NCBI RefSeq assembly: GCF_900475315.1
Contig: NZ_LS483369.1
Span: 806,001-870,000, forward strand
From: Neisseria cinerea
GTDB taxonomy: Bacteria > Pseudomonadota > Gammaproteobacteria > Burkholderiales > Neisseriaceae
Direction: 5' to 3'
Length of the DNA: 64,000 nt
Part shown: positions 1 to 64,000 of the stretch, in pieces
How positions within the stretch are numbered: the stretch's first letter is position 1
Layout: each line of letters begins with the position of its first letter
Notes under the pieces: model-generated
Told to the model about the DNA's origin: nothing
What the model saw: the letters and a program-made list of their open reading frames with translations, nothing else
Databases searched by the model: none
Program-made: the position numbers and the translations under genes

Positions 1-1
1 A

Positions 2-400
2 CATTCAATGGGCGGACACGGCGCATTGGTATTGGCACTGCGAAACCGAGAACGTTATCAAAGTGTTTCTGCCTTTTCGCCCATTTTGTCGCCAAGCCTT
101 GTGCCTTGGGGAGAAAAAGCCTTTTCTGCCTATTTAGGAAAAGATTGCGAAAAATGGCAGCAATATGATGCCAGCTCGCTCATCCAACAAGGCTATAAAG
201 TACGAGGTATGCGCATTGATCAGGGTTTGGAAGATGAGTTTTTGCCGACACAATTGCGTACCGAAGATTTTATCGAAACCTGTCGTGCGGCAAATCAACC
301 GGCCGATGTGCGCTTCCACAAAGGCTACGATCATAGCTATTACTTCATTGCCAGTTTTATTGGTGAGCATATTGCCTATCATGCGGCATTTTTGAAGTAA
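2..400 (+). CDS. fghA: S-formylglutathione hydrolase (esterase D), 3' part
   Basis: C-terminal part of a serine hydrolase that splits S-formylglutathione to formate and glutathione, the last step of glutathione-dependent formaldehyde detoxification in the cytoplasm. The open frame enters from the left edge. Codons 2-7 read His-Ser, followed by MGGHG, so the window starts inside the GHSMGGH nucleophile elbow and the catalytic serine is at 5-7. The late catalytic His lies in the KGYDHSYYF motif and an Asp upstream in DQGLEDEF. The end matches the family's usual length beyond the nucleophile. In Neisseria this gene normally follows the adhC formaldehyde dehydrogenase, which would lie outside the window. 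Confident family call; the start is missing only because of the window edge. Confidence 0.93.
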   Translation, partial: HSMGGHGALVLALRNRERYQSVSAFSPILSPSLVPWGEKAFSAYLGKDCEKWQQYDASSLIQQGYKVRGMRIDQGLEDEFLPTQLRTEDFIETCRAANQPADVRFHKGYDHSYYFIASFIGEHIAYHAAFLK

Positions 401-485
401 GCTAAAGAGCGGTCAGTTTTCAAAGCATTTGGGATAGCCGGCACGAGGGCGGTAAAAAGTGCCGGCAAAATGCCAACATAAACGT

Positions 486-497
486 ATGCCGTCTGAA
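486..497 (+). repeat. DNA uptake sequence, AT type (single)
   Basis: ATGCCGTCTGAA, the 12-base extended DUS recognised by the pilus protein ComP during neisserial transformation. It is unpaired, so it is unlikely to act as a terminator. Confidence 0.9.
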
Positions 498-578
498 CCA
501 GAAGGAGCTGGCTCTACGGATTACTGAACCCAGCCCTTCATTTGATTAGTCTGATTTTTGAGCTTAAACCTTGATTGG

Positions 579-716
579 TCAAACACTAAAATCGCCCGTA
601 TTTCCTACCTCACTTTCAGGCTTTGTATCATTCATGATCAAATTTACATAAGCAGCCTTTTGTGTTTTCGGCTCTACTCAAGCTGATGTCGGCGTGGCAG
701 CCTCACGATTCACCAT
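579..716 (-). pseudogene. Possible decayed gene fragment
   Basis: Read on the minus strand from the ATG at 716, this gives a 45-residue frame broken once by TGA after residue 12. The part after the stop (starting [13 protein letters not shown] and ending GNTGDFSV) has a protein-like composition. I do not recognise the family. It may be chance. Confidence 0.2.
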
Positions 717-948
717 CTGTTTAATTTATCCTTCTTCAATATTAAAACACAGCCTTAAACAAAAGGCATTTCGTTCAATGAATTGGTAATATCAACATTA
801 TATTGAAACACCATCTTTGCTTATACAAGCTCCTTGCACGCTTCATTATTCTTTTCCACGGAAAACGCCAAGTTTGAAGGAAATCATTTATAATACCGGC
901 TGGTAAGCATTTTCTTTCTTAGCCACAAGAAGTATAACAAGGTTAAAT

Positions 949-2091
949 ATGAGCAATAGAGACCAACTTTTTAAAGCTCCTCCATTTGAAAACCACAGTC
1001 CGCTGACCTGGTATCAGGTTGCTTCCCAATCGCCTAATTTTATCCATGATCAGGCACAGGCAAACGCCATTGAATACCTCGACAGACTCTGGACCGAGCT
1101 GATGATGTTCAAACGCAAAAGAAACCGTTTTTTAGGTAGGAGTTTGCGTTCTCCGCAAGTCCCCAAAGGGCTTTATTTCTATGGCGGTGTCGGCCGTGGT
1201 AAAAGCTTTTTGATGGATGCTTTTTTCGGTTGTCTCCCTTACCGCCGCAAACGCCGCGTTCACTTTCATGCTTTTATGGCGGAAATCCACCAGCGCCTGA
1301 AAGTACTAAAGAGCGAAGCCAATCCGTTGAAATCCGTTGCCGCCGAGATTGCCAAAGAAACCCGCGTATTGTGCTTTGACGAATTCCATGTAAGTGATAT
1401 TGCAGACGCAATGATTTTAGGCCGTCTGCTGGAAAACCTACTAAACGAAGGTGTTGTTTTGGTGGCAACTTCAAACTACGCCCCTTCCGAACTCTACCCA
1501 CAAGGTCAAAACCGAAGCAGTTTTCTTCCCACAATTGCACTCATCGAATCCAGCCTGACAGTCTTAAATGTTGACGGAGGGGAAGACTACCGACTGCGAA
1601 CCCTTCGCCCTGCCGAGATTTTCTTTACGCCTGCCGATGAAGAAAATGAGGCGAAATTGGCAAAACTGTTCAAAGAAATGGCAGGTATTACCGATTTAAA
1701 TCCCGGCATCAGCACTATCCACGGCCGGGAAATTCCCCACAAAGCCGAGTTCGGTCGCGCCATATGGTTTGATTTCCGCGCACTGTGCTTCGGCCCCCGT
1801 TCACAGTCCGACTATCTATATTTGGCAGAACATTATGAAATGGTTTTTCTTTCAGGTTTGGAAAAACTCTCTCCCCAAGAAAAGGCAGAAGCACGACGTC
1901 TGACTTGGCTGATTGATGTCCTTTATGATTTCCGAGTCAAACTGTGTGCCACCAGCGCGGTAGATGTCAACCATATCTATACAGAAGGTGATTTTGCCGA
2001 AGAATTTACCCGTACTGCTAGCCGGATGGTTGAAATGCAGTCCGAAGTTTATTTGGAACAACCTCACTTGACCTTATCACCGAAGGATTAG
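949..2091 (+). CDS. zapE: Cell division protein ZapE (AFG1-like ATPase)
   Basis: 380-residue P-loop ATPase of the AFG1/ZapE family, which in E. coli joins the Z-ring late in division and destabilises FtsZ polymers in an ATP-dependent way. Walker A GGVGRGKS is at residues 79-86 and Walker B LCFDEF at 141-146, followed by the family's HVSDIADAM stretch and a sensor-like ATSN. Length matches bacterial members. There is no transit or signal peptide, so it should be cytoplasmic. The start is supported by a weak AAGG about 6 bases upstream. It is followed 70 bases later by ndk on the same strand with no terminator between, so the two may be co-transcribed. Substrate and partners in Neisseria are inferred from E. 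coli. Confidence 0.9.
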   Translation: MSNRDQLFKAPPFENHSPLTWYQVASQSPNFIHDQAQANAIEYLDRLWTELMMFKRKRNRFLGRSLRSPQVPKGLYFYGGVGRGKSFLMDAFFGCLPYRRKRRVHFHAFMAEIHQRLKVLKSEANPLKSVAAEIAKETRVLCFDEFHVSDIADAMILGRLLENLLNEGVVLVATSNYAPSELYPQGQNRSSFLPTIALIESSLTVLNVDGGEDYRLRTLRPAEIFFTPADEENEAKLAKLFKEMAGITDLNPGISTIHGREIPHKAEFGRAIWFDFRALCFGPRSQSDYLYLAEHYEMVFLSGLEKLSPQEKAEARRLTWLIDVLYDFRVKLCATSAVDVNHIYTEGDFAEEFTRTASRMVEMQSEVYLEQPHLTLSPKD

Positions 2092-2161
2092 GTTAGATAA
2101 ATTTTTTCTCGATAAAATAATACTGTCTCTAACTTTAATAAATAAAAAATAAGGATATAGC

Positions 2162-2587
2162 ATGGCGATTGAACGCACCGTTTCCATTATCAAACCCGAT
2201 GCCGTCGGCAAAAACGTTATCGGTAAAATATACAGCCGTTTTGAAGAAAACGGTTTGAAAATCGTTGCGGCCAAAATGAAACAACTTACCCTCAAAGAGG
2301 CTCAGGAATTCTATGCGATTCACAAAGAGCGTCCCTTCTATGCCAAATTGGTTGAATTTATGACCAGCGGTCCTGTAATGATTCAGGTTTTGGAAGGGGA
2401 AAATGCCGTTCTGAAAAACCGGGAGCTGATGGGGGCAACCAATCCTGCCGAAGCAGCCGAAGGTACGATACGGGCAGACTTTGCCACCTCCGTCAGTATT
2501 AATGCCGTACACGGTTCTGACAGTACGGAAAACGCCGCCTTGGAAATTGCCTACTTCTTCAGCCAAACCGAAATCTGCCCACGTTAA
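2162..2587 (+). CDS. ndk: Nucleoside diphosphate kinase
   Basis: 141-residue enzyme that transfers the gamma-phosphate from ATP to NDPs, balancing NTP pools. The N-terminal [12 protein letters not shown] is the family signature. The catalytic phospho-histidine is His117 in NAVHGSDS, and the nucleotide-binding GATNPAEA and GTIRADF stretches are present. Full length for a bacterial Ndk. An AAGGA box stands 7-8 bases before the ATG. It follows zapE and precedes rlmN; an inverted DUS pair just downstream probably ends the transcript. Very secure identification. Confidence 0.98.
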
Positions 2588-2613
2588 TATAATACACCTA
2601 CACAGACCCATTA

Positions 2614-2647
2614 TCAGACGGCATGAAACCTGTCCATGCCGTCTGAA
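2614..2647 (+). terminator. Inverted DUS pair after ndk
   Basis: TTCAGACGGCAT-type and ATGCCGTCTGAA copies face each other across a 12-base loop and can fold into a hairpin. No strong U-run follows, so it is a weak or Rho-assisted terminator as well as an uptake signal. Confidence 0.6.
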
Positions 2648-2726
2648 AGTTCTGTTACAAAGGCTTTCAATCAAATTTGCCGAACCGGCCATTTTGTGAA
2701 AAGCCTAATTTAAGAAATATAACCAT

Positions 2727-3827
2727 ATGAAAACCAATCTACTCAACTACGACCTCCAAGGGCTGACCCGGCACTTTGCCGATATGGGCGAAAAACCTTT
2801 CCGCGCCAAACAAGTTATGCGTTGGATACACCAATCCGGCGCGCAAAATTTTGATGAAATGACCGACTTGGCAAAATCGTTGCGCTATAAATTAAATGAA
2901 CAGGCAAGCATCGATATTCCTAAGCTTATGATGTCGCAAGAATCTTCAGACGGCACCCGCAAATGGCTTTTAGATGTCGGAACGGGAAACGGAGTAGAAA
3001 CTGTCTTTATCCCCGAGTCCGAACGCGGCACACTCTGTATTTCATCTCAGGTCGGCTGCGCGCTGGAATGCACATTTTGTTCGACCGGCAGACAAGGTTT
3101 CAACCGCAATCTGAGTGCAGCCGAGATTATCGGCCAATTGTGGTGGGCAAACAAAGCCATGGGGGTTACTCCGAAAAATGAGCGCGTAATTTCCAACGTC
3201 GTCATGATGGGTATGGGCGAACCAATGGCAAATTTTGAAAATGTCGTTACCGCACTGAGTATCATGTTAGATGATCATGGCTATGGTCTAAGCCGCCGCC
3301 GCGTAACGGTTTCCACCTCGGGTATGGTTCCCCAGATGGATAAACTGCGTGATACCATGCCTGTAGCTTTGGCTGTTTCTCTCCATGCTTCCAATGACGA
3401 AGTCCGTAACAAAATCGTACCGCTAAATAAAAAATACCCGCTGAAAGAATTAATGGCAGCATGCCAGCGTTATTTAGTCAAAGCACCCAGGGATTTTATT
3501 ACTTTCGAGTATGTGATGCTGGACGGTGTCAACGATAAGGCACAACATGCATACGAACTTATTGAACTGGTCAAAGATGTTCCCTGCAAATTCAATTTAA
3601 TCCCGTTTAATCCTTTCCCTAATTCGGGATATGAACGTTCAAGTAACGAAAACATCCGTATTTTCAGAGATATCCTGCAACAAGCCGGATTTGTCGTTAC
3701 CGTTCGAAAAACTCGTGGCGACGATATCGATGCCGCTTGCGGACAATTAGCAGGCCAGGTTCAGGATAAAACACGCCGTCAGCAAAAATGGCAACAGATT
3801 TTAATCGAACAACGGGGGGAATTATGA
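2727..3827 (+). CDS. rlmN: Dual-specificity RNA methyltransferase RlmN
   Basis: 366-residue radical-SAM enzyme that makes 2-methyladenosine at 23S rRNA A2503 and at A37 of some tRNAs, tuning translation accuracy. The radical-SAM cluster motif CALECTFC supplies Cys111, Cys115 and Cys118. The methyl-carrying catalytic cysteine is near residue 338 in [14 protein letters not shown] and the VSLHA motif are also typical. Length is normal. The last codons overlap pilW (TGA at 3825-3827), so rlmN, pilW and ispG probably form one transcript, an order conserved in several beta- and gamma-proteobacteria. Confidence 0.97.
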
Positions 3828-4588
3828 TGCCCTTTCATATATCCAAAAAATTGTTCTTCTTAGCTGTGATTGCTCTAAGCGCATGCAGCACCTCTTATCA
3901 ACCCTCAAGCGCAGAAAAAGCCAATCAGGTTTCCAACATTAAAACCCAATTGGCCATGGAGTATATGCGCGGGCAAGACTACCGCCAGGCAACGGCAAGT
4001 ATTGAAGATGCACTGAAAACAGACAGCAAAAACGAACTTGCCTGGCTTGTCCGTGCCGAAATCTATCAATATCTGAAAGTAAATGATAAAGCTCAGGAGA
4101 GTTTCCTGCAGGCACTCTCCCTAAAACCCGACAACGCTGAAATCAACAATAACTACGGCTGGTTCTTATGCGGCACGCTCAACCGGCCTGCAGAAGCGAT
4201 GCCCCACTTTGATAAAGCATTGGCAGATCCTACCTACCCGACTCCGTTTGTTGCCAATTTGAATAAAGGCATATGCAGTGCAAAACAAGGGCAGCTTGGA
4301 TTGGCAGAAGCCTACTTAGAACGTTCACTTGCCGCACAGCCGCAGTTTCCTCCTGCATTTAAAGAACTGGCACGTACTAAAATGCTTGCCGGCCAATTGA
4401 ATGATGCGGACTATTATTTTAAAAAATACCAAAGTAAGGTTGAAGTCCTACAGGCGGATGATTTGCTGCTTGGTTGGAAAATTGCCAAATCTCTCGGAAG
4501 CTCACAGGCGGCATACGAATATGAAGCACAGTTGCAGGCAAACTTCCCTTACTCAGAAGAATTACAGACTGTTATCACAGGTCAATAA
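3827..4588 (+). CDS. pilW: Type IV pilus biogenesis lipoprotein PilW (TPR protein)
   Basis: Outer-membrane lipoprotein (PilF/PilW family) needed for assembly or stability of the PilQ secretin and of functional type IV pili, and hence for adhesion and transformation. A lipoprotein signal ends in LSAC, with the acylated Cys about residue 19. The rest is tetratricopeptide repeats, seen as helical pairs such as NELAWLVRAEIYQYL and AEINNNYGWFL. I chose the ATG at 3827 (253 residues) because a run of six G ending at 3819-3820 gives normal spacing; an ATG at 3824 is also possible. The start overlaps the rlmN stop. The six-G run lies at the ribosome binding site, so length changes there could alter translation, though six is short for phase variation. 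Confidence 0.93.
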   Translation: MPFHISKKLFFLAVIALSACSTSYQPSSAEKANQVSNIKTQLAMEYMRGQDYRQATASIEDALKTDSKNELAWLVRAEIYQYLKVNDKAQESFLQALSLKPDNAEINNNYGWFLCGTLNRPAEAMPHFDKALADPTYPTPFVANLNKGICSAKQGQLGLAEAYLERSLAAQPQFPPAFKELARTKMLAGQLNDADYYFKKYQSKVEVLQADDLLLGWKIAKSLGSSQAAYEYEAQLQANFPYSEELQTVITGQ

Positions 4589-4603
4589 ACAGATTCGAAC
4601 CTT

Positions 4604-5869
4604 ATGAACACACTCCAACGCCGTAAGACACACCAAGTCCATATCGATCACATCATTGTTGGTTCAGAAGCACCCGTCATCATCCAATCTATGACCAATA
4701 CCGACACCGCAGATGCCCAAGCCACTGCATTGCAGGTCAAAGAATTAAGCGATGCAGGTTCAGAAATGGTGCGTATTACTGTTAACAGTCCCGAAGCAGC
4801 ATCTAAAGTTGCAGAAATCCGCCAGCGCTTAGACGATATGGGCTATCCCACCCCCCTTATTGGTGATTTCCATTTCAACGGTGAACGCCTTTTGGCCGAA
4901 TTTCCCGATTGCGGCAAAGCCCTGTCTAAATACCGCATCAATCCCGGCAATGTCGGTAAAGGTGCAAAAGGCGATGAAAAGTTTGCCTTTATGATTCGGA
5001 CGGCTGCAGAAAACAACAAAGCTGTCCGCATCGGCGTAAACTGGGGTTCTTTGGATCAAAGCCTTGCCAAGCGCATGATGGATGCCAATCAGGCATCTGC
5101 CTCTCCAAAACCTCCTCAGGAAATTATGAAAGAAGCCCTGATTGTTTCCGCCTTGGAGTCTGCCGAAAAAGCCGTTCGGCTAGGATTACCCGAAGACAAA
5201 ATTATCCTTTCGTGTAAAGTCAGCTCTGTCCAAGATCTGATTCAAGTCTATCATGAATTGGGTAGGCGCTGCGCCTATCCCCTGCATTTGGGATTAACCG
5301 AAGCAGGGATGGGCAGCAAAGGCATTGTAGCATCTACGGCAGCCCTTTCCGTCTTATTGCAGGAAGGAATCGGGGATACAATCCGCATTTCACTGACTCC
5401 GGAACCGGGAAGTTCTCGAACACAGGAAGTTATCGTCGGACAAGAAATTTTACAGACCATGGGGCTGCGTTCATTTACACCTATGGTAACTGCCTGTCCA
5501 GGCTGCGGGCGTACAACCAGTACCGTATTTCAAGAGCTGGCACAAGATGTTCAAAATTACCTGCGCCAAAAAATGTCTATATGGCGTAACCTTTATCCCG
5601 GGGTTGAATCCCTGAACGTTGCCGTAATGGGCTGCGTTGTCAATGGGCCCGGAGAAAGCAAATTGGCCGACATCGGAATCAGCCTTCCCGGTACAGGGGA
5701 AACACCCGTCGCACCTGTTTATGTAGATGGGGAACGCAAAATAACACTGAAAGGTGATAATATTGCAAGCGAATTCCTAGCTATTGTAGAGGAATATGTT
5801 AAAACCAATTATGGCGAAAACAGTTCTAAACGCAATAAAGGAAAAGTCATCCCGATACAGTCTCTATAA
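4604..5869 (+). CDS. ispG: 4-hydroxy-3-methylbut-2-en-1-yl diphosphate synthase (flavodoxin)
   Basis: 421-residue [4Fe-4S] enzyme (GcpE) that reduces MEcPP to HMBPP, the penultimate step of the MEP isoprenoid pathway. Visible landmarks are [11 protein letters not shown] near the N-terminus, the long (beta/alpha)8 domain, and the C-terminal cluster ligands in CPGCGRTT and [10 protein letters not shown]. The length fits the proteobacterial form without the extra insertion found in plants. It starts 15 bases after the pilW stop with no clear Shine-Dalgarno, consistent with coupled translation in a rlmN-pilW-ispG unit. The transcript ends at the DUS hairpin just downstream. Confidence 0.97.
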
Positions 5870-5871
5870 AA

Positions 5872-5905
5872 TAAATGCCGTCTAAACATTTCAGACGGCA
5901 TTTAT
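5872..5905. terminator. Bidirectional DUS hairpin between ispG and clpP
   Basis: AATGCCGTCTAAA faces TTTCAGACGGCATT across a short loop, followed by TATTTT. The left copy is mutated (TAAA instead of TGAA). It can terminate convergent ispG and clpP. Confidence 0.7.
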
Positions 5906-5921
5906 TTTCCCTCCCAATTAA

Positions 5922-6542
5922 TCAAAGCTGTAAAGAAGCACGGTTCTCCAAGATTTGATCAATCAGACCATATTCTTTAGCCTCTTCGGCGGACATGAAG
6001 TTGTCTCGGTCAGTGTCACGTTCCAAATCTGCCAAGTCTCGGCCGCAGTGTTTGGCCATCAGGCGATTGAGTTTTTCTTTGATTTTCAACAGTTCGCGTG
6101 CGTGAATCTCAATATCGGATGCCTGACCGCCCAAACCGCCGCTGATTAAAGGTTGGTGAATCATGATACGGCTGTTGGGCAAGGCGAAACGTTTGCCTTT
6201 CTCGCCTGCCGACAGCAGGAATGCACCCATGCTTGCCGCTTGCCCCAAGCACAAAGTAGAGACATTAGGTTTGATGAAATTCATAGTATCGTAAATCGAC
6301 ATACCTGCCGTTACCGAACCGCCGGGCGAATTGATGTAAAAGAAAATATCTTTGTCAGGATTTTCACTTTCCAAAAACAACAGCTGGGCGACCACCAAAT
6401 TGGCGGACTCATCGGTTACCGGACCGACTAAAAATACGATGCGTTCTTTTAAAAGGCGCGAGTAAATATCAAATGCACGCTCACCACGACCGCTTTGTTC
6501 GATAACGGTAGGAACGAGGTAATTATTGAAATCGAAGGACAT
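5922..6542 (-). CDS. clpP: ATP-dependent Clp protease proteolytic subunit
   Basis: 206-residue serine protease that forms the double-heptamer chamber fed by ClpX or ClpA for regulated protein turnover. The catalytic triad is Ser104 in GQAASMGAF, His129 in RIMIHQP and an Asp near residue 178 in the [11 protein letters not shown] region. INSPGGSV is the oxyanion-loop motif. Length and sequence are typical of proteobacterial ClpP, with a short processed N-terminus. It lies downstream of tig in the same direction, the common tig-clpP order, separated by a short hairpin at 6565-6595. No clpX follows here because ispG is convergent. Confidence 0.98.
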
Positions 6543-6564
6543 TCTTGTCTCCTGTCAATGTTAC

Positions 6565-6595
6565 GAAAGCACCAAAGGGACGCTTTGGTGCTTTC
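6565..6595. terminator. Hairpin between tig and clpP
   Basis: GAAAGCACCAAAG and CTTTGGTGCTTTC form a 13-bp perfect stem with a 5-base loop. No run of T follows in either direction, so it may attenuate, pause or stabilise the mRNA between the two genes rather than fully terminate. Confidence 0.5.
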
Positions 6596-6629
6596 AAGTT
6601 GCCTGTTTCAGACAAACCTTTGAAGATGA

Positions 6630-7940
6630 TTAGGCTTGTGCGCCCATCACTTCGTCAAAAGACAAAGCTTTTTCGGTTACTTTGGCTTTGCCCAAAACGA
6701 AATCAACAACGTTGCTTTCTACTGCCAAAGAAGTCGGGCCTTGTAGGCGGGAAGGCTCTGCGTAGTACCAGTCGATCACTTCTTGAGGATCTTCGTAGCT
6801 TTCTGCAAAGTTGGCAACAACGGCTTTGATTTGCTCTTCAGTCGGTTCCAGTTTGTTTTCATCAACCAGTTTGGCCAAAATCAGACCCAAAGATACGCGG
6901 CGTTCGGCTTGTTCTTTGAACATATCCAAAGGCAGATCCAAGTTGGCAGCATCAGCCATGCCTTGGTTAACAAAATTTTGTTTCATTTCGTTTGCCAAGC
7001 GTGCGGCTTCTTCATTTACCAAAGCAACAGGTGCTTTCAGCTCTACGGCTTTGAGCAGCGCGTTCATGACAGATTCTTTGGTTTGTTCCTTCACGCGGCG
7101 CTCAACTTCACGGCCTACGTTTTTCTTCACTTCTTCGCGCATTTTGGCAACGTCGCCGTCGGCAATACCCAATGCTTTAGCAAAGTCGGCATCAACTTCA
7201 GGCAAAGTTGCTTCAGATACGTTGTTCAATGTGATGGTGAAGACAGCAGATTTACCGGCAACGTCTTTACCGTGGTAGTCTTCGGGGAAATTGACGGTAA
7301 CGTCTTTGCTTTCGCCTGCTTTCATACCGACTACGCCGGCTTCGAATTCAGGCAACATTTGCCCTGCGCCCAATACAAAGGCGTAGTTTTTGGATGCGCC
7401 GCCTGCGAAAGGTTCGCCGTCGATTCTGCCTTCGAAGTCGATGATGACACGGTCGCCGTTTTGGGCTTCGCGTTCAACATGGTTGAAGCGGGTACGTTGT
7501 TTGCGCAGGATTTCTACGGTTTGGTCCACTTCGGCATCACCGACGGAAGCGGTTACTTTTTCAACTTCTTGTGCAGACAAATCGCCGATAACGACTTCAG
7601 GGAATACTTCGAAAATCGCAGCAATTTTCAGGGATTCTTTATCATCTTGTTCTTCAACGCCTTCGAAACGCGGATAGCCGGCAACTTTCAATTCTTGGGC
7701 AACGGCAACATCGTAGAAGCGGCGTTGAACCATCTCATTGATGACATCATTTTGAGCGCTTGCACCGTACATTTGGGCAATCATTTTTAAAGGTGCTTTA
7801 CCCGGGCGGAAACCGTCGATTTTTGCACGGCGCTGGGTTTGTTTCAGTTTTTTATCGGTTTCTGCGTTGATTTCGGACCAAGGCAGAGACAGCACTACTT
7901 TGCGTTCCAGATTTTCTAAAGTTTCAACAGTTACGCTCAT
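6630..7940 (-). CDS. tig: Trigger factor
   Basis: Ribosome-associated chaperone and peptidyl-prolyl isomerase that meets nascent chains at the exit tunnel. The N-terminal ribosome-binding domain carries the family loop GFRPGKAP near residue 45. A central FKBP-type domain follows (GDRVIIDFEGRIDGEPFAGG, about residues 160-245), then the helical C-terminal arms. I chose the second of two adjacent ATGs (436 residues, MSVTVETLE) because AAGGG then sits 7 bases upstream; the first ATG at 7943 is the alternative. It heads the tig-clpP unit. Full length, no oddities. Confidence 0.97.
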   Translation of the reverse strand: MSVTVETLENLERKVVLSLPWSEINAETDKKLKQTQRRAKIDGFRPGKAPLKMIAQMYGASAQNDVINEMVQRRFYDVAVAQELKVAGYPRFEGVEEQDDKESLKIAAIFEVFPEVVIGDLSAQEVEKVTASVGDAEVDQTVEILRKQRTRFNHVEREAQNGDRVIIDFEGRIDGEPFAGGASKNYAFVLGAGQMLPEFEAGVVGMKAGESKDVTVNFPEDYHGKDVAGKSAVFTITLNNVSEATLPEVDADFAKALGIADGDVAKMREEVKKNVGREVERRVKEQTKESVMNALLKAVELKAPVALVNEEAARLANEMKQNFVNQGMADAANLDLPLDMFKEQAERRVSLGLILAKLVDENKLEPTEEQIKAVVANFAESYEDPQEVIDWYYAEPSRLQGPTSLAVESNVVDFVLGKAKVTEKALSFDEVMGAQA

Positions 7941-8161
7941 CATAAGCCCTTAAATTTGTTGTGTTAATAAAAATAGCCAGCCCTTTTCCGACATTGGACG
8001 GTAAGCGGCAAAACGGTACCGGCGATACAAATAATTGCCCTACCTTCTCCGTAAAGGGAACATCTTAACTTGGAAGTATATCACAATATGTTTTCTCAAA
8101 CATAATATGCCGCCTGAAAACGTCAAATCAGCCACCCAGACTTCTTAATCCCAATATGAAA

Positions 8162-10594
8162 CTAAAAATGTTCTTTGTGTGCCAAAATCTTACGGCTGCC
8201 ATTAATATCGGCAGGTGAAACGACACCTGCATTTTCGAGTGCTTCCATCAGGTTTGCTGCGCGGTTATAGCCGATGCGCAACTGACGTTGCAGGGAGGAG
8301 ATTGAAGTTTTTTTGCTTTCCAAAATGTAGGTAACGGCTTGGTCAAACAATTCGTCGCTTCCCGCATTCGGATTGACGATATTAGTGGTTTCCAGTGCGG
8401 CTTCCCCGCTGAGCAAACCTTCGACATAGTCAGCGGGAGCTTGGGATTTGACATAGTTGACGACTTGATGCACTTCGTCGTCTGAAACAAACGCCCCTTG
8501 CAGTCGGGTTGGCTCGGCGCTGCCCGGTTGTAGGAACAGTGAATCGCCGTATTTCAACAGCTCGTCCGCACCCATCTGGTCAAGGATGGTGCGGCTATCA
8601 ATTTTGCTTTGTACGGTAAACGCCATACGCGTCGGGATGTTCGCCTTAATCAAGCCGGTCACGACATCGACGCTTGGACGTTGGGTCGCGACAATCATGT
8701 GAATACCTGCCGCACGTGCTTTTTGGGCAAGGCGTGCGATTTGCTGCTCAACGGATTTACGTTCGGTCATCATCAGGTCCGCCAACTCGTCGATAACGAC
8801 CACAATCAATGGTAATTTTTCCAAGGGTTCCGGATTATCCGGAGACAGGCTGAAAGGATTCAACAGCGGCTTACCGGCCGCTTTGGCAGCCTCGACTTTT
8901 TGATTGAAGCCCTCCAAGTTGCGCACACCTGCATGCGAAAGCAGGCGGTAGCGTTTTTCCATTTCGGCAACACACCAGTTCAATGCCTGCCCTGCTTCGC
9001 GCATATCGGTAACGACCGGGCAAAGCAGGTGCGGAATACCGTCGTAAATGCTTAATTCGAGCATTTTCGGATCAATCATGATGAAGCGGACTTCTTCCGG
9101 CGTAGCTTTGAAAAGCATAGACATAATCATGCCGTTCACGCCGACGGATTTACCCGAACCGGTCATACCAGCAACCAAAAGGTGTGGCATTTTCGCCAAG
9201 TCGCCGACGACGGGCGTACCGGCGATGTCTTTGCCCAATGCAACGGTCAGTTTGGATTTGGCTTCAGTAAACACGGGTGAAGACAAGATTTCGCTCAACA
9301 TCACATCTTGGCGTTTATCGTTGGGCAACTCGATGCCCATCGTGTTTTTGCCTGCGATGGTTTCTACGATACGTACGGATTGCAGCGACATGGAACGCGC
9401 CAAATCTTTAGATAAAGCAACGATTTGGCTGCCTTTTATGCCTTGCGCAGGCTCGATTTCATAACGCGTAATCACAGGGCCGGAAGTGGCAGAAACGACT
9501 TGCACGCCGATGCCGAATTCTGCCAGCTTGGATTCAATCAGTTCGGCAGTACGCTCCAATTCGGCAGGATTGATGCTCACCGGCTCGTTATCGGGAAGGC
9601 GCAACAGATTCAACGCAGGCTTGTGATATTCTCCATTGCTCTGGACTTCGTTATCTTCAAACAGCGAAGCTTGGATTTTAGGCGGCGGCGCAACAGAGAC
9701 TGCTACAGATTTGCGGTTGCTAGTACTGCCTTCGAGTGAGATAACGGGCTTGGCGGTAATATTTTTAGCCTCTTTTACCATACGGCGGGTGTTTAGGGTA
9801 TCGACACTGTCTTTTTTGGTATTAGGACGGCGTTTTCCCAGTGATGATATTTTTCTACCCGATACGGCCAGACAATTTTGAATCGTCCTACTTGTACCGT
9901 TCAACACTTCCAACCATGAAACCTGTACCAGCAAAGACACTGACAACAACAAAACAACCAAAATAATCAAGAGGCTGCCCGATTTTCCCAATAACCATGC
10001 AAATATAGCGCCGACACGTATACCTACCATACCACCCGCACCGACCGGCAAGGATTCACTGTATTTTCCGCCCAGCACAAAATATTCCAAAACAGGGCTG
10101 AATACCGTCAAGATAAAAAGTGCGGCGACGGCAATTTTGTGGTTGTACGAACCGGGTAGTGCCGGTTTGGCATGCAGACGGAAATTTTTATACAACATCA
10201 CGCAGGCAGCAACTATCCACCACCAGAAAGACCAGCCGAAAAGATAATAACCGACATCGGCAATGTATGCTCCGAACAAACCTCCCCAATTGGCGGCATC
10301 TTCCACAACCGGCGAACTGCGCGACCAAGACGGATCCCCCATATCGAAACTAATCAGGGAAATCGTCAGATACAGGGTTGCCGCCAAGCCCATCAGCCAC
10401 AATGCGTCGGCGATTAGATTGACGACATGTTCGGGACGTGCCTTCTTTGCTTCGGTTTTTTGCAATTCTTTAGCAGCTTTGAGCTGTTCGGAAACCTTAT
10501 TGCCCCTTGCACCGTTGTCTTTCTTGCGGGAAGAATTTTGAGACTGGTTTGCCGCCCTGCCTTTTGTGATTTTCTTATTGGATTTTTCTGTCAT
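8162..10594 (-). CDS. ftsK: DNA translocase FtsK
   Basis: 810-residue septal DNA pump that moves chromosome ends toward dif and activates XerCD during division. A charged, basic N-terminal tail of about 60 residues precedes four membrane segments (about residues 60-230), a short linker, and the RecA-like motor with Walker A GMTGSGKS near residue 478. The C-terminal winged-helix gamma domain ([22 protein letters not shown]) reads KOPS-type signals. It is much shorter than E. coli FtsK because the linker is short, which is normal in Neisseria. It stands alone between tig and the divergent uraA; a DUS half-hairpin at 10611-10635 lies just upstream of its start. Confidence 0.96.
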
Positions 10595-10610
10595 GCCGTA
10601 TTACCGGAAA

Positions 10611-10635
10611 ATGCCGTCTGAAAACACCGGACGGC
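10611..10635 (+). repeat. DUS with imperfect partner upstream of ftsK
   Basis: ATGCCGTCTGAA at 10611-10622 is followed by GACGGC at 10630-10635, which can pair only with the first six bases of the core. It sits in the ftsK/uraA divergent region, so an uptake role is more likely than termination. Confidence 0.6.
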
Positions 10636-10744
10636 TTGCGGATTAAATATGAAATGTCGGATTATACTCCATTTCGCCCATTTTCATGCCCCTGTGGGCC
10701 GCTGCCGCATATCGGAGCTTATACTTGATGCGCAAAATATGTAT

Positions 10745-10775
10745 TTTACGCAGGATTACGGCAAACCAGTATAAT
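10745..10775 (+). promoter_or_regulatory. Candidate uraA promoter
   Basis: TATAAT at 10770-10775 is a perfect -10 box. TTTACG at 10745-10750 matches four of six -35 positions with a 19-base spacer. It lies about 30 bases before the uraA start. Confidence 0.4.
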
Positions 10776-10808
10776 CCGTGCCGTTTGAACCGACTGAAAG
10801 AAGATAGT

Positions 10809-12020
10809 ATGAACCAATTGAAACTTGCCGTTTCCGGTGCTCAGATTTTATTCGTTGCATTCGGCGCAATGGTGCTGGTTCCCCTGCTGACGGGACTGAA
10901 CCCGGCACTTGCTCTTTTAGGGGCAGGCATAGGAACCTTATTGTTCCAAATTACCACCAAACGCAAAGTGCCTATTTTTCTAGGATCTTCTTTTGCGTTT
11001 ATCGCGCCGATTATCTACGCTATCGGTGAATGGGGTCTGCCCTCCACCATGTTCGGATTGTTTGCTGCGGGATTTATGTATTTTGTATTTGCCGCACTAA
11101 TCCGCTGGCGCGGACTTGCTGCCGTTCATAGGCTGCTGCCGCCGGTCGTCATCGGTCCGGTCATTATGGTTATCGGCTTGTCGGTCGCTGTAGCGGCAAG
11201 CAGTATGGCAATGGGACAGGCAGACGGAAAACAGGTCATCGACTATACCGATTCCCTGATTCTTTCCGGCTTTACCTTTGCCGTTACCGCCATCGTATCG
11301 GTTTTCGGCAGCAAGATGATGAAGCTGATCCCCATTTTAATCGGCGTTGCCTCCGGTTATACCCTTGCACTGCTGATGGGGCTGGTCGACACGGCCAGCA
11401 TGACACATGCACCTTGGTTTGCCGTCCCGCATTTTGAAACACCACAAGTCAACTGGCAGGCTGCTCTGTTTATGTTGCCGGTCGCAATTGCCCCGGCCAT
11501 CGAACACATCGGCGGCATCATGGCAATCGGCAATGTAACGGGAAAAGACTACACAAAAGACCCCGGCTTGGACAAAACCCTTACAGGCGATGGTTTGGGC
11601 GTATGCATTGCCGGCTTGATCGGCGGCCCACCCGTTACAACTTACGGTGAAGTAACGGGTGCTGTGATGATTACTAAAAACAGTAACCCCGTCATTATGA
11701 CTTGGGCTGCAGTTTTTGCCATTTGTATGGCATTCTTCGGCAAATTCAATGCATTCTTAGCCTCCATCCCGATGCCTGTTATGGGCGGCATCATGCTGCT
11801 GCTTTTTGGTACGATTGCCTCTTTGGGCATCAAAACCCTGATTGATGCCAAAGTCGATTTGATGCTGCCGAAAAACCTGGTTATCGTCAGCTCGGTACTG
11901 ACGACGGGCATCGGTGGTATGACGCTAAAACTGGGCAGCTTCAGCTTTGCCGGGGTCGGTTTGTGCGCCGTACTTGCCATTGTGCTGAACCGCCTGCTCC
12001 CCGACTCCAAAGAGAGCTGA
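10809..12020 (+). CDS. uraA: Uracil/xanthine permease (NCS2 family)
   Basis: 403-residue inner-membrane proton symporter that imports a nucleobase, most likely uracil. About 14 hydrophobic segments are visible. The substrate-site region APAIEHIGGIMAIGN matches the EHxG motif of E. coli UraA, and PGLDKTL and TTYGE follow at the conserved spacing. The frame is open upstream to 10686, but the ATG at 10809 is preceded by GAAAGAAG and yields the normal family length. A single-gene unit ended by a strong DUS hairpin. Xanthine or another base cannot be excluded from sequence alone. Confidence 0.88.
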   Translation: MNQLKLAVSGAQILFVAFGAMVLVPLLTGLNPALALLGAGIGTLLFQITTKRKVPIFLGSSFAFIAPIIYAIGEWGLPSTMFGLFAAGFMYFVFAALIRWRGLAAVHRLLPPVVIGPVIMVIGLSVAVAASSMAMGQADGKQVIDYTDSLILSGFTFAVTAIVSVFGSKMMKLIPILIGVASGYTLALLMGLVDTASMTHAPWFAVPHFETPQVNWQAALFMLPVAIAPAIEHIGGIMAIGNVTGKDYTKDPGLDKTLTGDGLGVCIAGLIGGPPVTTYGEVTGAVMITKNSNPVIMTWAAVFAICMAFFGKFNAFLASIPMPVMGGIMLLLFGTIASLGIKTLIDAKVDLMLPKNLVIVSSVLTTGIGGMTLKLGSFSFAGVGLCAVLAIVLNRLLPDSKES

Positions 12021-12031
12021 TTGACGATATA

Positions 12032-12062
12032 AATGCCGTCTGAACATTCTTCAGACGGCATT
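12032..12062. terminator. DUS hairpin between uraA and the DUF4189 gene
   Basis: Perfect inverted AT-DUS pair with a 5-base loop. It can stop both convergent transcripts. Confidence 0.8.
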
Positions 12063-12066
12063 CTGT

Positions 12067-12549
12067 TTACTTCAAATGCTGGATTAAAGAACTGACCGTT
12101 CCGCCATAATAGGCAGACGATGTGCAATAAACCGTCTCCAAACTGCACTGCCCCTGCGCACCATATTTTTTGATGCACTGGTTGAGGGCAATCTGATGGA
12201 CACTAGTAAAGCGTGGCGAAGTAATCACAACAGCATTACCGGTACGCACTCCGCTCTCTGCTTTCGGATACGCCAATGCAACGCAAGTATTTTTCAACGG
12301 CACAACAGAACGGCATCCAGTTGCCTGATCTTCACCTATCCCCGCAAGCGTATCCTGTCCTTTGCAAAAAGCCTCCAACTCGGCAAGCGATTCATTTTGT
12401 GTCGAATCCTCTTTAGTGGTTTTAATCTGCAAAACGTCGTTCTCATCCTGCGGATTCTGCCAAACAGCAAGATACCCGTAAGTATCGGCAGCCTGTGCCG
12501 GCGCAATAATCAGGCAGAGTGCAGATACTGCCAATATTTTTTTTATCAT
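12067..12549 (-). CDS. Secreted DUF4189-like cysteine-rich protein
   Basis: 160 residues with a clear Sec signal peptide (MIKKILAVSALCLIIAPAQA, cleavage after AQA), so periplasmic or exported. The mature part has six cysteines, enough for three disulfides, and the pattern of a Cys near a GCRSVVPLKNTCVALAYP stretch followed by a C-terminal ALNQCIKKYG-CSLETVYCTS. This resembles DUF4189 proteins, whose function I do not know. Single gene, convergent with uraA. The role is unassigned; small disulfide-rich secreted proteins of Neisseria include lysozyme inhibitors and adhesins, but nothing here proves either. Confidence 0.75.
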   Translation of the reverse strand: MIKKILAVSALCLIIAPAQAADTYGYLAVWQNPQDENDVLQIKTTKEDSTQNESLAELEAFCKGQDTLAGIGEDQATGCRSVVPLKNTCVALAYPKAESGVRTGNAVVITSPRFTSVHQIALNQCIKKYGAQGQCSLETVYCTSSAYYGGTVSSLIQHLK

Positions 12550-12972
12550 GATAGATTCCTGACGGTTCGTCCATGTCCTACCGCATTATAAACAAAAAAC
12601 AGGATAATTCCCGCCTTATCGTTTTATACCTCTAGAAAAATTACGCTGTGAAGCATCGGCAACCCACTTTGACAACACAAATTAACGCATCGCCAACCTT
12701 TGCCGAATAAACAATCTATTAAGACGACAATTGCGCGCAAACTTTCCAACGCACGAAAAAGCTGTATTTTATAATGTACCCTGCGGCATCCGTTTGTGAA
12801 TGGGGAAATTATTTTAATATTATCACTCCTTTCCAATCATCCAATCACCCCTGCCAAACATCAACAAAATAAATACCTTCCCAACAGCTATATCTTACAG
12901 GGCGTATTGTTCGATAGCTGTTTGGGTTATAATCTCCCTATCGATTTTCCGTGTCCGAAAGATACTTTATCT
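12550..12972. other. Divergent intergenic region, pssA leader
   Basis: About 420 bases between the DUF4189 gene and pssA. TATAAT hexamers occur at 12770-12775 and 12928-12933 on the plus strand; the second, 40 bases before the pssA ATG, is the likelier pssA -10 box although no good -35 is seen. The plus-strand frame is open back to 12796, but that extension lacks similarity to PssA. No gene, repeat or RNA recognised. Confidence 0.4.
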
Positions 12973-13719
12973 ATGGAAACCCAGCCAAACACCTCCCAAC
13001 GGTCCCTGCGTCAAAACAGTATCTACCTCCTGCCCAACTCCTTTACCGTTGCCGCACTATTTTCCGCCTTTTACGCTATTACCCAATCTATGCACGGACA
13101 CTACGAAACAGCCGCTATTGCTGTTTTTATCTCCATGCTGCTGGACGGCATGGACGGACGTGTAGCACGGCTAACCAACAGCCAGAGCGCATTCGGAGAA
13201 CAACTTGACAGCCTTGCAGACATGGTCAGCTTTGGTGTCGCCCCGGCCCTGATTGCCTACAAATGGCAACTTTGGCAATTCGGGAAAATCGGTTATTCCG
13301 TTGCATTTATCTACTGCGCCTGCGCCGCCCTGCGCCTGGCACTTTTCAACACGCTTATCGGAAAAGTCGATAAACGCTGGTTTATCGGTGTTCCTAGTCC
13401 GACCGCGGCCGCACTGATTGTTGGGCTGATTTGGGTCAACCACAGCGTTGAAAAATTCCCCGCCGTCCACTGGTGGGCATTAGGTATCACACTGTTTGCC
13501 GGTCTGTCGATGATTGTCCAGATTCCGTTTTGGAGCTTTAAGGAAATCAATATCCGCAGACAAGTCCCCTTCGTCGGCATGCTGATTGCCGTTTTGCTGC
13601 TGCTGCTGATTACTTGGGAGCCGTCGCTTGTCCTCTTCCTGTTCTTCTTCGGATACAGCCTCTCCGGCTACATTATGGCGGCACGCCGCTTTTTGAAAAA
13701 ACGTAGAAAGGCCGATTGA
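12973..13719 (+). CDS. pssA: CDP-diacylglycerol-serine O-phosphatidyltransferase
   Basis: 248-residue membrane enzyme that makes phosphatidylserine from CDP-diacylglycerol and L-serine, the precursor of phosphatidylethanolamine. The CDP-alcohol phosphotransferase motif is present: DGRVAR then G and two spaced Asp (FGEQLDSLAD). Six to eight hydrophobic segments follow. It is the integral-membrane type, as in Bacillus and Helicobacter, not the soluble E. coli type. The ATG at 12973 begins the homologous region; an upstream open extension is discarded. The TauE-type gene starts directly at the next base, so they are co-translated. Its partner enzyme Psd lies at 38.8 kb and carries an early stop here. 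Confidence 0.93.
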   Translation: METQPNTSQRSLRQNSIYLLPNSFTVAALFSAFYAITQSMHGHYETAAIAVFISMLLDGMDGRVARLTNSQSAFGEQLDSLADMVSFGVAPALIAYKWQLWQFGKIGYSVAFIYCACAALRLALFNTLIGKVDKRWFIGVPSPTAAALIVGLIWVNHSVEKFPAVHWWALGITLFAGLSMIVQIPFWSFKEINIRRQVPFVGMLIAVLLLLLITWEPSLVLFLFFFGYSLSGYIMAARRFLKKRRKAD

Positions 13720-14526
13720 ATGTGGCATTGGGAAATTATCCTGCTCCTGCTTTTCGTGGGCAGTGCGTCAGGTTTTATTGCAGGTCTGTTCGGTGTCGGG
13801 GGCGGCGCACTGATTGTTCCTGTCGTTTTATGGGTACTCGGTTACCAAGGATTGGCTCAGCATCCCTATGCCCAACATCTCGCTGTCGGAACATCCTTTG
13901 CCGTTATGGTCTTTACTTCCTTCTCCAGTATGTTGGGACAGCACAAAAAACAGGCGGTTGACTGGAAAACGGTATTCATGATGATGCCGGGCATGATATT
14001 CGGCGTATTCTTGGGTTCGCTCTCCGCAAAATATATCCCCACATTCTGGCTTCAAATTTTCTTTATCCTGTTTTTTACAGCCGTCGCATTCAGAACATTG
14101 CATACCGGTCATCAGACCGCATCGCATCCGCTGCCAAAATTGCCGGGACTGACTGCTGTTTCCACATTATTCGGCACAATGTCAAGCTGGGTTGGCATAG
14201 GAGGCGGCTCACTTTCTGTCCCTTTCTTAATCCGCTGCGGATTTCCCACCCACAAAGCCATCGGTACATCATCCGGCCTCTCCTGGCCAATTGCGTTGGC
14301 AGGTGCGGTATCTTATCTTTTAAACGGCCTGAAAGTTGGGGGGCTGCCTGAAGGCTCGCTGGGCTTCCTCTATCTGCCCGCTATCGGCGTACTCAGTGTG
14401 GCAACCATTACCTTTGCTCCCTTGGGCGTCAAAGCCGCCCACAAACTCTCTTCCGCCAAACTAAAAAAATCCTTCGGCATCATGCTGCTTCTGATTGCTG
14501 GGAAAATGCTGTACAACCTATTTTAA
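13720..14526 (+). CDS. Sulfite exporter TauE/SafE family membrane protein
   Basis: 268 residues with about eight hydrophobic segments arranged as two halves, each with the glycine-rich family motif (GLFGVGGGALIVPVVLW near residue 25 and GIGGGSLSVPFLI near residue 165). Members export small organic or sulfur anions such as sulfite, sulfoacetate or taurine derivatives. The substrate cannot be read from the sequence. The ATG follows the pssA stop without a gap. A DUS hairpin ends the unit. Confidence 0.85.
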   Translation: MWHWEIILLLLFVGSASGFIAGLFGVGGGALIVPVVLWVLGYQGLAQHPYAQHLAVGTSFAVMVFTSFSSMLGQHKKQAVDWKTVFMMMPGMIFGVFLGSLSAKYIPTFWLQIFFILFFTAVAFRTLHTGHQTASHPLPKLPGLTAVSTLFGTMSSWVGIGGGSLSVPFLIRCGFPTHKAIGTSSGLSWPIALAGAVSYLLNGLKVGGLPEGSLGFLYLPAIGVLSVATITFAPLGVKAAHKLSSAKLKKSFGIMLLLIAGKMLYNLF

Positions 14527-14621
14527 GACACAATGCCCCCTCTTATTTCAAGCCCTTCCCTCCTATAATGGAAATGTAAGCATTCACGTAAAAATATACC
14601 TGACATACAAACAATCAAAAC

Positions 14622-14657
14622 AAATGCCGTCTGAAATATTTTCAGACGGCATTTTTA
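14622..14657. terminator. DUS hairpin between the TauE gene and lutB
   Basis: Perfect inverted AT-DUS pair (loop ATATT) flanked by A and T runs. A good bidirectional terminator between convergent genes. Confidence 0.82.
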
Positions 14658-14669
14658 TAAACAGATTGC

Positions 14670-16124
14670 TTATACTTTTTCTTTTTTACGGTTTTTCTCC
14701 GCCATCATTTCATGCAGCGTTTTCTTGGCAGGTTTCATAGGGACATGGTTATCCGTCCAGCCCAACTGCTTACTCGGCGTCAATGCACGGAATTTGGTGG
14801 CTGCCCAACCGAATGCTCGGTAGGTTTTGCTGCCGCTGAAAATACCGTTGAATGTGCGCCATGCCATTTGTTCGCCGAAGGTATGCGATGCGCCTTGCCC
14901 TCGGATGGGGTGCGGCACAGTTTCGGTTGGCGAACGTTGTGCTTCAACGCGCAAACGCTGCATTTGTTCGGTAATCGGGATGCGTACCGGACAAACTTCC
15001 ACACACGCGCCGCACATGGTACAGGCGGTTGGCAGGTCGCGGGTGGCATCCAGACCCAACAAGTGCGGAGAAATAATTTCGCCAATCGGGCCGGGGTAGG
15101 TGGTACCGTATGCCGCGCCACCGATACGGGTATAAACCGGACAATGGTTCATACACGCGCCACAACGAATACATTGCAAGGTACGACGCATTTGGTCTTC
15201 GGCATAGGCTTGGCTGCGGCCGTTATCGAGCAGGACCAAATGCATTTCTTGAGGACCGTCCAGCTCTTCGCTACGGCGCGGACCGGTAATCATGTTGAAA
15301 TAAGTGGTAATGTTCTGACCGATGGCAGAACGCGGCAGCAAACTGTACAAGGGTGGAATATCCGACAGCTTGGCAACTACTTTTTCAATGCCGGTAATGG
15401 CAATATGCACGGGAGGAACGGTGGTACTCAAGCGACCGTTGCCTTCGTTTTCAACCAGACACAGCGTACCTGTTTCAGCAACGGCAAAGTTCACGCCGCT
15501 CAAACCGACATCGGCAGTGCTGTAAATATCCCGCAGGGCTTTGCGGGCGAAGCCGGTCAGTTGGTCTACATCGTCTGTCAGCGGCGTGCCGAGGTTTTGG
15601 TGGAAAAGTTCGCTAACCTGTTCTTTGGTTTTGTGAATGGCGGGCATCACGATATGGGTCGGTTTTTCGCCTGCCATTTGGACGATAAATTCTCCCAAGT
15701 CGCTTTCCACCGCTTTAATGCCTTTTGCTTCAAGATAATGGTTCAGCTCGATTTCCTCGCTGACCATCGATTTGCCTTTAACCATCAGCTTGCCGTTTTT
15801 GGCAGTAATGATGTCATGGATGATTTCGCAGGCTTCGGCCGGTGTTTCCGCCCAGTGTACTTTCACGCCCAACTTAGTTAGGTTTTCTTCCAGCTGCTCC
15901 AGCAGGGCAGGTAATTTAGACAATGAACGCTGGCGGACGTGTTCGCACAAATCGCGCAGACTTTGCAGCTCTTCTTCGTCGGTCAAAACGGCTTTGCGTT
16001 TGGTCATCAGCATATCCATCGCTGTACGCAGGCTTTTGCGCAAAGGTTTGTCTTGAAGGGAAATTGCGGCGTTTTGTTTGAAAGTTTCCGGCTTCATGTG
16101 AAATTTGATGGTTTGCGTAGTCAT
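14670..16124 (-). CDS. lutB: L-lactate dehydrogenase complex iron-sulfur subunit LutB
   Basis: 484-residue protein of the LutABC (LldEFG) complex that oxidises L-lactate to pyruvate. An N-terminal LutB/LUD-type domain (about residues 60-300) precedes two 4Fe-4S motifs, CIRCGACMNHCP near residue 319 and CTMCGACVEVCP near residue 369, then a C-terminal tail. It is the last gene of the operon: its ATG overlaps the lutC stop by 4 bases. Order here is lutA-lutC-lutB rather than the Bacillus lutA-lutB-lutC. Lactate is a main carbon source for pathogenic Neisseria on mucosa and in phagocytes, so this operon fits host life. Secure call. Confidence 0.93.
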   Translation of the reverse strand: MTTQTIKFHMKPETFKQNAAISLQDKPLRKSLRTAMDMLMTKRKAVLTDEEELQSLRDLCEHVRQRSLSKLPALLEQLEENLTKLGVKVHWAETPAEACEIIHDIITAKNGKLMVKGKSMVSEEIELNHYLEAKGIKAVESDLGEFIVQMAGEKPTHIVMPAIHKTKEQVSELFHQNLGTPLTDDVDQLTGFARKALRDIYSTADVGLSGVNFAVAETGTLCLVENEGNGRLSTTVPPVHIAITGIEKVVAKLSDIPPLYSLLPRSAIGQNITTYFNMITGPRRSEELDGPQEMHLVLLDNGRSQAYAEDQMRRTLQCIRCGACMNHCPVYTRIGGAAYGTTYPGPIGEIISPHLLGLDATRDLPTACTMCGACVEVCPVRIPITEQMQRLRVEAQRSPTETVPHPIRGQGASHTFGEQMAWRTFNGIFSGSKTYRAFGWAATKFRALTPSKQLGWTDNHVPMKPAKKTLHEMMAEKNRKKEKV

Positions 16125-16822
16125 GCATTTTCCTCCAAATCGGCAGGGGAAATGTGGTCAGGCAGGATGGCGAGGATGACCAAATCACGCGGACCGTGCG
16201 CGCCGTAAGCAAGCGTCAGCTGGATATCTGCGGTTTTGGACGGACCGGAAATCAGGAAAACATTGGTCGGCATGCCGTTTTCCACCAGTTTTTCACCTTC
16301 GACAGCGTTGTGAAATTCGTTATACATTTTTGCCGTATCAAACAAGCAGAAATGCACGGGCGGAACAAGGCTTAAAGTACGCGGCTCTTCGGGGCTGGAA
16401 AACAGCATCAGCGTACCGGTACGGGCGATGCCGCATTGAGAGCTGCTAAAGCCTGCATCGATGTTTGTGAAGAACTCGGTTTTCCAAGTATCGATTTCGC
16501 GCTCAAAAGCAATCGGTTCGATATTGCTGTCCACCAGCGCGGCACGGGCGATTTGTCCGTGTTCGGTCGCCAACGGCAGCAGGATGTTTTTCAAACCTTT
16601 GCCTTCGGCTGCTTGACGGAATACTTGCGGCCAGCCGGTTTTGGTCACCCAATAAATTTCGGTTTTGACCGCACGCATAGCGGCAGCCCAATGTTTCAGA
16701 CGCTCAACTTCGCTGTCCCAAGAAACGCCCATTTCACGGTAATAATCAAAAACCGCAGGTTCTTCCATCGGCAATGCGTCGGCTTTTTTCAGTTTTGCCA
16801 AAATATTTTCGCGCGCGCTCAT
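16121..16822 (-). CDS. lutC: L-lactate utilization protein LutC
   Basis: 233-residue LUD-domain protein, the third part of the L-lactate oxidation complex. Landmarks are the GIARTGTLMLFSSPEEPRTLSLVPPVHF block and the C-terminal GPSKTADIQLTLAYGAHGPRDL motif shared by LutC/YkgG proteins. No cysteine clusters, so it does not carry an Fe-S centre itself. Both ends overlap neighbours by 4 bases (lutA stop and lutB start), indicating translational coupling and fixed stoichiometry. Confidence 0.92.
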   Translation of the reverse strand: MSARENILAKLKKADALPMEEPAVFDYYREMGVSWDSEVERLKHWAAAMRAVKTEIYWVTKTGWPQVFRQAAEGKGLKNILLPLATEHGQIARAALVDSNIEPIAFEREIDTWKTEFFTNIDAGFSSSQCGIARTGTLMLFSSPEEPRTLSLVPPVHFCLFDTAKMYNEFHNAVEGEKLVENGMPTNVFLISGPSKTADIQLTLAYGAHGPRDLVILAILPDHISPADLEENA

Positions 16823-17598
16823 GCTTTACCTCCGGTACGTTCCAACAAGAAGGATGCGATGTGTTTCGGACGCGGCATATTCGGCTCGTCCTTAGCGATT
16901 TTGCCGCCGATGTTCATCATGCAGCCACAGTCCGCGCTGATGATTTCGGTCGCACCGGTTTCTTTCAGAGCGGCAACTTTGTCTGTTACCATCGCGCCGG
17001 AAATATCGGCCTGTTTGACAGAGAACGTCCCACCGAAGCCGCAACACTCGCTTTCGTGGTCGTGAACGACGCGCTCGACATTTTCCATGCCGTCAATCAA
17101 CTGCCAGCCTGACAAATGAACATTCATCTCACGGCGTGCGGCACAGGAAGTATGAACGGCCACCTTAACCCGCCCGCCTTTGTCTTCAGGCTTGTAGCCG
17201 ATAGCCAGCAGAAAATGGGTAAACTCTATGATGCGGCCGGCACAATCAATGGCTTTTTGCTCGTACTCGGAGCCTTTAAACAAAGTCGGCCAGTGGTGTT
17301 TCATCATGCCGCCGCACGAGCCGGACGGTACGACGATCGGCCAGTTTTCAGGGAAAAGGTCGAGTTGCGCTTTGGCAACATCAAACGCCTCGGTCGGATG
17401 ACCGGAAGAGTAGGCAGGTTGGCCGCAGCAGCTTTGCGCCATCGGGTAATGAACCCGTATGCCTTGCTGCTCGATTAAAGTAATGGCATCCATACCGGCT
17501 TCCGGCATGAAAAGATCGAGGACGCAGGTACCGAAGAAATAAACATCCGTCGGCTTGCTGTCGAATGTGGTGATTTTTGGAGGAGTGATTGCGCTCAT
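16819..17598 (-). CDS. lutA: L-lactate utilization protein LutA (CCG-domain oxidoreductase)
   Basis: 259 residues with two cysteine-rich CCG domains (AQSCCGQPAYSSGH near residue 57 and HESECCGFGGTFSV near residue 188), the signature of LutA/GlpC/HdrB-type electron-transfer subunits that bind Fe-S clusters. It is the first gene of the lutA-lutC-lutB operon, preceded by a good sigma-70 promoter at 17648-17676. The homologous core begins at PTDVYFFGTC; the ATG chosen adds a 14-residue lead, and no strong ribosome binding site decides it. Confidence 0.92.
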   Translation of the reverse strand: MSAITPPKITTFDSKPTDVYFFGTCVLDLFMPEAGMDAITLIEQQGIRVHYPMAQSCCGQPAYSSGHPTEAFDVAKAQLDLFPENWPIVVPSGSCGGMMKHHWPTLFKGSEYEQKAIDCAGRIIEFTHFLLAIGYKPEDKGGRVKVAVHTSCAARREMNVHLSGWQLIDGMENVERVVHDHESECCGFGGTFSVKQADISGAMVTDKVAALKETGATEIISADCGCMMNIGGKIAKDEPNMPRPKHIASFLLERTGGKA

Positions 17599-17647
17599 TT
17601 TTTTGTTAACGGGGATACCCGTTTTCTCTGTCGAAAATTAAGCGTTT

Positions 17648-17676
17648 ACTTTAAGTAATTGACTGTTGTGGGTCAA
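17648..17676 (-). promoter_or_regulatory. Promoter of the lut operon with overlapping inverted repeat
   Basis: On the minus strand, TTGACC (17676-17671), a 17-base spacer and TAAAGT (17653-17648) form a good sigma-70 promoter about 50 bases before lutA. The -35 is one arm of TTGAC-N8-GTCAA (17659-17676), a palindrome that could be a repressor operator. The regulator is not in the window. Confidence 0.6.
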
Positions 17677-17750
17677 GTATAATTTTAAAAAATAATCTGA
17701 TTTTTCTTACAAACTGCTATCTATTGCTTGCTGCATCTTATATTATTAAT

Positions 17751-17770
17751 TAAGATAATCGTTATCATTA
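17751..17770 (+). promoter_or_regulatory. Fur box upstream of the MdtD/IceT-like exporter
   Basis: GATAATCGTTATCATTA (17754-17770) matches the Fur consensus of GATAAT/ATTATC hexamers closely. It lies about 95 bases before the exporter start and 150 bases from lutA, next to a weak promoter (TTGCTT at 17724-17729, 17 bases, TAATTA). Iron-loaded Fur would be expected to repress the exporter. Confidence 0.65.
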
Positions 17771-17860
17771 CAAAACGACGATACCTTTATTCATTTATGA
17801 ATGTAATCGCGTCTGAACCAATACCGTCCAGGTCTCATTTAAGAACGACAACAGACCGGT

Positions 17861-19282
17861 ATGGAGTACAATCGCTTTATGGAAAAAAGCACCCTCCCCT
17901 CCCATACGACCTCCGCCTGGTTACCATTTCTGCTTGCAATTGCCATTTTTATGCAGATGTTGGATGCCACTATTTTAAATACCGCCCTGCCTGAAATTGC
18001 CGCCGACCTGAATGAGTCGCCATTGAACATGCAGCTGGCGGTTATTTCCTACACGCTAACCGTTGCCTTGCTGATTCCCTTAAGCGGTTATCTGGCAGAC
18101 AAATTCGGAACTAAGAAGGTTTTTTTCGGCTCAATTGCCCTCTTCATGCTAGGGTCGGCATTGTGTGCCGCATCCGACTCGCTGCTCGGGTTAACATTCT
18201 CACGCATCATTCAGGGCATAGGCGGTTCGATGCTGGTTCCGATACCGCGCCTGACTATCCTGCGCGTGTATGAAAAATCAAAGCTTCTCAATGCCATTAA
18301 TTATGCGGTCATGCCTGCATTAATCGGGCCTGTTCTGGGACCTTTGGCGGGAGGTTATTTGGTTGAATATGCTTCATGGCACTGGATTTTCTTGCTCAAT
18401 CTGCCTATCGGTCTGCTGGGCTTTATATTAGGAAGAAACATTATGCCCGATATTAAAGGCAGCAATACCTCTTTAGACTTCAAAGGTTATCTGATTTTTT
18501 CTGCCGCCGCGTGCCTCTTGTTACTTTCAGCAGAAAGCCTGTCTCACGCACTGCCTCTGTATATTTCCCTATGCCTGCTGGGTATGGGTCTGTTGTTTGC
18601 ACACCGTTATTTCAGACACATGAAAACGGCACCCCATCCGATTTATTCTGCCGATTTATTCCTGATACGCACTTTCCGTCTGGGATTGGCAGGCAACCTG
18701 TTCAGCCGTATCGGCATCAGCTCGATTCCCTTCCTGATGCCGTTGATGTTTCAAATCGCTTTCGGTTTCAGCGCAAGCCTGTCAGGCTGGCTGGTTGCAC
18801 CCGTCGCCCTGTCTTCGCTATTGGTCAAGCCGTTAATCTCCACCTTGATGAAGCGTTTCGGCTACCGCAAGGTGCTGCTTTGGAATACCAAACTGCTTGC
18901 CGCCTTCATCATGCTGCTGGCACTGCCTGACGGACACTCTCCGTTATGGATATGGGTTTTGCTCTCGCTGGCAATCGGCACATGCAATTCTTTACAGTTT
19001 TCGGCTATGAATACACTGACACTTGCAGATTTACGTCCGCAACAAACAGGCAGCGGCAACAGCCTGATGGCGGTTAACCAGCAACTTGCCATCAGTATGG
19101 GGGTTGTTTCCGGTGCGCTGATACTTAAAAACTGGACATTCCTGATGCCTGCTGCCAACCTGCATCCGGCCTTCCGCATGACGCTGCTCAGCATCGGCGG
19201 CATTACCCTTGCATCATCGCTGGTTTTCAAACGGCTGCATGTATCAGACGGCGCCAACCTGACAAGAGGCAAGCGGCCTTAA
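17861..19282 (+). CDS. MFS exporter of the DHA2 family, MdtD/IceT-like
   Basis: 473-residue inner-membrane proton antiporter with about 14 hydrophobic segments. It resembles E. coli/Salmonella MdtD along its length: FMQMLDATILNTALP, GYLADKFGTKKVF (loop 2-3 signature), RIIQGIGGSMLVP and SMNTLTLADL all have clear counterparts. MdtD has been reported as IceT, an iron-citrate or citrate efflux protein, which fits the Fur box upstream. Function here is inference; it could equally be a drug exporter. Start: ATG 17861 or 17879 (MEKSTLP), with no decisive ribosome binding site. Monocistronic, diverging from lutA. Confidence 0.82.
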   Translation: MEYNRFMEKSTLPSHTTSAWLPFLLAIAIFMQMLDATILNTALPEIAADLNESPLNMQLAVISYTLTVALLIPLSGYLADKFGTKKVFFGSIALFMLGSALCAASDSLLGLTFSRIIQGIGGSMLVPIPRLTILRVYEKSKLLNAINYAVMPALIGPVLGPLAGGYLVEYASWHWIFLLNLPIGLLGFILGRNIMPDIKGSNTSLDFKGYLIFSAAACLLLLSAESLSHALPLYISLCLLGMGLLFAHRYFRHMKTAPHPIYSADLFLIRTFRLGLAGNLFSRIGISSIPFLMPLMFQIAFGFSASLSGWLVAPVALSSLLVKPLISTLMKRFGYRKVLLWNTKLLAAFIMLLALPDGHSPLWIWVLLSLAIGTCNSLQFSAMNTLTLADLRPQQTGSGNSLMAVNQQLAISMGVVSGALILKNWTFLMPAANLHPAFRMTLLSIGGITLASSLVFKRLHVSDGANLTRGKRP

Positions 19283-19369
19283 TCCTGCATCCCGACAAAA
19301 CTTTTACCCGTTCCGGCCTTTAGATTATGATGCTTCATTTCAATGCGTACAGACCCCAAAATACAGGCA

Positions 19370-19381
19370 ATGCCGTCTGAA
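19370..19381 (+). repeat. DNA uptake sequence, AT type (single)
   Basis: ATGCCGTCTGAA standing 11 bases before the ATG of the phospholipase-D-fold gene, so it forms part of that gene's leader. Confidence 0.9.
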
Positions 19382-19392
19382 ACCCTATCCCG

Positions 19393-20919
19393 ATGAAAAC
19401 ACACAGCCTCATTTCCCTTTTATGCCTCCTTCTCTGTTCATGTTCTTCATGGCTGCCCCCACTGGAAGAACGGACGGAAAGCCGCCATTTCAATACTTCC
19501 AAACCCGTCCGCCTGGACAACATCCTGCAAATCCGGCACACCCCTCGCAACAACGGGCTATCCGATATCTATCTGCTGAACGATCCCCACGAAGCCTTTG
19601 CCGCGCGCGCAGCCCTCATCGAATCAGCCGAACACAGCCTCGATTTGCAATACTACATCTGGCGCAACGACATTTCCGGCAGACTTCTGTTCAACCTCAT
19701 ATACCTTGCTGCAGAACGCGGCGTACGCGTACGGCTGCTGCTGGACGACAACAACACGCGCGGATTGGACGACCTCTTGCTTGCCCTCGACAGCCATCCC
19801 AATATCGAAGTACGCCTGTTCAACCCCTTCGTCTTACGAAAATGGCGTGCCTTAGGCTACCTGACCGACTTTGCCCGCCTCAACCGCCGTATGCACAACA
19901 AATCCTTTACCGCCGACAACCGTGCGACCATACTCGGCGGACGCAACATCGGCGATGAATATTTCAAAGTCAGGAACGATACCGTTTTTGCCGACCTGGA
20001 CATCCTCGCTACCGGCAGCGTCGTTAGCGAAGTTTCATACGATTTTGACCGCTACTGGGCAAGCCATTCCGCCTACAATGCCACGCATATCATCCGTCGC
20101 GGAGATATTCCGCACGGACTTCAAGAACTCGGCTACGACGACGAAACCGCCAGACAAGCACTCCTCCGTTACCGTGAAACCATCGAACAATCCTCACTCT
20201 ACAGAAAAATACAAAACCGGCAGATTGACTGGCAAAGCGTCCAAACCCGCCTAATCAGCGATGATCCCGACAAAGGGCTGGACCGGGACAGCCGCAAACC
20301 GCCGATTGCCGACCGCCTGCAAAACGCCCTCAAACAACCCGAAAAAAACGTCTATTTGGTTTCCCCCTATTTTGTCCCCACGAAATCTGGCACACAGGCA
20401 TTGGCAAAACTGGTTCAAAACGGCATAGGCGTAACCGTCCTGACCAACTCGCTGCAGGCTACCGATGTTGCCGCCGTCCACTCCGGTTACGCCAAATACC
20501 GCAAACCCCTGCTTCACTCCGGCATCAAACTTTATGAACTGCAACCTAATCATGCCGTTCCTTCTACCAAAGACAAAGGACTGACCGGCAGCTCCGTTAC
20601 CAGCCTTCATGCCAAAACCTTCATCGTCGACGGAAAACGTATTTTTATCGGCTCCTTCAACCTCGACCCACGCTCCGCACGCCTCAATACCGAAATGGGC
20701 GTAGTCATCGAAAGCCCCCTGATAGCCGGCAAAATGGAGCGCACCCTCGCCCAAACCACCCCTTCCTACGCCTACCGCGTTACCCTTGACAAACACAACC
20801 GCCTGCAATGGTATGACCCTGCCACCCAAAAAACCTACTCGAACGAACCGGAAGCCAAACTCTGGAAACGCATTGCTGCAAAAATCCTATCCCTGCTGCC
20901 CATAGAAGGTTTATTATAG
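19393..20919 (+). CDS. Phospholipase D-fold lipoprotein (cardiolipin synthase ClsC-like)
   Basis: 508 residues of the PLD superfamily with two HKD motifs: HNKSF with a following GGRNIGDEY (about residue 166) and HAKTFIVD with GSFNLDPRS (about residue 412). These are the two catalytic halves used by ClsB/ClsC-type cardiolipin synthases and by phospholipases D. The N-terminus MKTHSLISLLCLLLCSC has a lipobox (LCSC), so the protein is probably anchored in a membrane facing the periplasm or the surface. Neisseria PLD proteins have been linked to host Akt signalling and invasion; whether this is that protein or a cardiolipin synthase cannot be settled from sequence. A DUS hairpin follows and the NlpC/P60 gene starts 55 bases later. 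Confidence 0.82.
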   Translation: MKTHSLISLLCLLLCSCSSWLPPLEERTESRHFNTSKPVRLDNILQIRHTPRNNGLSDIYLLNDPHEAFAARAALIESAEHSLDLQYYIWRNDISGRLLFNLIYLAAERGVRVRLLLDDNNTRGLDDLLLALDSHPNIEVRLFNPFVLRKWRALGYLTDFARLNRRMHNKSFTADNRATILGGRNIGDEYFKVRNDTVFADLDILATGSVVSEVSYDFDRYWASHSAYNATHIIRRGDIPHGLQELGYDDETARQALLRYRETIEQSSLYRKIQNRQIDWQSVQTRLISDDPDKGLDRDSRKPPIADRLQNALKQPEKNVYLVSPYFVPTKSGTQALAKLVQNGIGVTVLTNSLQATDVAAVHSGYAKYRKPLLHSGIKLYELQPNHAVPSTKDKGLTGSSVTSLHAKTFIVDGKRIFIGSFNLDPRSARLNTEMGVVIESPLIAGKMERTLAQTTPSYAYRVTLDKHNRLQWYDPATQKTYSNEPEAKLWKRIAAKILSLLPIEGLL

Positions 20920-20921
20920 AC

Positions 20922-20950
20922 ATGCCGTCTGAATGTCCTTCAGACGGCAT
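20922..20950 (+). terminator. DUS hairpin after the PLD-fold gene
   Basis: Perfect inverted AT-DUS pair with a 5-base loop, only 3 bases after the stop codon. It lies in the leader of the NlpC/P60 gene and may attenuate rather than separate the two genes. Confidence 0.7.
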
Positions 20951-20974
20951 ATCCGAACCCGCAAAGGAAAAACC

Positions 20975-21508
20975 ATGTTTCCCCTCGACAAAACCCTTTT
21001 CCTCTGTCTCAGCGCACTGCTCCTCGCCTCATGCGGCACGACCTCCGACAAACACCGCCAACCGAAACCCAAACAGACAGTCCGACAAATCCAACCCGTC
21101 CGCATCAGCCACATCGACCACACACAAGGCTCGCAGGAACTCATGCTCCACAGCCTCGGCCTTGTCGGTACACCCTACAAATGGGGCGGAAGCAGCACCG
21201 CAACCGGTTTCGACTGCAGCGGCATGATTCAATTCGTTTACAAAAACGCCCTTAACGTCAACCTTCCCCGTACTGCCCGCGACATGGCGACGGCCAGCCG
21301 CAAAATTCCCGACAGCCGCCTCAAGGCCGGCGACCTCGTATTCTTCAACACCGGCGGCGCGCACCGCTACTCACACGTCGGGCTCTACATCGGCAACGGC
21401 GAATTCATCCATGCCCCCAGCAGCGGTAAAACCATCAAAACCGAAAAACTCTCCACACCGTTTTACGCCAAAAACTACCTCGGCGCACATACTTTCTTTA
21501 CAGAATAG
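20975..21508 (+). CDS. NlpC/P60 family peptidoglycan endopeptidase lipoprotein
   Basis: 177 residues. A lipoprotein signal ends in LLASC (Cys about residue 20). A basic linker and a C-terminal NlpC/P60 domain follow, with catalytic Cys in FDCSGMIQFVY and His in YSHVGLYIGNG; a third polar residue (His) lies in EFIHAPSSG. Such enzymes cut D-Glu-mDAP type peptide bonds in peptidoglycan (MepS/Spr family), helping wall growth and turnover. The ATG at 20975 has AAAGGA upstream; the frame's earlier ATG at 20933 lies in the DUS hairpin and is rejected. Confidence 0.9.
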   Translation: MFPLDKTLFLCLSALLLASCGTTSDKHRQPKPKQTVRQIQPVRISHIDHTQGSQELMLHSLGLVGTPYKWGGSSTATGFDCSGMIQFVYKNALNVNLPRTARDMATASRKIPDSRLKAGDLVFFNTGGAHRYSHVGLYIGNGEFIHAPSSGKTIKTEKLSTPFYAKNYLGAHTFFTE

Positions 21509-21638
21509 CGGCAACACACCGCAACAAAACACGGCAGCATGGCAATGCTGCCCTACGGCTTCAACCCACAGCCGTAAATCAGGCATAAATACCCGACAAA
21601 AAACAGCCGCTGTTCAAAATTGCCATCCCGACAAAAAA

Positions 21639-21673
21639 TGCCGTCTGAAACGCAAAAGCATTTCAGACGGCAT
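21639..21673. terminator. DUS hairpin between NlpC/P60 and LprI-like genes
   Basis: ATGCCGTCTGAAACGC and a facing TTTCAGACGGCAT pair across a short loop between convergent genes. Confidence 0.78.
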
Positions 21674-21687
21674 CTTCAAATCGAAGA

Positions 21688-22890
21688 TCAGTTGATCAAA
21701 TAACCTTGGATTTCTTTGGTTTTTGCATTGATTTCTTTAGTACGGCAGTCGGATTGCGCCAAACCGTATTCGTCCCCTCCGGCACATTTGGCATTCAATC
21801 CATTCTGCCAGTTTCGGTATTCGGGCATAACGGTTTCGGCAATATCGGCGGGCAATGCCTGAACCGCACCATCCAATGCCGCCTTGGCAGTCCTTTCTTT
21901 TTTGTCTGCTTCCCTGATAATTTCGTCAATCACTGCTTTCTTGCGGTTGTGCAGCTCTTCCAAGCGTGCTTCGGTTTCCGCCGTTTTGCATGCCAGTTCG
22001 CTGATTTTTATACCGTTTGGCGTTTCACTTTCGGCTTTTGCCTTGCTGGCACAGATTTTATCCATCCCGCTTTTCCATGTTTTCTGTGAGGCTTGCAGCT
22101 TGTTTTGGACGGTTTGCGGCAGACCTGTCCAAAATTGTTCAAACTCACTGCGCGACAATTTATAGCGCTCCTCCCATTCTGATACGCGGGCTGTCTCCTG
22201 TTCTTGGCTCAATGCCTCCTGCGCCGCTGCTTCTTCTGCCTCGCGCGCCTCCTGTGCCGCCGCTTCCGCTGCTTCAAGCTCTTCATTCATTTTCTTCGCT
22301 TTGTCCAACGGCTCCTTAATCAATGCCATAGACACCAGCTCGCTGACCGGACGGATGACTTCGTACGTCTGATTCAGCTCGGCAAAAATTTTACGCTTAT
22401 CGTCTGTAGGCTGGACGCTGTAAGAAATGGTTTTAACGTAATATGCACCTTCTTTACGGTAGTAACGTTCAAAAAAATCGGGTGTTTTTTTATAACTGTT
22501 GCCTACTGTCCGGTTAGCGGCAACGGCATAACCGACGACATCCTCCGGCACTTCCAACTTCAACGTGGCTTCGCATTTCAATTTGCTGGAAGTGTCGGTT
22601 TTTTCGGCAGTACGGATTTCATCGATGGTTATGCCCAAACGTTCGATCATGCTGCGGATATGCGATATACCGATGTCGGCAAATGCCTGTTCTTTGAATG
22701 CGTCATCGTCAAAAGTTTTAACGGTTTCCCCTTCGACATTATCGCGGATAAGTTTGACCAAAATCTCTTTAGCCTCTTCGCTTCCGCAGGAAACCTCCTT
22801 CTCGACAAACGGATTGCTTATACCTAAACGGTCGCAGCCCGACAAAATCAGCATACTTGCCAATGCCAGTGCGGATAAATTTTTTCCCAT
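21688..22890 (-). CDS. Lipoprotein with coiled coil and two LprI-like repeats
   Basis: 400 residues. A lipoprotein signal ends in LILSGC (Cys19), so it is membrane-anchored. The middle (about residues 205-240) is an Ala/Glu-rich coiled coil (EAAAQEAREAEEAAAQEALS). Two C-terminal segments share a pattern of W, spaced Cys pair and a helical tail: WKSGMDKICASKA...LACKTAETEARLEELHNRK and WQNGLNAKCAGGDEYGLAQSDCRTKEI. This pattern resembles the LprI/DUF1311 domain, known in some bacteria as a lysozyme-inhibitor fold. The duplication and the role are inference. An N-terminal cysteine pair (C35, and C within LKCEATLK) may form another disulfide. Monocistronic between convergent NlpC/P60 and hexR. Confidence 0.7.
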   Translation of the reverse strand: MGKNLSALALASMLILSGCDRLGISNPFVEKEVSCGSEEAKEILVKLIRDNVEGETVKTFDDDAFKEQAFADIGISHIRSMIERLGITIDEIRTAEKTDTSSKLKCEATLKLEVPEDVVGYAVAANRTVGNSYKKTPDFFERYYRKEGAYYVKTISYSVQPTDDKRKIFAELNQTYEVIRPVSELVSMALIKEPLDKAKKMNEELEAAEAAAQEAREAEEAAAQEALSQEQETARVSEWEERYKLSRSEFEQFWTGLPQTVQNKLQASQKTWKSGMDKICASKAKAESETPNGIKISELACKTAETEARLEELHNRKKAVIDEIIREADKKERTAKAALDGAVQALPADIAETVMPEYRNWQNGLNAKCAGGDEYGLAQSDCRTKEINAKTKEIQGYLIN

Positions 22891-23205
22891 CAGTTTTCCT
22901 TTTCATTCAGACAGACCGTACGTTTATCTGTGTATTCCGATACAAATACAATACTGTAAAGTACAAGTCTTTAAATTCATGCGAATTATCATATCGGGAT
23001 TACAGGATGCCGACAAGCCTTTATTTGGCTTGCGCTTTCCTTATATTTCCTTACAGCTTGACGCATTTCCGCCAAAGCAACATAGGCGGTTGCGATATTG
23101 ATAACTTACCCGCCTGATGAGCATCTTTTCCCAAAGCCCGTACCAAACCGCCCGACAGTTTTTACCCGGCGTTTCAGACGGCATTTGCGGAATGCTGTCC
23201 TAATA
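22891..23205. other. Intergenic region downstream of hexR
   Basis: About 315 bases with one AT-DUS (23173-23184) and no intact gene. On the minus strand 22989-23103 an open, startless frame (containing AEMRQAVRKYKESASQIK) reads like the end of a lost gene. In Neisseria genomes I know, pgi follows hexR; it is absent here. Confidence 0.35.
23173..23184 (-). repeat. DNA uptake sequence, AT type (single)
   Basis: TTCAGACGGCAT just downstream of the hexR stop. Unpaired. Confidence 0.9.
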
Positions 23206-24054
23206 TCAATCCTTGTCGTAAACGATATGCTTGTTATGTATGCTTTTTTTACTTTTTTGCAGTTGCAGGCTGGCAGCATCGCCCAAACGCAGTGCAAGCC
23301 CGATGGCGAGGATATCGATAACGGCAAGTTGAAGCAGGCGTGAAACCATGGGCGTGTAAAGTTCCGCATTTTCCTGAGTGGCTATGCTCAATACGCAATC
23401 GGCCATTTGTGCCAAAGGAGATTCGTTGCGCGTCAACGCAATAATGGACGCACCGTTTTCTTTGGCGATACTGACTGCATCCAGAAGCTCGATTGACGAA
23501 CCGGTATTGGAAATGGCGATAAGGACGTCTTCACTGGAAAGGACGGAAGCCGCCATCAATTGCGTATGGGTATCGACATAGGCGACGGTCGACATACCGA
23601 AACGGAAGAATTTATGCTGCGCGTCTTGGGCGACAATACCTGAATTGCCGACTCCGTAAAACTCGACACGGCGGGCATGCATCAATGTGGCAATGGCATT
23701 TTCAAGTTCGGATTCTTTCAGAAAGCGGCGCTCGCCCAAGAGGGAGGCTGCGGCATTGCCCAATACTTTTTCGACCACGCTTGACATGTCGTCATCCGCA
23801 TTGAGCTCTTCATGAACATAGGGCATACCTTCATGACCGATACTGGCGGATAATGCAAGTTTGAACTCGGGCAGCCCTTTGTAGCCCAGGCTGCGGCAGA
23901 ACCGGATGACGGTCGGTTGGCTGACGGAGGAGTGTTCGGCAATCTCGGCAACAGCCGCATGAACAAACCATTTGGGTTTTGCCAATGCACATTCGGCTAC
24001 TTTACGTTCCGCGCCGGAAAGGTCTGCCAGTGATTCGCTGATTTTGCTTAACAT
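23206..24054 (-). CDS. hexR: HexR, RpiR-family regulator of sugar catabolism
   Basis: 282 residues. An N-terminal HTH_6 domain (about residues 1-75, with SVSQPTVIRFCRSLGYKG as the recognition region) is followed by a C-terminal SIS sugar-phosphate-binding domain (FYGVGNSGIVAQDAQHKF, DVLIAISNTGSSIELLD). HexR proteins bind KDPG and repress zwf, edd-eda and glucose genes. It ends the zwf-pgl-glk-hexR unit, and two matching palindromes stand in the zwf/edd divergent region, which strongly supports the name and autoregulation. Full length. Confidence 0.93.
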   Translation of the reverse strand: MLSKISESLADLSGAERKVAECALAKPKWFVHAAVAEIAEHSSVSQPTVIRFCRSLGYKGLPEFKLALSASIGHEGMPYVHEELNADDDMSSVVEKVLGNAAASLLGERRFLKESELENAIATLMHARRVEFYGVGNSGIVAQDAQHKFFRFGMSTVAYVDTHTQLMAASVLSSEDVLIAISNTGSSIELLDAVSIAKENGASIIALTRNESPLAQMADCVLSIATQENAELYTPMVSRLLQLAVIDILAIGLALRLGDAASLQLQKSKKSIHNKHIVYDKD

Positions 24055-24101
24055 AATGATATACCCTTCGATAATCCAGCCCGCCGTAAAAGGCGATATG
24101 G

Positions 24102-25082
24102 TTAAACGTTTCTCAAATGGTTGTCGAGAGCCACTGCCGCACCGGAAATTCCGGGAAACTCGCTCAATACGACATAAACGGGAATCGCGGCAAGATATGC
24201 TTCAAACCTGCCCTTGTTCTCAAAACGGCTGCGGAACGGGGAGGTTTTAAAGTATTCCAGCACGCGGGGAATAATGCCGCCGCACAAGTATACACCGCCA
24301 CGTGCACCCAGCATCAATGCATGGTTGGAGGCGACGGTACCGAGCATGGCGCAAAAGATATCTAAAGTCTGACGGCACAAAGGGGACGAACCACCCAATG
24401 CTTTTTCCGTAATTTCAGAAGGCGGCAATTTTACCGATTTGACTTTCTGCTTTACCGCCAACGCTTCATAAATCAGGCTTAAGCCTGCACCGCTGAGGAA
24501 GCGTTCTGCAGAAACATGACCGTATTTGTTTTTGGCATATTGCCAAATCAAAACCTCCATATCGTCAAACGGAGGAAAAGTCCCATGTCCGCCCTCGCCC
24601 GCCAAAGCCACCCAGCCTGCCGCACTGTGTACCAGCCCGCTTACGCCCAAGCCTGTTCCCGGACCGATAACTGCTTTCGGTGCAAACTCGACCGGTTTTT
24701 GTCCGCCGATTTGCAAGAGATCGCAATCGTCGGTCAAGGTAACCGCCAAAGCCTGCGCAGTAAAATCATTCAGCAGAATCAAGGTTTCCAGACCCAAAGC
24801 CTGACGGGTTGTTTCGATGGAGAAGGCCCAATGATGGTTGGTCATCTGCACCCAATCGCCCAATATCGGGTTGGCAATGGCAAAAGCCGCATGTTTCACA
24901 TTTTCTGCACTGCTTTGATTCAAATAGGCGCGTGCTGCATCTGTAAGCGTATCATAATCACTACATGGAAAAACAGCCGCTTTTTCAATCACACGCGGAG
25001 CGGTTTCCAATGCGAAGCGTGCATTTGTACCGCCGATATCGGCGACCAAACGAGGATAAGCTTCAGTGTGCATAGTAGACAT
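24102..25082 (-). CDS. glk: Glucokinase
   Basis: 326-residue ATP-dependent kinase that makes glucose 6-phosphate from free glucose in the cytoplasm. [13 protein letters not shown] near the N-terminus is the phosphate-1 motif; [15 protein letters not shown] (about residue 135) and [13 protein letters not shown] (about residue 268) mark the Glk family, and [10 protein letters not shown] the sugar site. Its start overlaps the end of pgl by about 20 bases (ATG 25082; a second ATG at 25073 would shorten the overlap). It follows zwf and pgl and precedes hexR, so it belongs to the HexR regulon operon. Confidence 0.96.
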
Positions 25083-25758
25083 GGCAGTTAATTCCTTGGT
25101 GATTGAGAATCAGACTGGTCGGATATTCGGTGTCAGCACTTGCAGCAGCCTTATCGAATACCGCTTTTTTCTCTGCGCCTTGAATGGCCAAAAATACATT
25201 CGGCGTTTTGGCAATCGCACCCAAAGTCATGCTCACACGCTCATGCGGCGCGGTATCCGGCGTGGTATGAATCAATGTCGGGTCATCAGCTTCATTGATT
25301 GCGACCTGTAATTGAGGCGCTTGAGGGAACAACGACGCCGTATGCCCGTCTGTGCCCATGCCCAACACCAGCACGTCAGGTTGCTTGTAATGTTTCAATG
25401 CGTAAGTAACGACAACTTCAGGTTGTAATTCAGTTTCAGACTTTCCGTCTTCAACAACGGGAATCCATGTAGCGACGGCCGCGTTATTTTTGAGCAGATA
25501 TTCGCGTACCAAGCCTGTATTGCTGTCGGCATGCGTGGTTGGAACGATACGCTCGTCCACCAAAGTAATGCCGACATTTTGCCAATTTAAATCTTTTTGC
25601 GACAAAGCCTCGAAAAACGCAATCGGCGAACGGCCGCCGGAAACGGCCAAAACCGCATGGCCTTTCTCATTCAGCGCGGCTTGCAATGCAGCGGCAACGG
25701 CATCGGCAAGAGCTTGCGCGACAGTTGCAGCGTTTTCTTGTTCGTGCCAAACAAACAT
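25063..25758 (-). CDS. pgl: 6-phosphogluconolactonase
   Basis: 231-residue DevB-type enzyme that hydrolyses 6-phosphogluconolactone to 6-phosphogluconate, linking Zwf to Edd. [15 protein letters not shown] and [15 protein letters not shown] near the start, and [15 protein letters not shown] in the middle, are family motifs. An open extension reaches 25803, but the ATG at 25758 is preceded by AAAGGACGAAAC and gives the usual length. It lies between zwf, from which an AG-type DUS hairpin separates it, and glk, with which it overlaps. Confidence 0.96.
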
Positions 25759-25776
25759 GTTTCGTCCTTTCATGGT

Positions 25777-25815
25777 TTCAGACGGCCTTTTGTTGGAAAA
25801 CAAGGCCGTCTGAAA
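25777..25815. terminator. AG-type DUS hairpin between zwf and pgl
   Basis: TTTCAGACGGCCTTTTGTT and AACAAGGCCGTCTGAAA make a long stem inside the zwf-pgl-glk-hexR unit. It could reduce downstream expression or protect the zwf mRNA end. It is the first AG-type pair met from the left edge. Confidence 0.65.
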
Positions 25816-25821
25816 GAAATA

Positions 25822-27267
25822 TTATTGCTCTTCGTGCCACTTGTTGCCGTCACGGGCCAACAGCGCGCGCGCAGCTTCAGGACCCCAAGAATGGGCTTCG
25901 TAAGCATGTGGAGGCGTTGTATTGTTCGCCCAGTTTTCCAAAATCGGCATCACATATTCCCAAGCGGCTTCGAGTTCGTCACGACGGTTGAACAAAGCGA
26001 GTTTGCCGTTAATCACATCCAGCAGCAGACGCTCATAAGCCTCGGCGCGACGACCCTCTACGGCTGTGCCCAAGTCCACGCCAATCGGAGTAACTTCGAC
26101 TTTATTGCCTGCACCCGGGGTTTTTACTTGAGTGTAAAGGCGGACGGATTCAGTCGGTTGTAGTTCAATAACCAAACGATTCGGCGCAGGTTGGCTGTTG
26201 TCAAAAATATGGTTTTGCAGCGGACGGAAGTTCAACACGATTTCCGCCACTTTGCCTGCCATGCGTTTGCCGGTACGCAGGTAGAAAGGTACGCCTTTCC
26301 AACGCTCGTTTTCGATTTCGGCTTTGATGGCGACATAGGTTTCAGTGAAACTGTCTTTCGGTACATCAACTTCTTCCAAATAGCCGTTCATGCCGCTTGC
26401 CGCAACATATTGGCCGCGAATAACATTTTCGTTGACGGATTCGATGGTCAGCGGTTTCAGCGATTTGATGACTTTCACTTTCTCGTCGCGTACGGCATCG
26501 GCATCCAAGCTCGCCGGTGCTTCCATCGCAGTCATACAAAGCATTTGCATCAAGTGGTTTTGCACCATATCGCGCAATGCGCCGGTAATGTCGTAAAACT
26601 CACCGCGTTCTTCCACGCCCAACTGCTCGGCGATGGTCAGCTGTACGCTTTCAATATATTTGTTGTTCCACAAAGGCTCGAACATCACATTGGCAAAACG
26701 CAAGGCCAGCAGGTTTTGCAGGCTTTCTTTACCTAAATAATGGTCGATACGGTAGATTTGTTCTTCTTTGAAATAACGGGCCACATCCGTATTGATTTGT
26801 TGGGAAGAAGCCAAGTCCGTACCCAACGGTTTTTCCAAAACCACGCGCACGTTATCGGCATTCAAACCGATTTCGGCAAGGTTTTCACAGGCTTGCGCAA
26901 AGAATTTCGGCGCAGTTGAGAGGTAGATCACGACATTTTCAGTATTCTTACGTACTTTTACCAAGTCGCCCAAGGCAATGAAATCGCCTTTCTCTGTAAC
27001 ATCGACTTTTAAATACTCGAGACGTTGGATAAACGATGCCCATGCTTCATCTGAGAAGTTTTGTTTGACATGGATTTTAGAATTCGTTTCCACTTTAGCC
27101 AAAAAGCCGGCGGTATCCAATTCGCTGCGGCTTACGCCCAAAATACGACCTTCGGAATGAAGCAAACCGGCTACATGCGCCTGATACAGGCAAGGCAAAA
27201 GTTTACGCATTGCCAAATCGCCGGTCGCGCCAAACAACACCAAATCAAAATTTGTCTGAATATTCAT
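25822..27267 (-). CDS. zwf: Glucose-6-phosphate 1-dehydrogenase
   Basis: 481-residue NADP-linked enzyme that opens the Entner-Doudoroff and pentose phosphate routes. FGATGDLAMRKLLP is the N-terminal dinucleotide-binding motif and RIDHYLGKE the active-site peptide with catalytic Lys and His (about residue 175). Length is typical. It is the first gene of zwf-pgl-glk-hexR and diverges from edd across 385 bases that hold two HexR-type operators. Confidence 0.97.
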   Translation of the reverse strand: MNIQTNFDLVLFGATGDLAMRKLLPCLYQAHVAGLLHSEGRILGVSRSELDTAGFLAKVETNSKIHVKQNFSDEAWASFIQRLEYLKVDVTEKGDFIALGDLVKVRKNTENVVIYLSTAPKFFAQACENLAEIGLNADNVRVVLEKPLGTDLASSQQINTDVARYFKEEQIYRIDHYLGKESLQNLLALRFANVMFEPLWNNKYIESVQLTIAEQLGVEERGEFYDITGALRDMVQNHLMQMLCMTAMEAPASLDADAVRDEKVKVIKSLKPLTIESVNENVIRGQYVAASGMNGYLEEVDVPKDSFTETYVAIKAEIENERWKGVPFYLRTGKRMAGKVAEIVLNFRPLQNHIFDNSQPAPNRLVIELQPTESVRLYTQVKTPGAGNKVEVTPIGVDLGTAVEGRRAEAYERLLLDVINGKLALFNRRDELEAAWEYVMPILENWANNTTPPHAYEAHSWGPEAARALLARDGNKWHEEQ

Positions 27268-27358
27268 TGTATTGTCTTATTAAAAATTTTTAATGTCATC
27301 TTACCCCTGTCTTTCACCCAAATATCGGATAGCTCAAAGATAAAGCAGGAACATAATG

Positions 27359-27373
27359 AGTAGTAATACTACA
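27359..27373. promoter_or_regulatory. HexR-type operator, zwf side
   Basis: Read on the minus strand this is TGTAGTATTACTACT, one base from a full TGTARTNNNAYTACA palindrome. It lies about 95 bases upstream of zwf. Confidence 0.65.
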
Positions 27374-27515
27374 CATCACTACACTTTTTGTCCATGCCCA
27401 TTTTTTCAATTTCTTTGACCTAATCCAAAACAAGACAAGTCCTCTTCGGTATTGGTCGCGGTAATTTGAAATACACCCGGAATTTAAATCAAACTTCATT
27501 TTGACTATGAATTTT

Positions 27516-27530
27516 TGTAATAAAATTACA
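27516..27530. promoter_or_regulatory. HexR-type operator, edd side
   Basis: TGTAATAAAATTACA is a perfect match to the HexR motif known from gamma-proteobacteria (TGTARTNNNAYTACA). It lies about 125 bases upstream of edd. Confidence 0.8.
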
Positions 27531-27652
27531 AATTGTATTATAATAAATCTTGCTTTTTCTATTTTCAGACCGCACATTAATTTAATATCCGCTCCGAATA
27601 CAAAATCAAAACGCACGATACCAAGCCATCGCATTCAAACAATAGGTCGAAC

Positions 27653-29488
27653 ATGAACCCCACTCCTATCCACCCCAAGCTTGCCGAGATTACCGAGCGC
27701 ATCATCGAGCGCAGCCGCCCGACGCGTGAAAAATATCTGGCGAAAATCCGCAGCGCCAAACAAATGGGACGGCTGGAGCGCAACCAGCTCGGCTGCAGCA
27801 ACTTGGCGCACGGCTACGCCGCCATGCCTAAAAGCATCAAAATCGAAATGCTTCAGGACACCGTTCCCAACTTAGGCATCATTACTGCCTACAACGACAT
27901 GGTTTCCGCACACCAACCGTTTAAAGACTTTCCAGACCAAATCAAAGACGAAGCACAGAAAAATGGTGCGACCGCACAAGTCGCCGGCGGCACACCCGCC
28001 ATGTGCGACGGTATTACCCAAGGCTACGCAGGCATGGAATTGTCGCTGTTCTCCCGTGACGTCATCGCCATGAGTACCGCTGTCGGCCTGTCCCATCAAA
28101 TGTTTGACGGCAGCCTGTTTATGGGCGTATGCGACAAAATCGTTCCCGGCCTGATGATCGGTGCGTTGTCTTTCGGTCATATTCCCGGCATCTTCGTTCC
28201 CGCAGGCCCGATGTCCAGCGGTATCGGCAATAAAGAAAAAGCCCGTACCCGCCAACTTTTCGCCGAAGGCAAAGTCGGCCGCGATGCCTTGCTTGAAAGC
28301 GAAATGGGTTCTTACCACAGCCCGGGTACTTGTACCTTCTACGGCACCGCCAACTCCAACCAAATGATGATGGAAATGATGGGCGTACACCTGCCTGCCG
28401 CCGCCTTTGTCCACCCATACACCGACCTGCGCGAAGCCCTGACTCGCTACGCAGCCGGACACCTCGCACGCGGCATCAAAAACGGCACCATCAAGCCATT
28501 GGGTGAAATGTTGACCGAAAAATCCTTCATCAACGCCCTGATCGGCCTGATGGCGACCGGCGGTTCGACCAACCACACCATGCACCTCGTTGCTATGGCG
28601 CGTGCCGCAGGCGTGATTTTGAACTGGGACGACTTCGACGAAATTTCTTCCATCATCCCGCTGCTCATCCGTGTGTATCCAAACGGCAAAGCCGACGTGA
28701 ACCACTTTACCGCAGCCGGCGGCCTGCCTTTCGTTATCCGCGAATTGCTGGACGCAGGCCTGTTGCACGACGATGTCGATACCGTCGTCGGACACGGAAT
28801 GCGCCACTACACCAAAGAGCCTTTCCTCATCGATGGCAAACTCGAATGGCAAGAAGCCCCCGAAACCAGCGGCAATGAAGACATTCTGCGCAAAGCCGAC
28901 AACCCGTTCTCCCCAGACGGTGGTCTGCGTCTGATGAAAGGCAACATCGGTCGCGGCGTGATTAAAGTGTCCGCCGTGCGCGAAGGCTGCCGTATTATCG
29001 AAGCGCCTGCCATCGTGTTCAACGACCAACGCGAAGTGTTGGCTGCGTTTGAGAGCGGCGAGTTGGAACGCGATTTTGTGTGTGTTGTCCGCTACCAAGG
29101 CCCACGCGCCAACGGTATGCCCGAGTTGCACAAACTGACCCCGCCTTTGGGCATCCTGCAAGACCGCGGCTTCAAAGTGGCGCTACTGACCGATGGCCGT
29201 ATGTCCGGCGCATCCGGCAAAGTGCCCGCGTCCATCCACATGACGCCCGAGGCCCTAATGGGCGGCAACATCGCCAAAATCCGTACCGGCGACCTGATCC
29301 GCTTCGACTCCGTTACCGGCGAACTCAACGTCCTGATTAACGAGGCCGAATGGAACGCCCGCGAAGTCGAGCGCATCGACTTGAGCGCGAACCAACAAGG
29401 CTGCGGCCGCGAACTCTTCGCCAACTTCCGCAGCATGACCAGCAGCGCAGAAACCGGCGCCATGAGCTTCGGCGGCGAATTTGCCTAA
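27653..29488 (+). CDS. edd: Phosphogluconate dehydratase
   Basis: 611-residue [4Fe-4S] dehydratase of the IlvD/Edd family that turns 6-phosphogluconate into KDPG. GTPAMCDGITQGY (about residue 105) and MATGGSTNHTMHL (about residue 300) hold cluster and substrate residues; LTDGRMSGASGKVPA lies near the C-terminus. Full length. Followed by an AG-DUS hairpin and then eda 90 bases later, forming the classic edd-eda pair under probable HexR control. Iron-sulfur enzymes of this type are oxygen- and superoxide-sensitive. Confidence 0.97.
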   Translation: MNPTPIHPKLAEITERIIERSRPTREKYLAKIRSAKQMGRLERNQLGCSNLAHGYAAMPKSIKIEMLQDTVPNLGIITAYNDMVSAHQPFKDFPDQIKDEAQKNGATAQVAGGTPAMCDGITQGYAGMELSLFSRDVIAMSTAVGLSHQMFDGSLFMGVCDKIVPGLMIGALSFGHIPGIFVPAGPMSSGIGNKEKARTRQLFAEGKVGRDALLESEMGSYHSPGTCTFYGTANSNQMMMEMMGVHLPAAAFVHPYTDLREALTRYAAGHLARGIKNGTIKPLGEMLTEKSFINALIGLMATGGSTNHTMHLVAMARAAGVILNWDDFDEISSIIPLLIRVYPNGKADVNHFTAAGGLPFVIRELLDAGLLHDDVDTVVGHGMRHYTKEPFLIDGKLEWQEAPETSGNEDILRKADNPFSPDGGLRLMKGNIGRGVIKVSAVREGCRIIEAPAIVFNDQREVLAAFESGELERDFVCVVRYQGPRANGMPELHKLTPPLGILQDRGFKVALLTDGRMSGASGKVPASIHMTPEALMGGNIAKIRTGDLIRFDSVTGELNVLINEAEWNAREVERIDLSANQQGCGRELFANFRSMTSSAETGAMSFGGEFA

Positions 29489-29493
29489 ACCCT

Positions 29494-29531
29494 TTTCAGA
29501 CGGCCTTTTAAAACAAACAGGCCGTCTGAAA
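29494..29531 (+). terminator. AG-type DUS hairpin between edd and eda
   Basis: TTTCAGACGGCCT and AGGCCGTCTGAAA pair across a 12-base loop rich in A. It sits inside a gene pair expected to be one transcript, so it may set the edd:eda ratio. Confidence 0.6.
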
Positions 29532-29578
29532 CCATGTTAACGAACCTATTACGATACAGTCCCCAACGGAGACCTAAA

Positions 29579-30217
29579 ATGTCCAAACTGACCCCCCGCG
29601 AAATCCTGAGCGCAGGCGCAGTCGTGCCTGTGATGGCGATTGACGATTTAAGCACTGCCGTCGATTTATCCCATGCCCTTGTCGAAGGCGGCATTCCCAC
29701 CCTCGAAATCACCCTGCGCACCCCTGTCGGCCTCGACGCCATCCGCCTGATTGCCAAAGAAGTGCCCAACGCCATCGTCGGCGCAGGTACGGTTACCAAT
29801 CCCGAACAACTCAAAGCCGTCGAAGACGCAGGTGCGGTTTTTGCCATCAGCCCTGGCCTGCATGAATCCCTTGCCAAAGCCAGCCACAACAGCAGCATTC
29901 CCCTGATTCCCGGCGTTGCCACTCCTGGCGAAGTCCAACTGGCTTTGGAACACGGCATCGATACCCTCAAACTCTTCCCTGCCGAAGTCGTTGGCGGCAA
30001 AGCCATGCTCAAAGCTCTGTACGGTCCTTACGCCGATGTTCGCTTCTGCCCGACCGGCGGCATCAGCCTCGCCACCGCGCCCGATTACTTGGCGCTGCCT
30101 AATGTCTTGTGCGTCGGCGGCTCATGGCTGACACCGAAAGAAGCCGTTAAAAACAAAGACTGGGACACCATCACCCGCCTTGCCAAAGAAGTGGCGGCGT
30201 TGAAACCTAAAGCCTGA
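29579..30217 (+). CDS. eda: KDPG aldolase (2-keto-4-hydroxyglutarate aldolase)
   Basis: 212-residue class I aldolase that splits KDPG to pyruvate and glyceraldehyde 3-phosphate, the final Entner-Doudoroff step. LEITLRTP carries the active-site Glu, and the Schiff-base Lys is in TLKLFPAEVVGG (about residue 135). CPTGGI follows at the phosphate site. The frame is open to 29534, but the ATG at 29579 has a GGAGA box and the standard N-terminus MSKLTPREIL. Ends at a DUS hairpin. Confidence 0.97.
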   Translation: MSKLTPREILSAGAVVPVMAIDDLSTAVDLSHALVEGGIPTLEITLRTPVGLDAIRLIAKEVPNAIVGAGTVTNPEQLKAVEDAGAVFAISPGLHESLAKASHNSSIPLIPGVATPGEVQLALEHGIDTLKLFPAEVVGGKAMLKALYGPYADVRFCPTGGISLATAPDYLALPNVLCVGGSWLTPKEAVKNKDWDTITRLAKEVAALKPKA

Positions 30218-30226
30218 TTCGCATCG

Positions 30227-30270
30227 TAAAAATGCCGTCTGAAGCCCTTTCCCGTTTCAGACGGCATTTT
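30227..30270 (+). terminator. DUS hairpin after eda
   Basis: ATGCCGTCTGAAG(C) and TTTCAGACGGCATTTT with a short loop, then a T run. A good terminator. Confidence 0.82.
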
Positions 30271-30418
30271 GCCGATTGAGGGCACAGTCGGCATACGCGT
30301 CAGCACTGCTCCGACATACCGCCCCTAAAATGCCCATCCATCTTCTGCATAATAAAAATAACGGTCAGTTCATTCGACAAATACAGCAGCCGGACAGCCC
30401 GTGCTACACGGCTGAAAA

Positions 30419-30450
30419 AATGCCGTCTGAAACGCATTCAGACGGCATCC
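30419..30450. terminator. DUS hairpin after adh
   Basis: Inverted AT-DUS pair (loop about 6 bases) with a poly-A run on its left, which reads as a U-run for the minus-strand adh transcript. A strong terminator for adh. Confidence 0.82.
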
Positions 30451-30478
30451 GGTTAAAAAACAACTGATTCAACGCTGA

Positions 30479-31519
30479 TTAATCCGCTTCCAAAACCACT
30501 TTCATGGCTTGGTTTTCAGCAGCATGCTTGAACACGTCGTAGGCTTTTTCCAATTCGCTGAATTTGAAACGGTGGGTCAGCATTTTGGTGTAATCGACGG
30601 AGCTGCTGGAAATTGCCTTTATCAGCATTTCGGTGGTATTGGCGTTTACCAAACCGGTTGTGATGGCAAGGTTTTTAATCCACAGTTTTTCCAGTTTGAA
30701 ATCAACGGACTGACCGTGTACACCAACCACAGCGATATGGCCGCCGGGTTTCACAATGTCTTGGCACATATTCCAAGTCGCAGGGATACCGACGGCTTCA
30801 ATCGCGCAGTCCACGCCGTCTTCGCCGACGATAGCAGCAACTTGCTTGCTTACATCGCCGGAAGCAGGGTTAATGGTATGGGTCGCGCCCAATTCTTTCG
30901 CCAGTTTCAAGCGGTTTTCATCCATATCGCAAACGATGATGGCGGCGGGGCTATACAGTTGGGCGGTCAACAGGGCAGACATGCCGACAGGGCCGGCACC
31001 TGCGATGAATACGGTGTCGCCGGGCTTGACATCGCCGTATTGCACGCCGATTTCGTGGGCGGTCGGCAAAGCGTCGCTCAACAGCAGGGCGACTTCTTCG
31101 TTGACGTTGTCGGGCAGCGGAACAAGGCTGTTGTCGGCATAAGGCGTGCGGACGTATTCGGCTTGCGTGCCGTCGATCATGTAGCCCAAAATCCAGCCAC
31201 CATTACGGCAATGTGAATAAAGTTGGATTTTACAGTTGTCGCAAGTACAGCATTTGCTGACGCATGAAATAATGACTTTATCACCGACTTTGATGTTTTT
31301 TACAGCATCGCCGACTTCTTCTACAATACCGATGCCTTCATGGCCGAGAATACGGCCGTCGGTGACTTCGGGGTTTTTGCCTTTCCAAATACCCAAGTCA
31401 GTACCGCAAATCGTGGTTTTAACGATTTTGACGACTGCATCGGTCGGATCGATAATTTGAGGGCGGGTTTTTTCTTCGAAACGGATGTCGTTTGCGCCGT
31501 GATAAACCATTGCTTTCAT
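30479..31519 (-). CDS. Zinc-dependent alcohol dehydrogenase
   Basis: 346-residue medium-chain NAD(P)-dependent dehydrogenase. Catalytic zinc ligands are Cys38 in TTICGTDLG and His60 in GHEGIGIVEEVG. A structural zinc site with four cysteines lies at about residues 90-104 (CVSKCCTCDNCKIQLYSHC). The Rossmann motif is AGAGPVGMSALLTA. Likely reaction is reversible oxidation of a primary or secondary alcohol to an aldehyde or ketone; the natural substrate is unknown. It differs from the glutathione-dependent AdhC class. It stands convergent to eda and divergent from mutY. Confidence 0.87.
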   Translation of the reverse strand: MKAMVYHGANDIRFEEKTRPQIIDPTDAVVKIVKTTICGTDLGIWKGKNPEVTDGRILGHEGIGIVEEVGDAVKNIKVGDKVIISCVSKCCTCDNCKIQLYSHCRNGGWILGYMIDGTQAEYVRTPYADNSLVPLPDNVNEEVALLLSDALPTAHEIGVQYGDVKPGDTVFIAGAGPVGMSALLTAQLYSPAAIIVCDMDENRLKLAKELGATHTINPASGDVSKQVAAIVGEDGVDCAIEAVGIPATWNMCQDIVKPGGHIAVVGVHGQSVDFKLEKLWIKNLAITTGLVNANTTEMLIKAISSSSVDYTKMLTHRFKFSELEKAYDVFKHAAENQAMKVVLEAD

Positions 31520-31680
31520 GCTGATACTCCTTGCTTGTTGATAAATAATTTCAATACCGCAATAAAGTCTCTTTATATGAGTTATATACCCCTACAAAAA
31601 TAAGTCAATAAGAATTACTTTCACAATGCTATACCATGACATACTGTTTTAAATATAGATAAAACCACAGATTGATATTA

Positions 31681-32742
31681 ATGAACACACCCATCCCCTT
31701 CTCCGAACGGCTCATCCGCTGGCAAAAACAACACGGTCGCCACCACCTCCCTTGGCAAGTGCAAAACCCTTATTGCGTCTGGCTTTCCGAAATCATGCTC
31801 CAGCAAACGCAGGTCGCTACCGTGTTGGACTACTATCCGCGTTTCTTGGAAAAATTCCCGACTGTACAAACGCTTGCCGCCGCGCCGCAAGACGAAGTGT
31901 TGTCGTTGTGGGCGGGCTTGGGCTATTACAGCCGCGCGCGCAATCTGCACAAAGCCGCGCGACAAGTCGTCGAACAATTCGACGGCACGTTTCCATCGGA
32001 GCGCAAAGACTTGGAAACCCTCTGCGGCGTCGGCAGAAGCACCGCCGCCGCCATTTGCGCCTTTGCCTTCAACCGCCGTGAAACCATTTTGGACGGCAAC
32101 GTCAAACGCGTGCTCTGCCGCGTGTTCGCCCGCGACGGCAATCCGCAGGACAAAAAATTTGAAAACTCGCTTTGGACGCTTGCCGAAAGTCTGATGCCGT
32201 CTGAAAACGCCGATATGCCCGCCTACACGCAGGGCTTGATGGACTTGGGCGCGACCGTGTGCAAACGGACGAAACCCTTGTGCCACCAATGTCCGATGGC
32301 AGACATCTGCGAAGCAAAAAAGCAAAACCGTACCGCCGAGCTGCCGCGCAAAAAAACCGCACCCGAAGTGCAAACCCTGCCGCTTTACTGGCTGATTGTC
32401 CGCAACCGAAACGGCGCAATCTTATTGGAGAAACGCCCCGCCAAAGGCATTTGGGGCGGTCTGTATTGCGTGCCGTGTTTTGAAAGTTTGAACGGGCTTT
32501 CCGACTTTGCCGCCAAATTCTCCCTGACCATGGCAGATATGGACGAACAAACCGCCCTGACCCATCGCCTGACGCACCGGTTGCTGATGATTACGCCGTT
32601 TGAAGGGCAAATGCCGTCTGAAAGCCCTTCAGACGGCATTTGGATAAAGCCGGCGCATTTGAAAGATTACGGCCTGCCCAAGCCTTTGGAAATTTATTTA
32701 AACAGTAAAAAGTTTGGGGCTGTATTAGATAGAGAAAGTTAA
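31681..32742 (+). CDS. mutY: A/G-specific adenine DNA glycosylase
   Basis: 353-residue base-excision enzyme that removes A paired with 8-oxoG. The helix-hairpin-helix and catalytic region LETLCGVGRSTAAAIC...ILDGNVKRVL includes the catalytic Asp (about residue 142). The 4Fe-4S loop is CKRTKPLCHQCPMADIC. A C-terminal NUDIX-like domain reads the 8-oxoG. I used the ATG at 31681, not an upstream TTG. Odd point: one DUS at 32194-32205 and a full inverted DUS pair at 32611-32639 lie inside the coding sequence; the pair encodes MPSESPSDGI near the C-terminus, a tract that need not be functional protein. Confidence 0.95.
   Translation: MNTPIPFSERLIRWQKQHGRHHLPWQVQNPYCVWLSEIMLQQTQVATVLDYYPRFLEKFPTVQTLAAAPQDEVLSLWAGLGYYSRARNLHKAARQVVEQFDGTFPSERKDLETLCGVGRSTAAAICAFAFNRRETILDGNVKRVLCRVFARDGNPQDKKFENSLWTLAESLMPSENADMPAYTQGLMDLGATVCKRTKPLCHQCPMADICEAKKQNRTAELPRKKTAPEVQTLPLYWLIVRNRNGAILLEKRPAKGIWGGLYCVPCFESLNGLSDFAAKFSLTMADMDEQTALTHRLTHRLLMITPFEGQMPSESPSDGIWIKPAHLKDYGLPKPLEIYLNSKKFGAVLDRES
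32194..32205 (+). repeat. Intragenic DUS in mutY
   Basis: ATGCCGTCTGAA in frame, read as Met-Pro-Ser-Glu. Confidence 0.9.
32611..32639 (+). repeat. Inverted DUS pair inside mutY
   Basis: ATGCCGTCTGAA then TTCAGACGGCAT with a 5-base loop, translated as MPSESPSDGI. It has terminator geometry inside an open reading frame. Confidence 0.88.
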
Positions 32743-32817
32743 GCCTGATGGCATTGTGTACCGCGTCTTTGTCGAAGCTGTTTTTCAGACGACCTGAGTG
32801 TTGTTTTACAGGAAAGT

Positions 32818-32862
32818 AAAGGCCGTCTGAAAACCAGAAAACCTGTTTTCAGACGGCCTTTA
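32818..32862. terminator. AG-type DUS hairpin between mutY and the lipoprotein gene
   Basis: AAAGGCCGTCTGAAAAC and GTTTTCAGACGGCCTTT make a long stem (loop about 11 bases). Serves the convergent mutY and lipoprotein genes. Confidence 0.78.
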
Positions 32863-32886
32863 TTTACAATACCGTTTACCGGAAGA

Positions 32887-33630
32887 TTATTTCTTCGAGC
32901 CGACGAATGCGCCTACCGTATTGCCGTTAGAGAATCCGCCTGCAACTTCCGCTGCATTTTTGCCAAAGAAACCGCCTTTGACTTGGGTCGCACCGGATTG
33001 GTCAAATTTGTTGCCGCTAATTTGGGCATTAACAGCAATGTCGCCGCCAAATTTAGCATCACGGAAGATAGTGCCTGTTAATTTTTTGCTGTCAAAATTA
33101 GCAGTCAACTCTGTGCGGTCAATACCGTAATTTGCGCCGCTATGCATAGAGGCAACGCTGGCGCCGTAATGAACTTGTCCTTTAGGCAGCTCGGCTGCAG
33201 GCGTAAAGTGTCCGCTGAAAAAAGCTTGTTTTTTGCCGTTAACTTCCAACACGCCGGCAGTAGCATTTGCTGAAGCAGCATTGACTAAGAATTTCTGTAC
33301 GGATTTCGGCTCGCCGGATGCAATTCCTGAAGCAAAACCAGGGACTTTGCTTTTCCAATCACCCAAAGAAACACCACCGCTTTGGGTCAAATCGAAATCC
33401 ACACCGTCAACGCGGATGTGTTTGATGTTGCTATTATCAATGGCAATGCTGTTACCACCAACTGTTTGCTGTGCAGCGGTAGGAACCGCCGGAGTAGCAG
33501 GAGTTGTCGTTGATGGGTTGCTTGAACCTGCGTTAGGCGTAGGTTGTGAAGAAGGAGTGGAATTTCCACCACCACCGCCTCCGCAGGCAGCCAAAGCTGC
33601 TGTACAAATCAATGCAAGTACTTTTTTCAT
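32887..33630 (-). CDS. TbpB-fold-like surface lipoprotein candidate
   Basis: 247 residues. A lipoprotein signal ends in LAAC (Cys16), then a run of six Gly and a Ser/Thr/Pro/Asn-rich linker to about residue 65, typical of Neisseria surface lipoproteins exported by Slam. The C-terminal half is beta-rich and ends in GGFFGKNAAEVAGGFSNG with a final GAFVGSKK, the closing strands of the eight-stranded TbpB-type barrel. Known members bind transferrin, haemoglobin or complement proteins. The ligand here is unknown. A single-barrel form without a handle domain is suggested by the length. No Fur box found upstream. Lies next to an IS/Correia scar, so it may be strain-variable. Confidence 0.72.
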   Translation of the reverse strand: MKKVLALICTAALAACGGGGGGNSTPSSQPTPNAGSSNPSTTTPATPAVPTAAQQTVGGNSIAIDNSNIKHIRVDGVDFDLTQSGGVSLGDWKSKVPGFASGIASGEPKSVQKFLVNAASANATAGVLEVNGKKQAFFSGHFTPAAELPKGQVHYGASVASMHSGANYGIDRTELTANFDSKKLTGTIFRDAKFGGDIAVNAQISGNKFDQSGATQVKGGFFGKNAAEVAGGFSNGNTVGAFVGSKK

Positions 33631-33856
33631 GTCGTATCATCCTTTTTTAAATTGAATCTCGAAGTTTCTGTATTCGGGAACAAGTCTTGATTGTGCTTGC
33701 GACGCACCTAAATCAATGACTTAGACATTTTATACTAAAAAGATAAGCTAACCCATCCGCAATAGTTAATTTAAGTAAATTTGCAAACAAAATATAACTA
33801 AATTATGACTAAGTTAACAATTCATTAGCAGGAAACGCATCAAATCAACCCACTTT

Positions 33857-33868
33857 TTCAGACGGCCT
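33857..33868 (-). repeat. DNA uptake sequence, AG type (single)
   Basis: TTCAGACGGCCT directly abutting the IS1106-like end. Confidence 0.9.
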
Positions 33869-33944
33869 GAGACCTTTGCAAAATCCCCCCGAAATCCCCA
33901 AAATTCCCACCAAGGCATTTAGGGGATTTCTCATGAGCACCTTT
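33869..33944 (+). mobile_element. Truncated IS1106-like end
   Basis: GAGACCTTTGCAAAA matches the terminal repeat I know from IS1106 (IS5 family). It is followed by the C-rich leader and a start reading ATGAGCACCTTT (Met-Ser-Thr-Phe) like the IS1106 transposase start, then the match stops abruptly. No other part of the transposase is present. Confidence 0.6.
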
Positions 33945-34047
33945 ATTCGATCTCCGTAATTTTGACTGTAATGTTTCGATTTTCGCCATACTCTACCACA
34001 CGTTGCAACTGCAATCTTTGCTCTTTTACAGCCCCAAAAGTTTTATA
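33943..34047 (-). pseudogene. C-terminal gene remnant cut by the Correia element
   Basis: A startless minus-strand frame ends at TAA 33945-33943 and reads TFGAVKEQRLQLQRVVEYGE, then NRNITVKITEIE. The composition is convincingly protein-like. The upstream part is lost where the Correia element begins. Family not recognised. Confidence 0.4.
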
Positions 34048-34198
34048 GTGGATTAACAAAAACCAGTACGGCGTTGGCTCGCCTTAGCTCAAAGAGAACG
34101 ATTCTCTAAGGTGCTGAAGCACCAAGTGAATCGGTTCCGTACTATTTGTACTGTCTGCGGCTTCGTCGCCTTGTCCTGATTTTTGTTAATCCACTATA
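34044..34198. repeat. Correia repeat enclosed element (full length)
   Basis: Starts TATAGTGGATTAAC and ends GTTAATCCACTATA, the 26-base Correia inverted repeats, about 155 bases in all, so the full-length class without the internal deletion. The TA at each end is the target duplication. Such elements can carry promoters, IHF sites and RNase III sites; here it lies about 100 bases beyond the trpD stop. Confidence 0.93.
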
Positions 34199-34240
34199 TA
34201 TAAATAAATTGCCCTCTCCATTCTTTTGACTCTAAAACAC

Positions 34241-34273
34241 AAATGCCGTCTGAAATTTTCAGACGGCATTTGT
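34241..34273. terminator. DUS hairpin after trpD
   Basis: AAATGCCGTCTGAAA and TTTCAGACGGCATTT facing with a 2-base loop; strong terminator for trpD on the minus strand. Confidence 0.8.
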
Positions 34274-34296
34274 TGCTTTATATTCATTCTGCCTGC

Positions 34297-35325
34297 TTAG
34301 GCAAATTGCCGTGTAAAACCGACAAACTCCTCTTTTTTCGCTTTCGCCCTACCTGAATCGATGGCTTCCCGTGCGGCAGATATGCCGTCTGAAAGCGAAG
34401 CAGCGACATTTCCGGCATATAGGGCGGCGGCGGTATTAAGCAACACGATATCGCGTGCCGCCCCTTCTCTTCCTTCAAGCACCTCGTTCATTTTCAACAA
34501 AGATTCCTGAGTATTGGCAACTTTGATTTCATCCAAATTGCGGCGGGTTTCGATACCGAAATCTTCAGGGCTGATGTCGTATTCGCTGATTTTTCCGTCT
34601 TTTAGTTCGGCAACGCGCGTTTTACCCGTCAGTGTAATTTCATCCAAACCGCCCTCCCCGCAAACAACCAAAACGTGTTTGGAACCAAGTTGTTGCAAGA
34701 CCCGCGACAAAATGCCGCACAAATCGGTATGGAACACGCCCAAAAGTTGGTTTGGCGCGCCCGCAGGATTGGTCAACGGGCCCAAAATGTTGAAAATACT
34801 TCGGAAACCGAGCGAACGTCGTACCGGGGCAACATAGCGCATGGCACTGTGGTGATTGGGTGCAAACATAAACCCTATACCGGTCTGGCTGATACTTTGG
34901 GCAATCTGTTCGGGAGTCAGGTTGAGGTTTGCGCCCATTTGCTCCATCACGTCAGCCGCACCGCTGGAGGAAGAGACCGACCGGCCTCCGTGTTTGGCAA
35001 CCTTCGCGCCTGCCGCTGCAGCAACAAACATCGAAGTCGTCGAAATATTGAAGGTTTTAGCACCATCTCCGCCCGTACCGACGATATCAACCAACCCCTC
35101 TGCATTCTCCAGCGGCACTTTTGTCGCAAACTCGCGCATGACGGCTGCAGCTGCGGTAATTTCGGAAACGGTTTCAACCTTGATACGCAATCCTGTCAAA
35201 ATGGCCGCTATCTGCTCCGGCGGAACCTGTCCGCTCATAATCTGACGCATCAAGTCGGTCATTTCATCGTAAAACAACTCATTATTGCTGATTAATCGTT
35301 CGATAGCCTGTTGCGGTGTAATCAT
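34297..35325 (-). CDS. trpD: Anthranilate phosphoribosyltransferase
   Basis: 342-residue enzyme that joins anthranilate to PRPP in tryptophan synthesis. The PRPP-binding [17 protein letters not shown] (about residue 82) and the [20 protein letters not shown] glycine/serine stretch are family signatures. I used the ATG at 35325 because GGAGG stands 8 bases before it; an ATG at 35343 is rejected. A DUS at 34382-34393 lies in the coding region near the C-terminus. It follows trpG, with a DUS hairpin between. Length normal. Confidence 0.96.
34382..34393 (+). repeat. Intragenic DUS in trpD
   Basis: ATGCCGTCTGAA on the plus strand, antisense to trpD, so trpD reads Ser-Asp-Gly-Ile here. Confidence 0.9.
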
Positions 35326-35354
35326 TTTTTGTCCTCCGTTCAATATTCGGACGA

Positions 35355-35385
35355 AAATGCCGTCTGAAGGGCTTCAGACGGCATC
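35355..35385. terminator. DUS hairpin between trpG and trpD
   Basis: Inverted AT-DUS pair with a 4-base loop, in the 63-base gap between two genes of one pathway. Confidence 0.65.
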
Positions 35386-35388
35386 ACG

Positions 35389-35979
35389 TCAGATTTTTTG
35401 CGGTTTGAAGTTTTGAAATTCAACTAAAAAATTGTTCAACATATCATGTCCGTGTTCGGTCAGCAGAGCTTCAGGGTGGAATTGTACCCCCTCAACGGCA
35501 TATTCCTTATGGCGCACACCCATAATCTCGCCATCTTCAGTCCAAGCCGTTACTTCCAAACATTCGGGCATCGTATTCCGATCGATAACAAGGCTATGAT
35601 AACGCGTACAGGTAACCGGATTGGGCAAATCTTTAAACATACCCTTACCCGAATGGGACACAGGCGACACCTTGCCGTGCATCAAGGTTTTTGCCCGTAC
35701 CACATCTCCGCCGAACGCTTCGCCTATCGTCTGATGCCCGAGGCACACGCCCATAATCGGCAGCCTGCCGGCAAAATGGCGCATGGCTTCTACTGAAATA
35801 CCCGCCTCCTTAGGGGAACATGGTCCGGGGCCGATTACAAGATATTGCGGCTTTAAGGCTTCGATTTCTTCCAATGTAATATCATCGTTACGGCGCACGA
35901 CAACTTCCTGCCCCAATTCTGTAAAATACTGGACGATGTTGTAAGTGAAACTGTCATAATTGTCGATAAACAAAAGCAT
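35389..35979 (-). CDS. trpG: Anthranilate synthase component II (glutamine amidotransferase)
   Basis: 196-residue class I amidotransferase that delivers ammonia from glutamine to anthranilate synthase TrpE, or to PabB for folate. [18 protein letters not shown] opens the protein; the catalytic Cys is in GVCLGHQ (Cys79) and the His-Glu pair in VQFHPEA near the C-terminus. No TrpE is in the window. Its role may be shared between tryptophan and p-aminobenzoate, as is common for lone TrpG. Transcribed toward trpD. Confidence 0.94.
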
Positions 35980-36389
35980 TTTGTGATTAACCTATTGATT
36001 TATAATGTTATTTATTATTGACTGCATTTCCGATACCCCTGAGCATACCCCCTTATCTCTTAGCGTGCCTGATGCACCCTTAGGAATCTGACGCAGAGTC
36101 TCGCTTTCTGACAAGTGTGCAATTTTGCCATCTTTTCGACCATTCGGGAAAGCACCGATTTTATGCCCTCATAAATTTTGATTATCCGATAGCCAAATAT
36201 AGCGGAATTCGTGTTCACATCATTCACTTCCCTAAAATTAGGGTTAATACAAATTAACGCCATTAAATGTCACAACCGTATCATTTTAAAAAACTTTTGC
36301 CGATACCTTGGTTTTTTCTTAAAAATTTATTATATAAATAATGTAATGTTATATAATAACAGGTTTTCAAAATGTGATGAGAAGCTAAA
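35980..36389. other. znuD/trpG divergent region
   Basis: 410 bases. The Zur operator of znuD is at 36347-36361. A minus-strand frame at 36060-36263 (ending in TCQKARLCVRFLRVHQAR) looks like a copy of a dispersed Neisseria repeat that happens to be open, not a gene. No other feature seen. Confidence 0.45.
36347..36361. promoter_or_regulatory. Zur operator of znuD
   Basis: TGTTATATAATAACA is a perfect 15-base palindrome and matches the meningococcal Zur consensus TGTTATDNHATAACA. It ends 28 bases before the znuD ATG and overlaps the likely -10 region (TATAAT at 36352-36357), so zinc-bound Zur would block transcription. Confidence 0.88.
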
Positions 36390-38678
36390 ATGGCTCAAAC
36401 TACGCTAAAACCCATTGTTTTATCAATTCTTTTAATCAGCACTCCTATCCTCTCGCAAGCACATGGGACCGAACAGTCTATGGACTTAAAAACGGTTACC
36501 GTCGTCGGCAAAAGCCGTCCGCGCACCACTTCGGGGCTGTTGCACACTTCAACCGCCTCCGACAAAATCATCTCCGGCGATACTTTGCGCCAAAAAGCCG
36601 TCAACCTAGGCGATGCTTTAGACGGCGTACCGGGCATTCATGCCTCGCAATACGGCGGCGGCGCATCCGCTCCCGTCATTCGCGGTCAAACAGGCAGACG
36701 GATTAAAGTATTGAACCATCACGGCGAAACGGGTGACATGGCGGACTTCTCTCCAGACCATGCAATCATGGTGGACAGCGCCTTGTCGCAACAGATCGAA
36801 ATCCTGCGTGGCCCGGTTACGCTCTTGTACAGCTCAGGCAATGTGGCCGGTTTGGTCGATGTTGCCGATGGCAAAATCCCCGAAAAAATGCCTGAAAACG
36901 GCGTATCGGGCGAAGCCGGATTGCGTTTGAGCAGCGGCAATTTGGAAAAACTGACATCCGCAGGCATCAATATCGGTTTGGGCAACAACTTCGTGCTGCA
37001 TACCGAAGGCTTGTACCGCAAATCTGGCAATTACGCCGTACCGCGCTATCAAAAAGAAGAAGGCCGTCTGAAACGACTGCCCGACAGCCATGCCGATTCC
37101 AAAACAGGCAGCATCGGGCTGTCTTGGGTTGGCGAAAAAGGCTTTATCGGCGTGGCGTACAGCGACCGTCGCGACCAATACGGCCTGCCTGCCCACAGCC
37201 ACGAATACGATGATTGCCACGCCGACATCATCTGGCAAAAGAGTTTGATTAACAAACGCTATTTGCAGCTTTATCCGCACCTGTTGACCGAAGAAGACGT
37301 CGATTACGACAATCCGGGCTTGAGCTGCGGCTTCCACGACGACGATAATGCACACGCCCACACCCACAGCGGCAGACCGTGGATAGACCTGCGCAATAAA
37401 CGCTACGAACTCCGCGCCGAATGGAAGCAGCCTCTCCCAGGTTTTGAAGCCCTGCGCGTACATCTGAACCGCAACGACTACCACCACGACGAAAAAGCAG
37501 GCGATGCAGTAGAAAACTTCTTCAACAACAAAACACACAACGCCCGTATCGAGTTGCGCCACCAACCCATAGGCCGTCTGAAAGGCAGCTGGGGCGTGCA
37601 ATATTTGGGACAAAAATCCAGCGCACTTTCCGCCATTCCCGAAACCGTCCAACAACCAATGTTGATTGACAATAATGTGCGCCATTACAGCTTTTTCGGT
37701 GTAGAACAGGCAAACTGGGATAACTTCACGCTTGAAGGCGGCGTACGCGTGGAAAAACAAAAAGCCTCCATCCAGTACGACAAAGCATTGATTGATCGGG
37801 AAAACTACTACAACCAACCCCTACCCGACCTCGGCGCGCACCGCCAAACCGCCCGCTCGTTCGCACTTTCAGGCAACTGGTATTTCACGCCACACCACAA
37901 GCTCAGCCTGACTGCCTCCCATCAGGAACGCCTGCCGTCAACGCAAGAGCTGTACGCACACGGCAAACACGTTGCCACCAACACCTTTGAAGTCGGCAAC
38001 AAACACCTCAACAAAGAGCGTTCCAACAACATCGAAATCGCGCTGGGCTACGAAGGCGACCGCTGGCAATACAATCTGGCACTCTACCGCAACCGCTTCG
38101 GTAACTACATCTACGCCCAAACCTTAAACGACGGACGCGGCCCCAAATCCATCGAAGACGACAGCGAAATGAAGCTCGTGCGCTACAACCAATCCGGTGC
38201 GGACTTCTACGGCGCAGAAGGCGAAATCTACTTCAAACCGACACCGCGCTACCGCATCGGCGTTTCCGGCGACTATGTACGAGGCCGTCTGAAAAACCTG
38301 CCATCCCTACCTGGCAGGGAAGATGCTTACGGCAACCGTCCTTTCATCGCACAGGATAACCAAAATGCGCCTCGCGTTCCGGCTGCGCGCCTCGGCTTCC
38401 ACCTGAAAGCCTCGCTGACCGACCGTATCGATGCCAATTTGGACTACTACCGCGTGTTCGCCCAAAACAAACTCGCCCGCTACGAAACGCGCACGCCCGG
38501 ACACCATATGCTCAACGTCGGTGCAAACTACCGCCGCAATACGCGCTATGGCGAGTGGAATTGGTACGTCAAAGCCGACAACCTGCTCAACCAATCCGTT
38601 TACGCCCACAGCAGCTTCCTCTCTAATACGCCGCAAATGGGCCGCAGCTTTACCGGCGGCGTGAACGTGAAGTTTTAA
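36390..38678 (+). CDS. znuD: TonB-dependent zinc receptor ZnuD
   Basis: 762-residue outer-membrane receptor for zinc (and reportedly haem), energised by TonB. Signal peptide (about residues 1-24, ending SQAHG). A TonB box-like DLKTVTVVG is followed by the plug (VPGIHASQYGGGASAPVIRGQTG) and a 22-strand barrel ending in KF with a terminal aromatic. Metal-binding loops are visible as PAHSHEYDDCHAD and CGFHDDDNAHAHTHSG. Start: GAGAAG 8 bases upstream. A Zur box overlaps the promoter. Three AG-type DUS lie in frame inside the gene (37062, 37571, 38282), each encoding Gly-Arg-Leu-Lys. A protective vaccine-type antigen in meningococci. Confidence 0.96.
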   Translation: MAQTTLKPIVLSILLISTPILSQAHGTEQSMDLKTVTVVGKSRPRTTSGLLHTSTASDKIISGDTLRQKAVNLGDALDGVPGIHASQYGGGASAPVIRGQTGRRIKVLNHHGETGDMADFSPDHAIMVDSALSQQIEILRGPVTLLYSSGNVAGLVDVADGKIPEKMPENGVSGEAGLRLSSGNLEKLTSAGINIGLGNNFVLHTEGLYRKSGNYAVPRYQKEEGRLKRLPDSHADSKTGSIGLSWVGEKGFIGVAYSDRRDQYGLPAHSHEYDDCHADIIWQKSLINKRYLQLYPHLLTEEDVDYDNPGLSCGFHDDDNAHAHTHSGRPWIDLRNKRYELRAEWKQPLPGFEALRVHLNRNDYHHDEKAGDAVENFFNNKTHNARIELRHQPIGRLKGSWGVQYLGQKSSALSAIPETVQQPMLIDNNVRHYSFFGVEQANWDNFTLEGGVRVEKQKASIQYDKALIDRENYYNQPLPDLGAHRQTARSFALSGNWYFTPHHKLSLTASHQERLPSTQELYAHGKHVATNTFEVGNKHLNKERSNNIEIALGYEGDRWQYNLALYRNRFGNYIYAQTLNDGRGPKSIEDDSEMKLVRYNQSGADFYGAEGEIYFKPTPRYRIGVSGDYVRGRLKNLPSLPGREDAYGNRPFIAQDNQNAPRVPAARLGFHLKASLTDRIDANLDYYRVFAQNKLARYETRTPGHHMLNVGANYRRNTRYGEWNWYVKADNLLNQSVYAHSSFLSNTPQMGRSFTGGVNVKF
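37062..37073 (+). repeat. Intragenic AG-DUS in znuD, copy 1
   Basis: AGGCCGTCTGAA in the frame that gives Gly-Arg-Leu-Lys. Confidence 0.9.
37571..37582 (+). repeat. Intragenic AG-DUS in znuD, copy 2
   Basis: AGGCCGTCTGAA, again Gly-Arg-Leu-Lys. Confidence 0.9.
38282..38293 (+). repeat. Intragenic AG-DUS in znuD, copy 3
   Basis: AGGCCGTCTGAA, again Gly-Arg-Leu-Lys. Confidence 0.9.
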
Positions 38679-38694
38679 AATCGGACAGACAAAC

Positions 38695-38732
38695 AAAAAA
38701 GGTTTTCAGACGGCAGTCTGAAAACCTTTTTC
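38695..38732 (+). terminator. Terminator of znuD
   Basis: AAAAAGGTTTTCAGAC and GTCTGAAAACCTTTTT pair over a GGCA loop and end in a T run: a classic intrinsic terminator. It is built from one DUS core overlapping a half copy. Confidence 0.9.
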
Positions 38733-38761
38733 TTACTTTAAACCAATTTTAAAACCGGCAA

Positions 38762-38818
38762 TTAATCTTTCAACACATCTTGCACAGCCGCCTGAATCTT
38801 GGCAGCAGCAGCTTCGAT
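38762..38818 (-). pseudogene. Detached C-terminal tail of psd
   Basis: In-frame 18-codon extension past the psd stop, reading IEAAAAKIQAAVQDVLKD then TAA. Coding-like and amphipathic; see psd. Confidence 0.7.
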
Positions 38819-39541
38819 TTAGTGCTGTTCGGCAGATTGGTTTGCCGCTGTTTCAACCGAAGCAGCTTGTGAAACAGACTCGGCTTGAGGATCAGTCAGC
38901 GGCAAACGCGCCAATACAGTGCTGACGCCGGTAACTTTATCGCCAATCGCCACTTGCGCCTGCGCATCGACAGGCAGATACATATCCACGCGCGAACCGA
39001 AGCGGATAAAGCCATAGCGTTCGCCGCGAGACAGTTTCGCACCTGCTTGGGTGTAGCACAAAATACGGCGCGCCACCAAACCGGCCACTTGAACAAAAGT
39101 AATTTCACGACCGGAAGCCGTAGTCGCCAACACCGCATTACGTTCATTTTCCGTGCTGGCTTTGTCCAAATCCGCATTCACGAATTTACCTTTGTTATAG
39201 ACCACTTTTGTTACCGTACAATCGGCAGGCGATTTTTGCGAATGCACATTGAACACGTTCATAAAAATACTGATTTTCAAAGCATCGACATCACGATACG
39301 GATCGCGTGCGCGCTCGACCACCACGATACGGCCGTCAACAGGACTCAACACCGCTTCAGGATTTTGCGGAATCTCACGCGCAGGGTCGCGGAAAAACTG
39401 CAGGGCAAATACGGTAAACACCCAAAACGGCAAAGACCACCAGCCGCAGCACATCAACACCAGCAGGCTCAAAGCCAAACCGCCGCCGATAATCGGCCAG
39501 CCCTCACGGGCAATAATCGGGTGGGGGTAAAGACGGTTCAT
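38819..39541 (-). CDS. psd: Phosphatidylserine decarboxylase, shortened by a stop codon
   Basis: 240-residue PSD-A type enzyme that makes phosphatidylethanolamine. Two hydrophobic segments at the N-terminus, [15 protein letters not shown], the His in [13 protein letters not shown], and the self-cleavage site RFGSRVD (Gly-Ser, Ser becoming the pyruvoyl group at about residue 187). The catalytic part is intact. After the TAA at 38821-38819 the same frame continues for 18 sense codons (IEAAAAKIQAAVQDVLKD) to a second TAA at 38764-38762. The neisserial Psd proteins I recall end with this tail, so CAA to TAA has probably cut it. The tail is helical and outside the catalytic core, so activity may persist. 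Monocistronic. Confidence 0.9.
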
Positions 39542-39612
39542 TTGTCATCCTTCTATTCAAGCGGGTTAAAATTGCCGACATTATAGCGGAATCTGCCGTA
39601 CTCCGCTGGCAA

Positions 39613-39624
39613 ATGCCGTCTGAA
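39613..39624 (+). repeat. DNA uptake sequence, AT type, upstream of uvrA
   Basis: ATGCCGTCTGAA; with the reverse copy at 39677-39688 it brackets the uvrA promoter region instead of forming a tight hairpin. Confidence 0.9.
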
Positions 39625-39630
39625 TCCTGC

Positions 39631-39660
39631 TTAAGACGTTATTTGATAAAGTGCTACAAT
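39631..39660 (+). promoter_or_regulatory. Candidate uvrA promoter
   Basis: TTAAGA (39631-39636), 18 bases, TACAAT (39655-39660). Modest match, 33 bases upstream of the uvrA ATG. No SOS box visible, as expected for Neisseria. Confidence 0.4.
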
Positions 39661-39676
39661 AGCCGTTTCCTTCTTT

Positions 39677-39688
39677 TTCAGACGGCAT
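39677..39688 (-). repeat. DNA uptake sequence, AT type, in uvrA leader
   Basis: TTCAGACGGCAT ending 5 bases before the uvrA ATG, so it occupies the ribosome-binding region. Confidence 0.9.
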
Positions 39689-39693
39689 TCACC

Positions 39694-42543
39694 ATGTGCA
39701 ACCATCATCCCAAACATTCACACGACAACGACACCATCCGCATCCGCGGCGCGCGCACGCATAATTTGAAAAATGTCGATTTAGACATTCCGCGCCACAA
39801 GCTGGTGGTGGTAACAGGATTGTCAGGCAGCGGCAAATCGTCGCTGGCATTTGACACGCTGTATGCCGAAGGGCAGCGGCGCTATGTTGAGAGCCTTTCC
39901 GCCTATGCGCGGCAGTTTTTGCAGATGATGGACAAACCCGATGTCGATTTGATCGAAGGTCTGTCGCCCGCGATTTCCATCGAGCAGAAATCCACCAGCC
40001 ACAATCCGCGTTCCACCGTCGGCACGGTAACGGAAATCCATGACTATCTGCGCCTTTTGTACGCCCGCGTCGGCATGCCGTATTGCCCCGAACACAATCT
40101 GCCGCTATCCAGCCAAACCGTATCGCAGATGGTCGATGCCGTGTTGAAGCTGCCGGAAGACACGCGCGTGATGATTCTGGCGCCGGCGGTGCGCGAACGT
40201 AAGGGCGAATTTGTCGATTTCTTTGCCGACTTGCAGGCGCAAGGTTTTGCGCGGGTGCGCGTGGACGGCGAGGTCTATCAGCTGGACGAAGTGCCGAAGC
40301 TGGAAAAAAACATCAAGCACAATATCGACGTGGTCATCGACCGCGTGAAAGTGAAGGCTGACATCAAGCAGCGGCTAGCGGAAAGTTTTGAAACCGCGCT
40401 GCGCCACGGCAACGAACGCGCGTTGGCAATGGAAATGGAAAGCGGCGAAGAACATTGGTTCTCCGCGCGTTTTGCCTGTCCCGTATGTTCATACAGCTTG
40501 CCCGAATTAGAGCCGCGCCTGTTTTCCTTCAACAACCCGATGGGTTCCTGCCCAACTTGCGACGGCTTAGGCAACACCAATTTCTTCGACCCCGAAAAAG
40601 TAGTCGCCCATCCCGAACTGTCGTTGGCAACGGGCGCGATTGACGGTTGGGACAAGCGCAACCAGTTCTATTTCCAAATGATTCAGTCGCTGGCGCGGCA
40701 TTACGGTTTCGATGTGCAGGCTGCTTGGGAAACGCTGCCTGAAAAAGTCAAAAAAGTCATCCTGCACGGTTCGGGAAAGGAAGTGATTGATTTCACCTAC
40801 CTATCCGAACGCGGCACCACCTTCAACCGCAGCCACGCCTTCGAAGGCATCATCCCCAATCTCGAACGCCGCTACCGAGAAACAGACAGCGAAACCGTGC
40901 GCGAAAAACTGCGCGAATACCAAAACCACCGCGCCTGCCCGAGCTGCGGCGGCGCACGTTTGCGCAAAGAAGCGCGTTACGTTTACGTCAGCGGCGAACC
41001 CTTACACGAAGTTTCCGCCTGGCCGCTGACCAAAACCCACCAATTCTTTGAAACGCTGGATTTAGACGGCAACAAGAAACAAATCGCCGAAAAAATCCTC
41101 AAAGAAATCACCGAGCGGCTCGGCTTCCTGATTAACGTCGGGCTGGATTACCTGAATCTCTCCCGCTCCGCCGAAACTCTCTCCGGCGGCGAAGCCCAGC
41201 GCATCCGCCTCGCCAGCCAAATCGGCAGCGGCCTGACCGGCGTGATGTACGTTTTGGACGAACCCTCCATCGGCCTGCACCAGCGCGACAACGACCGCCT
41301 GCTCGCCACCCTCAAACGCCTGCGCGATTTGGGCAACAGCGTGATTGTGGTCGAACACGACGAAGACGCCATCCGCGAAGCTGATTTCGTCGTCGATATG
41401 GGTCCTGGCGCGGGCGAACACGGCGGCAACGTACTGATTGCCGACACCCCCGAAAACGTCGCCAAATGCGAAAAATCCGTTACCGGACAATACCTCAGCG
41501 GCAAAAAATCCATTGCCGTGCCGTCTGAACGCACGCCCGTCAATCCCGACCGAATGCTCGTCCTCAAAGGCGCGCGCGGCAACAACCTCAAAAACGTTAC
41601 CCTCGAACTGCCGCTCGGTTTGATTACCTGCATCACCGGCGTATCCGGCAGCGGTAAATCCACCCTGATTAACGACACCCTCGCCAAAATCACCGCCCGC
41701 GAACTCAACCGCGCCCAAGAAGAACCCGCCCCATACGACGACATCCACGGCCTCGAACACCTCGACAAAGTCATCAACGTCGACCAATCCCCCATCGGCC
41801 GCACCCCGCGCTCCAACCCCGCCACCTACACCGGCCTGTTCACCCCCATCCGCGAACTCTTCGCCGGCGTGCCCCTTTCGCGCGAACGCGGCTACAACGT
41901 CGGCAGATTCTCCTTCAACGTCAAAGGCGGCCGCTGCGAAGCCTGCCAAGGCGACGGCGTCATCAAAGTCGAAATGCACTTCCTGCCCGATGTGTATGTC
42001 CCCTGCGAAGTCTGCCACGGCAAACGCTACAACCGCGAAACCCTCGAAATCCAATACAAAGGCAAAAACATCAGCCAAGTCCTCGACATGACCGTCGAAG
42101 AAGCCCGCGAATTCTTCGACGCTGTCCCCACCGTATCGCGCAAACTGCAAACCCTGATGGACGTAGGCCTAGGCTACATCCGCCTCGGCCAGTCCGCCAC
42201 CACCCTCTCCGGCGGCGAAGCCCAGCGCGTCAAACTCGCCTTGGAACTCTCCAAACGCGACACCGGCAGAACGCTCTACATCCTCGACGAACCCACCACC
42301 GGCCTGCACTTCGCCGACATCGCCCTGCTGCTGGAAGTGATAGGCCGTCTGAAAGGCAAAGGCAACTCGATTGTGATTATCGAGCATAATCTTGACGTGA
42401 TTAAAACTGCGGATTGGATTGTGGACTTAGGGCCGGAAGGCGGCGATGGCGGGGGCAGGATTATTGCGGAAGGTAGCCCCGAGGAAGTGGCGAAGGTTAA
42501 GGGGAGTTATACTGGGAAGTATTTGAAAGTGGTTTTGGGATAA
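39694..42543 (+). CDS. uvrA: Excinuclease ABC subunit A
   Basis: 949-residue damage-recognition ATPase of nucleotide excision repair. Two ABC modules: Walker A GLSGSGKS (about residue 45) and GVSGSGKS (about residue 650); signature LSGGEAQR in both; Walker [11 protein letters not shown] and [10 protein letters not shown]. Zinc fingers CPVC...CPTC and CEAC...CEVC. The ATG at 39694 gives the standard length; an upstream start in a DUS is rejected. Odd point: from about 42354, just after an in-frame AG-DUS, codon choice changes from strongly C-ending to mixed, although the protein sequence stays normal (see findings). The A+T-rich AIPR gene starts 40 bases after the stop without a terminator. 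Confidence 0.97.
42342..42353 (+). repeat. Intragenic AG-DUS in uvrA
   Basis: AGGCCGTCTGAA in frame as Gly-Arg-Leu-Lys; marks the point where codon usage changes. Confidence 0.9.
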
Positions 42544-42583
42544 AACTACATAATTTTTTAATCGAGAAAAGGAAAGTATAAAT

Positions 42584-44287
42584 ATGAAAAATGTTATCTT
42601 AAATGGAAAACTGAATGAATTCAAAAAACGTCATTCAATAAGTAAAGAAAAAGAAGATACAGCCTTTGAGAAATTTGTAAATTATTCTATCTTAAATGCC
42701 GAATATTATGATTCTTTTAGTTTTAATAAGGTTTCTACTGGTACAGCTTATGGTATTGATGGAGTTGCAATTGCTATTAATGGGATCATTGTTAATGACC
42801 TAAAAGATGAAATTACAACATATACAAATGCAGACTTTGATGCCAAGTTTACATTTATACAAACTAAAACGTCAGATTCTTTTGATAAGGGAGACTTTCT
42901 AAAGTTTATTGAATCTATTGCCAAGTTTTTTCTAGATGATGAAAAATATTTTCCACCTGAGATAAAGAAACTATATGGTATTCGACATACTATTTATGAG
43001 CGTGCTGCAAAACTAAAAAAACTACCTGAAGTTTCTATTTATTATGTTTATTCTGGATATGCGAATTCATCTTTATATGAAACTATAGAATTTTCAAAGG
43101 AGCAACTCAGAAAACAGGTGGAACGATATGTAAGTAAAATTAATTGCCACATTTTTGATAGTGAGCAAATTAGCATTGCTTATAGAGAAGCACAAAACGA
43201 GATAACTAAAGATTTTAAATTAGAAAAACATATTACTCTTCCGCAAATAAGTGGAACTGAATATGCATATTTAGGAGTTATAAAATGTAAAGATTTTGTT
43301 GAATTAATCTCAAGAGCCACTGGAGAAATCAATAAAGGGCTTTTTGCTGATAATGTCAGAGATTTTTTAGGAAATAACTTAATTAATAATAGTATTAATA
43401 AGACCATTGAGGATATAAATGAAAAAGATAAATTTGCATTATTAAATAACGGTATCACAATTGTAGCCAAAGAAATTAGTAGTAGAGGCGATATATTCAC
43501 TATTAGAAAATTTCAAATCGTCAATGGATGTCAAACAAGTCATGTTATATTTAATGCCAAGAATAATTTAGATGACAATATGTACGTAACATTAAAGTTG
43601 ATACAAACTTCAGATATCAATTTAACTAATAGAATAATTGAGACAACAAATAGTCAATCAAGAGTAATGAAGGAAGCTTTGGTTGCAATTAATCCTTATC
43701 ATAGAAAATTAGAAGATTACTTCTCAGGTATGCGTCATAGTGGATACAGATATTATTATGAGAGAAGATCTCATCAGTTTGATGATTTTGATGATATTAC
43801 TAGAAATGATATTGTTACTATTCCCTCGCTGATTAAGTCATTCGTATCAATTATGCTTTCTGAACCTCATAAGGTGCACTATTATTATGGAACGTTAATC
43901 AATCAATACATGCAAAAAGAAGATAATAGTCACAAAGATGTAAATCTATTTGATGAGGAAACTCATCCAAGAATATATTTTATTGCGCATCATTTGCTTA
44001 TGAAAGTAAGTGAATCAATTAATTTAAGTAAAAAATCATTAAGTCCATGGCGTTATCATATCGCTTTTCTAATTAAAAATGAGATATTGCCTAATTTAGA
44101 TTTAAAACAGAAATATAAAGATAAAAATATTTCTGAGTTTTTGCAAGTAATAACGGATAATTTTCAGGATTCATTTGAACGTGTTGTAAATTTTTTAAAT
44201 TCCAAAAAGTTAACAATCCAAAAGGACCAGAATAGAAATCCTAAAATTACTAAGGAATTGATAGAGGAATATAAAAGAAAGCCGTAG
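42584..44287 (+). CDS. AIPR-family protein (abortive phage infection type)
   Basis: 567 residues, no signal peptide or membrane segment. The central motifs NNGITIVAKE (about residue 290), FQIVNGCQTSHVIF (about residue 308) and IIETTNSQSRVMKEAL (about residue 350) are those of the AIPR domain (PF10592), named after an abortive-infection phage-resistance protein of Lactococcus. An N-terminal part (about residues 1-150) includes FTFIQTKTSDSFDKGDF, close to the Q-x-K element of restriction-like nucleases. Clearly A+T-rich against its neighbours and without any DUS, so recently acquired. A good AAGGAAAG site stands upstream. It may be transcribed from uvrA. No partner gene is left next to it. Confidence 0.85.
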   Translation: MKNVILNGKLNEFKKRHSISKEKEDTAFEKFVNYSILNAEYYDSFSFNKVSTGTAYGIDGVAIAINGIIVNDLKDEITTYTNADFDAKFTFIQTKTSDSFDKGDFLKFIESIAKFFLDDEKYFPPEIKKLYGIRHTIYERAAKLKKLPEVSIYYVYSGYANSSLYETIEFSKEQLRKQVERYVSKINCHIFDSEQISIAYREAQNEITKDFKLEKHITLPQISGTEYAYLGVIKCKDFVELISRATGEINKGLFADNVRDFLGNNLINNSINKTIEDINEKDKFALLNNGITIVAKEISSRGDIFTIRKFQIVNGCQTSHVIFNAKNNLDDNMYVTLKLIQTSDINLTNRIIETTNSQSRVMKEALVAINPYHRKLEDYFSGMRHSGYRYYYERRSHQFDDFDDITRNDIVTIPSLIKSFVSIMLSEPHKVHYYYGTLINQYMQKEDNSHKDVNLFDEETHPRIYFIAHHLLMKVSESINLSKKSLSPWRYHIAFLIKNEILPNLDLKQKYKDKNISEFLQVITDNFQDSFERVVNFLNSKKLTIQKDQNRNPKITKELIEEYKRKP

Positions 44288-44304
44288 CCTGCATATCCAA
44301 CCGA

Positions 44305-44391
44305 CCGCGTGCGTGCTGCGCCACACACCCTACCTGTGAATCACTCGGAATTTCAAAACCAACGTGTAGGGTATGTACGGTACGCACGCGG
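44305..44391. repeat. REP-like inverted pair
   Basis: CCGCGTGCGTGCTGCGCCAC plus ACACCCTAC (44305-44333) is mirrored by GTAGGGTATGTACGGTACGC plus ACGCGG (44366-44391). GC-rich arms in an A+T-rich setting, as in REP/BIME units associated with RAYT transposases. Confidence 0.65.
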
Positions 44392-44422
44392 CTGCTTGAT
44401 TGATGGCTTGCCATTTCAACTT

Positions 44423-44434
44423 TTCAGACGGCCT
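44423..44434 (-). repeat. DNA uptake sequence, AG type
   Basis: TTCAGACGGCCT, followed 8 bases later by a truncated CGTCTGAAA that may be a decayed partner. Confidence 0.85.
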
Positions 44435-44528
44435 CCAATATCGTCTGAAAACATAAGCTTCAACAAAGTTAAACCTTAAAAAACAAACCATTCCTTCTCC
44501 AACATCCAAACCACAAACAAAAATCCTA

Positions 44529-44600
44529 TGGCGCTTTATCTCAGAAACTTCATTGCCAACGGCACATTCTTTTTCACCCTCAAACTCGCTAATCTGTATT
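44529..44600 (+). pseudogene. Fragment of a REP-associated (IS200-like) transposase
   Basis: ATG followed by MALYLRNFIANGTFF, like the N-terminus of RAYT/Y1 transposases (pattern Y-R-R-x(4)-GGTYFFT). The frame then leaves the family pattern and soon stops. No catalytic HUH or Tyr region remains. Confidence 0.5.
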
Positions 44601-44709
44601 GGTATAAGATTGTCTAATATATCCGATCCTTACCTATCGTAAAATCATATGCTGATGTTTAAACGGTTCAACCGGACATGCCTGAATAACAGGGTTGATT
44701 GGCTAATAT

Positions 44710-44742
44710 AAAACTGCACTTCGGAAACCGGAGTGCAGTTTT
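44710..44742. terminator. Strong hairpin terminator of dctA
   Basis: AAAACTGCACTTCGG and CCGGAGTGCAGTTTT pair across a 3-base loop, with A and T runs on both sides. It is not DUS-based, unlike most terminators here. Confidence 0.9.
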
Positions 44743-44767
44743 ATTCGTTTAGTTTATATTTGACGGT

Positions 44768-46087
44768 TTAATGCGAGGCATCAGTATGAACGGTCAGTTT
44801 TCCATTCATAGCATCATCAAGTTTATCCTTGTCCAAGGATTTTTCCCAACGGGCAACCACAATCGCAGCACAAGCATTACCCACCAGGTTAGTCAGCGCC
44901 CTACATTCGGACATAAAGCGGTCGATACCCAAAATCAGTGCCATTCCTTCTACCGGCAAGCTGGGGACAACAGACAGTGTTGCCGCCAAGGTAATAAAAC
45001 CTGCGCCGGTTACACCTGCCGCACCTTTTGAACTGAGCATTGCCACCAACAACAAAGTAATCTGTTGCGTGATAGTCAGATCGGTATTGGTGGCCTGTGC
45101 AATAAACAATGCGGCCATGGTCATGTAAATATTGGTACCGTCAAGGTTAAAGGAATATCCTGTAGGGATAACCAGACCGACCACAGACTTCTTACAACCT
45201 GCTGCTTCCATTTTCTGCATCAATGTCGGCAGTGCGGCTTCTGAAGAGGAAGTTCCCAGTACCAGCCACATTTCTTCTTTAATATAACGGATCATTTTTA
45301 AGATAGAGAACCCGTTGTAACGTGCCACCGCACCAAGGACAAAAACGACAAACAATAATGATGTTAGATAGAAAGTGGCCACCAAAAGAATCAGATTACT
45401 GATGGAATGCAGACCATATTTCCCAACGGTAAACGCCATAGCACCTAATGCCCCCAACGGTGCGGCCTTCATCAATATGGAAACCACTTTGAACATCGGG
45501 GTTGTTGCCGCCAGAAGCAAGTCGGTGATAGGACGCGCTTTCTCGCCTACGGAAGCAAGGGAAATGCCGAATAAGACGGAAACGAATAAGACTTGCAGAA
45601 TATTACCTTCCGTCAGGGGGCTGACAACCGTAGTCGGAATAATATTCATCAAAAAACCAACCAAGGTGCTGTCATGTGCCTTCTCAACATATTCAGAAAC
45701 CTTTTCGGAATGCAATGTCGCGGGGTCAATATTGAGTCCTGCTCCAGGTTGGACAATATTGGCTACTATCAGGCCAATAACCAATGCAAGAGTCGAAAAG
45801 GTAATGAAATAAAGCATTGCTTTACCCGCAACGCGGCCAACCGACTTCATATCATTCATACCGGCAATACCGGTAACGACGGTCAGGAAAATAACCGGTG
45901 CAATAATCATCTTGACCAGCTTGATGAACGCTTCCCCCAAAGGCTTCAAGCTTGCCCCGAAATGAGGAAAGAAATTGCCAAGTATAATACCGATGATGAT
46001 GGCAACGATAACTTGGAAATACAGGCTGTGATAAAATTTTGGCCTGCCTTGCGGGAGTTGCGGCGTATCTGGAGCAGTATGCAGCAT
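44768..46087 (-). CDS. dctA: C4-dicarboxylate transport protein DctA
   Basis: 439-residue inner-membrane symporter of the DAACS family that imports succinate, fumarate and malate with protons or sodium. It parallels E. coli DctA closely: KSLYFQ-like [47 protein letters not shown], the serine-rich re-entrant loop [10 protein letters not shown] and [15 protein letters not shown]. About eight membrane segments plus two hairpin loops. A GAGAGGA box precedes the ATG. The neighbouring sucCD and the sdh/suc block fit a dicarboxylate carrier better than a glutamate carrier, but GltP-like transport of glutamate or aspartate is not excluded. Confidence 0.88.
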
Positions 46088-46461
46088 AGTGTGTCCTCTC
46101 TTAATATTCAGTTCTAATTTGAAATAAAATGTAATTTACCCACTAATTTAAAAAAATACAACAAAATTTAACCGATGCTTTATATCTTTATGAGTTTAAA
46201 TATATAAAAATTTAAAATTGTTAACGATATGGGAAATTTTGATATTTCCTACCTTCCAAACAGCAATGAAAAGCAAGACGTAACCTGCCTGTCCAAGCCG
46301 CCTTAACATAGCGTACCTTATATTCCAGTAACGACCTGCTTGAAACTTTATGCAGGTCAAACCTATTAAACATATGCTGAATCAAGATAAAACAAATGCC
46401 GCCTAAAACCAGATTTCCGGTTTCAGACGGCATTTAATCTTTAATCAATCAGATGATTGAT
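46088..46461. other. dctA upstream region and end of sucD
   Basis: 374 A+T-rich bases with no gene. Contains a small hairpin GACCTGC/GCAGGTC (46333-46358) of unknown purpose and the DUS-type terminator of sucD (46394-46435). The dctA promoter must lie in 46090-46200 but no clear boxes stand out. Confidence 0.45.
46394..46435 (-). terminator. Degenerate DUS hairpin after sucD
   Basis: AAATGCCGCCTAAAACC against GGTTTCAGACGGCATTT. The right copy is a true DUS; the left copy carries two changes but still pairs through G-T. Confidence 0.75.
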
Positions 46462-47352
46462 TTACACCAAACCTTTTGCTTTCAACACTTCCAGCATGGT
46501 AGTACCCAACTCGGCAGGGCTGCGGGTGTAAGCGATACCGGCTTTTTCGAAAGCGGCGAATTTTTCTTCGGCAGTACCTTTACCGCCGGAAATAATCGCA
46601 CCGGCGTGGCCCATACGTTTGCCTTTAGGAGCGGTAACACCAGCAATGTAACCTACAACAGGTTTGGTTACGTTGGATTGGATGTATTCGGCTGCTTCTT
46701 CTTCCGCAGTACCGCCGATTTCACCAATCATGATGATGGCGTCAGTATCCGGGTCTTCTTGGAAAAGTTTCAGTGCGTCGATTTGATTCATACCAGGAAT
46801 CGGGTCGCCGCCGATACCAATACAGGTTGATTGACCCAAGCCCAGTTTGGTGGTTTGTGCCACAGCTTCGTAAGTCAATGTACCGGAACGGGAAATAATA
46901 CCAATGCGGCCCGGAGTGTGGATGTGGCCCGGCATAATACCGATTTTGCACTCGCCCGGAGTAATCACGCCCGGGCAGTTAGGGCCGACCAAACGTGTGC
47001 CGTTGCCGTTGGTTTCCAAGTAGCGTTTGGCTTTGAGCATGTCCAGAGTCGGTACGCCTTCGGTAATCACAACCACCAAGCCTACGCCGGAATCAACCGC
47101 TTCAACGATAGAATCCAAAACAAACGGAGCGGGAACGTAAATTACGGATGCGTCTGCGCCGGTTTCTTTAACCGCTTCTTTCATGGTGTTGAATACAGGC
47201 AGGTTCAGGTGGGTTTGACCGCCTTTGCCCGGGGTAACGCCGCCGACAACTTTAGTGCCGTAAGCCAGAGCTTGTTCGGAGTGGAAAGTACCGTTTTTAC
47301 CGGTGAAACCTTGAACCAATACTTTGGTGTCTTTATTAATCAATACGCTCAT
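46462..47352 (-). CDS. sucD: Succinyl-CoA synthetase alpha subunit
   Basis: 296 residues; with SucC it converts succinyl-CoA to succinate with formation of ATP/GTP. N-terminal CoA-binding Rossmann domain ([27 protein letters not shown]), then the ligase domain with the phospho-histidine in [20 protein letters not shown] (about residue 247). AAGGAGA lies just upstream of ATG, 10 bases after the sucC stop. Last gene of the TCA block. Confidence 0.98.
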
Positions 47353-47362
47353 TCTTTTCTCC

Positions 47363-48529
47363 TTAGGCGTTTACGGCTGCAACAATTTTTTCGGCTGCGT
47401 CATTCAGGCCGTCTGCAGAAGTCAGTTTCAGACCTGATTCGTTCAGGATTTTCGCGCCGAGTTCGGCGTTGTTACCTTCCAAACGAACAACGACAGGAAC
47501 GTTGACGTTGATTTCTTTAACGGCTGCCACGATGGCTTCCGCAATCATGTCGCAACGTACGATACCGCCGAAGATGTTGATCAATACGCCTTTGACGGAT
47601 TTGTCTTCGAGAATCAGTTTGAACGCTTCAACCACGCGGTCTTTGGTTGCGCCGCCACCAACGTCCAAGAAGTTGGCAGGTTGGCCGCCTTTGAGTTTGA
47701 TGATGTCCATAGTAGCCATCGCCAAACCGGCACCGTTCACCATACAGCCGATGTTGCCTTCCAGCGCAACATAGTTCAGGTCGAATTCAGAAGCTTTCAG
47801 CTCACGTTCGTTTTCTTGAGATTTGTCGCGCAATTCAGCGATTTTTGGCAGGCGGTAGAGCGCGTTGCTGTCGATACCGATTTTGCCGTCCACGCAAGCC
47901 AGTGCGCCGTTTTCGCGAACTGCCAGTGGGTTTACTTCAAACAGGGCGAAGTCGTTTTCGATAAACGCTTTGTACGCGCCGGTCATCAGTTTGACAAACT
48001 CGTTGATTTGTTTGTCTTTCAAGCCCAGTTGGAAGGCAACTTCGCGAGCTTGGCAAGGTTGCAGGCCGACCAGCGGATCAACGGTTACTTTGAAGATTTT
48101 TTCTGGAGTTTCGGCAGCAACTTTTTCGATTTCCACGCCGCCTTCGGTAGAAGCCATGAATGTAACGCGGCGGGTAGAACGGTCAACCACTGCGCCCAAG
48201 TACAGCTCGGTTTGAACAGGATACATGTCTTCGCAAACCAAAACGCTGTTGACAGGTTGGCCGTTGGCATCGGTTTGGTAAGTTACCAAGTTGGTGCCAA
48301 TCAGGCTTTCAGCCACTTCTTTGGCTTCTTCACGGCTTTTAACGACTTTTACGCCGCCCGCTTTACCGCGGCCGCCGGCATGTACTTGTGCTTTAACAAC
48401 AGCGAATTTGCCGCCCAATTTGTCGTAAGCTGCAGCGGCTTCTTCGCCGTTGTGCGCCAAAATACCGCCTTGTACGGGCAAACCGTAGCTAGCCAGCAGT
48501 TCTTTAGCCTGATACTCGTGTAGATTCAT
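47363..48529 (-). CDS. sucC: Succinyl-CoA synthetase beta subunit
   Basis: 388-residue partner of SucD with an N-terminal ATP-grasp domain ([20 protein letters not shown]) and the C-terminal CoA-ligase domain ([25 protein letters not shown]). An open upstream extension starting in a DUS is rejected; the ATG at 48529 follows TAAGGAGA and begins [12 protein letters not shown], the family N-terminus. Confidence 0.98.
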
Positions 48530-48586
48530 GGATTTCTCCTTAAGGTGAGTGGGTCTTAGGAATCGCCCTGCGGACAATCCTATATT

Positions 48587-48596
48587 TTCAGACGGC
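48587..48596 (-). repeat. DUS core (10-mer) before sucC
   Basis: TTCAGACGGC without the usual extended flank, between the small membrane protein gene and sucC. Confidence 0.8.
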
Positions 48597-48597
48597 A

Positions 48598-48888
48598 CTA
48601 TTGTTTACTGAAAGGCAGCCACATCCGCGCCAACAAATACATGACCGCGCCGCCTACTCCGAGAATAAAAAAGACAATGCCTTTTTTACGCGAATTCGGG
48701 CAGAGCAGGTAAACGGCAAGGCTGAAACTGATAAACAACAATGCCACGCGCCAAACCAATTCTTTATCTTTGAAACGGTTGAGCGTATAAGTTTCGGTCA
48801 TCATCACATACATCTGCCACAATGCGGCCATACACATGCTGATGATGCCCATCGGTATAAAGAAAATACCGACTATTTCTTTGTTCAT
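48598..48888 (-). CDS. Small membrane protein in the TCA block
   Basis: 96 residues with three hydrophobic segments ([56 protein letters not shown]) and a basic loop (NSRKKG). Not recognised. It lies between lpdA and sucC in the same direction, separated from lpdA by an AG-DUS hairpin, so it may be co-transcribed with sucCD. Its position suggests, but does not show, a link to respiration or dicarboxylate metabolism. Confidence 0.65.
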
Positions 48889-48972
48889 AATGAATGTAAA
48901 TGCTGTTTGTTTGCCTGACGGAATTATAAATCAGAAAACGAAGCTCTCGAAACATTCAATTTGTCGAAGGCC

Positions 48973-49006
48973 TTAAGGCCGTCTGAAAAGTTTCAGACGG
49001 CCTTAA
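48973..49006. terminator. AG-type DUS hairpin after lpdA
   Basis: TTAAGGCCGTCTGAAA and TTTCAGACGGCCTTAA form a perfect 16-bp stem with a 2-base loop. It separates lpdA from the small membrane protein gene. Confidence 0.8.
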
Positions 49007-49012
49007 TGTCTA

Positions 49013-50446
49013 TCAACCGTGCAAAGCGCGTTTGTCGGCCGCCAATGCAGCTTCGTGAACCACTTCGGACAAGGTTGGGTGGGCATGGATAATGCGGGCG
49101 ATGTCTTCGCTGCTGGCGAAGAATTCGAGCGCAGTCACGCCTTCGGTAACCAATTCGCTAACAACCGGGCCAATCATGTGTACGCCCAAGATGCGGTCGG
49201 TTTTGGCATCTGCCAATACTTTAACCGTACCTTTGGCTTTGCCCATTGCCAATGCGCGACCGTTTGCACCGAAACCTGAAGTACCTTTTTTGTACTCCAC
49301 GCCTTCGGCTTTGAGCTGCTCTTCGGTTTTACCCACCCAAGCAATTTCAGGATCGGTGTAAATTACAAACGGTACGTTGTTGAAGTCGATATGCGGTTTT
49401 TGACCGGCAATGCGCTCGGCAACGGCAACGCCTTCATCGCTGGCTTTGTGTGCCAACATCGGGCCGCGAACCACGTCGCCGATTGCCCATACGTTAGACA
49501 GGTTGGTACGGCATTCGCCGTCTACTTTGATAAAGCCGCGCTCGTCTTTTTCCAAGCCTACGGCTTCGGCGTTCAGGCCTTTGGTGTTTGGAATACGGCC
49601 GATGGCAACGATCAGTTTGTCGAATACTTCGGTTTTGGCTTCGCCGGCAGCAGTTTCGTAAGCAACGGAAACGCCTTTGCCTTCAGATTTGATGTCGCCG
49701 ATTTTCACGCCCAATTCGATGCACAGACCTTGCTCTTTGGTGAAGTATTTGAAGGCTTCTTTGGCGATTTGTTGGTCGGCGGCAGCCAGGAAGGTCGGCG
49801 CGGCTTCAAGAATGGTAACTTCCGCACCCACGCGGTTCCATACGGAACCCATTTCCAAACCAATCACGCCGGAACCGATCACGCCGAGTTTGGCAGGTAC
49901 TTCGGTCAGGTTCAATGCGCCTTCGTTGTCCAATACGTTCACATTGTCGATAGCGACTTGTGGCAGCGGACGCGGTACGGAACCGGTCGCTACGATGACG
50001 TGTTTGGCTTCGATAACGGTTTTCTCGCCTTTGTTATCGACTTCGATTTGGTAAGCATCGCCATTTTTACCTGCAAAGGAAGCCGTACCGAACAGGCTGG
50101 TTACTTTGTTTTTTTGGAACAGGAATTTCACGCCGCCGGTCAGTTTGGTCACGATGGCATCTTTGCGCTCAATCATTTTGGCCGCGTCGAATTTTACGTC
50201 GCCGACAGTGATACCGTGTTCGGCAAACTCGTGTTGCGCGGCGTGGAAATGTTCGCTGGATTGCAACAGGGCTTTAGAAGGGATACAACCTACGTTCAAG
50301 CAAGTACCGCCCAATGCAGGGGCATTGCCTGCTTTGTTAACGCCTGCGTCAACGCAAGCGGTTTTGAAACCCAGTTGCGCGGCACGGATAGCGGCAACGT
50401 ATCCGCCCGGGCCTGCACCAATCACTACTACATCATATTGAGACAT
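49013..50446 (-). CDS. lpdA: Dihydrolipoyl dehydrogenase (E3)
   Basis: 477-residue FAD disulfide reductase that reoxidises lipoamide in the 2-oxoglutarate dehydrogenase complex. N-terminal [17 protein letters not shown], redox pair in [19 protein letters not shown] site [16 protein letters not shown] and the C-terminal His-Glu dyad in [13 protein letters not shown]. It follows sucB after 259 bases rich in DUS copies. A second Lpd-like protein occurs at 60.3 kb. Confidence 0.97.
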
Positions 50447-50543
50447 TGTGTCATCCTTTGCTTTTGGCAGTATCTCAAAATAAAAACGATACTTTTTGTT
50501 TCTTTTTTATTTTGAATGACTGCGTTTTGATGGTTTTAAGAAA

Positions 50544-50701
50544 AGGCCGTCTGAAAGTCCATATCTGTCGATTCATTCGAATCAAATGTTTCAGACGGCC
50601 TCAATCGTTTATTGAGCCTATTGTAGCACGATACTACATTACGCTACATCTAAATAAAAATTCAGACGGCCTTTTCATTAACAAATAAAAGGCCGTCTGA
50701 A
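50544..50701. repeat. Cluster of four AG-type DUS between sucB and lpdA
   Basis: Copies at 50544-50555 (+), 50590-50601 (-), 50661-50672 (-) and 50690-50701 (+). The first two and last two form inverted pairs. A TGTAG-N7-CTACA palindrome lies between them (50622-50638). The last pair can terminate sucB. Confidence 0.85.
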
Positions 50702-50705
50702 ACGA

Positions 50706-51887
50706 TTACAGATCCAACAACAGGCGAGCTGGGTCTTCCAACGCGTCTTTAATGGCTACCAAGGTCAATACAGCTTCGCGGCCGTCGATGATACGGTGGT
50801 CGTAAGACAAAGCCAGATACATCATCGGACGGACAACAACTTGGCCGTTTTCAACCACAGCGCGCTCTTTAGTGGCATGCATACCCAAAATCGCAGATTG
50901 AGGCGGGTTGATGATCGGGGTAGACATCATAGAACCGAAAGTACCGCCATTGGTAATACTGAATGTACCGCCGGTCAGATCTTCGATAGCGATTTTGCCG
51001 TCTTTGGCTTTTTTCGCGTAATCAACAATTGCTTGTTCGATGTCGGCAATGCTCATTTGGTCGGCATCGCGCAAGATTGGCACAACCAAACCGCGTGGGC
51101 TGCCAATTGCGATACCGATGTCAAAGTAGCCGTGGTAAACGATGTCTTTGCCGTCAACAGAAGCATTCACAACCGGGTATTTTTTCAGGGCGGCAACAGC
51201 GGCTTTAACGAAGAAGGACATAAAGCCCAATTTCACGCCGTGTTCTTTCTCGAATTTTTCTTTGTACTTCGCACGCAAGTCCATGATCGGTTTCATGTTG
51301 ACTTCGTTGAATGTAGTCAGAATGGCGTTTTCTTGTTGAGAAGCCAAGAGGCGTTCTGCAACACGGGCACGCAGGCGGCTCATTGGTACGCGTTCTTCAG
51401 GACGTGCGCCGGCAGGAAGTGCAACAGCAGGAGCAGCGGCTGCAGCAGGTTTGGCAGCGGCATTTTGTACGTCTTCTTTCAATACGCGACCGTCACGACC
51501 GGAACCTTGCAATGCGTTCACGTCAACACCGGTCTCTGCAGCCAGTTTTGCAGCGGCAGGCATAGCAGCGTTGTTTTGTGCATCAGCAGGAGCGGCGGCC
51601 GGGGCTGCTTCGGCAGGAGCGGCGGCCGGGGCTTCAGCAGCGGCAGTGGCAGCAGTATCGATGCGTGCCAAAACTTGGTCGGCAACAACGGTTTCACCGT
51701 CTTGCGCTACGATTTCAACCAATACGCCAGCTTGTGGAGAAGGGACTTCCAAAACCACTTTGTCAGTTTCGATATCGATCAGGATTTCGTCACGGGCAAC
51801 TGCTTCGCCAACTTTTTTCTTCCATTCTAAGAGCGTGCCTTCAGATACGCTTTCAGACAGCATAGGTACTTTTACATCAATAATCAT
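50706..51887 (-). CDS. sucB: Dihydrolipoyllysine succinyltransferase (E2) of 2-oxoglutarate dehydrogenase
   Basis: 393 residues. N-terminal lipoyl domain with the lipoylated Lys in [12 protein letters not shown] (Lys43), a long Ala/Pro/Glu linker (about residues 80-150, repeated [17 protein letters not shown]), a peripheral-subunit-binding domain ([13 protein letters not shown]) and the catalytic core with HRIIDGREA near the C-terminus. The Ala-rich linker is normal for E2 and is not a phase-variable tract. It follows sucA on the same strand. Confidence 0.97.
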
Positions 51888-51907
51888 TTTGTGTCTCCAA
51901 TGGCCCT

Positions 51908-51919
51908 TTCAGACGGCCT
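51908..51919 (-). repeat. DNA uptake sequence, AG type, between sucA and sucB
   Basis: TTCAGACGGCCT in the 99-base gap. A weak partner CTCAGACGGAA lies nearby in the same orientation, so no hairpin forms. Confidence 0.85.
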
Positions 51920-51986
51920 GTTGTGTGTTTTTAATTCTGCACATGGGCATTCCGCCTGATCAGCCTCAGACGGAATGCTACTTGGT

Positions 51987-54815
51987 TTATAACGCCAAAG
52001 CGTCTTCAACCAATTGTTTCAATTGAGCAATGTGTTTGCTTGAGTAACCCACTGCAGGCGATGCGCTGCTTGGACGACCGGCATAAGACAGTTTTTGCTC
52101 TTCGCTGATAACGTCTTCGATGCGGTGGCGGATTTGGTAGAACGCGCCTTGGTTTTTCGGCTCTTCTTGCGCCCAAACCACAGATTTTGCATTCGGATAT
52201 TTCGCCAGTTCAGCTTTAACCTCTTCGTATGGGAACGGATACAGCTGCTCAACGCGAACAATCGCAACATCATCTTCCAGTTTACGCTCGGCACGACCGG
52301 CTTCCAAGTCATAGTAAACCTGACCGGCACACAATACCACACGTTTCACGCTGTCGTTGCTTGCGCGTTCTGCAGTATCGCCGATAACCGGACGAAAAGT
52401 CGAACCTTCGGTGAAGTTTTCCAGCGGGCTCATTGCACCTTTGAAGCGCAACAGTCGTTTGGACATGAAAATCACCAGCGGTTTGCGGTATGAACCCAAG
52501 ACTTGACGTTGCAAGAGGTGGAACATTTGCGACGCTTCAGACGGCATGATGACTTGCATATTGTTCTCAGAACACAGTTGCAACCAACGTTCTACGCGTG
52601 CAGAAGAATGCTCAGGGCCTTGACCGTCGTAACCGTGCGGCAGGATGGTGGTCAGGCCGCACAAACGACCCCATTTGGTTTCGCCTGAAGACAGGAATTG
52701 GTCAATAGTCACTTGCGCGCCATTGGCGAAGTCACCGAATTGAGCTTCCCAAATGGTCAGTTTGTCAGGTGCGGAGCAGGCAAAGCCGTACTCGAACGCC
52801 ATCACGGCCTCTTCGTTCAAAATGGAGTCGATAACCAGGAACTCGCCCATGCCTTCGCCCATATGGCGCAGAGGAACATAAGTACCGTCGTCCCATTTTT
52901 CGCGTTTTTGATCGTGCAATACTGCATGACGGTGTGAGAATGTACCGCGGCCGGAGTCCTCACCGGAGATACGCACACCATGACCTTTGGTTACAAGGCT
53001 TGCGTATGCCAAGGTTTCGGCCATACCCCAGTCGATGGCTTGTTTGCCGGATGCCATGGCTTTACGCGCTTCAATCACACGTTTCGCGGTCGGATGCAGG
53101 GCAAAGCCTTCCGGTACGGCAGTAAACTTCTCGGTGAGACGCTCAATATCTGCGGCAGGCAAACCGGTTTCGATGTGTTCGCGCCAATCTTTACCTTGGT
53201 ATTTGCTCCAATCGATTTGCGTGCGTTGGAAGTTGCTCAACGTTGTTTGCTCAACGTGTTCGCCTTTGTCCAAAGCATCACGGTAGGCTTGGATGTAAGC
53301 GTCAGCCTCAGCTTGGGTTACCACGCCTTCGGCAATCAGTTGCTCGGTGTACAAAGCACGCGCACCCGGGTGTTGCGATACTTTTTTGTACATCATCGGT
53401 TGGGTCAAGGTCGGATCATCGCCCTCGTTGTGGCCCCATTTACGGTAGCAGACAACGTCGATCACGATGTCTTTATGGAATTTTTTGCGGTAATCCAAAG
53501 CGGCTTGGATGGCAAAGCAAACGCGCTCAGGATCATCGCCGTTCACATGGATAACCGGAGCGGAAACCATTTTCGCGATATCGGTACAGTGTACGGTTGA
53601 ACGGGTATCGCGGATATCGGAAGTGGTAAAGCCGATTTGGTTGTTGATCACGATGTGAACCGTACCGCCGGTGGTATAACCGCGTGTTTTAGACAGGTTG
53701 AATGTTGCTTGGTTAACACCCAAACCGATAAATGCGGAGTCACCGTGAATCAATACCGGCAAGACTTTATCGCGGCCGTTTTCGCCCAAACGTTTTTGTT
53801 TGGCGCGTGCAGAACCTTCCACTACCGGGTTAACAATTTCCAAGTGGGATGGGTTAAATGCCAAAGAAACGTGCATCGGACCATGCGGAGTGGCGATGTC
53901 GGAGCTGAAGCCCATGTGGTATTTTACGTCGCCGCTAGGCAATTTGATTTCGGCACGGCCTTCAAACTCAGCGAACAAATCGCCGGGTTTTTTGCCCAAA
54001 ATGTTAACCAAAACATTCAGACGACCACGGTGTGCCATACCGATGATAACTTCTTCCACACCGTCTTTACCGGCGTTTTGAATCAGGTAGTTCAAACCGG
54101 CAATCGCACTTTCGCCGCCTTCTACACCAAAGCGTTTTTGACCGACATATTTGGTATGCAGGTAGCGCTCCAGAGTTTCGGCAGCAGTCATTTCTTTCAA
54201 GATACGGCGTTTTTGTTCAACGTTGTAGCTTGGCGTAGACAGCACGCTTTCAAAATAATTGCGAACCCAGCGGCGCTCTTCGGTATTTGGGATGTAGATG
54301 TACTCTACCGCGATATGACCGCAGTAGGTTTGTTTGAGGTTGCTGATGATTTTGGAAAGAGGCAGTTTGCCCTGACCGGAAAAATCGCCCTCGCCCATAT
54401 TGAATTGAACCGCCATATCGGCATCTGACAAACCATGGAACTTAGGATCGAGAGCTTCGATATTTTGAGGTGGGATACGTTTGAGCGGATCAAGTTGGGC
54501 TGCACCCACGCCTTGTATACGATAGGCAGAAATCAGACGCAGAACGCTGACTTGCTTTTTCATCATTGCCTCGTCCACACCGCCCGCAACGGCTGCGGCA
54601 ATTTTCTTTTTAGCCAAAGTGGCAAATGATTCACGAATCGGTGTGTGGGCAACATCGACAGCGGCTGCACCGGGCTGCTTGCTCAAATCGGTAAAATACT
54701 GCTTCCATTTCTCATCCACCGAATCGGGATTTTCCAAAAAACTCTCGTACAACTCCTCAATATAGGGTGCATTCGAGCCAAACAGATAAGAGAAATTGAG
54801 TTTTTCATCCATCAT
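51987..54815 (-). CDS. sucA: 2-oxoglutarate dehydrogenase E1
   Basis: 942-residue thiamine-diphosphate enzyme that decarboxylates 2-oxoglutarate and passes succinyl to SucB. N-terminal NFSYLFGSNAPYIEELYESF, ThDP/active-site block GMAHRGRLNVLVNILGK, HGDSAFIGLG and the C-terminal QEEPKNQGAFY (ThDP Glu domain). Two ATGs are adjacent (54815, 54812) with no strong ribosome site; either is possible. A DUS (52536-52547) lies in the coding sequence. It follows gltA. Confidence 0.97.
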   Translation of the reverse strand: MMDEKLNFSYLFGSNAPYIEELYESFLENPDSVDEKWKQYFTDLSKQPGAAAVDVAHTPIRESFATLAKKKIAAAVAGGVDEAMMKKQVSVLRLISAYRIQGVGAAQLDPLKRIPPQNIEALDPKFHGLSDADMAVQFNMGEGDFSGQGKLPLSKIISNLKQTYCGHIAVEYIYIPNTEERRWVRNYFESVLSTPSYNVEQKRRILKEMTAAETLERYLHTKYVGQKRFGVEGGESAIAGLNYLIQNAGKDGVEEVIIGMAHRGRLNVLVNILGKKPGDLFAEFEGRAEIKLPSGDVKYHMGFSSDIATPHGPMHVSLAFNPSHLEIVNPVVEGSARAKQKRLGENGRDKVLPVLIHGDSAFIGLGVNQATFNLSKTRGYTTGGTVHIVINNQIGFTTSDIRDTRSTVHCTDIAKMVSAPVIHVNGDDPERVCFAIQAALDYRKKFHKDIVIDVVCYRKWGHNEGDDPTLTQPMMYKKVSQHPGARALYTEQLIAEGVVTQAEADAYIQAYRDALDKGEHVEQTTLSNFQRTQIDWSKYQGKDWREHIETGLPAADIERLTEKFTAVPEGFALHPTAKRVIEARKAMASGKQAIDWGMAETLAYASLVTKGHGVRISGEDSGRGTFSHRHAVLHDQKREKWDDGTYVPLRHMGEGMGEFLVIDSILNEEAVMAFEYGFACSAPDKLTIWEAQFGDFANGAQVTIDQFLSSGETKWGRLCGLTTILPHGYDGQGPEHSSARVERWLQLCSENNMQVIMPSEASQMFHLLQRQVLGSYRKPLVIFMSKRLLRFKGAMSPLENFTEGSTFRPVIGDTAERASNDSVKRVVLCAGQVYYDLEAGRAERKLEDDVAIVRVEQLYPFPYEEVKAELAKYPNAKSVVWAQEEPKNQGAFYQIRHRIEDVISEEQKLSYAGRPSSASPAVGYSSKHIAQLKQLVEDALAL
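52536..52547 (-). repeat. Intragenic DUS in sucA
   Basis: TTCAGACGGCAT; in the sucA frame the gene reads it as Met-Pro-Ser-Glu (VIMPSEAS). Confidence 0.9.
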
Positions 54816-54880
54816 GGCGTGCGCTCTTTTCTTTAAAATATAAACAAAGGGTAGAAGTCCGCGTCCTGACGGCGGAACTT

Positions 54881-54892
54881 ATGCCGTCTGAA
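54881..54892 (+). repeat. DNA uptake sequence, AT type, between gltA and sucA
   Basis: ATGCCGTCTGAA, unpaired. Confidence 0.9.
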
Positions 54893-55019
54893 AAGACACT
54901 TCATTCTACCCTATTTCAAACCGGATTGCTTGCATTAGTTTCATCCGACTACAACGACACCAATCCGACAAACAATCCGACTTTCCGATATTTCTTATCC
55001 AACAAGATATTAATATAAA

Positions 55020-56303
55020 CTATCTATCATTTACAGATACATAATCCCGACGCGCCGAACCGGTATAAAGCTGACGCGGACGACCGATTTTCAGCGAAGG
55101 ATCGCTAATCATTTCATGCCAATGCGAAATCCAACCTACGCTGCGCGACAGGGCGAAGATAACGGTAAACATTTCAGTTGGAATGCCCAATGCGGACAGG
55201 ACGATGCCGGAATAGAAGTCGACGTTTGGATACAGCTTGCGCTCTACGAAGAACGGGTCTTTAAGGGCAATTTGTTCCAATTCCATTGCCAGCTTGAATT
55301 TCGGGCTGTCTTCCAAACCCAATTCTTTCAGCACTTCGTAACAGGTTTCACGCATGATACTGGCGCGCGGATCCATGTTGCGGTACACGCGGTGTCCGAA
55401 GCCCATCAGACGGTACTTGCGTTGTTTCACGCCTTCCATATATTCGGCAACACGGGACACATCACCGATTTCATCCAACATTTTCAAGACAGCTTCGTTA
55501 GCACCGCCATGGGACGCACCCCACAGGCAGGCAATACCAGCAGCAATGCAGGCAAACGGGTTTGCACCAGAAGAACCTGCCAGACGGACGGTGGAAGTCG
55601 ATGCGTTTTGCTCATGGTCTGCATGGAGGATAAAGATGCGGTCGAGCGCGCGCGCCAAAACCGGGTTGGGTTTATAATCTTCACACGGTGTGGCAAACAT
55701 CATGTGAAGGAAGTTTTCAGAGTAAGAGAGATTGTTTTTCGGATAATTGAACGGCAAACCGTTGGAATAGCGGTAACACATTGCCGCGATTGTCGGAATT
55801 TTGGAAATCAGACGGTAAATTGCGATTTTTCGGTGTTCGGGATTGGTAATATCCAGACTGTCTTGATAGAACGCAGACAGTGCGCCGACCACACCGACCA
55901 TCATCGCCATCGGATGTGCGTCACGTCGGAAACCACGGAAGAACCAAGTCAGCTGTTCATGTACCATCGTATGGCGGCTGACAGTGGTATCAAATTCTTT
56001 TTTCTGCTCAGCTGTAGGCAGTTCGCCGTAAATCAACAGATAGCAAACTTCCAAATAATCGGATTTTTCGGCTAGCTGCTCGATAGGATAACCACGGTAA
56101 TACAACAGACCTTCATCACCATCAATATAAGTGATTTTGGATTCGCAACTTGCAGTTGACACGAACCCGGGGTCGAATGAAAACAGACCTGTATTTTTAG
56201 TCAACGTACGGATATCAACCACATCATGGCCGATACTTGCTTCCAATACCGGCAGCTCCAAAGCCTCTTGAGTTGAGGTAGTAAGTTTGACAGATTTAGA
56301 CAT
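55020..56303 (-). CDS. gltA: Citrate synthase
   Basis: 427-residue type II (hexameric) citrate synthase that condenses oxaloacetate and acetyl-CoA. Catalytic residues lie in [11 protein letters not shown] (His), [14 protein letters not shown] (His) and the [14 protein letters not shown] (Asp) region. A Gram-negative N-terminal domain is present, as in NADH-sensitive forms. It lies after sdhE and before sucA in the same direction, and shares the TCA block. Neisserial gltA is reported as an NmsR small-RNA target; no such site can be proved here. Confidence 0.97.
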
Positions 56304-56361
56304 TCTTAAAACTCCTTTGTAAGTTGGGGCTCTCGTTGCCGCATAAGCGGCACGGTCTTTT

Positions 56362-56373
56362 TTCAGACGGCCT
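56362..56373 (-). repeat. DNA uptake sequence, AG type, between sdhE and gltA
   Basis: TTCAGACGGCCT, unpaired, in the gltA leader. Confidence 0.88.
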
Positions 56374-56426
56374 CCGTATGGAAAGGGCTTGTTCGGATCG
56401 GTATCGCAAACAAGCCCTATAATACA

Positions 56427-56675
56427 TTATGCCTGTCTGATTTTTTCAAGCATGGGAATCAGGTGCTTCCTGTCCGTTGCCGAATGCCCGTTAATCAAGG
56501 CAAGTAATTCTTGATCTTGAAATTCAAGGATTTCGCAAAATTCAGACAACTCCTGATCACTCAAGTGCTCAAATTCTTTTTCCATAAACCTGCCAAAAAT
56601 CAAATCTAATTCCAACAATCCCCGGCGGGTTTGAAAACGGATTTTCCGTTTGGCAATATCGTCAAAAACCATCAT
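56427..56675 (-). CDS. sdhE: FAD assembly factor SdhE
   Basis: 82-residue helical protein of the SdhE/YgfY family that helps attach FAD to SdhA. The RGxxE motif is seen in RRGLLELD (about residues 17-25). It begins 3 bases after the sdhB stop, showing that it belongs to the sdh transcript. The start may be either of two adjacent ATGs. Gene order sdhB-sdhE-gltA is common in beta-proteobacteria. Confidence 0.93.
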   Translation of the reverse strand: MMVFDDIAKRKIRFQTRRGLLELDLIFGRFMEKEFEHLSDQELSEFCEILEFQDQELLALINGHSATDRKHLIPMLEKIRQA

Positions 56676-56678
56676 TTC

Positions 56679-57386
56679 TTAAACTGCTCGTTTCAACATA
56701 ATCTCTTTAATCTTACCGATGGCTCGAGTCGGATTCAAGTGTTTAGGACATACGTCTACGCAGTTCATAATGGTATGGCAACGGAACAGGCGGTATGGGT
56801 CGTTCAGATTATCCAAACGCTCATTAGTGATGGTATCACGGCTATCCGCAATGAAACGGTAAGCATTCAGCAAACCGGACGGACCAACGAATTTATCAGG
56901 ATTCCACCAGAATGACGGGCAGGCAGTCGAACAGCAGGCGCACAAAATACATTCGTACAAACCATCCAACTCTTTACGCTCTTCCTGAGTTTGCAGACGC
57001 TCTTTATCGGCATCAATCGGGTTATCGTTGACAACATAAGGTTTGATGGAGTGATACTGTTTGAAGAATTGGGTCATATCCACAATTAGGTCGCGGATAA
57101 CAGGCAGACCTGGCAGAGGACGGATTTTAACCGGCTGTTTCAAGCCGCGCAGATCGGTCAAACACGCCAAGCCGTTTTTGCCATTGATGTTCATACCGTC
57201 AGAACCGCAAATACCTTCGCGACAAGAACGGCGGAAAGACAATGTATCATCTTGCGCTTTCAGGCGCACCAAAGCATCCAAAAGTTTAACGTCGGTCGGT
57301 TCCAATTCCAACTCGTAACGTTGCATATAAGGTTTGGCATCAACGTCCGGATTGTAACGGTAAATTTCAAAACTCATTTTTTCCAT
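56679..57386 (-). CDS. sdhB: Succinate dehydrogenase iron-sulfur subunit
   Basis: 235 residues. [2Fe-2S] ligands in SCREGICGSDGMNINGKNGLAC, [4Fe-4S] and [3Fe-4S] ligands in CILCACCSTACP and CHTIMNCVDVCPKHLNP. Electrons pass from SdhA FAD to quinone. The open frame extends to 57503 through an AG-DUS, but the ATG at 57386 (MEKMSFEIYRY) follows GAAAGGA; a second ATG at 57377 is possible. An AG-DUS hairpin separates it from sdhA. Confidence 0.97.
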   Translation of the reverse strand: MEKMSFEIYRYNPDVDAKPYMQRYELELEPTDVKLLDALVRLKAQDDTLSFRRSCREGICGSDGMNINGKNGLACLTDLRGLKQPVKIRPLPGLPVIRDLIVDMTQFFKQYHSIKPYVVNDNPIDADKERLQTQEERKELDGLYECILCACCSTACPSFWWNPDKFVGPSGLLNAYRFIADSRDTITNERLDNLNDPYRLFRCHTIMNCVDVCPKHLNPTRAIGKIKEIMLKRAV

Positions 57387-57464
57387 GAGAAGTGTTCCTT
57401 TCTCATAAACTGTCCAATAATTTTGTATTATGGATTCAGACAGTTCAATGTGGGTATAGTCAGG

Positions 57465-57499
57465 TTTCAGACGGCCTCTAAGATAAAGGCCGTCTGAAA
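57465..57499 (-). terminator. AG-type DUS hairpin between sdhA and sdhB
   Basis: TTTCAGACGGCCT and AGGCCGTCTGAAA with a 9-base loop inside the sdh operon. If it terminates at all it must be leaky, since sdhB is needed with sdhA. Confidence 0.6.
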
Positions 57500-57504
57500 A
57501 CACA

Positions 57505-59268
57505 TCAATAAACGCGTTTGGCCGGTTTGATATATTCCACGCTCAAAGGCTTGGTATGTACCGGTTTATAAGACAAGGTATTGGTGTCCGAATGATACAG
57601 GGTATGTTTCATCCAGTTTTCGTCATCGCGCTCAGGATGGTCATCCGAAGCATGCGCGCCGCGCGATTCTTTACGCGCTTCAGCGGACACCAAAGTCGCT
57701 TTCGCTACTTCAATCAGATTATCCAATTCCAAAGCTTCGATACGCGCGGTATTCCACACTTTGCTCTTATCTTTGATTTCAGTACGTTTTACACGCTCGG
57801 CAATCGCCATAACCTGTTTCACACCCTCTGCTAAAATCGCATCGGTACGGAACACGCCGGCGTGCAGTTGTACGGAGCGTTGCAGTTCGCGACGCAATGC
57901 ATCAACGTTTTCGCCGCCGGTTTGATTGTCCAAACGCTCAATACGTTGGCGGGTCAATTCACCGGCATTAGCAGGCAGAGGTTTCCAGTCGCTTTGCTCT
58001 TTGATGAATTTAATCATACTGTCGCCGGCAGCTTTACCGAATACCACCAAGTCCAACAGGGAGTTAGTACCCAAGCGGTTTGCACCGTGTACGGAAGCAC
58101 ATGCACACTCACCTGCCGCATACAGACCTTTTACAGGCACTTCGTAATCTTCACCCTGCGGAACAACAACTTCGCCATGGTAGTTGGTCGGAATACCGCC
58201 CATCATGTAGTGGGTAGTCGGCACAACAGGAATAGGGTCTTTGATCGGGTCGATACCGGCAAACTGAATGGAAATCTCGCGGATGCCCGGCAGTTTTTCC
58301 ATAATTTTTTCTGCGCCGATATGATCAATTTTCAGCAATACGTGGTCTTTGTTTTTACCACAGCCGCGGCCTTCGTAGATTTCCATTGCCATTGCACGGG
58401 AAACCACATCACGGGAAGCCAAGTCTTTTACAGTCGGAGCGTAACGTTCCATAAAGCGTTCGCCGTCGGCATTCAACAGAATACCACCCTCACCGCGCAC
58501 ACCCTCGGTAATCAATACACCGGCACCGGCTACACCGGTCGGGTGGAATTGCCAGAATTCCATGTCTTCCAACGGAATACCTGCACGGGCACAAATACCC
58601 AAACCGTCGCCGGTATTCATATAGGCATTGGTAGAAGACGCATAAATACGGCCGCCACCACCGGTAGCGAACATTACGGCTTTAGCATGAAAAATATAAA
58701 CTTCGCCGGTTTCCATTTCCATAGCGGTTACACCGACTACGTCGCCGTTTTCATCACGAATCAAATCTTGCGCCGTCCATTCCACAAAGAATTGCGTATT
58801 GGCACGGACGTTTTGTTGGTACAAAGTATGCAACATCGCATGACCGGTACGGTCGGCAACCGCACATGCACGCTCTACCGCACGTTTACCGTGTTCGGCA
58901 GTATGACCGCCGAAAGGACGCTGATAAATTTTGCCGCTTTCCACGCGGTCAAAAGGCATACCCATGTGTTCCAACTCAATTACGGCTTCAGGAGCGGCGC
59001 GACACATAAACTCAATCGCATCTTGGTCGCCCAACCAGTCGGAACCTTTCACGGTATCGTACATGTGCCAATCCCAACGGTCTTCCTGCACATTACCCAA
59101 TGAAGCAGAAATACCGCCTTGAGCCGCTACAGTATGAGAACGGGTTGGGAATACTTTAGACAAAACGGCACAATTCAGGCCGGATTTAGACAACTGGAGG
59201 GCTGCGCGTAAACCTGCACCACCACCGCCAACAATCACGGCATCAAACTTGCGAACAGGAAAACTCAT
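57505..59268 (-). CDS. sdhA: Succinate dehydrogenase flavoprotein subunit
   Basis: 587 residues. N-terminal FAD motif [17 protein letters not shown], the FAD-linking His in [10 protein letters not shown] (about residue 45), active-site HPTG and the catalytic Arg in the TRSH/RGARAS-like [16 protein letters not shown] region. It starts 2 bases after sdhD. Full length and typical. Confidence 0.98.
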
Positions 59269-59270
59269 AT

Positions 59271-59612
59271 TTACCCCCAGATTACTTTAACTGAATATAC
59301 CAAGCAGCCGACCAACCAAACGATAGTAGCAACTTGTAAAAACAAACGCACGCCGAAAGGCTTAATGTAGTCCATCCACAAATCGCGGATACCTACCCAT
59401 GCATGCAGGAATACGGCCAAAAAGCTCACTTGGGTAAACACTTTCACCCAAGTTTGATTGAAAAACGCCTGCCATGCCGAATATTCTTTAGGCAATGTGA
59501 ACAGAACAACCACTAGAACTACGGTGTATATCAACATGATGACCGCAGTTGCACGCTGCATTGCCCAATCGCGCAAACCGTAATGCGCGCCTGTCAATTT
59601 ACGTTCTACCAT
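59271..59612 (-). CDS. sdhD: Succinate dehydrogenase membrane subunit SdhD
   Basis: 113 residues with three membrane segments. The haem-ligand His lies in [18 protein letters not shown], the family signature that also holds the quinone-site Asp and Tyr. The start overlaps the end of sdhC by 7 bases. Confidence 0.95.
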
Positions 59613-59983
59613 AATAAAGCTCCCAAAACGACAGTCAAAACCAATGCAGAAGCAAATACGGCTTTAGCGGTATTACGTGCAGTATTCAGCTCCAAGCCTT
59701 TATGCGCATCCAAAAACAGAAAACGGATACCGGCAAAGAAATGGTGCAAATACGCCCACAGCACACCGAGTAAGATTAATTTGACCAAGGGATGGGAAAT
59801 AATGGAACGGTAAGTCTCAAATGCGGATTCTTGGCTTAAGGTACCTGACAGGAAATAAAGTAGGAAGGGCAGCATGATAAACAACCCGACGCCACTGATA
59901 CGGTGAAGAATGGAAACTATCCCGGGTATCGGCAGACGGATTTTCGGTAAATCCAGATAAACAGGACGTGATTTGACAGACAT
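59606..59983 (-). CDS. sdhC: Succinate dehydrogenase cytochrome b556 subunit SdhC
   Basis: 125 residues, three membrane segments. N-terminal RPVYLDLPKIRLPIPGIVSILHRISGV has the family HR-x-SG motif; the haem-ligand His is in HHFFAGIRFLFLD. I used ATG 59983 after CAGAGGA rather than the upstream TTG. First gene of the sdhCDABE-gltA-suc block. Its leader is the usual target of the iron-linked small RNA NrrF in Neisseria; the RNA gene itself is not here. Confidence 0.95.
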   Translation of the reverse strand: MSVKSRPVYLDLPKIRLPIPGIVSILHRISGVGLFIMLPFLLYFLSGTLSQESAFETYRSIISHPLVKLILLGVLWAYLHHFFAGIRFLFLDAHKGLELNTARNTAKAVFASALVLTVVLGALLW

Positions 59984-60216
59984 AGTCAATTCCTCTGTAG
60001 TTATGATATCAACTCAAAAACCGTAAACCCAGTGCTACACTGGGTTACATAAACGTTAATTTACCTGTTTTATCTCATTTTGAACAGCGTATTTTAAAAA
60101 CAAACTAATAAATTTTAACAAACACACATGAAAACAGTAAATTAAAGAACAAATTTCTAATTTGCACTATTTGCTTTATCAGGGACATCAACATCAAATT
60201 CAATTACTGGGAAATA

Positions 60217-60246
60217 AAATGCCGTCTGAGAAATTTCAGACGGCAT
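60217..60246. terminator. DUS hairpin after the Lpd-like reductase gene
   Basis: AAATGCCGTCTGA and TCAGACGGCAT(CC) with a short loop; the left copy ends TGAG, so it is a one-base-off DUS. Ends the minus-strand reductase gene. Confidence 0.78.
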
Positions 60247-60260
60247 CCTTCATGTACCAA

Positions 60261-61664
60261 TCAAATTTTTAATTTAGCGTCGGCATCACGCAACGCAGTA
60301 CGCAGACCTTCCTCGATAACAGGATGGTAGAACGGCATATCCAGCATTTGCGGAACGGTCATCTTCATTTGATGCGCCCATGCCAACAGGTGCGCCAAAT
60401 GTTCGGCGGCAGGACCTACGATTTCCGCACCAATAAAGCGACCGGTTGCTTTTTCGGCATACAGGCGCATATGGCCTTTGTTTACCAGCATCACGCGGCT
60501 GCGGCCTTGGTTTTTAAACGATACTTCGCCGATGACAAATTCGTCGTGTTGATATTGCGCGGTAACCTGCGCGTATTTCAAACCGACAAAGCCGATTTGC
60601 GGACTGGTGAACACCACGCCGATGGTGCTGCGGCGCAAACCTCCGCCGATATTCGGGTAACGGCCTGCATTGTCGCCAGCAATCTTGCCTTGGTCAGCAG
60701 CTTCGTGCAGCAGGGGCAGTTGATTGGACGCATCGCCTGCGATAAAGATATGCGGAATGCTGGTTTGCATGGTCAACGGATCGGCAACTGGTACGCCGCG
60801 CGCGTCTTTGTCGATATTGATGTTTTCCAAACCGATATTGTCAACGTTCGGACGGCGGCCTACGGCTGCCAGCATATATTCAGCAACAAATACGCCTTTT
60901 TCACCGTCTTGCTCCCAATGAACTTCTACATTGCCATCTGCATCGAGCTTGACCTCGGTTTTAGCATCCAGATGCAGTTTCAATTCTTCGCCGAACACGG
61001 CTTTCGCCTCACCTGAAACGACGGGGTCGGAAATGCCGCCGATGATGCCGCCCAAGCCGAAAATCTCGACTTTCACACCCAAACGGTGCAATGCCTGACC
61101 CAGTTCCAAACCGATAACGCCCGGTCCGAACACGGCAACGCTCTTAGGCAGCGTATCCCATGAAAAAACGTCGTCGTTGATAATCAAACGGTCGCCCAAA
61201 GACTGCCACTGCGGCAGGATAACGGGACGCGAGCCGGTAGCAATCACGAAACTTTTTGCCGTAATTTGGGTATGGTTGTCGATTTGGACGGTATGCTCGT
61301 CGATAAATTTAGCCGAACCCATGATGCGTTTGTCAGCAGGCCATTCTTCCACATCGGCAACGACAAAGCCGACAAAACGGTCGCGCTCGGATTTAACGCG
61401 CTGCATCACTTCTCCGCCATTGACGATGATGCTGTCTTTGTCCAAATGCACGCCGAACGGGTCGGTATGCAATGCGTGATGACGCGCCTCTGCGGCGGCA
61501 ATCAAGAGTTTGGAAGGCATACAGCCCACGCGCGCGCAGGTTGTGCCGAACACATTGTTTTCAATCAGGTAAACATTATCCGAATGTAAGCGGGCATTGC
61601 GAAACGCACCCATGCCGGCAGTACCGCCGCCGATTACGACTACATCTGCTTGAATTTTTTTCAT
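60261..61664 (-). CDS. Lpd-like FAD disulfide reductase
   Basis: 467 residues of the dihydrolipoyl dehydrogenase family. N-terminal VVVIGGGTAGMGAFRNA, redox pair in CARVGCMPSKLLIAA, NAD site FGPGVIGLELGQALHRLG, C-terminal dyad in MPFYHPVIEEGLRTAL. It differs from lpdA (477 residues, GGTCLNVGC): here the motif is GTTCARVGC. The ATG at 61664 has GGAAGGA upstream; an open extension to 61721 is rejected. It lies directly downstream of the peroxiredoxin-glutaredoxin gene, so it may reduce that protein or another small thiol partner instead of serving a 2-oxoacid dehydrogenase. That link is inference. Confidence 0.82.
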   Translation of the reverse strand: MKKIQADVVVIGGGTAGMGAFRNARLHSDNVYLIENNVFGTTCARVGCMPSKLLIAAAEARHHALHTDPFGVHLDKDSIIVNGGEVMQRVKSERDRFVGFVVADVEEWPADKRIMGSAKFIDEHTVQIDNHTQITAKSFVIATGSRPVILPQWQSLGDRLIINDDVFSWDTLPKSVAVFGPGVIGLELGQALHRLGVKVEIFGLGGIIGGISDPVVSGEAKAVFGEELKLHLDAKTEVKLDADGNVEVHWEQDGEKGVFVAEYMLAAVGRRPNVDNIGLENINIDKDARGVPVADPLTMQTSIPHIFIAGDASNQLPLLHEAADQGKIAGDNAGRYPNIGGGLRRSTIGVVFTSPQIGFVGLKYAQVTAQYQHDEFVIGEVSFKNQGRSRVMLVNKGHMRLYAEKATGRFIGAEIVGPAAEHLAHLLAWAHQMKMTVPQMLDMPFYHPVIEEGLRTALRDADAKLKI

Positions 61665-61909
61665 ATCCTGTCCTTCCAATTTTGCCTGAAACGCCAATGG
61701 CACAAGGCATATCAGCTTCAAATACGTTTAAATTTTCTAAATTAATAGCGTAAACCAGGCAAACAAAGGATAATTCCTTTTAAATACAATAATATTCAAA
61801 TCCACCTGTAAATATAGAGTTATCCGGAACAGTAGTGTAGGACCGCCCGAATAACTCTATTCAGCATATCAGACAGTTTTAATCGAACTGCCTTAGCGTA
61901 AAACAGCTA

Positions 61910-62647
61910 TTAGTTTTTAGCCAAGTAAGCTTCCAAATCTTCGCTGCCGCCGATGTATTTACCGCCAATGAAGACTTGAGGAGCAGTCATCTTGCCGGTA
62001 ATGGCGCGTACGGAAGTAACGGTTGCATCTTTGCCCAATACGATTTCTTCGTATGACAAACCTTTGTCTTGTAAAGCTTGTTTGGCTTTAGCACAGAATT
62101 GGCAACCTGGTTTGGTGAAAATTGCCACAGACTCTTGAGCTTTCCAGTCAGGAGCAATGTATTTCAACATAGTGTCAGCGTCAGACACTTTGAAAGGATC
62201 GCCTGGTTCTTCAGGTTCGATAAACATTTTTTCAACCACACCGTCGTTAACCAGCATGGAGTAACGCCAAGAACGTTTACCGAAGCCCAAGTCTTCTTTG
62301 CCGACCAGCATGCCCATGCCTTCGGTGAATTCGCCGTTGCCATCAGGAATCATGTAGATGTTGTCAGATTCTTCTTCGGCAGCCCAAGCGTTCATCACGA
62401 AAGTATCGTTTACAGATACGCAGTAGATTGCGTCAACGCCGTTTTCTTTAAACGCGCCGAACAATTCATTGTAACGTGGTAAATGGGAAGAAGAGCAAGT
62501 CGGAGTAAATGCACCGGGCAGAGAGAATACGACTACTTTTTTGCCTTTGAACAAATCGTCAGTAGACACATCTTTCCAAGTGTCGCCTACGCGAGTGCGG
62601 AATACTACGGAAGGTACTTTTTGACCGGTACGATCTTGCAAAGCCAT
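61910..62647 (-). CDS. Peroxiredoxin-glutaredoxin hybrid (PGdx)
   Basis: 245-residue fusion: a peroxiredoxin-5 type domain (about residues 1-165) with peroxidatic Cys in [12 protein letters not shown], and a glutaredoxin domain (about residues 170-245) with CQFC. It reduces peroxides with electrons from glutathione through its own glutaredoxin part, a protein known from Neisseria, Haemophilus and a few others. The ATG at 62647 follows AAGGAGCTC; the open extension to 62701 is rejected. Important against oxidative burst. Confidence 0.95.
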
Positions 62648-62876
62648 TTTGAGCTCCTTAATAGATAGGTTTAAGAAATGATTGTGAATTGATTTGGGCA
62701 TTCTACCCCGAATAAGTCGATTTGTATAATTTATAGTTCAAATAATATTAATTATTCAAAACTATTAATTACCAACCTCGACCACCTATTTACAGTATAT
62801 AAAGCCATGCCTAAAAAAAACAAGTCTTATTTGAGAAAAATTCTTAGAAACTCCCCTACGCTCATTTGAAAACAGA

Positions 62877-62907
62877 AATGCCGTCTGAAAAGTATTCAGA
62901 CGGCATC
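62877..62907. terminator. DUS hairpin after metE
   Basis: Inverted AT-DUS pair (loop AAGTA) between metE and the peroxiredoxin gene; ends metE on the minus strand. Confidence 0.8.
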
Positions 62908-62925
62908 CGATCACGTTATCCCTGC

Positions 62926-64000
62926 TTATTTAGCCAGTTCGGCACGCAGTTTGTGGGTTACGTTCATCATCACTTGGAGTTGTTCCAGAGTTTCTTTCCA
63001 ACCGCGTGTTTTCAGACCGCAGTCTGGGTTCACCCACAGGCGTTCAACTGGCACAACCTCGATGGCTTTGTGCAACAGGTGCTCAACTTCAGCTTCAGTC
63101 GGTACGCGTGGGCTGTGGATGTCGTAAACGCCCGGGCCGATGTCGTTCGGGTATTTGAACTCGCCGAACGCAGTCAAGAGCTCCATGTCGGAACGTGAAG
63201 TTTCGATGGTGATGACGTCAGCATCCATAGCGGCGATGGCAGGCAAGATGTCGTTGAACTCAGAGTAGCACATATGAGTATGGATTTGAGTGCTGTCTTC
63301 ACAACCGGTAGAGGACAGGCGGAAAGATTCGCCGGCCCAGTTCAGGTAGGCATCCCAATCGGCACGTTTCAAAGGCAGACCTTCGCGGATGGCAGGTTCA
63401 TCAATTTGGATGACTTTAATGCCGGCTTTTTCCAGATCCAATACTTCATCGTTCAGGGCCAGTGCGATTTGTTTGCACACGGTAGAGCGAGGAATATCGT
63501 TGCGGACAAAAGACCATTGCAGAATGGTTACAGGGCCGGTCAACATACCTTTCATCGGGCGTTTGGTCAGGCTTTGTGCGTAAGTAGACCAAGCCACGGT
63601 CATAGCTTCAGGACGGCTTACGTCACCAAAGATGATAGGTGGTTTAACGCAGCGTGAGCCGTAGCTTTGTACCCAGCCGTATTGGGTGAATGCAAAACCG
63701 CTCAACAGTTCGCCGAAGTATTCGACCATGTCGTTACGCTCGGCTTCGCCGTGTACCAGTACGTCCAAGTCCAGTTTTTCTTGCTCTTCAACCACCAAAG
63801 CGATTTCTTTTTTCATCGCAGCTTCGTAATCGGCGGCAGACAGTTCGCCTTTTTTGAAGGCTGCGCGTGCTTGGCGGATTTCGGTAGTTTGCGGGAAAGA
63901 ACCGATGTTGGTAGTAGGCAGCAGAGGCAGGTTTAACCATGCTTGTTGCGCTTTGATACGGTCAGCAAATGGAGATTTGCGTTGGTCTGCGTTGGCAGGC
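62926..64000 (-). CDS. metE: Cobalamin-independent methionine synthase, C-terminal part
   Basis: About 358 codons of the 3' half of metE, running off the right edge. It transfers the methyl of methyl-tetrahydropteroyl-triglutamate to homocysteine. [19 protein letters not shown] lies near the window edge (63870-63930) and starts the C-terminal catalytic barrel. Zinc ligands are in HMCYSEF (His and Cys) and [11 protein letters not shown] (Cys). The Met at 63816 is internal, not a start. No metH-type gene here. Confidence 0.96.

Follow-up and report, generated by a model that had tools for sequence, protein, structure and literature searches.

Proteins of the AIPR/AbiU family already appear in the defence catalogues, and no mechanism for them is described in the literature searched, which consisted mostly of papers available without subscription. 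The only printed domain assignment found there is that of Makarova et al. (PMC3506569), in whose available text a HEPN RNase domain is placed at the N-terminus of AIPR proteins; no passage found there gives AIPR a PD-(D/E)xK or ParB-fold domain. Anantharaman et al. (2013; PMC3710099) count AbiU2, which in Lactococcus is the second member of the AbiU gene pair, among the HEPN proteins, and the accessible text of that paper does not contain the term AIPR. At a guess, this classing of AbiU2 may be the source of the HEPN idea for AIPR.

Apart from that family, the following systems are close to the locus described here: (i) GmrSD, BrxU and SspE, among which GmrSD and SspE use an HNH nuclease; (ii) Avs4, HamA of Hachiman, Cap4, Can2 and LmuA, whose nuclease domains are used in defence; and (iii) the minimal mobile elements of Neisseria, reportedly the subject of work by Saunders and Snyder in 2002 and by Snyder et al. 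in 2007. According to the available text of a further paper (PMC3082526), such elements are places where the flanks stay the same and the whole-gene cassette between them differs.

The locus lies in the window, i.e., the whole stretch of DNA analysed (64,000 nucleotides from Neisseria cinerea). Its protein resembles the AIPR/AbiU1 family in its full-length PADLOC match, invariant AIPR motifs, length and mobile context. But the window slot holds no AbiU2-like second gene, the N-terminal domain is here assigned to the PD-(D/E)xK nucleases where the literature, as far as accessible, says HEPN, and the C-terminal tail of the nearest AIPR relatives is missing. With GmrSD, BrxU and SspE, the protein shares a predicted ParB/sulfiredoxin-fold domain fused to a nuclease, and SspE (and, poorly, BrxU) is among its structural matches; unlike in those enzymes, the nuclease is of the PD-(D/E)xK type, N-terminal and not HNH. 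In structural comparison, a similar PD-(D/E)xK domain is found in Avs4, HamA, Cap4, Can2 and LmuA, whereas the window protein has no helicase, CARF/SAVED or STAND sensor and its second part is ParB-like. Finally, the slot behind uvrA resembles minimal mobile elements in its differing cassettes (44 loci) and in the DUS of its flanks, but one of those flanks is a REP/RAYT-like repeat instead of a second conserved gene. The AIPR gene probably encodes a single-protein anti-phage effector, composed of an N-terminal nuclease and a ParB/sulfiredoxin switch, which travels as a passenger in a neisserial exchange slot (Table 1).

Table 1. Features of the uvrA slot and of its AIPR/AbiU gene (positions in the window)
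Feature	Position	Strand	Remarks
uvrA (universal DNA-repair gene), constant left edge of the slot	39613..42543	+	ORF; C-terminal 280 aa in 44 of 46 genomes, 91-100% identical
AIPR/AbiU-family gene	42584..44287	+	ATG start, 567 aa, 28% G+C
Predicted PD-(D/E)xK nuclease-like domain, residues 1-207	42584..43204	+	
Putative active-site residues F28-E29, D59, Q93-x-K95	42665..42868	+	Codons 42665-42670, 42758-42760 and 42860-42868
Predicted ParB/sulfiredoxin-like (AIPR) domain, residues 208-361	43205..43666	+	NNGxT (288-292), NGxQ (314-317), NxQ (356-358)
C-terminal part, residues 362-567, mostly helical	43667..44284	+	Invariant R394-R395; from alignment and model
Right-hand repeat region of the slot (REP-like)	44276..44440	+	Begins with AGAAAGCCGTAG, which forms the three final codons and the stop of the AIPR gene
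RAYT (REP-associated tyrosine transposase) remnant, first ~30 codons, broken	44528..44623	+	tblastn E=3e-7
Terminator-like hairpin between slot and dctA	44708..44744	+	17-pair stem with T run
dctA-like transporter gene, variable right neighbour	44768..46087	-	Of 44 genomes read, that of the window alone has it behind uvrA

The AIPR/AbiU gene and its relatives

The gene is a genuine member of the AIPR/AbiU family. It is open throughout, without internal stop, and starts 40 bp past the uvrA stop. Its product matches: (i) Pfam AIPR (PF10592) over residues 254-529 (E=4.4e-43; 148.5 bits, well above the cut-off of 25); (ii) PADLOC AbiU over residues 2-564, that is, at full length (E=2.6e-105; 351.6 bits); and (iii) PHROG 1841, an "Abi alpha-like" family. 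Neither NCBIfam nor the PDB, the latter searched by sequence and also with the family profile, gave a match for this protein. All the motifs that are invariant in the 126-sequence alignment (FxxNVR, NNGxT, NGxQTS, TNxQ and RR) are present in it, and the stretches quoted in the initial annotation (NNGITIVA, VNGCQTSHVIF, TTNSQS and DAKFTF-IQTKTSDS) are all found in its translation. That annotation had spoken of an AIPR-type phage-defence gene: membership of the AIPR family stands by profile, and phage defence by this copy is what its family and its context suggest.

The composition of the gene is foreign. As initially described, it is A+T-rich and free of DUS: its G+C content is 27.9%, versus 56.8% in uvrA and 48.7% in the window, and its GC3 is 19%, versus 71% in uvrA. 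The DUS 10-mer GCCGTCTGAA has 60 copies in the window (both strands) and none in the AIPR ORF, where 1.6 would be expected in 1704 bp; taken alone, this absence is weak evidence of foreign origin. A native neisserial gene is ruled out, AIPR genes being present in six of 46 genomes of the genus; a comparison of the uvrA interval accordingly finds them at this site in some species, not in all. The window's own genome, a single contig of 1.83 Mb, has one AIPR gene in total.

Beyond the genus, relatives occur in 39 of the 398 genomes from the phylum, counting that of the window, as well as in 70 plasmid and 18 phage records. The carriers include prophage Fels-2 and mycobacteriophage Thyatira, in which an integrase gene lies near the AIPR gene. 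When the alignment was used as query, the search of the genome collection gave at least 567 relatives among the 596 candidate stretches listed (80 were kept); when the single protein was used, it gave no relative among 55 stretches. Alignment A2, on which the counts of rows below are based, comprises 125 relatives and the window protein (126 rows), with 12 near-duplicate or cut loci and rows of low score or short coverage excluded; alignment A3 comprises 92 of 116 sub-sequences and the window. Locus L003/L227 (genome G030) was excluded from alignments A1-A3 because its AIPR gene contains a stretch of N.

Across 80 AIPR loci, no recurrent neighbour or fixed partner gene is seen and, in consequence, standalone action of the AIPR protein is supported. 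A general position of AIPR genes behind uvrA outside the genus is ruled out from loci L003 to L190 (flanks of limited length): uvrA is near the AIPR gene in two of them, namely G030 itself and L072, where it lies about 0.9 kb away on the opposite strand.

Predicted domains of the protein

The AlphaFold2 model of the protein is confident (pLDDT 93). Its N-terminal part is predicted to be alpha/beta, with no helical bundle, and residues 3-207 match FokI/MspJI-type PD-(D/E)xK nucleases in structural comparison; Foldseek used by itself gave no significant match. In this region, D59 and Q93 are conserved in 126 of 126 rows, E29 in 123 and K95 in 117, and the set E29...D59...Q93-x-K95 is complete as E-D-Q-K in 114 of the 126 aligned family members. 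The model and the alignment support a PD-(D/E)xK core fold, with conserved acidic residues and QxK, for residues 1-207. Residue 95 is E (QxE) in seven of the 126 rows, D in one and T in one; the rows that lack K95 are possibly inactive or altered nuclease variants.

The initial annotation had guessed at such a nuclease from the pattern D...QxK, and the guess was borne out by the conserved core residues and the nuclease-like predicted structure. It had also proposed a nuclease-AIPR fusion acting alone: the nuclease residues are there and no neighbour recurs, but the arrangement is not special to this gene, those residues being common to nearly all of the aligned AIPR/AbiU branch. None of the three outcomes named beforehand as speaking against it (no AIPR match, no nuclease core, a native and universal gene) turned up.

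The AIPR part of the model matches ParB/sulfiredoxin-fold proteins with modest scores, and a ParB/sulfiredoxin fold is thereby supported as the predicted fold of the central domain. Compared with ParB by hhalign, it obtains a probability of 0.08%, which is not significant, and the one alignment returned sets VNGCQ beside the ParB motif AGERR.

With such an architecture, the protein might work as a restriction enzyme resembling type IV, with modified or odd phage DNA as its direct target, in the manner of GmrSD/BrxU or SspE, and not as an abortive-infection effector. This is possible, if somewhat unlikely: the HNH nuclease of GmrSD and SspE is not found in the window protein (hmmscan lists no match to the GmrSD_N or GmrSD_C (HNH) profiles up to E=10), and the Abi phenotype stands in the family name, as given in the title of Dai et al. 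(2001).

The slot behind uvrA

According to the initial annotation, the slot consisted of a conserved gene, a foreign gene, a decayed REP/RAYT and a second conserved gene. The first three of these hold (uvrA, the AIPR gene and the RAYT remnant), but dctA is not conserved: close copies of it (76-79% identity) exist in four of 45 other genomes of the genus, none of them within 7 kb behind uvrA. dctA is ruled out as a conserved edge, and the right edge is the REP/RAYT-like repeat region. The 32 residues of the RAYT remnant, which contains a stop, match the start of another species' intact RAYT; this intact RAYT matches Pfam Y1_Tnp, and RAYT-like ORFs are present in 17 of 44 slots. GTAG-tagged palindromes, hypothesised to be moved by RAYTs, occur in Neisseria (PMC3733652, available text). 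DUS are found in the flanks at 42344 and 44423. The hairpin before dctA is a single site, and about as many would be expected by chance in this region. No Rfam match at gathering threshold is found in 38000-47000, and no promoter-like or terminator-like site appears on the + strand between uvrA and the AIPR gene in a scan of little power.

On the left side, the G+C content of uvrA is 51.5% in its last 231 bp, versus 57.3% before. In loci L191-L234, the codons after the conserved SYTGKYLK vary in sequence and number between species and, hence, the exchange junction extends into the last codons of uvrA. In one genome (L233, G009), uvrA seems to have a frameshift close to its 3' end, directly ahead of the slot, which brings an early stop.

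On the right side, the AIPR gene ends AGA AAG CCG TAG, the bases with which the repeat AGCAAGCCGTAG opens. Within 4 kb, this repeat is found in 18 of 44 slots and the 9-mer AAGCCGTAG in 20 of 44 (window included); the DNA after the repeat start is 79-92% alike over at least 80 bp in 17 of 43 other slots. The cargo of G021 and that of G035 also terminate on the TAG of the slot repeat. In the family, 30 of 126 rows extend 66-93 residues beyond the end of the window protein, all of them among the 35 rows of at least 620 aa. Seven members of the window's clade of nine in the tree have 79-94 residues beyond residue 564, and an eighth (L005) likewise has a tail. Nine such proteins were scanned: a C-terminal cold-shock domain is above cut-off in five (L050, L063, L070, L093 and L121), S1 is just below cut-off in L049, L048 stays far below cut-off, and L042 and L046, the two nearest relatives scanned, match neither domain. 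The cold-shock domain of some AIPR proteins is a hint at sensing of RNA or of single-stranded nucleic acid. Most simply, the window copy lost its tail where the slot ends on the right, the repeat supplying the stop codon.

Such a loss might have left the window copy a decaying, non-functional remnant, which arrived with a C-terminal extra domain. This would agree with the tail carried by eight of its clade of nine and with the position of its final three codons and stop inside the slot repeat. Nevertheless, it is distinctly unlikely, given that proteins lacking a tail of this size are common (91 of the 126 rows, among them that of the window, stay below 620 aa), and that the frame is open over 567 codons, with the invariant residues kept and a confident model.

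The slots behind uvrA were read in 44 genomes, one per species, over up to 7 kb (8 kb in the window's own; contig ends leave less than 7 kb readable in five). A same-strand ORF of at least 100 aa starts at most 70 bp behind the uvrA stop in 31 of the 44, and 29 of these 31 ORFs are below 40% G+C (median 29.5%). The slot AIPR gene of G021 starts at 183 bp and, hence, falls outside the 31. The same test applied behind sucD gave 0 of 18 (19 stretches were fetched, one without sucD; among the 18 counted, that of G031 is cut by a contig end). This control was placed behind sucD, not behind sucC, since sucD follows sucC.

The main cargo was scanned individually in 32 of the 44 slots (excluding G025, G453, G027, G033, G005, G015, G001, G455, G022, G032, G012 and G456); a separate scan of 46 cargo proteins gave family totals only. 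In 21 of the 32, by the authors' own classing, the cargo matches families common in defence or among toxins (above cut-off or with a strong PADLOC match): AIPR (five), AAA_15/AAA_21 ATPases (six), GmrSD_N (two), TIR-STAND or PDC-S60 (two) and one each of NB-ARC/NACHT, HATPase, ResIII/UvrD helicase, PD-Lambda-5, type II restriction enzyme and Fic. The HATPase, helicase and Fic families are not exclusive to defence; without them, the count is 18 of 32. Matches are absent, weak or uninformative in 11 slots, among which G013 narrowly passes the NPHP3_N cut-off and G014 matches a family of unknown function. Behind uvrA there is thus a general exchange slot, rich in defence genes, of which the window offers a single example, and the early reading of a minimal mobile element is strengthened by 43 other uvrA loci with differing cargo. 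In the accessible literature on neisserial minimal mobile elements, the 2007 repertoire paper aside, no printed description of the uvrA slot was found.

Some individual genes may be mentioned here. An 803-aa slot protein is common to two species (L193:4566-6974, - strand; L195:228-2636, + strand); the L193 copy has no Pfam match and a weak PADLOC methyltransferase match, and is a candidate unknown defence gene. Other slot cargos without clear family are candidate new defence genes (L203:248-1609, L204:251-1687, L212:5462-6532 on the - strand, L194:504-1313 and L230:236-2374). By eye, close AIPR relatives stand beside a DUF262/GmrSD_N-like gene (L041:1447-2550, - strand) and a D12-type methylase-like gene (L045:207-1070, + strand), and the neisserial uvrA slot, too, has genes similar to these neighbours among its cargo.

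AIPR genes have reached the slot repeatedly and independently. Five of the six genomes that have one carry it behind uvrA (the window's, G030, G021, G460 and G451), and G002 carries it elsewhere. A tree of 166 family members, built by a quick method, can place the five slot genes only with five separate origins, all five of them being forced by branches whose support is at least 95; the branch of G460 is very long and G030 is represented by its first 305 residues. AIPR genes are at the slot in five of six cases, versus two of 25 for GmrSD_N (Fisher p 0.0007, computed after seeing the data). The figure of 25 corresponds to 27 rows with two split hits merged, and AAA_15 was not counted as a second control, since it apparently also picks up core genes (SMC/RecN, for example). 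Five unrelated AIPR genes at one site, versus scattered GmrSD_N genes, would be explained by a homing-like nuclease that cuts the empty or foreign-occupied uvrA-repeat junction, so that cassettes are copied in, and doubles as defence; such a role is very improbable.

Proposed mode of action and meaning for the genus

As for the activity of the protein, a DndB-like regulator of DNA modification, with no nuclease role, is most improbable, because the nuclease residues are invariant, no modification gene adjoins the AIPR gene in the window ORF list and hhalign against one DndB is not significant. Least credible of all is a HEPN RNase toxin, which has on its side the abovementioned statement by Makarova et al. 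and the classing of AbiU2 by Anantharaman et al., as far as those texts were available, and which is ruled out both on fold (the modelled N-terminal part matches restriction nucleases and lacks the helical bundle) and on motif: there is no conserved Rx4-6H, no column reaches 70% His anywhere in the alignment or 50% Arg within residues 1-207, and any R-x4-6-H within those residues occurs in 34 of 126 rows.

The working model is, then, a one-protein, nucleotide-switched, restriction-like effector, whose activity is suggested by its predicted domains. In this model, (i) the N-terminal nuclease would cut DNA by means of E29-D59-Q93-x-K95; (ii) the ParB/sulfiredoxin-fold AIPR part probably binds a nucleotide and would thereby hold the nuclease off; (iii) a phage-made signal or phage DNA may be sensed, upon which the nuclease would be released; and (iv) the freed nuclease would cut phage DNA or, in abortive infection, the DNA of the cell. 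Cassettes would be swapped between the end of uvrA and the REP/RAYT-like repeat; the most likely route is transformation and homologous recombination, the incoming cassettes recombining via the DUS-bearing flanks. Slot genes are probably read from the uvrA transcript.

For the AIPR branch studied here, the predicted fold contradicts HEPN, the sole printed domain assignment found for AIPR in the sources available. A nuclease combined with a ParB-type nucleotide switch, as predicted, offers concrete residues for mutation: D59, Q93 and K95 in the former, and N314, Q317, N356 and Q358 in the latter. Regarding the genus, most related species have another accessory gene, often of defence type, in the same spot behind uvrA. 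The slot is, in consequence, a place for reading off candidate defence genes of Neisseria, and the 11 of 32 scanned cargos without clear defence family are leads; it may also tie defence genes to a DNA-repair transcript.
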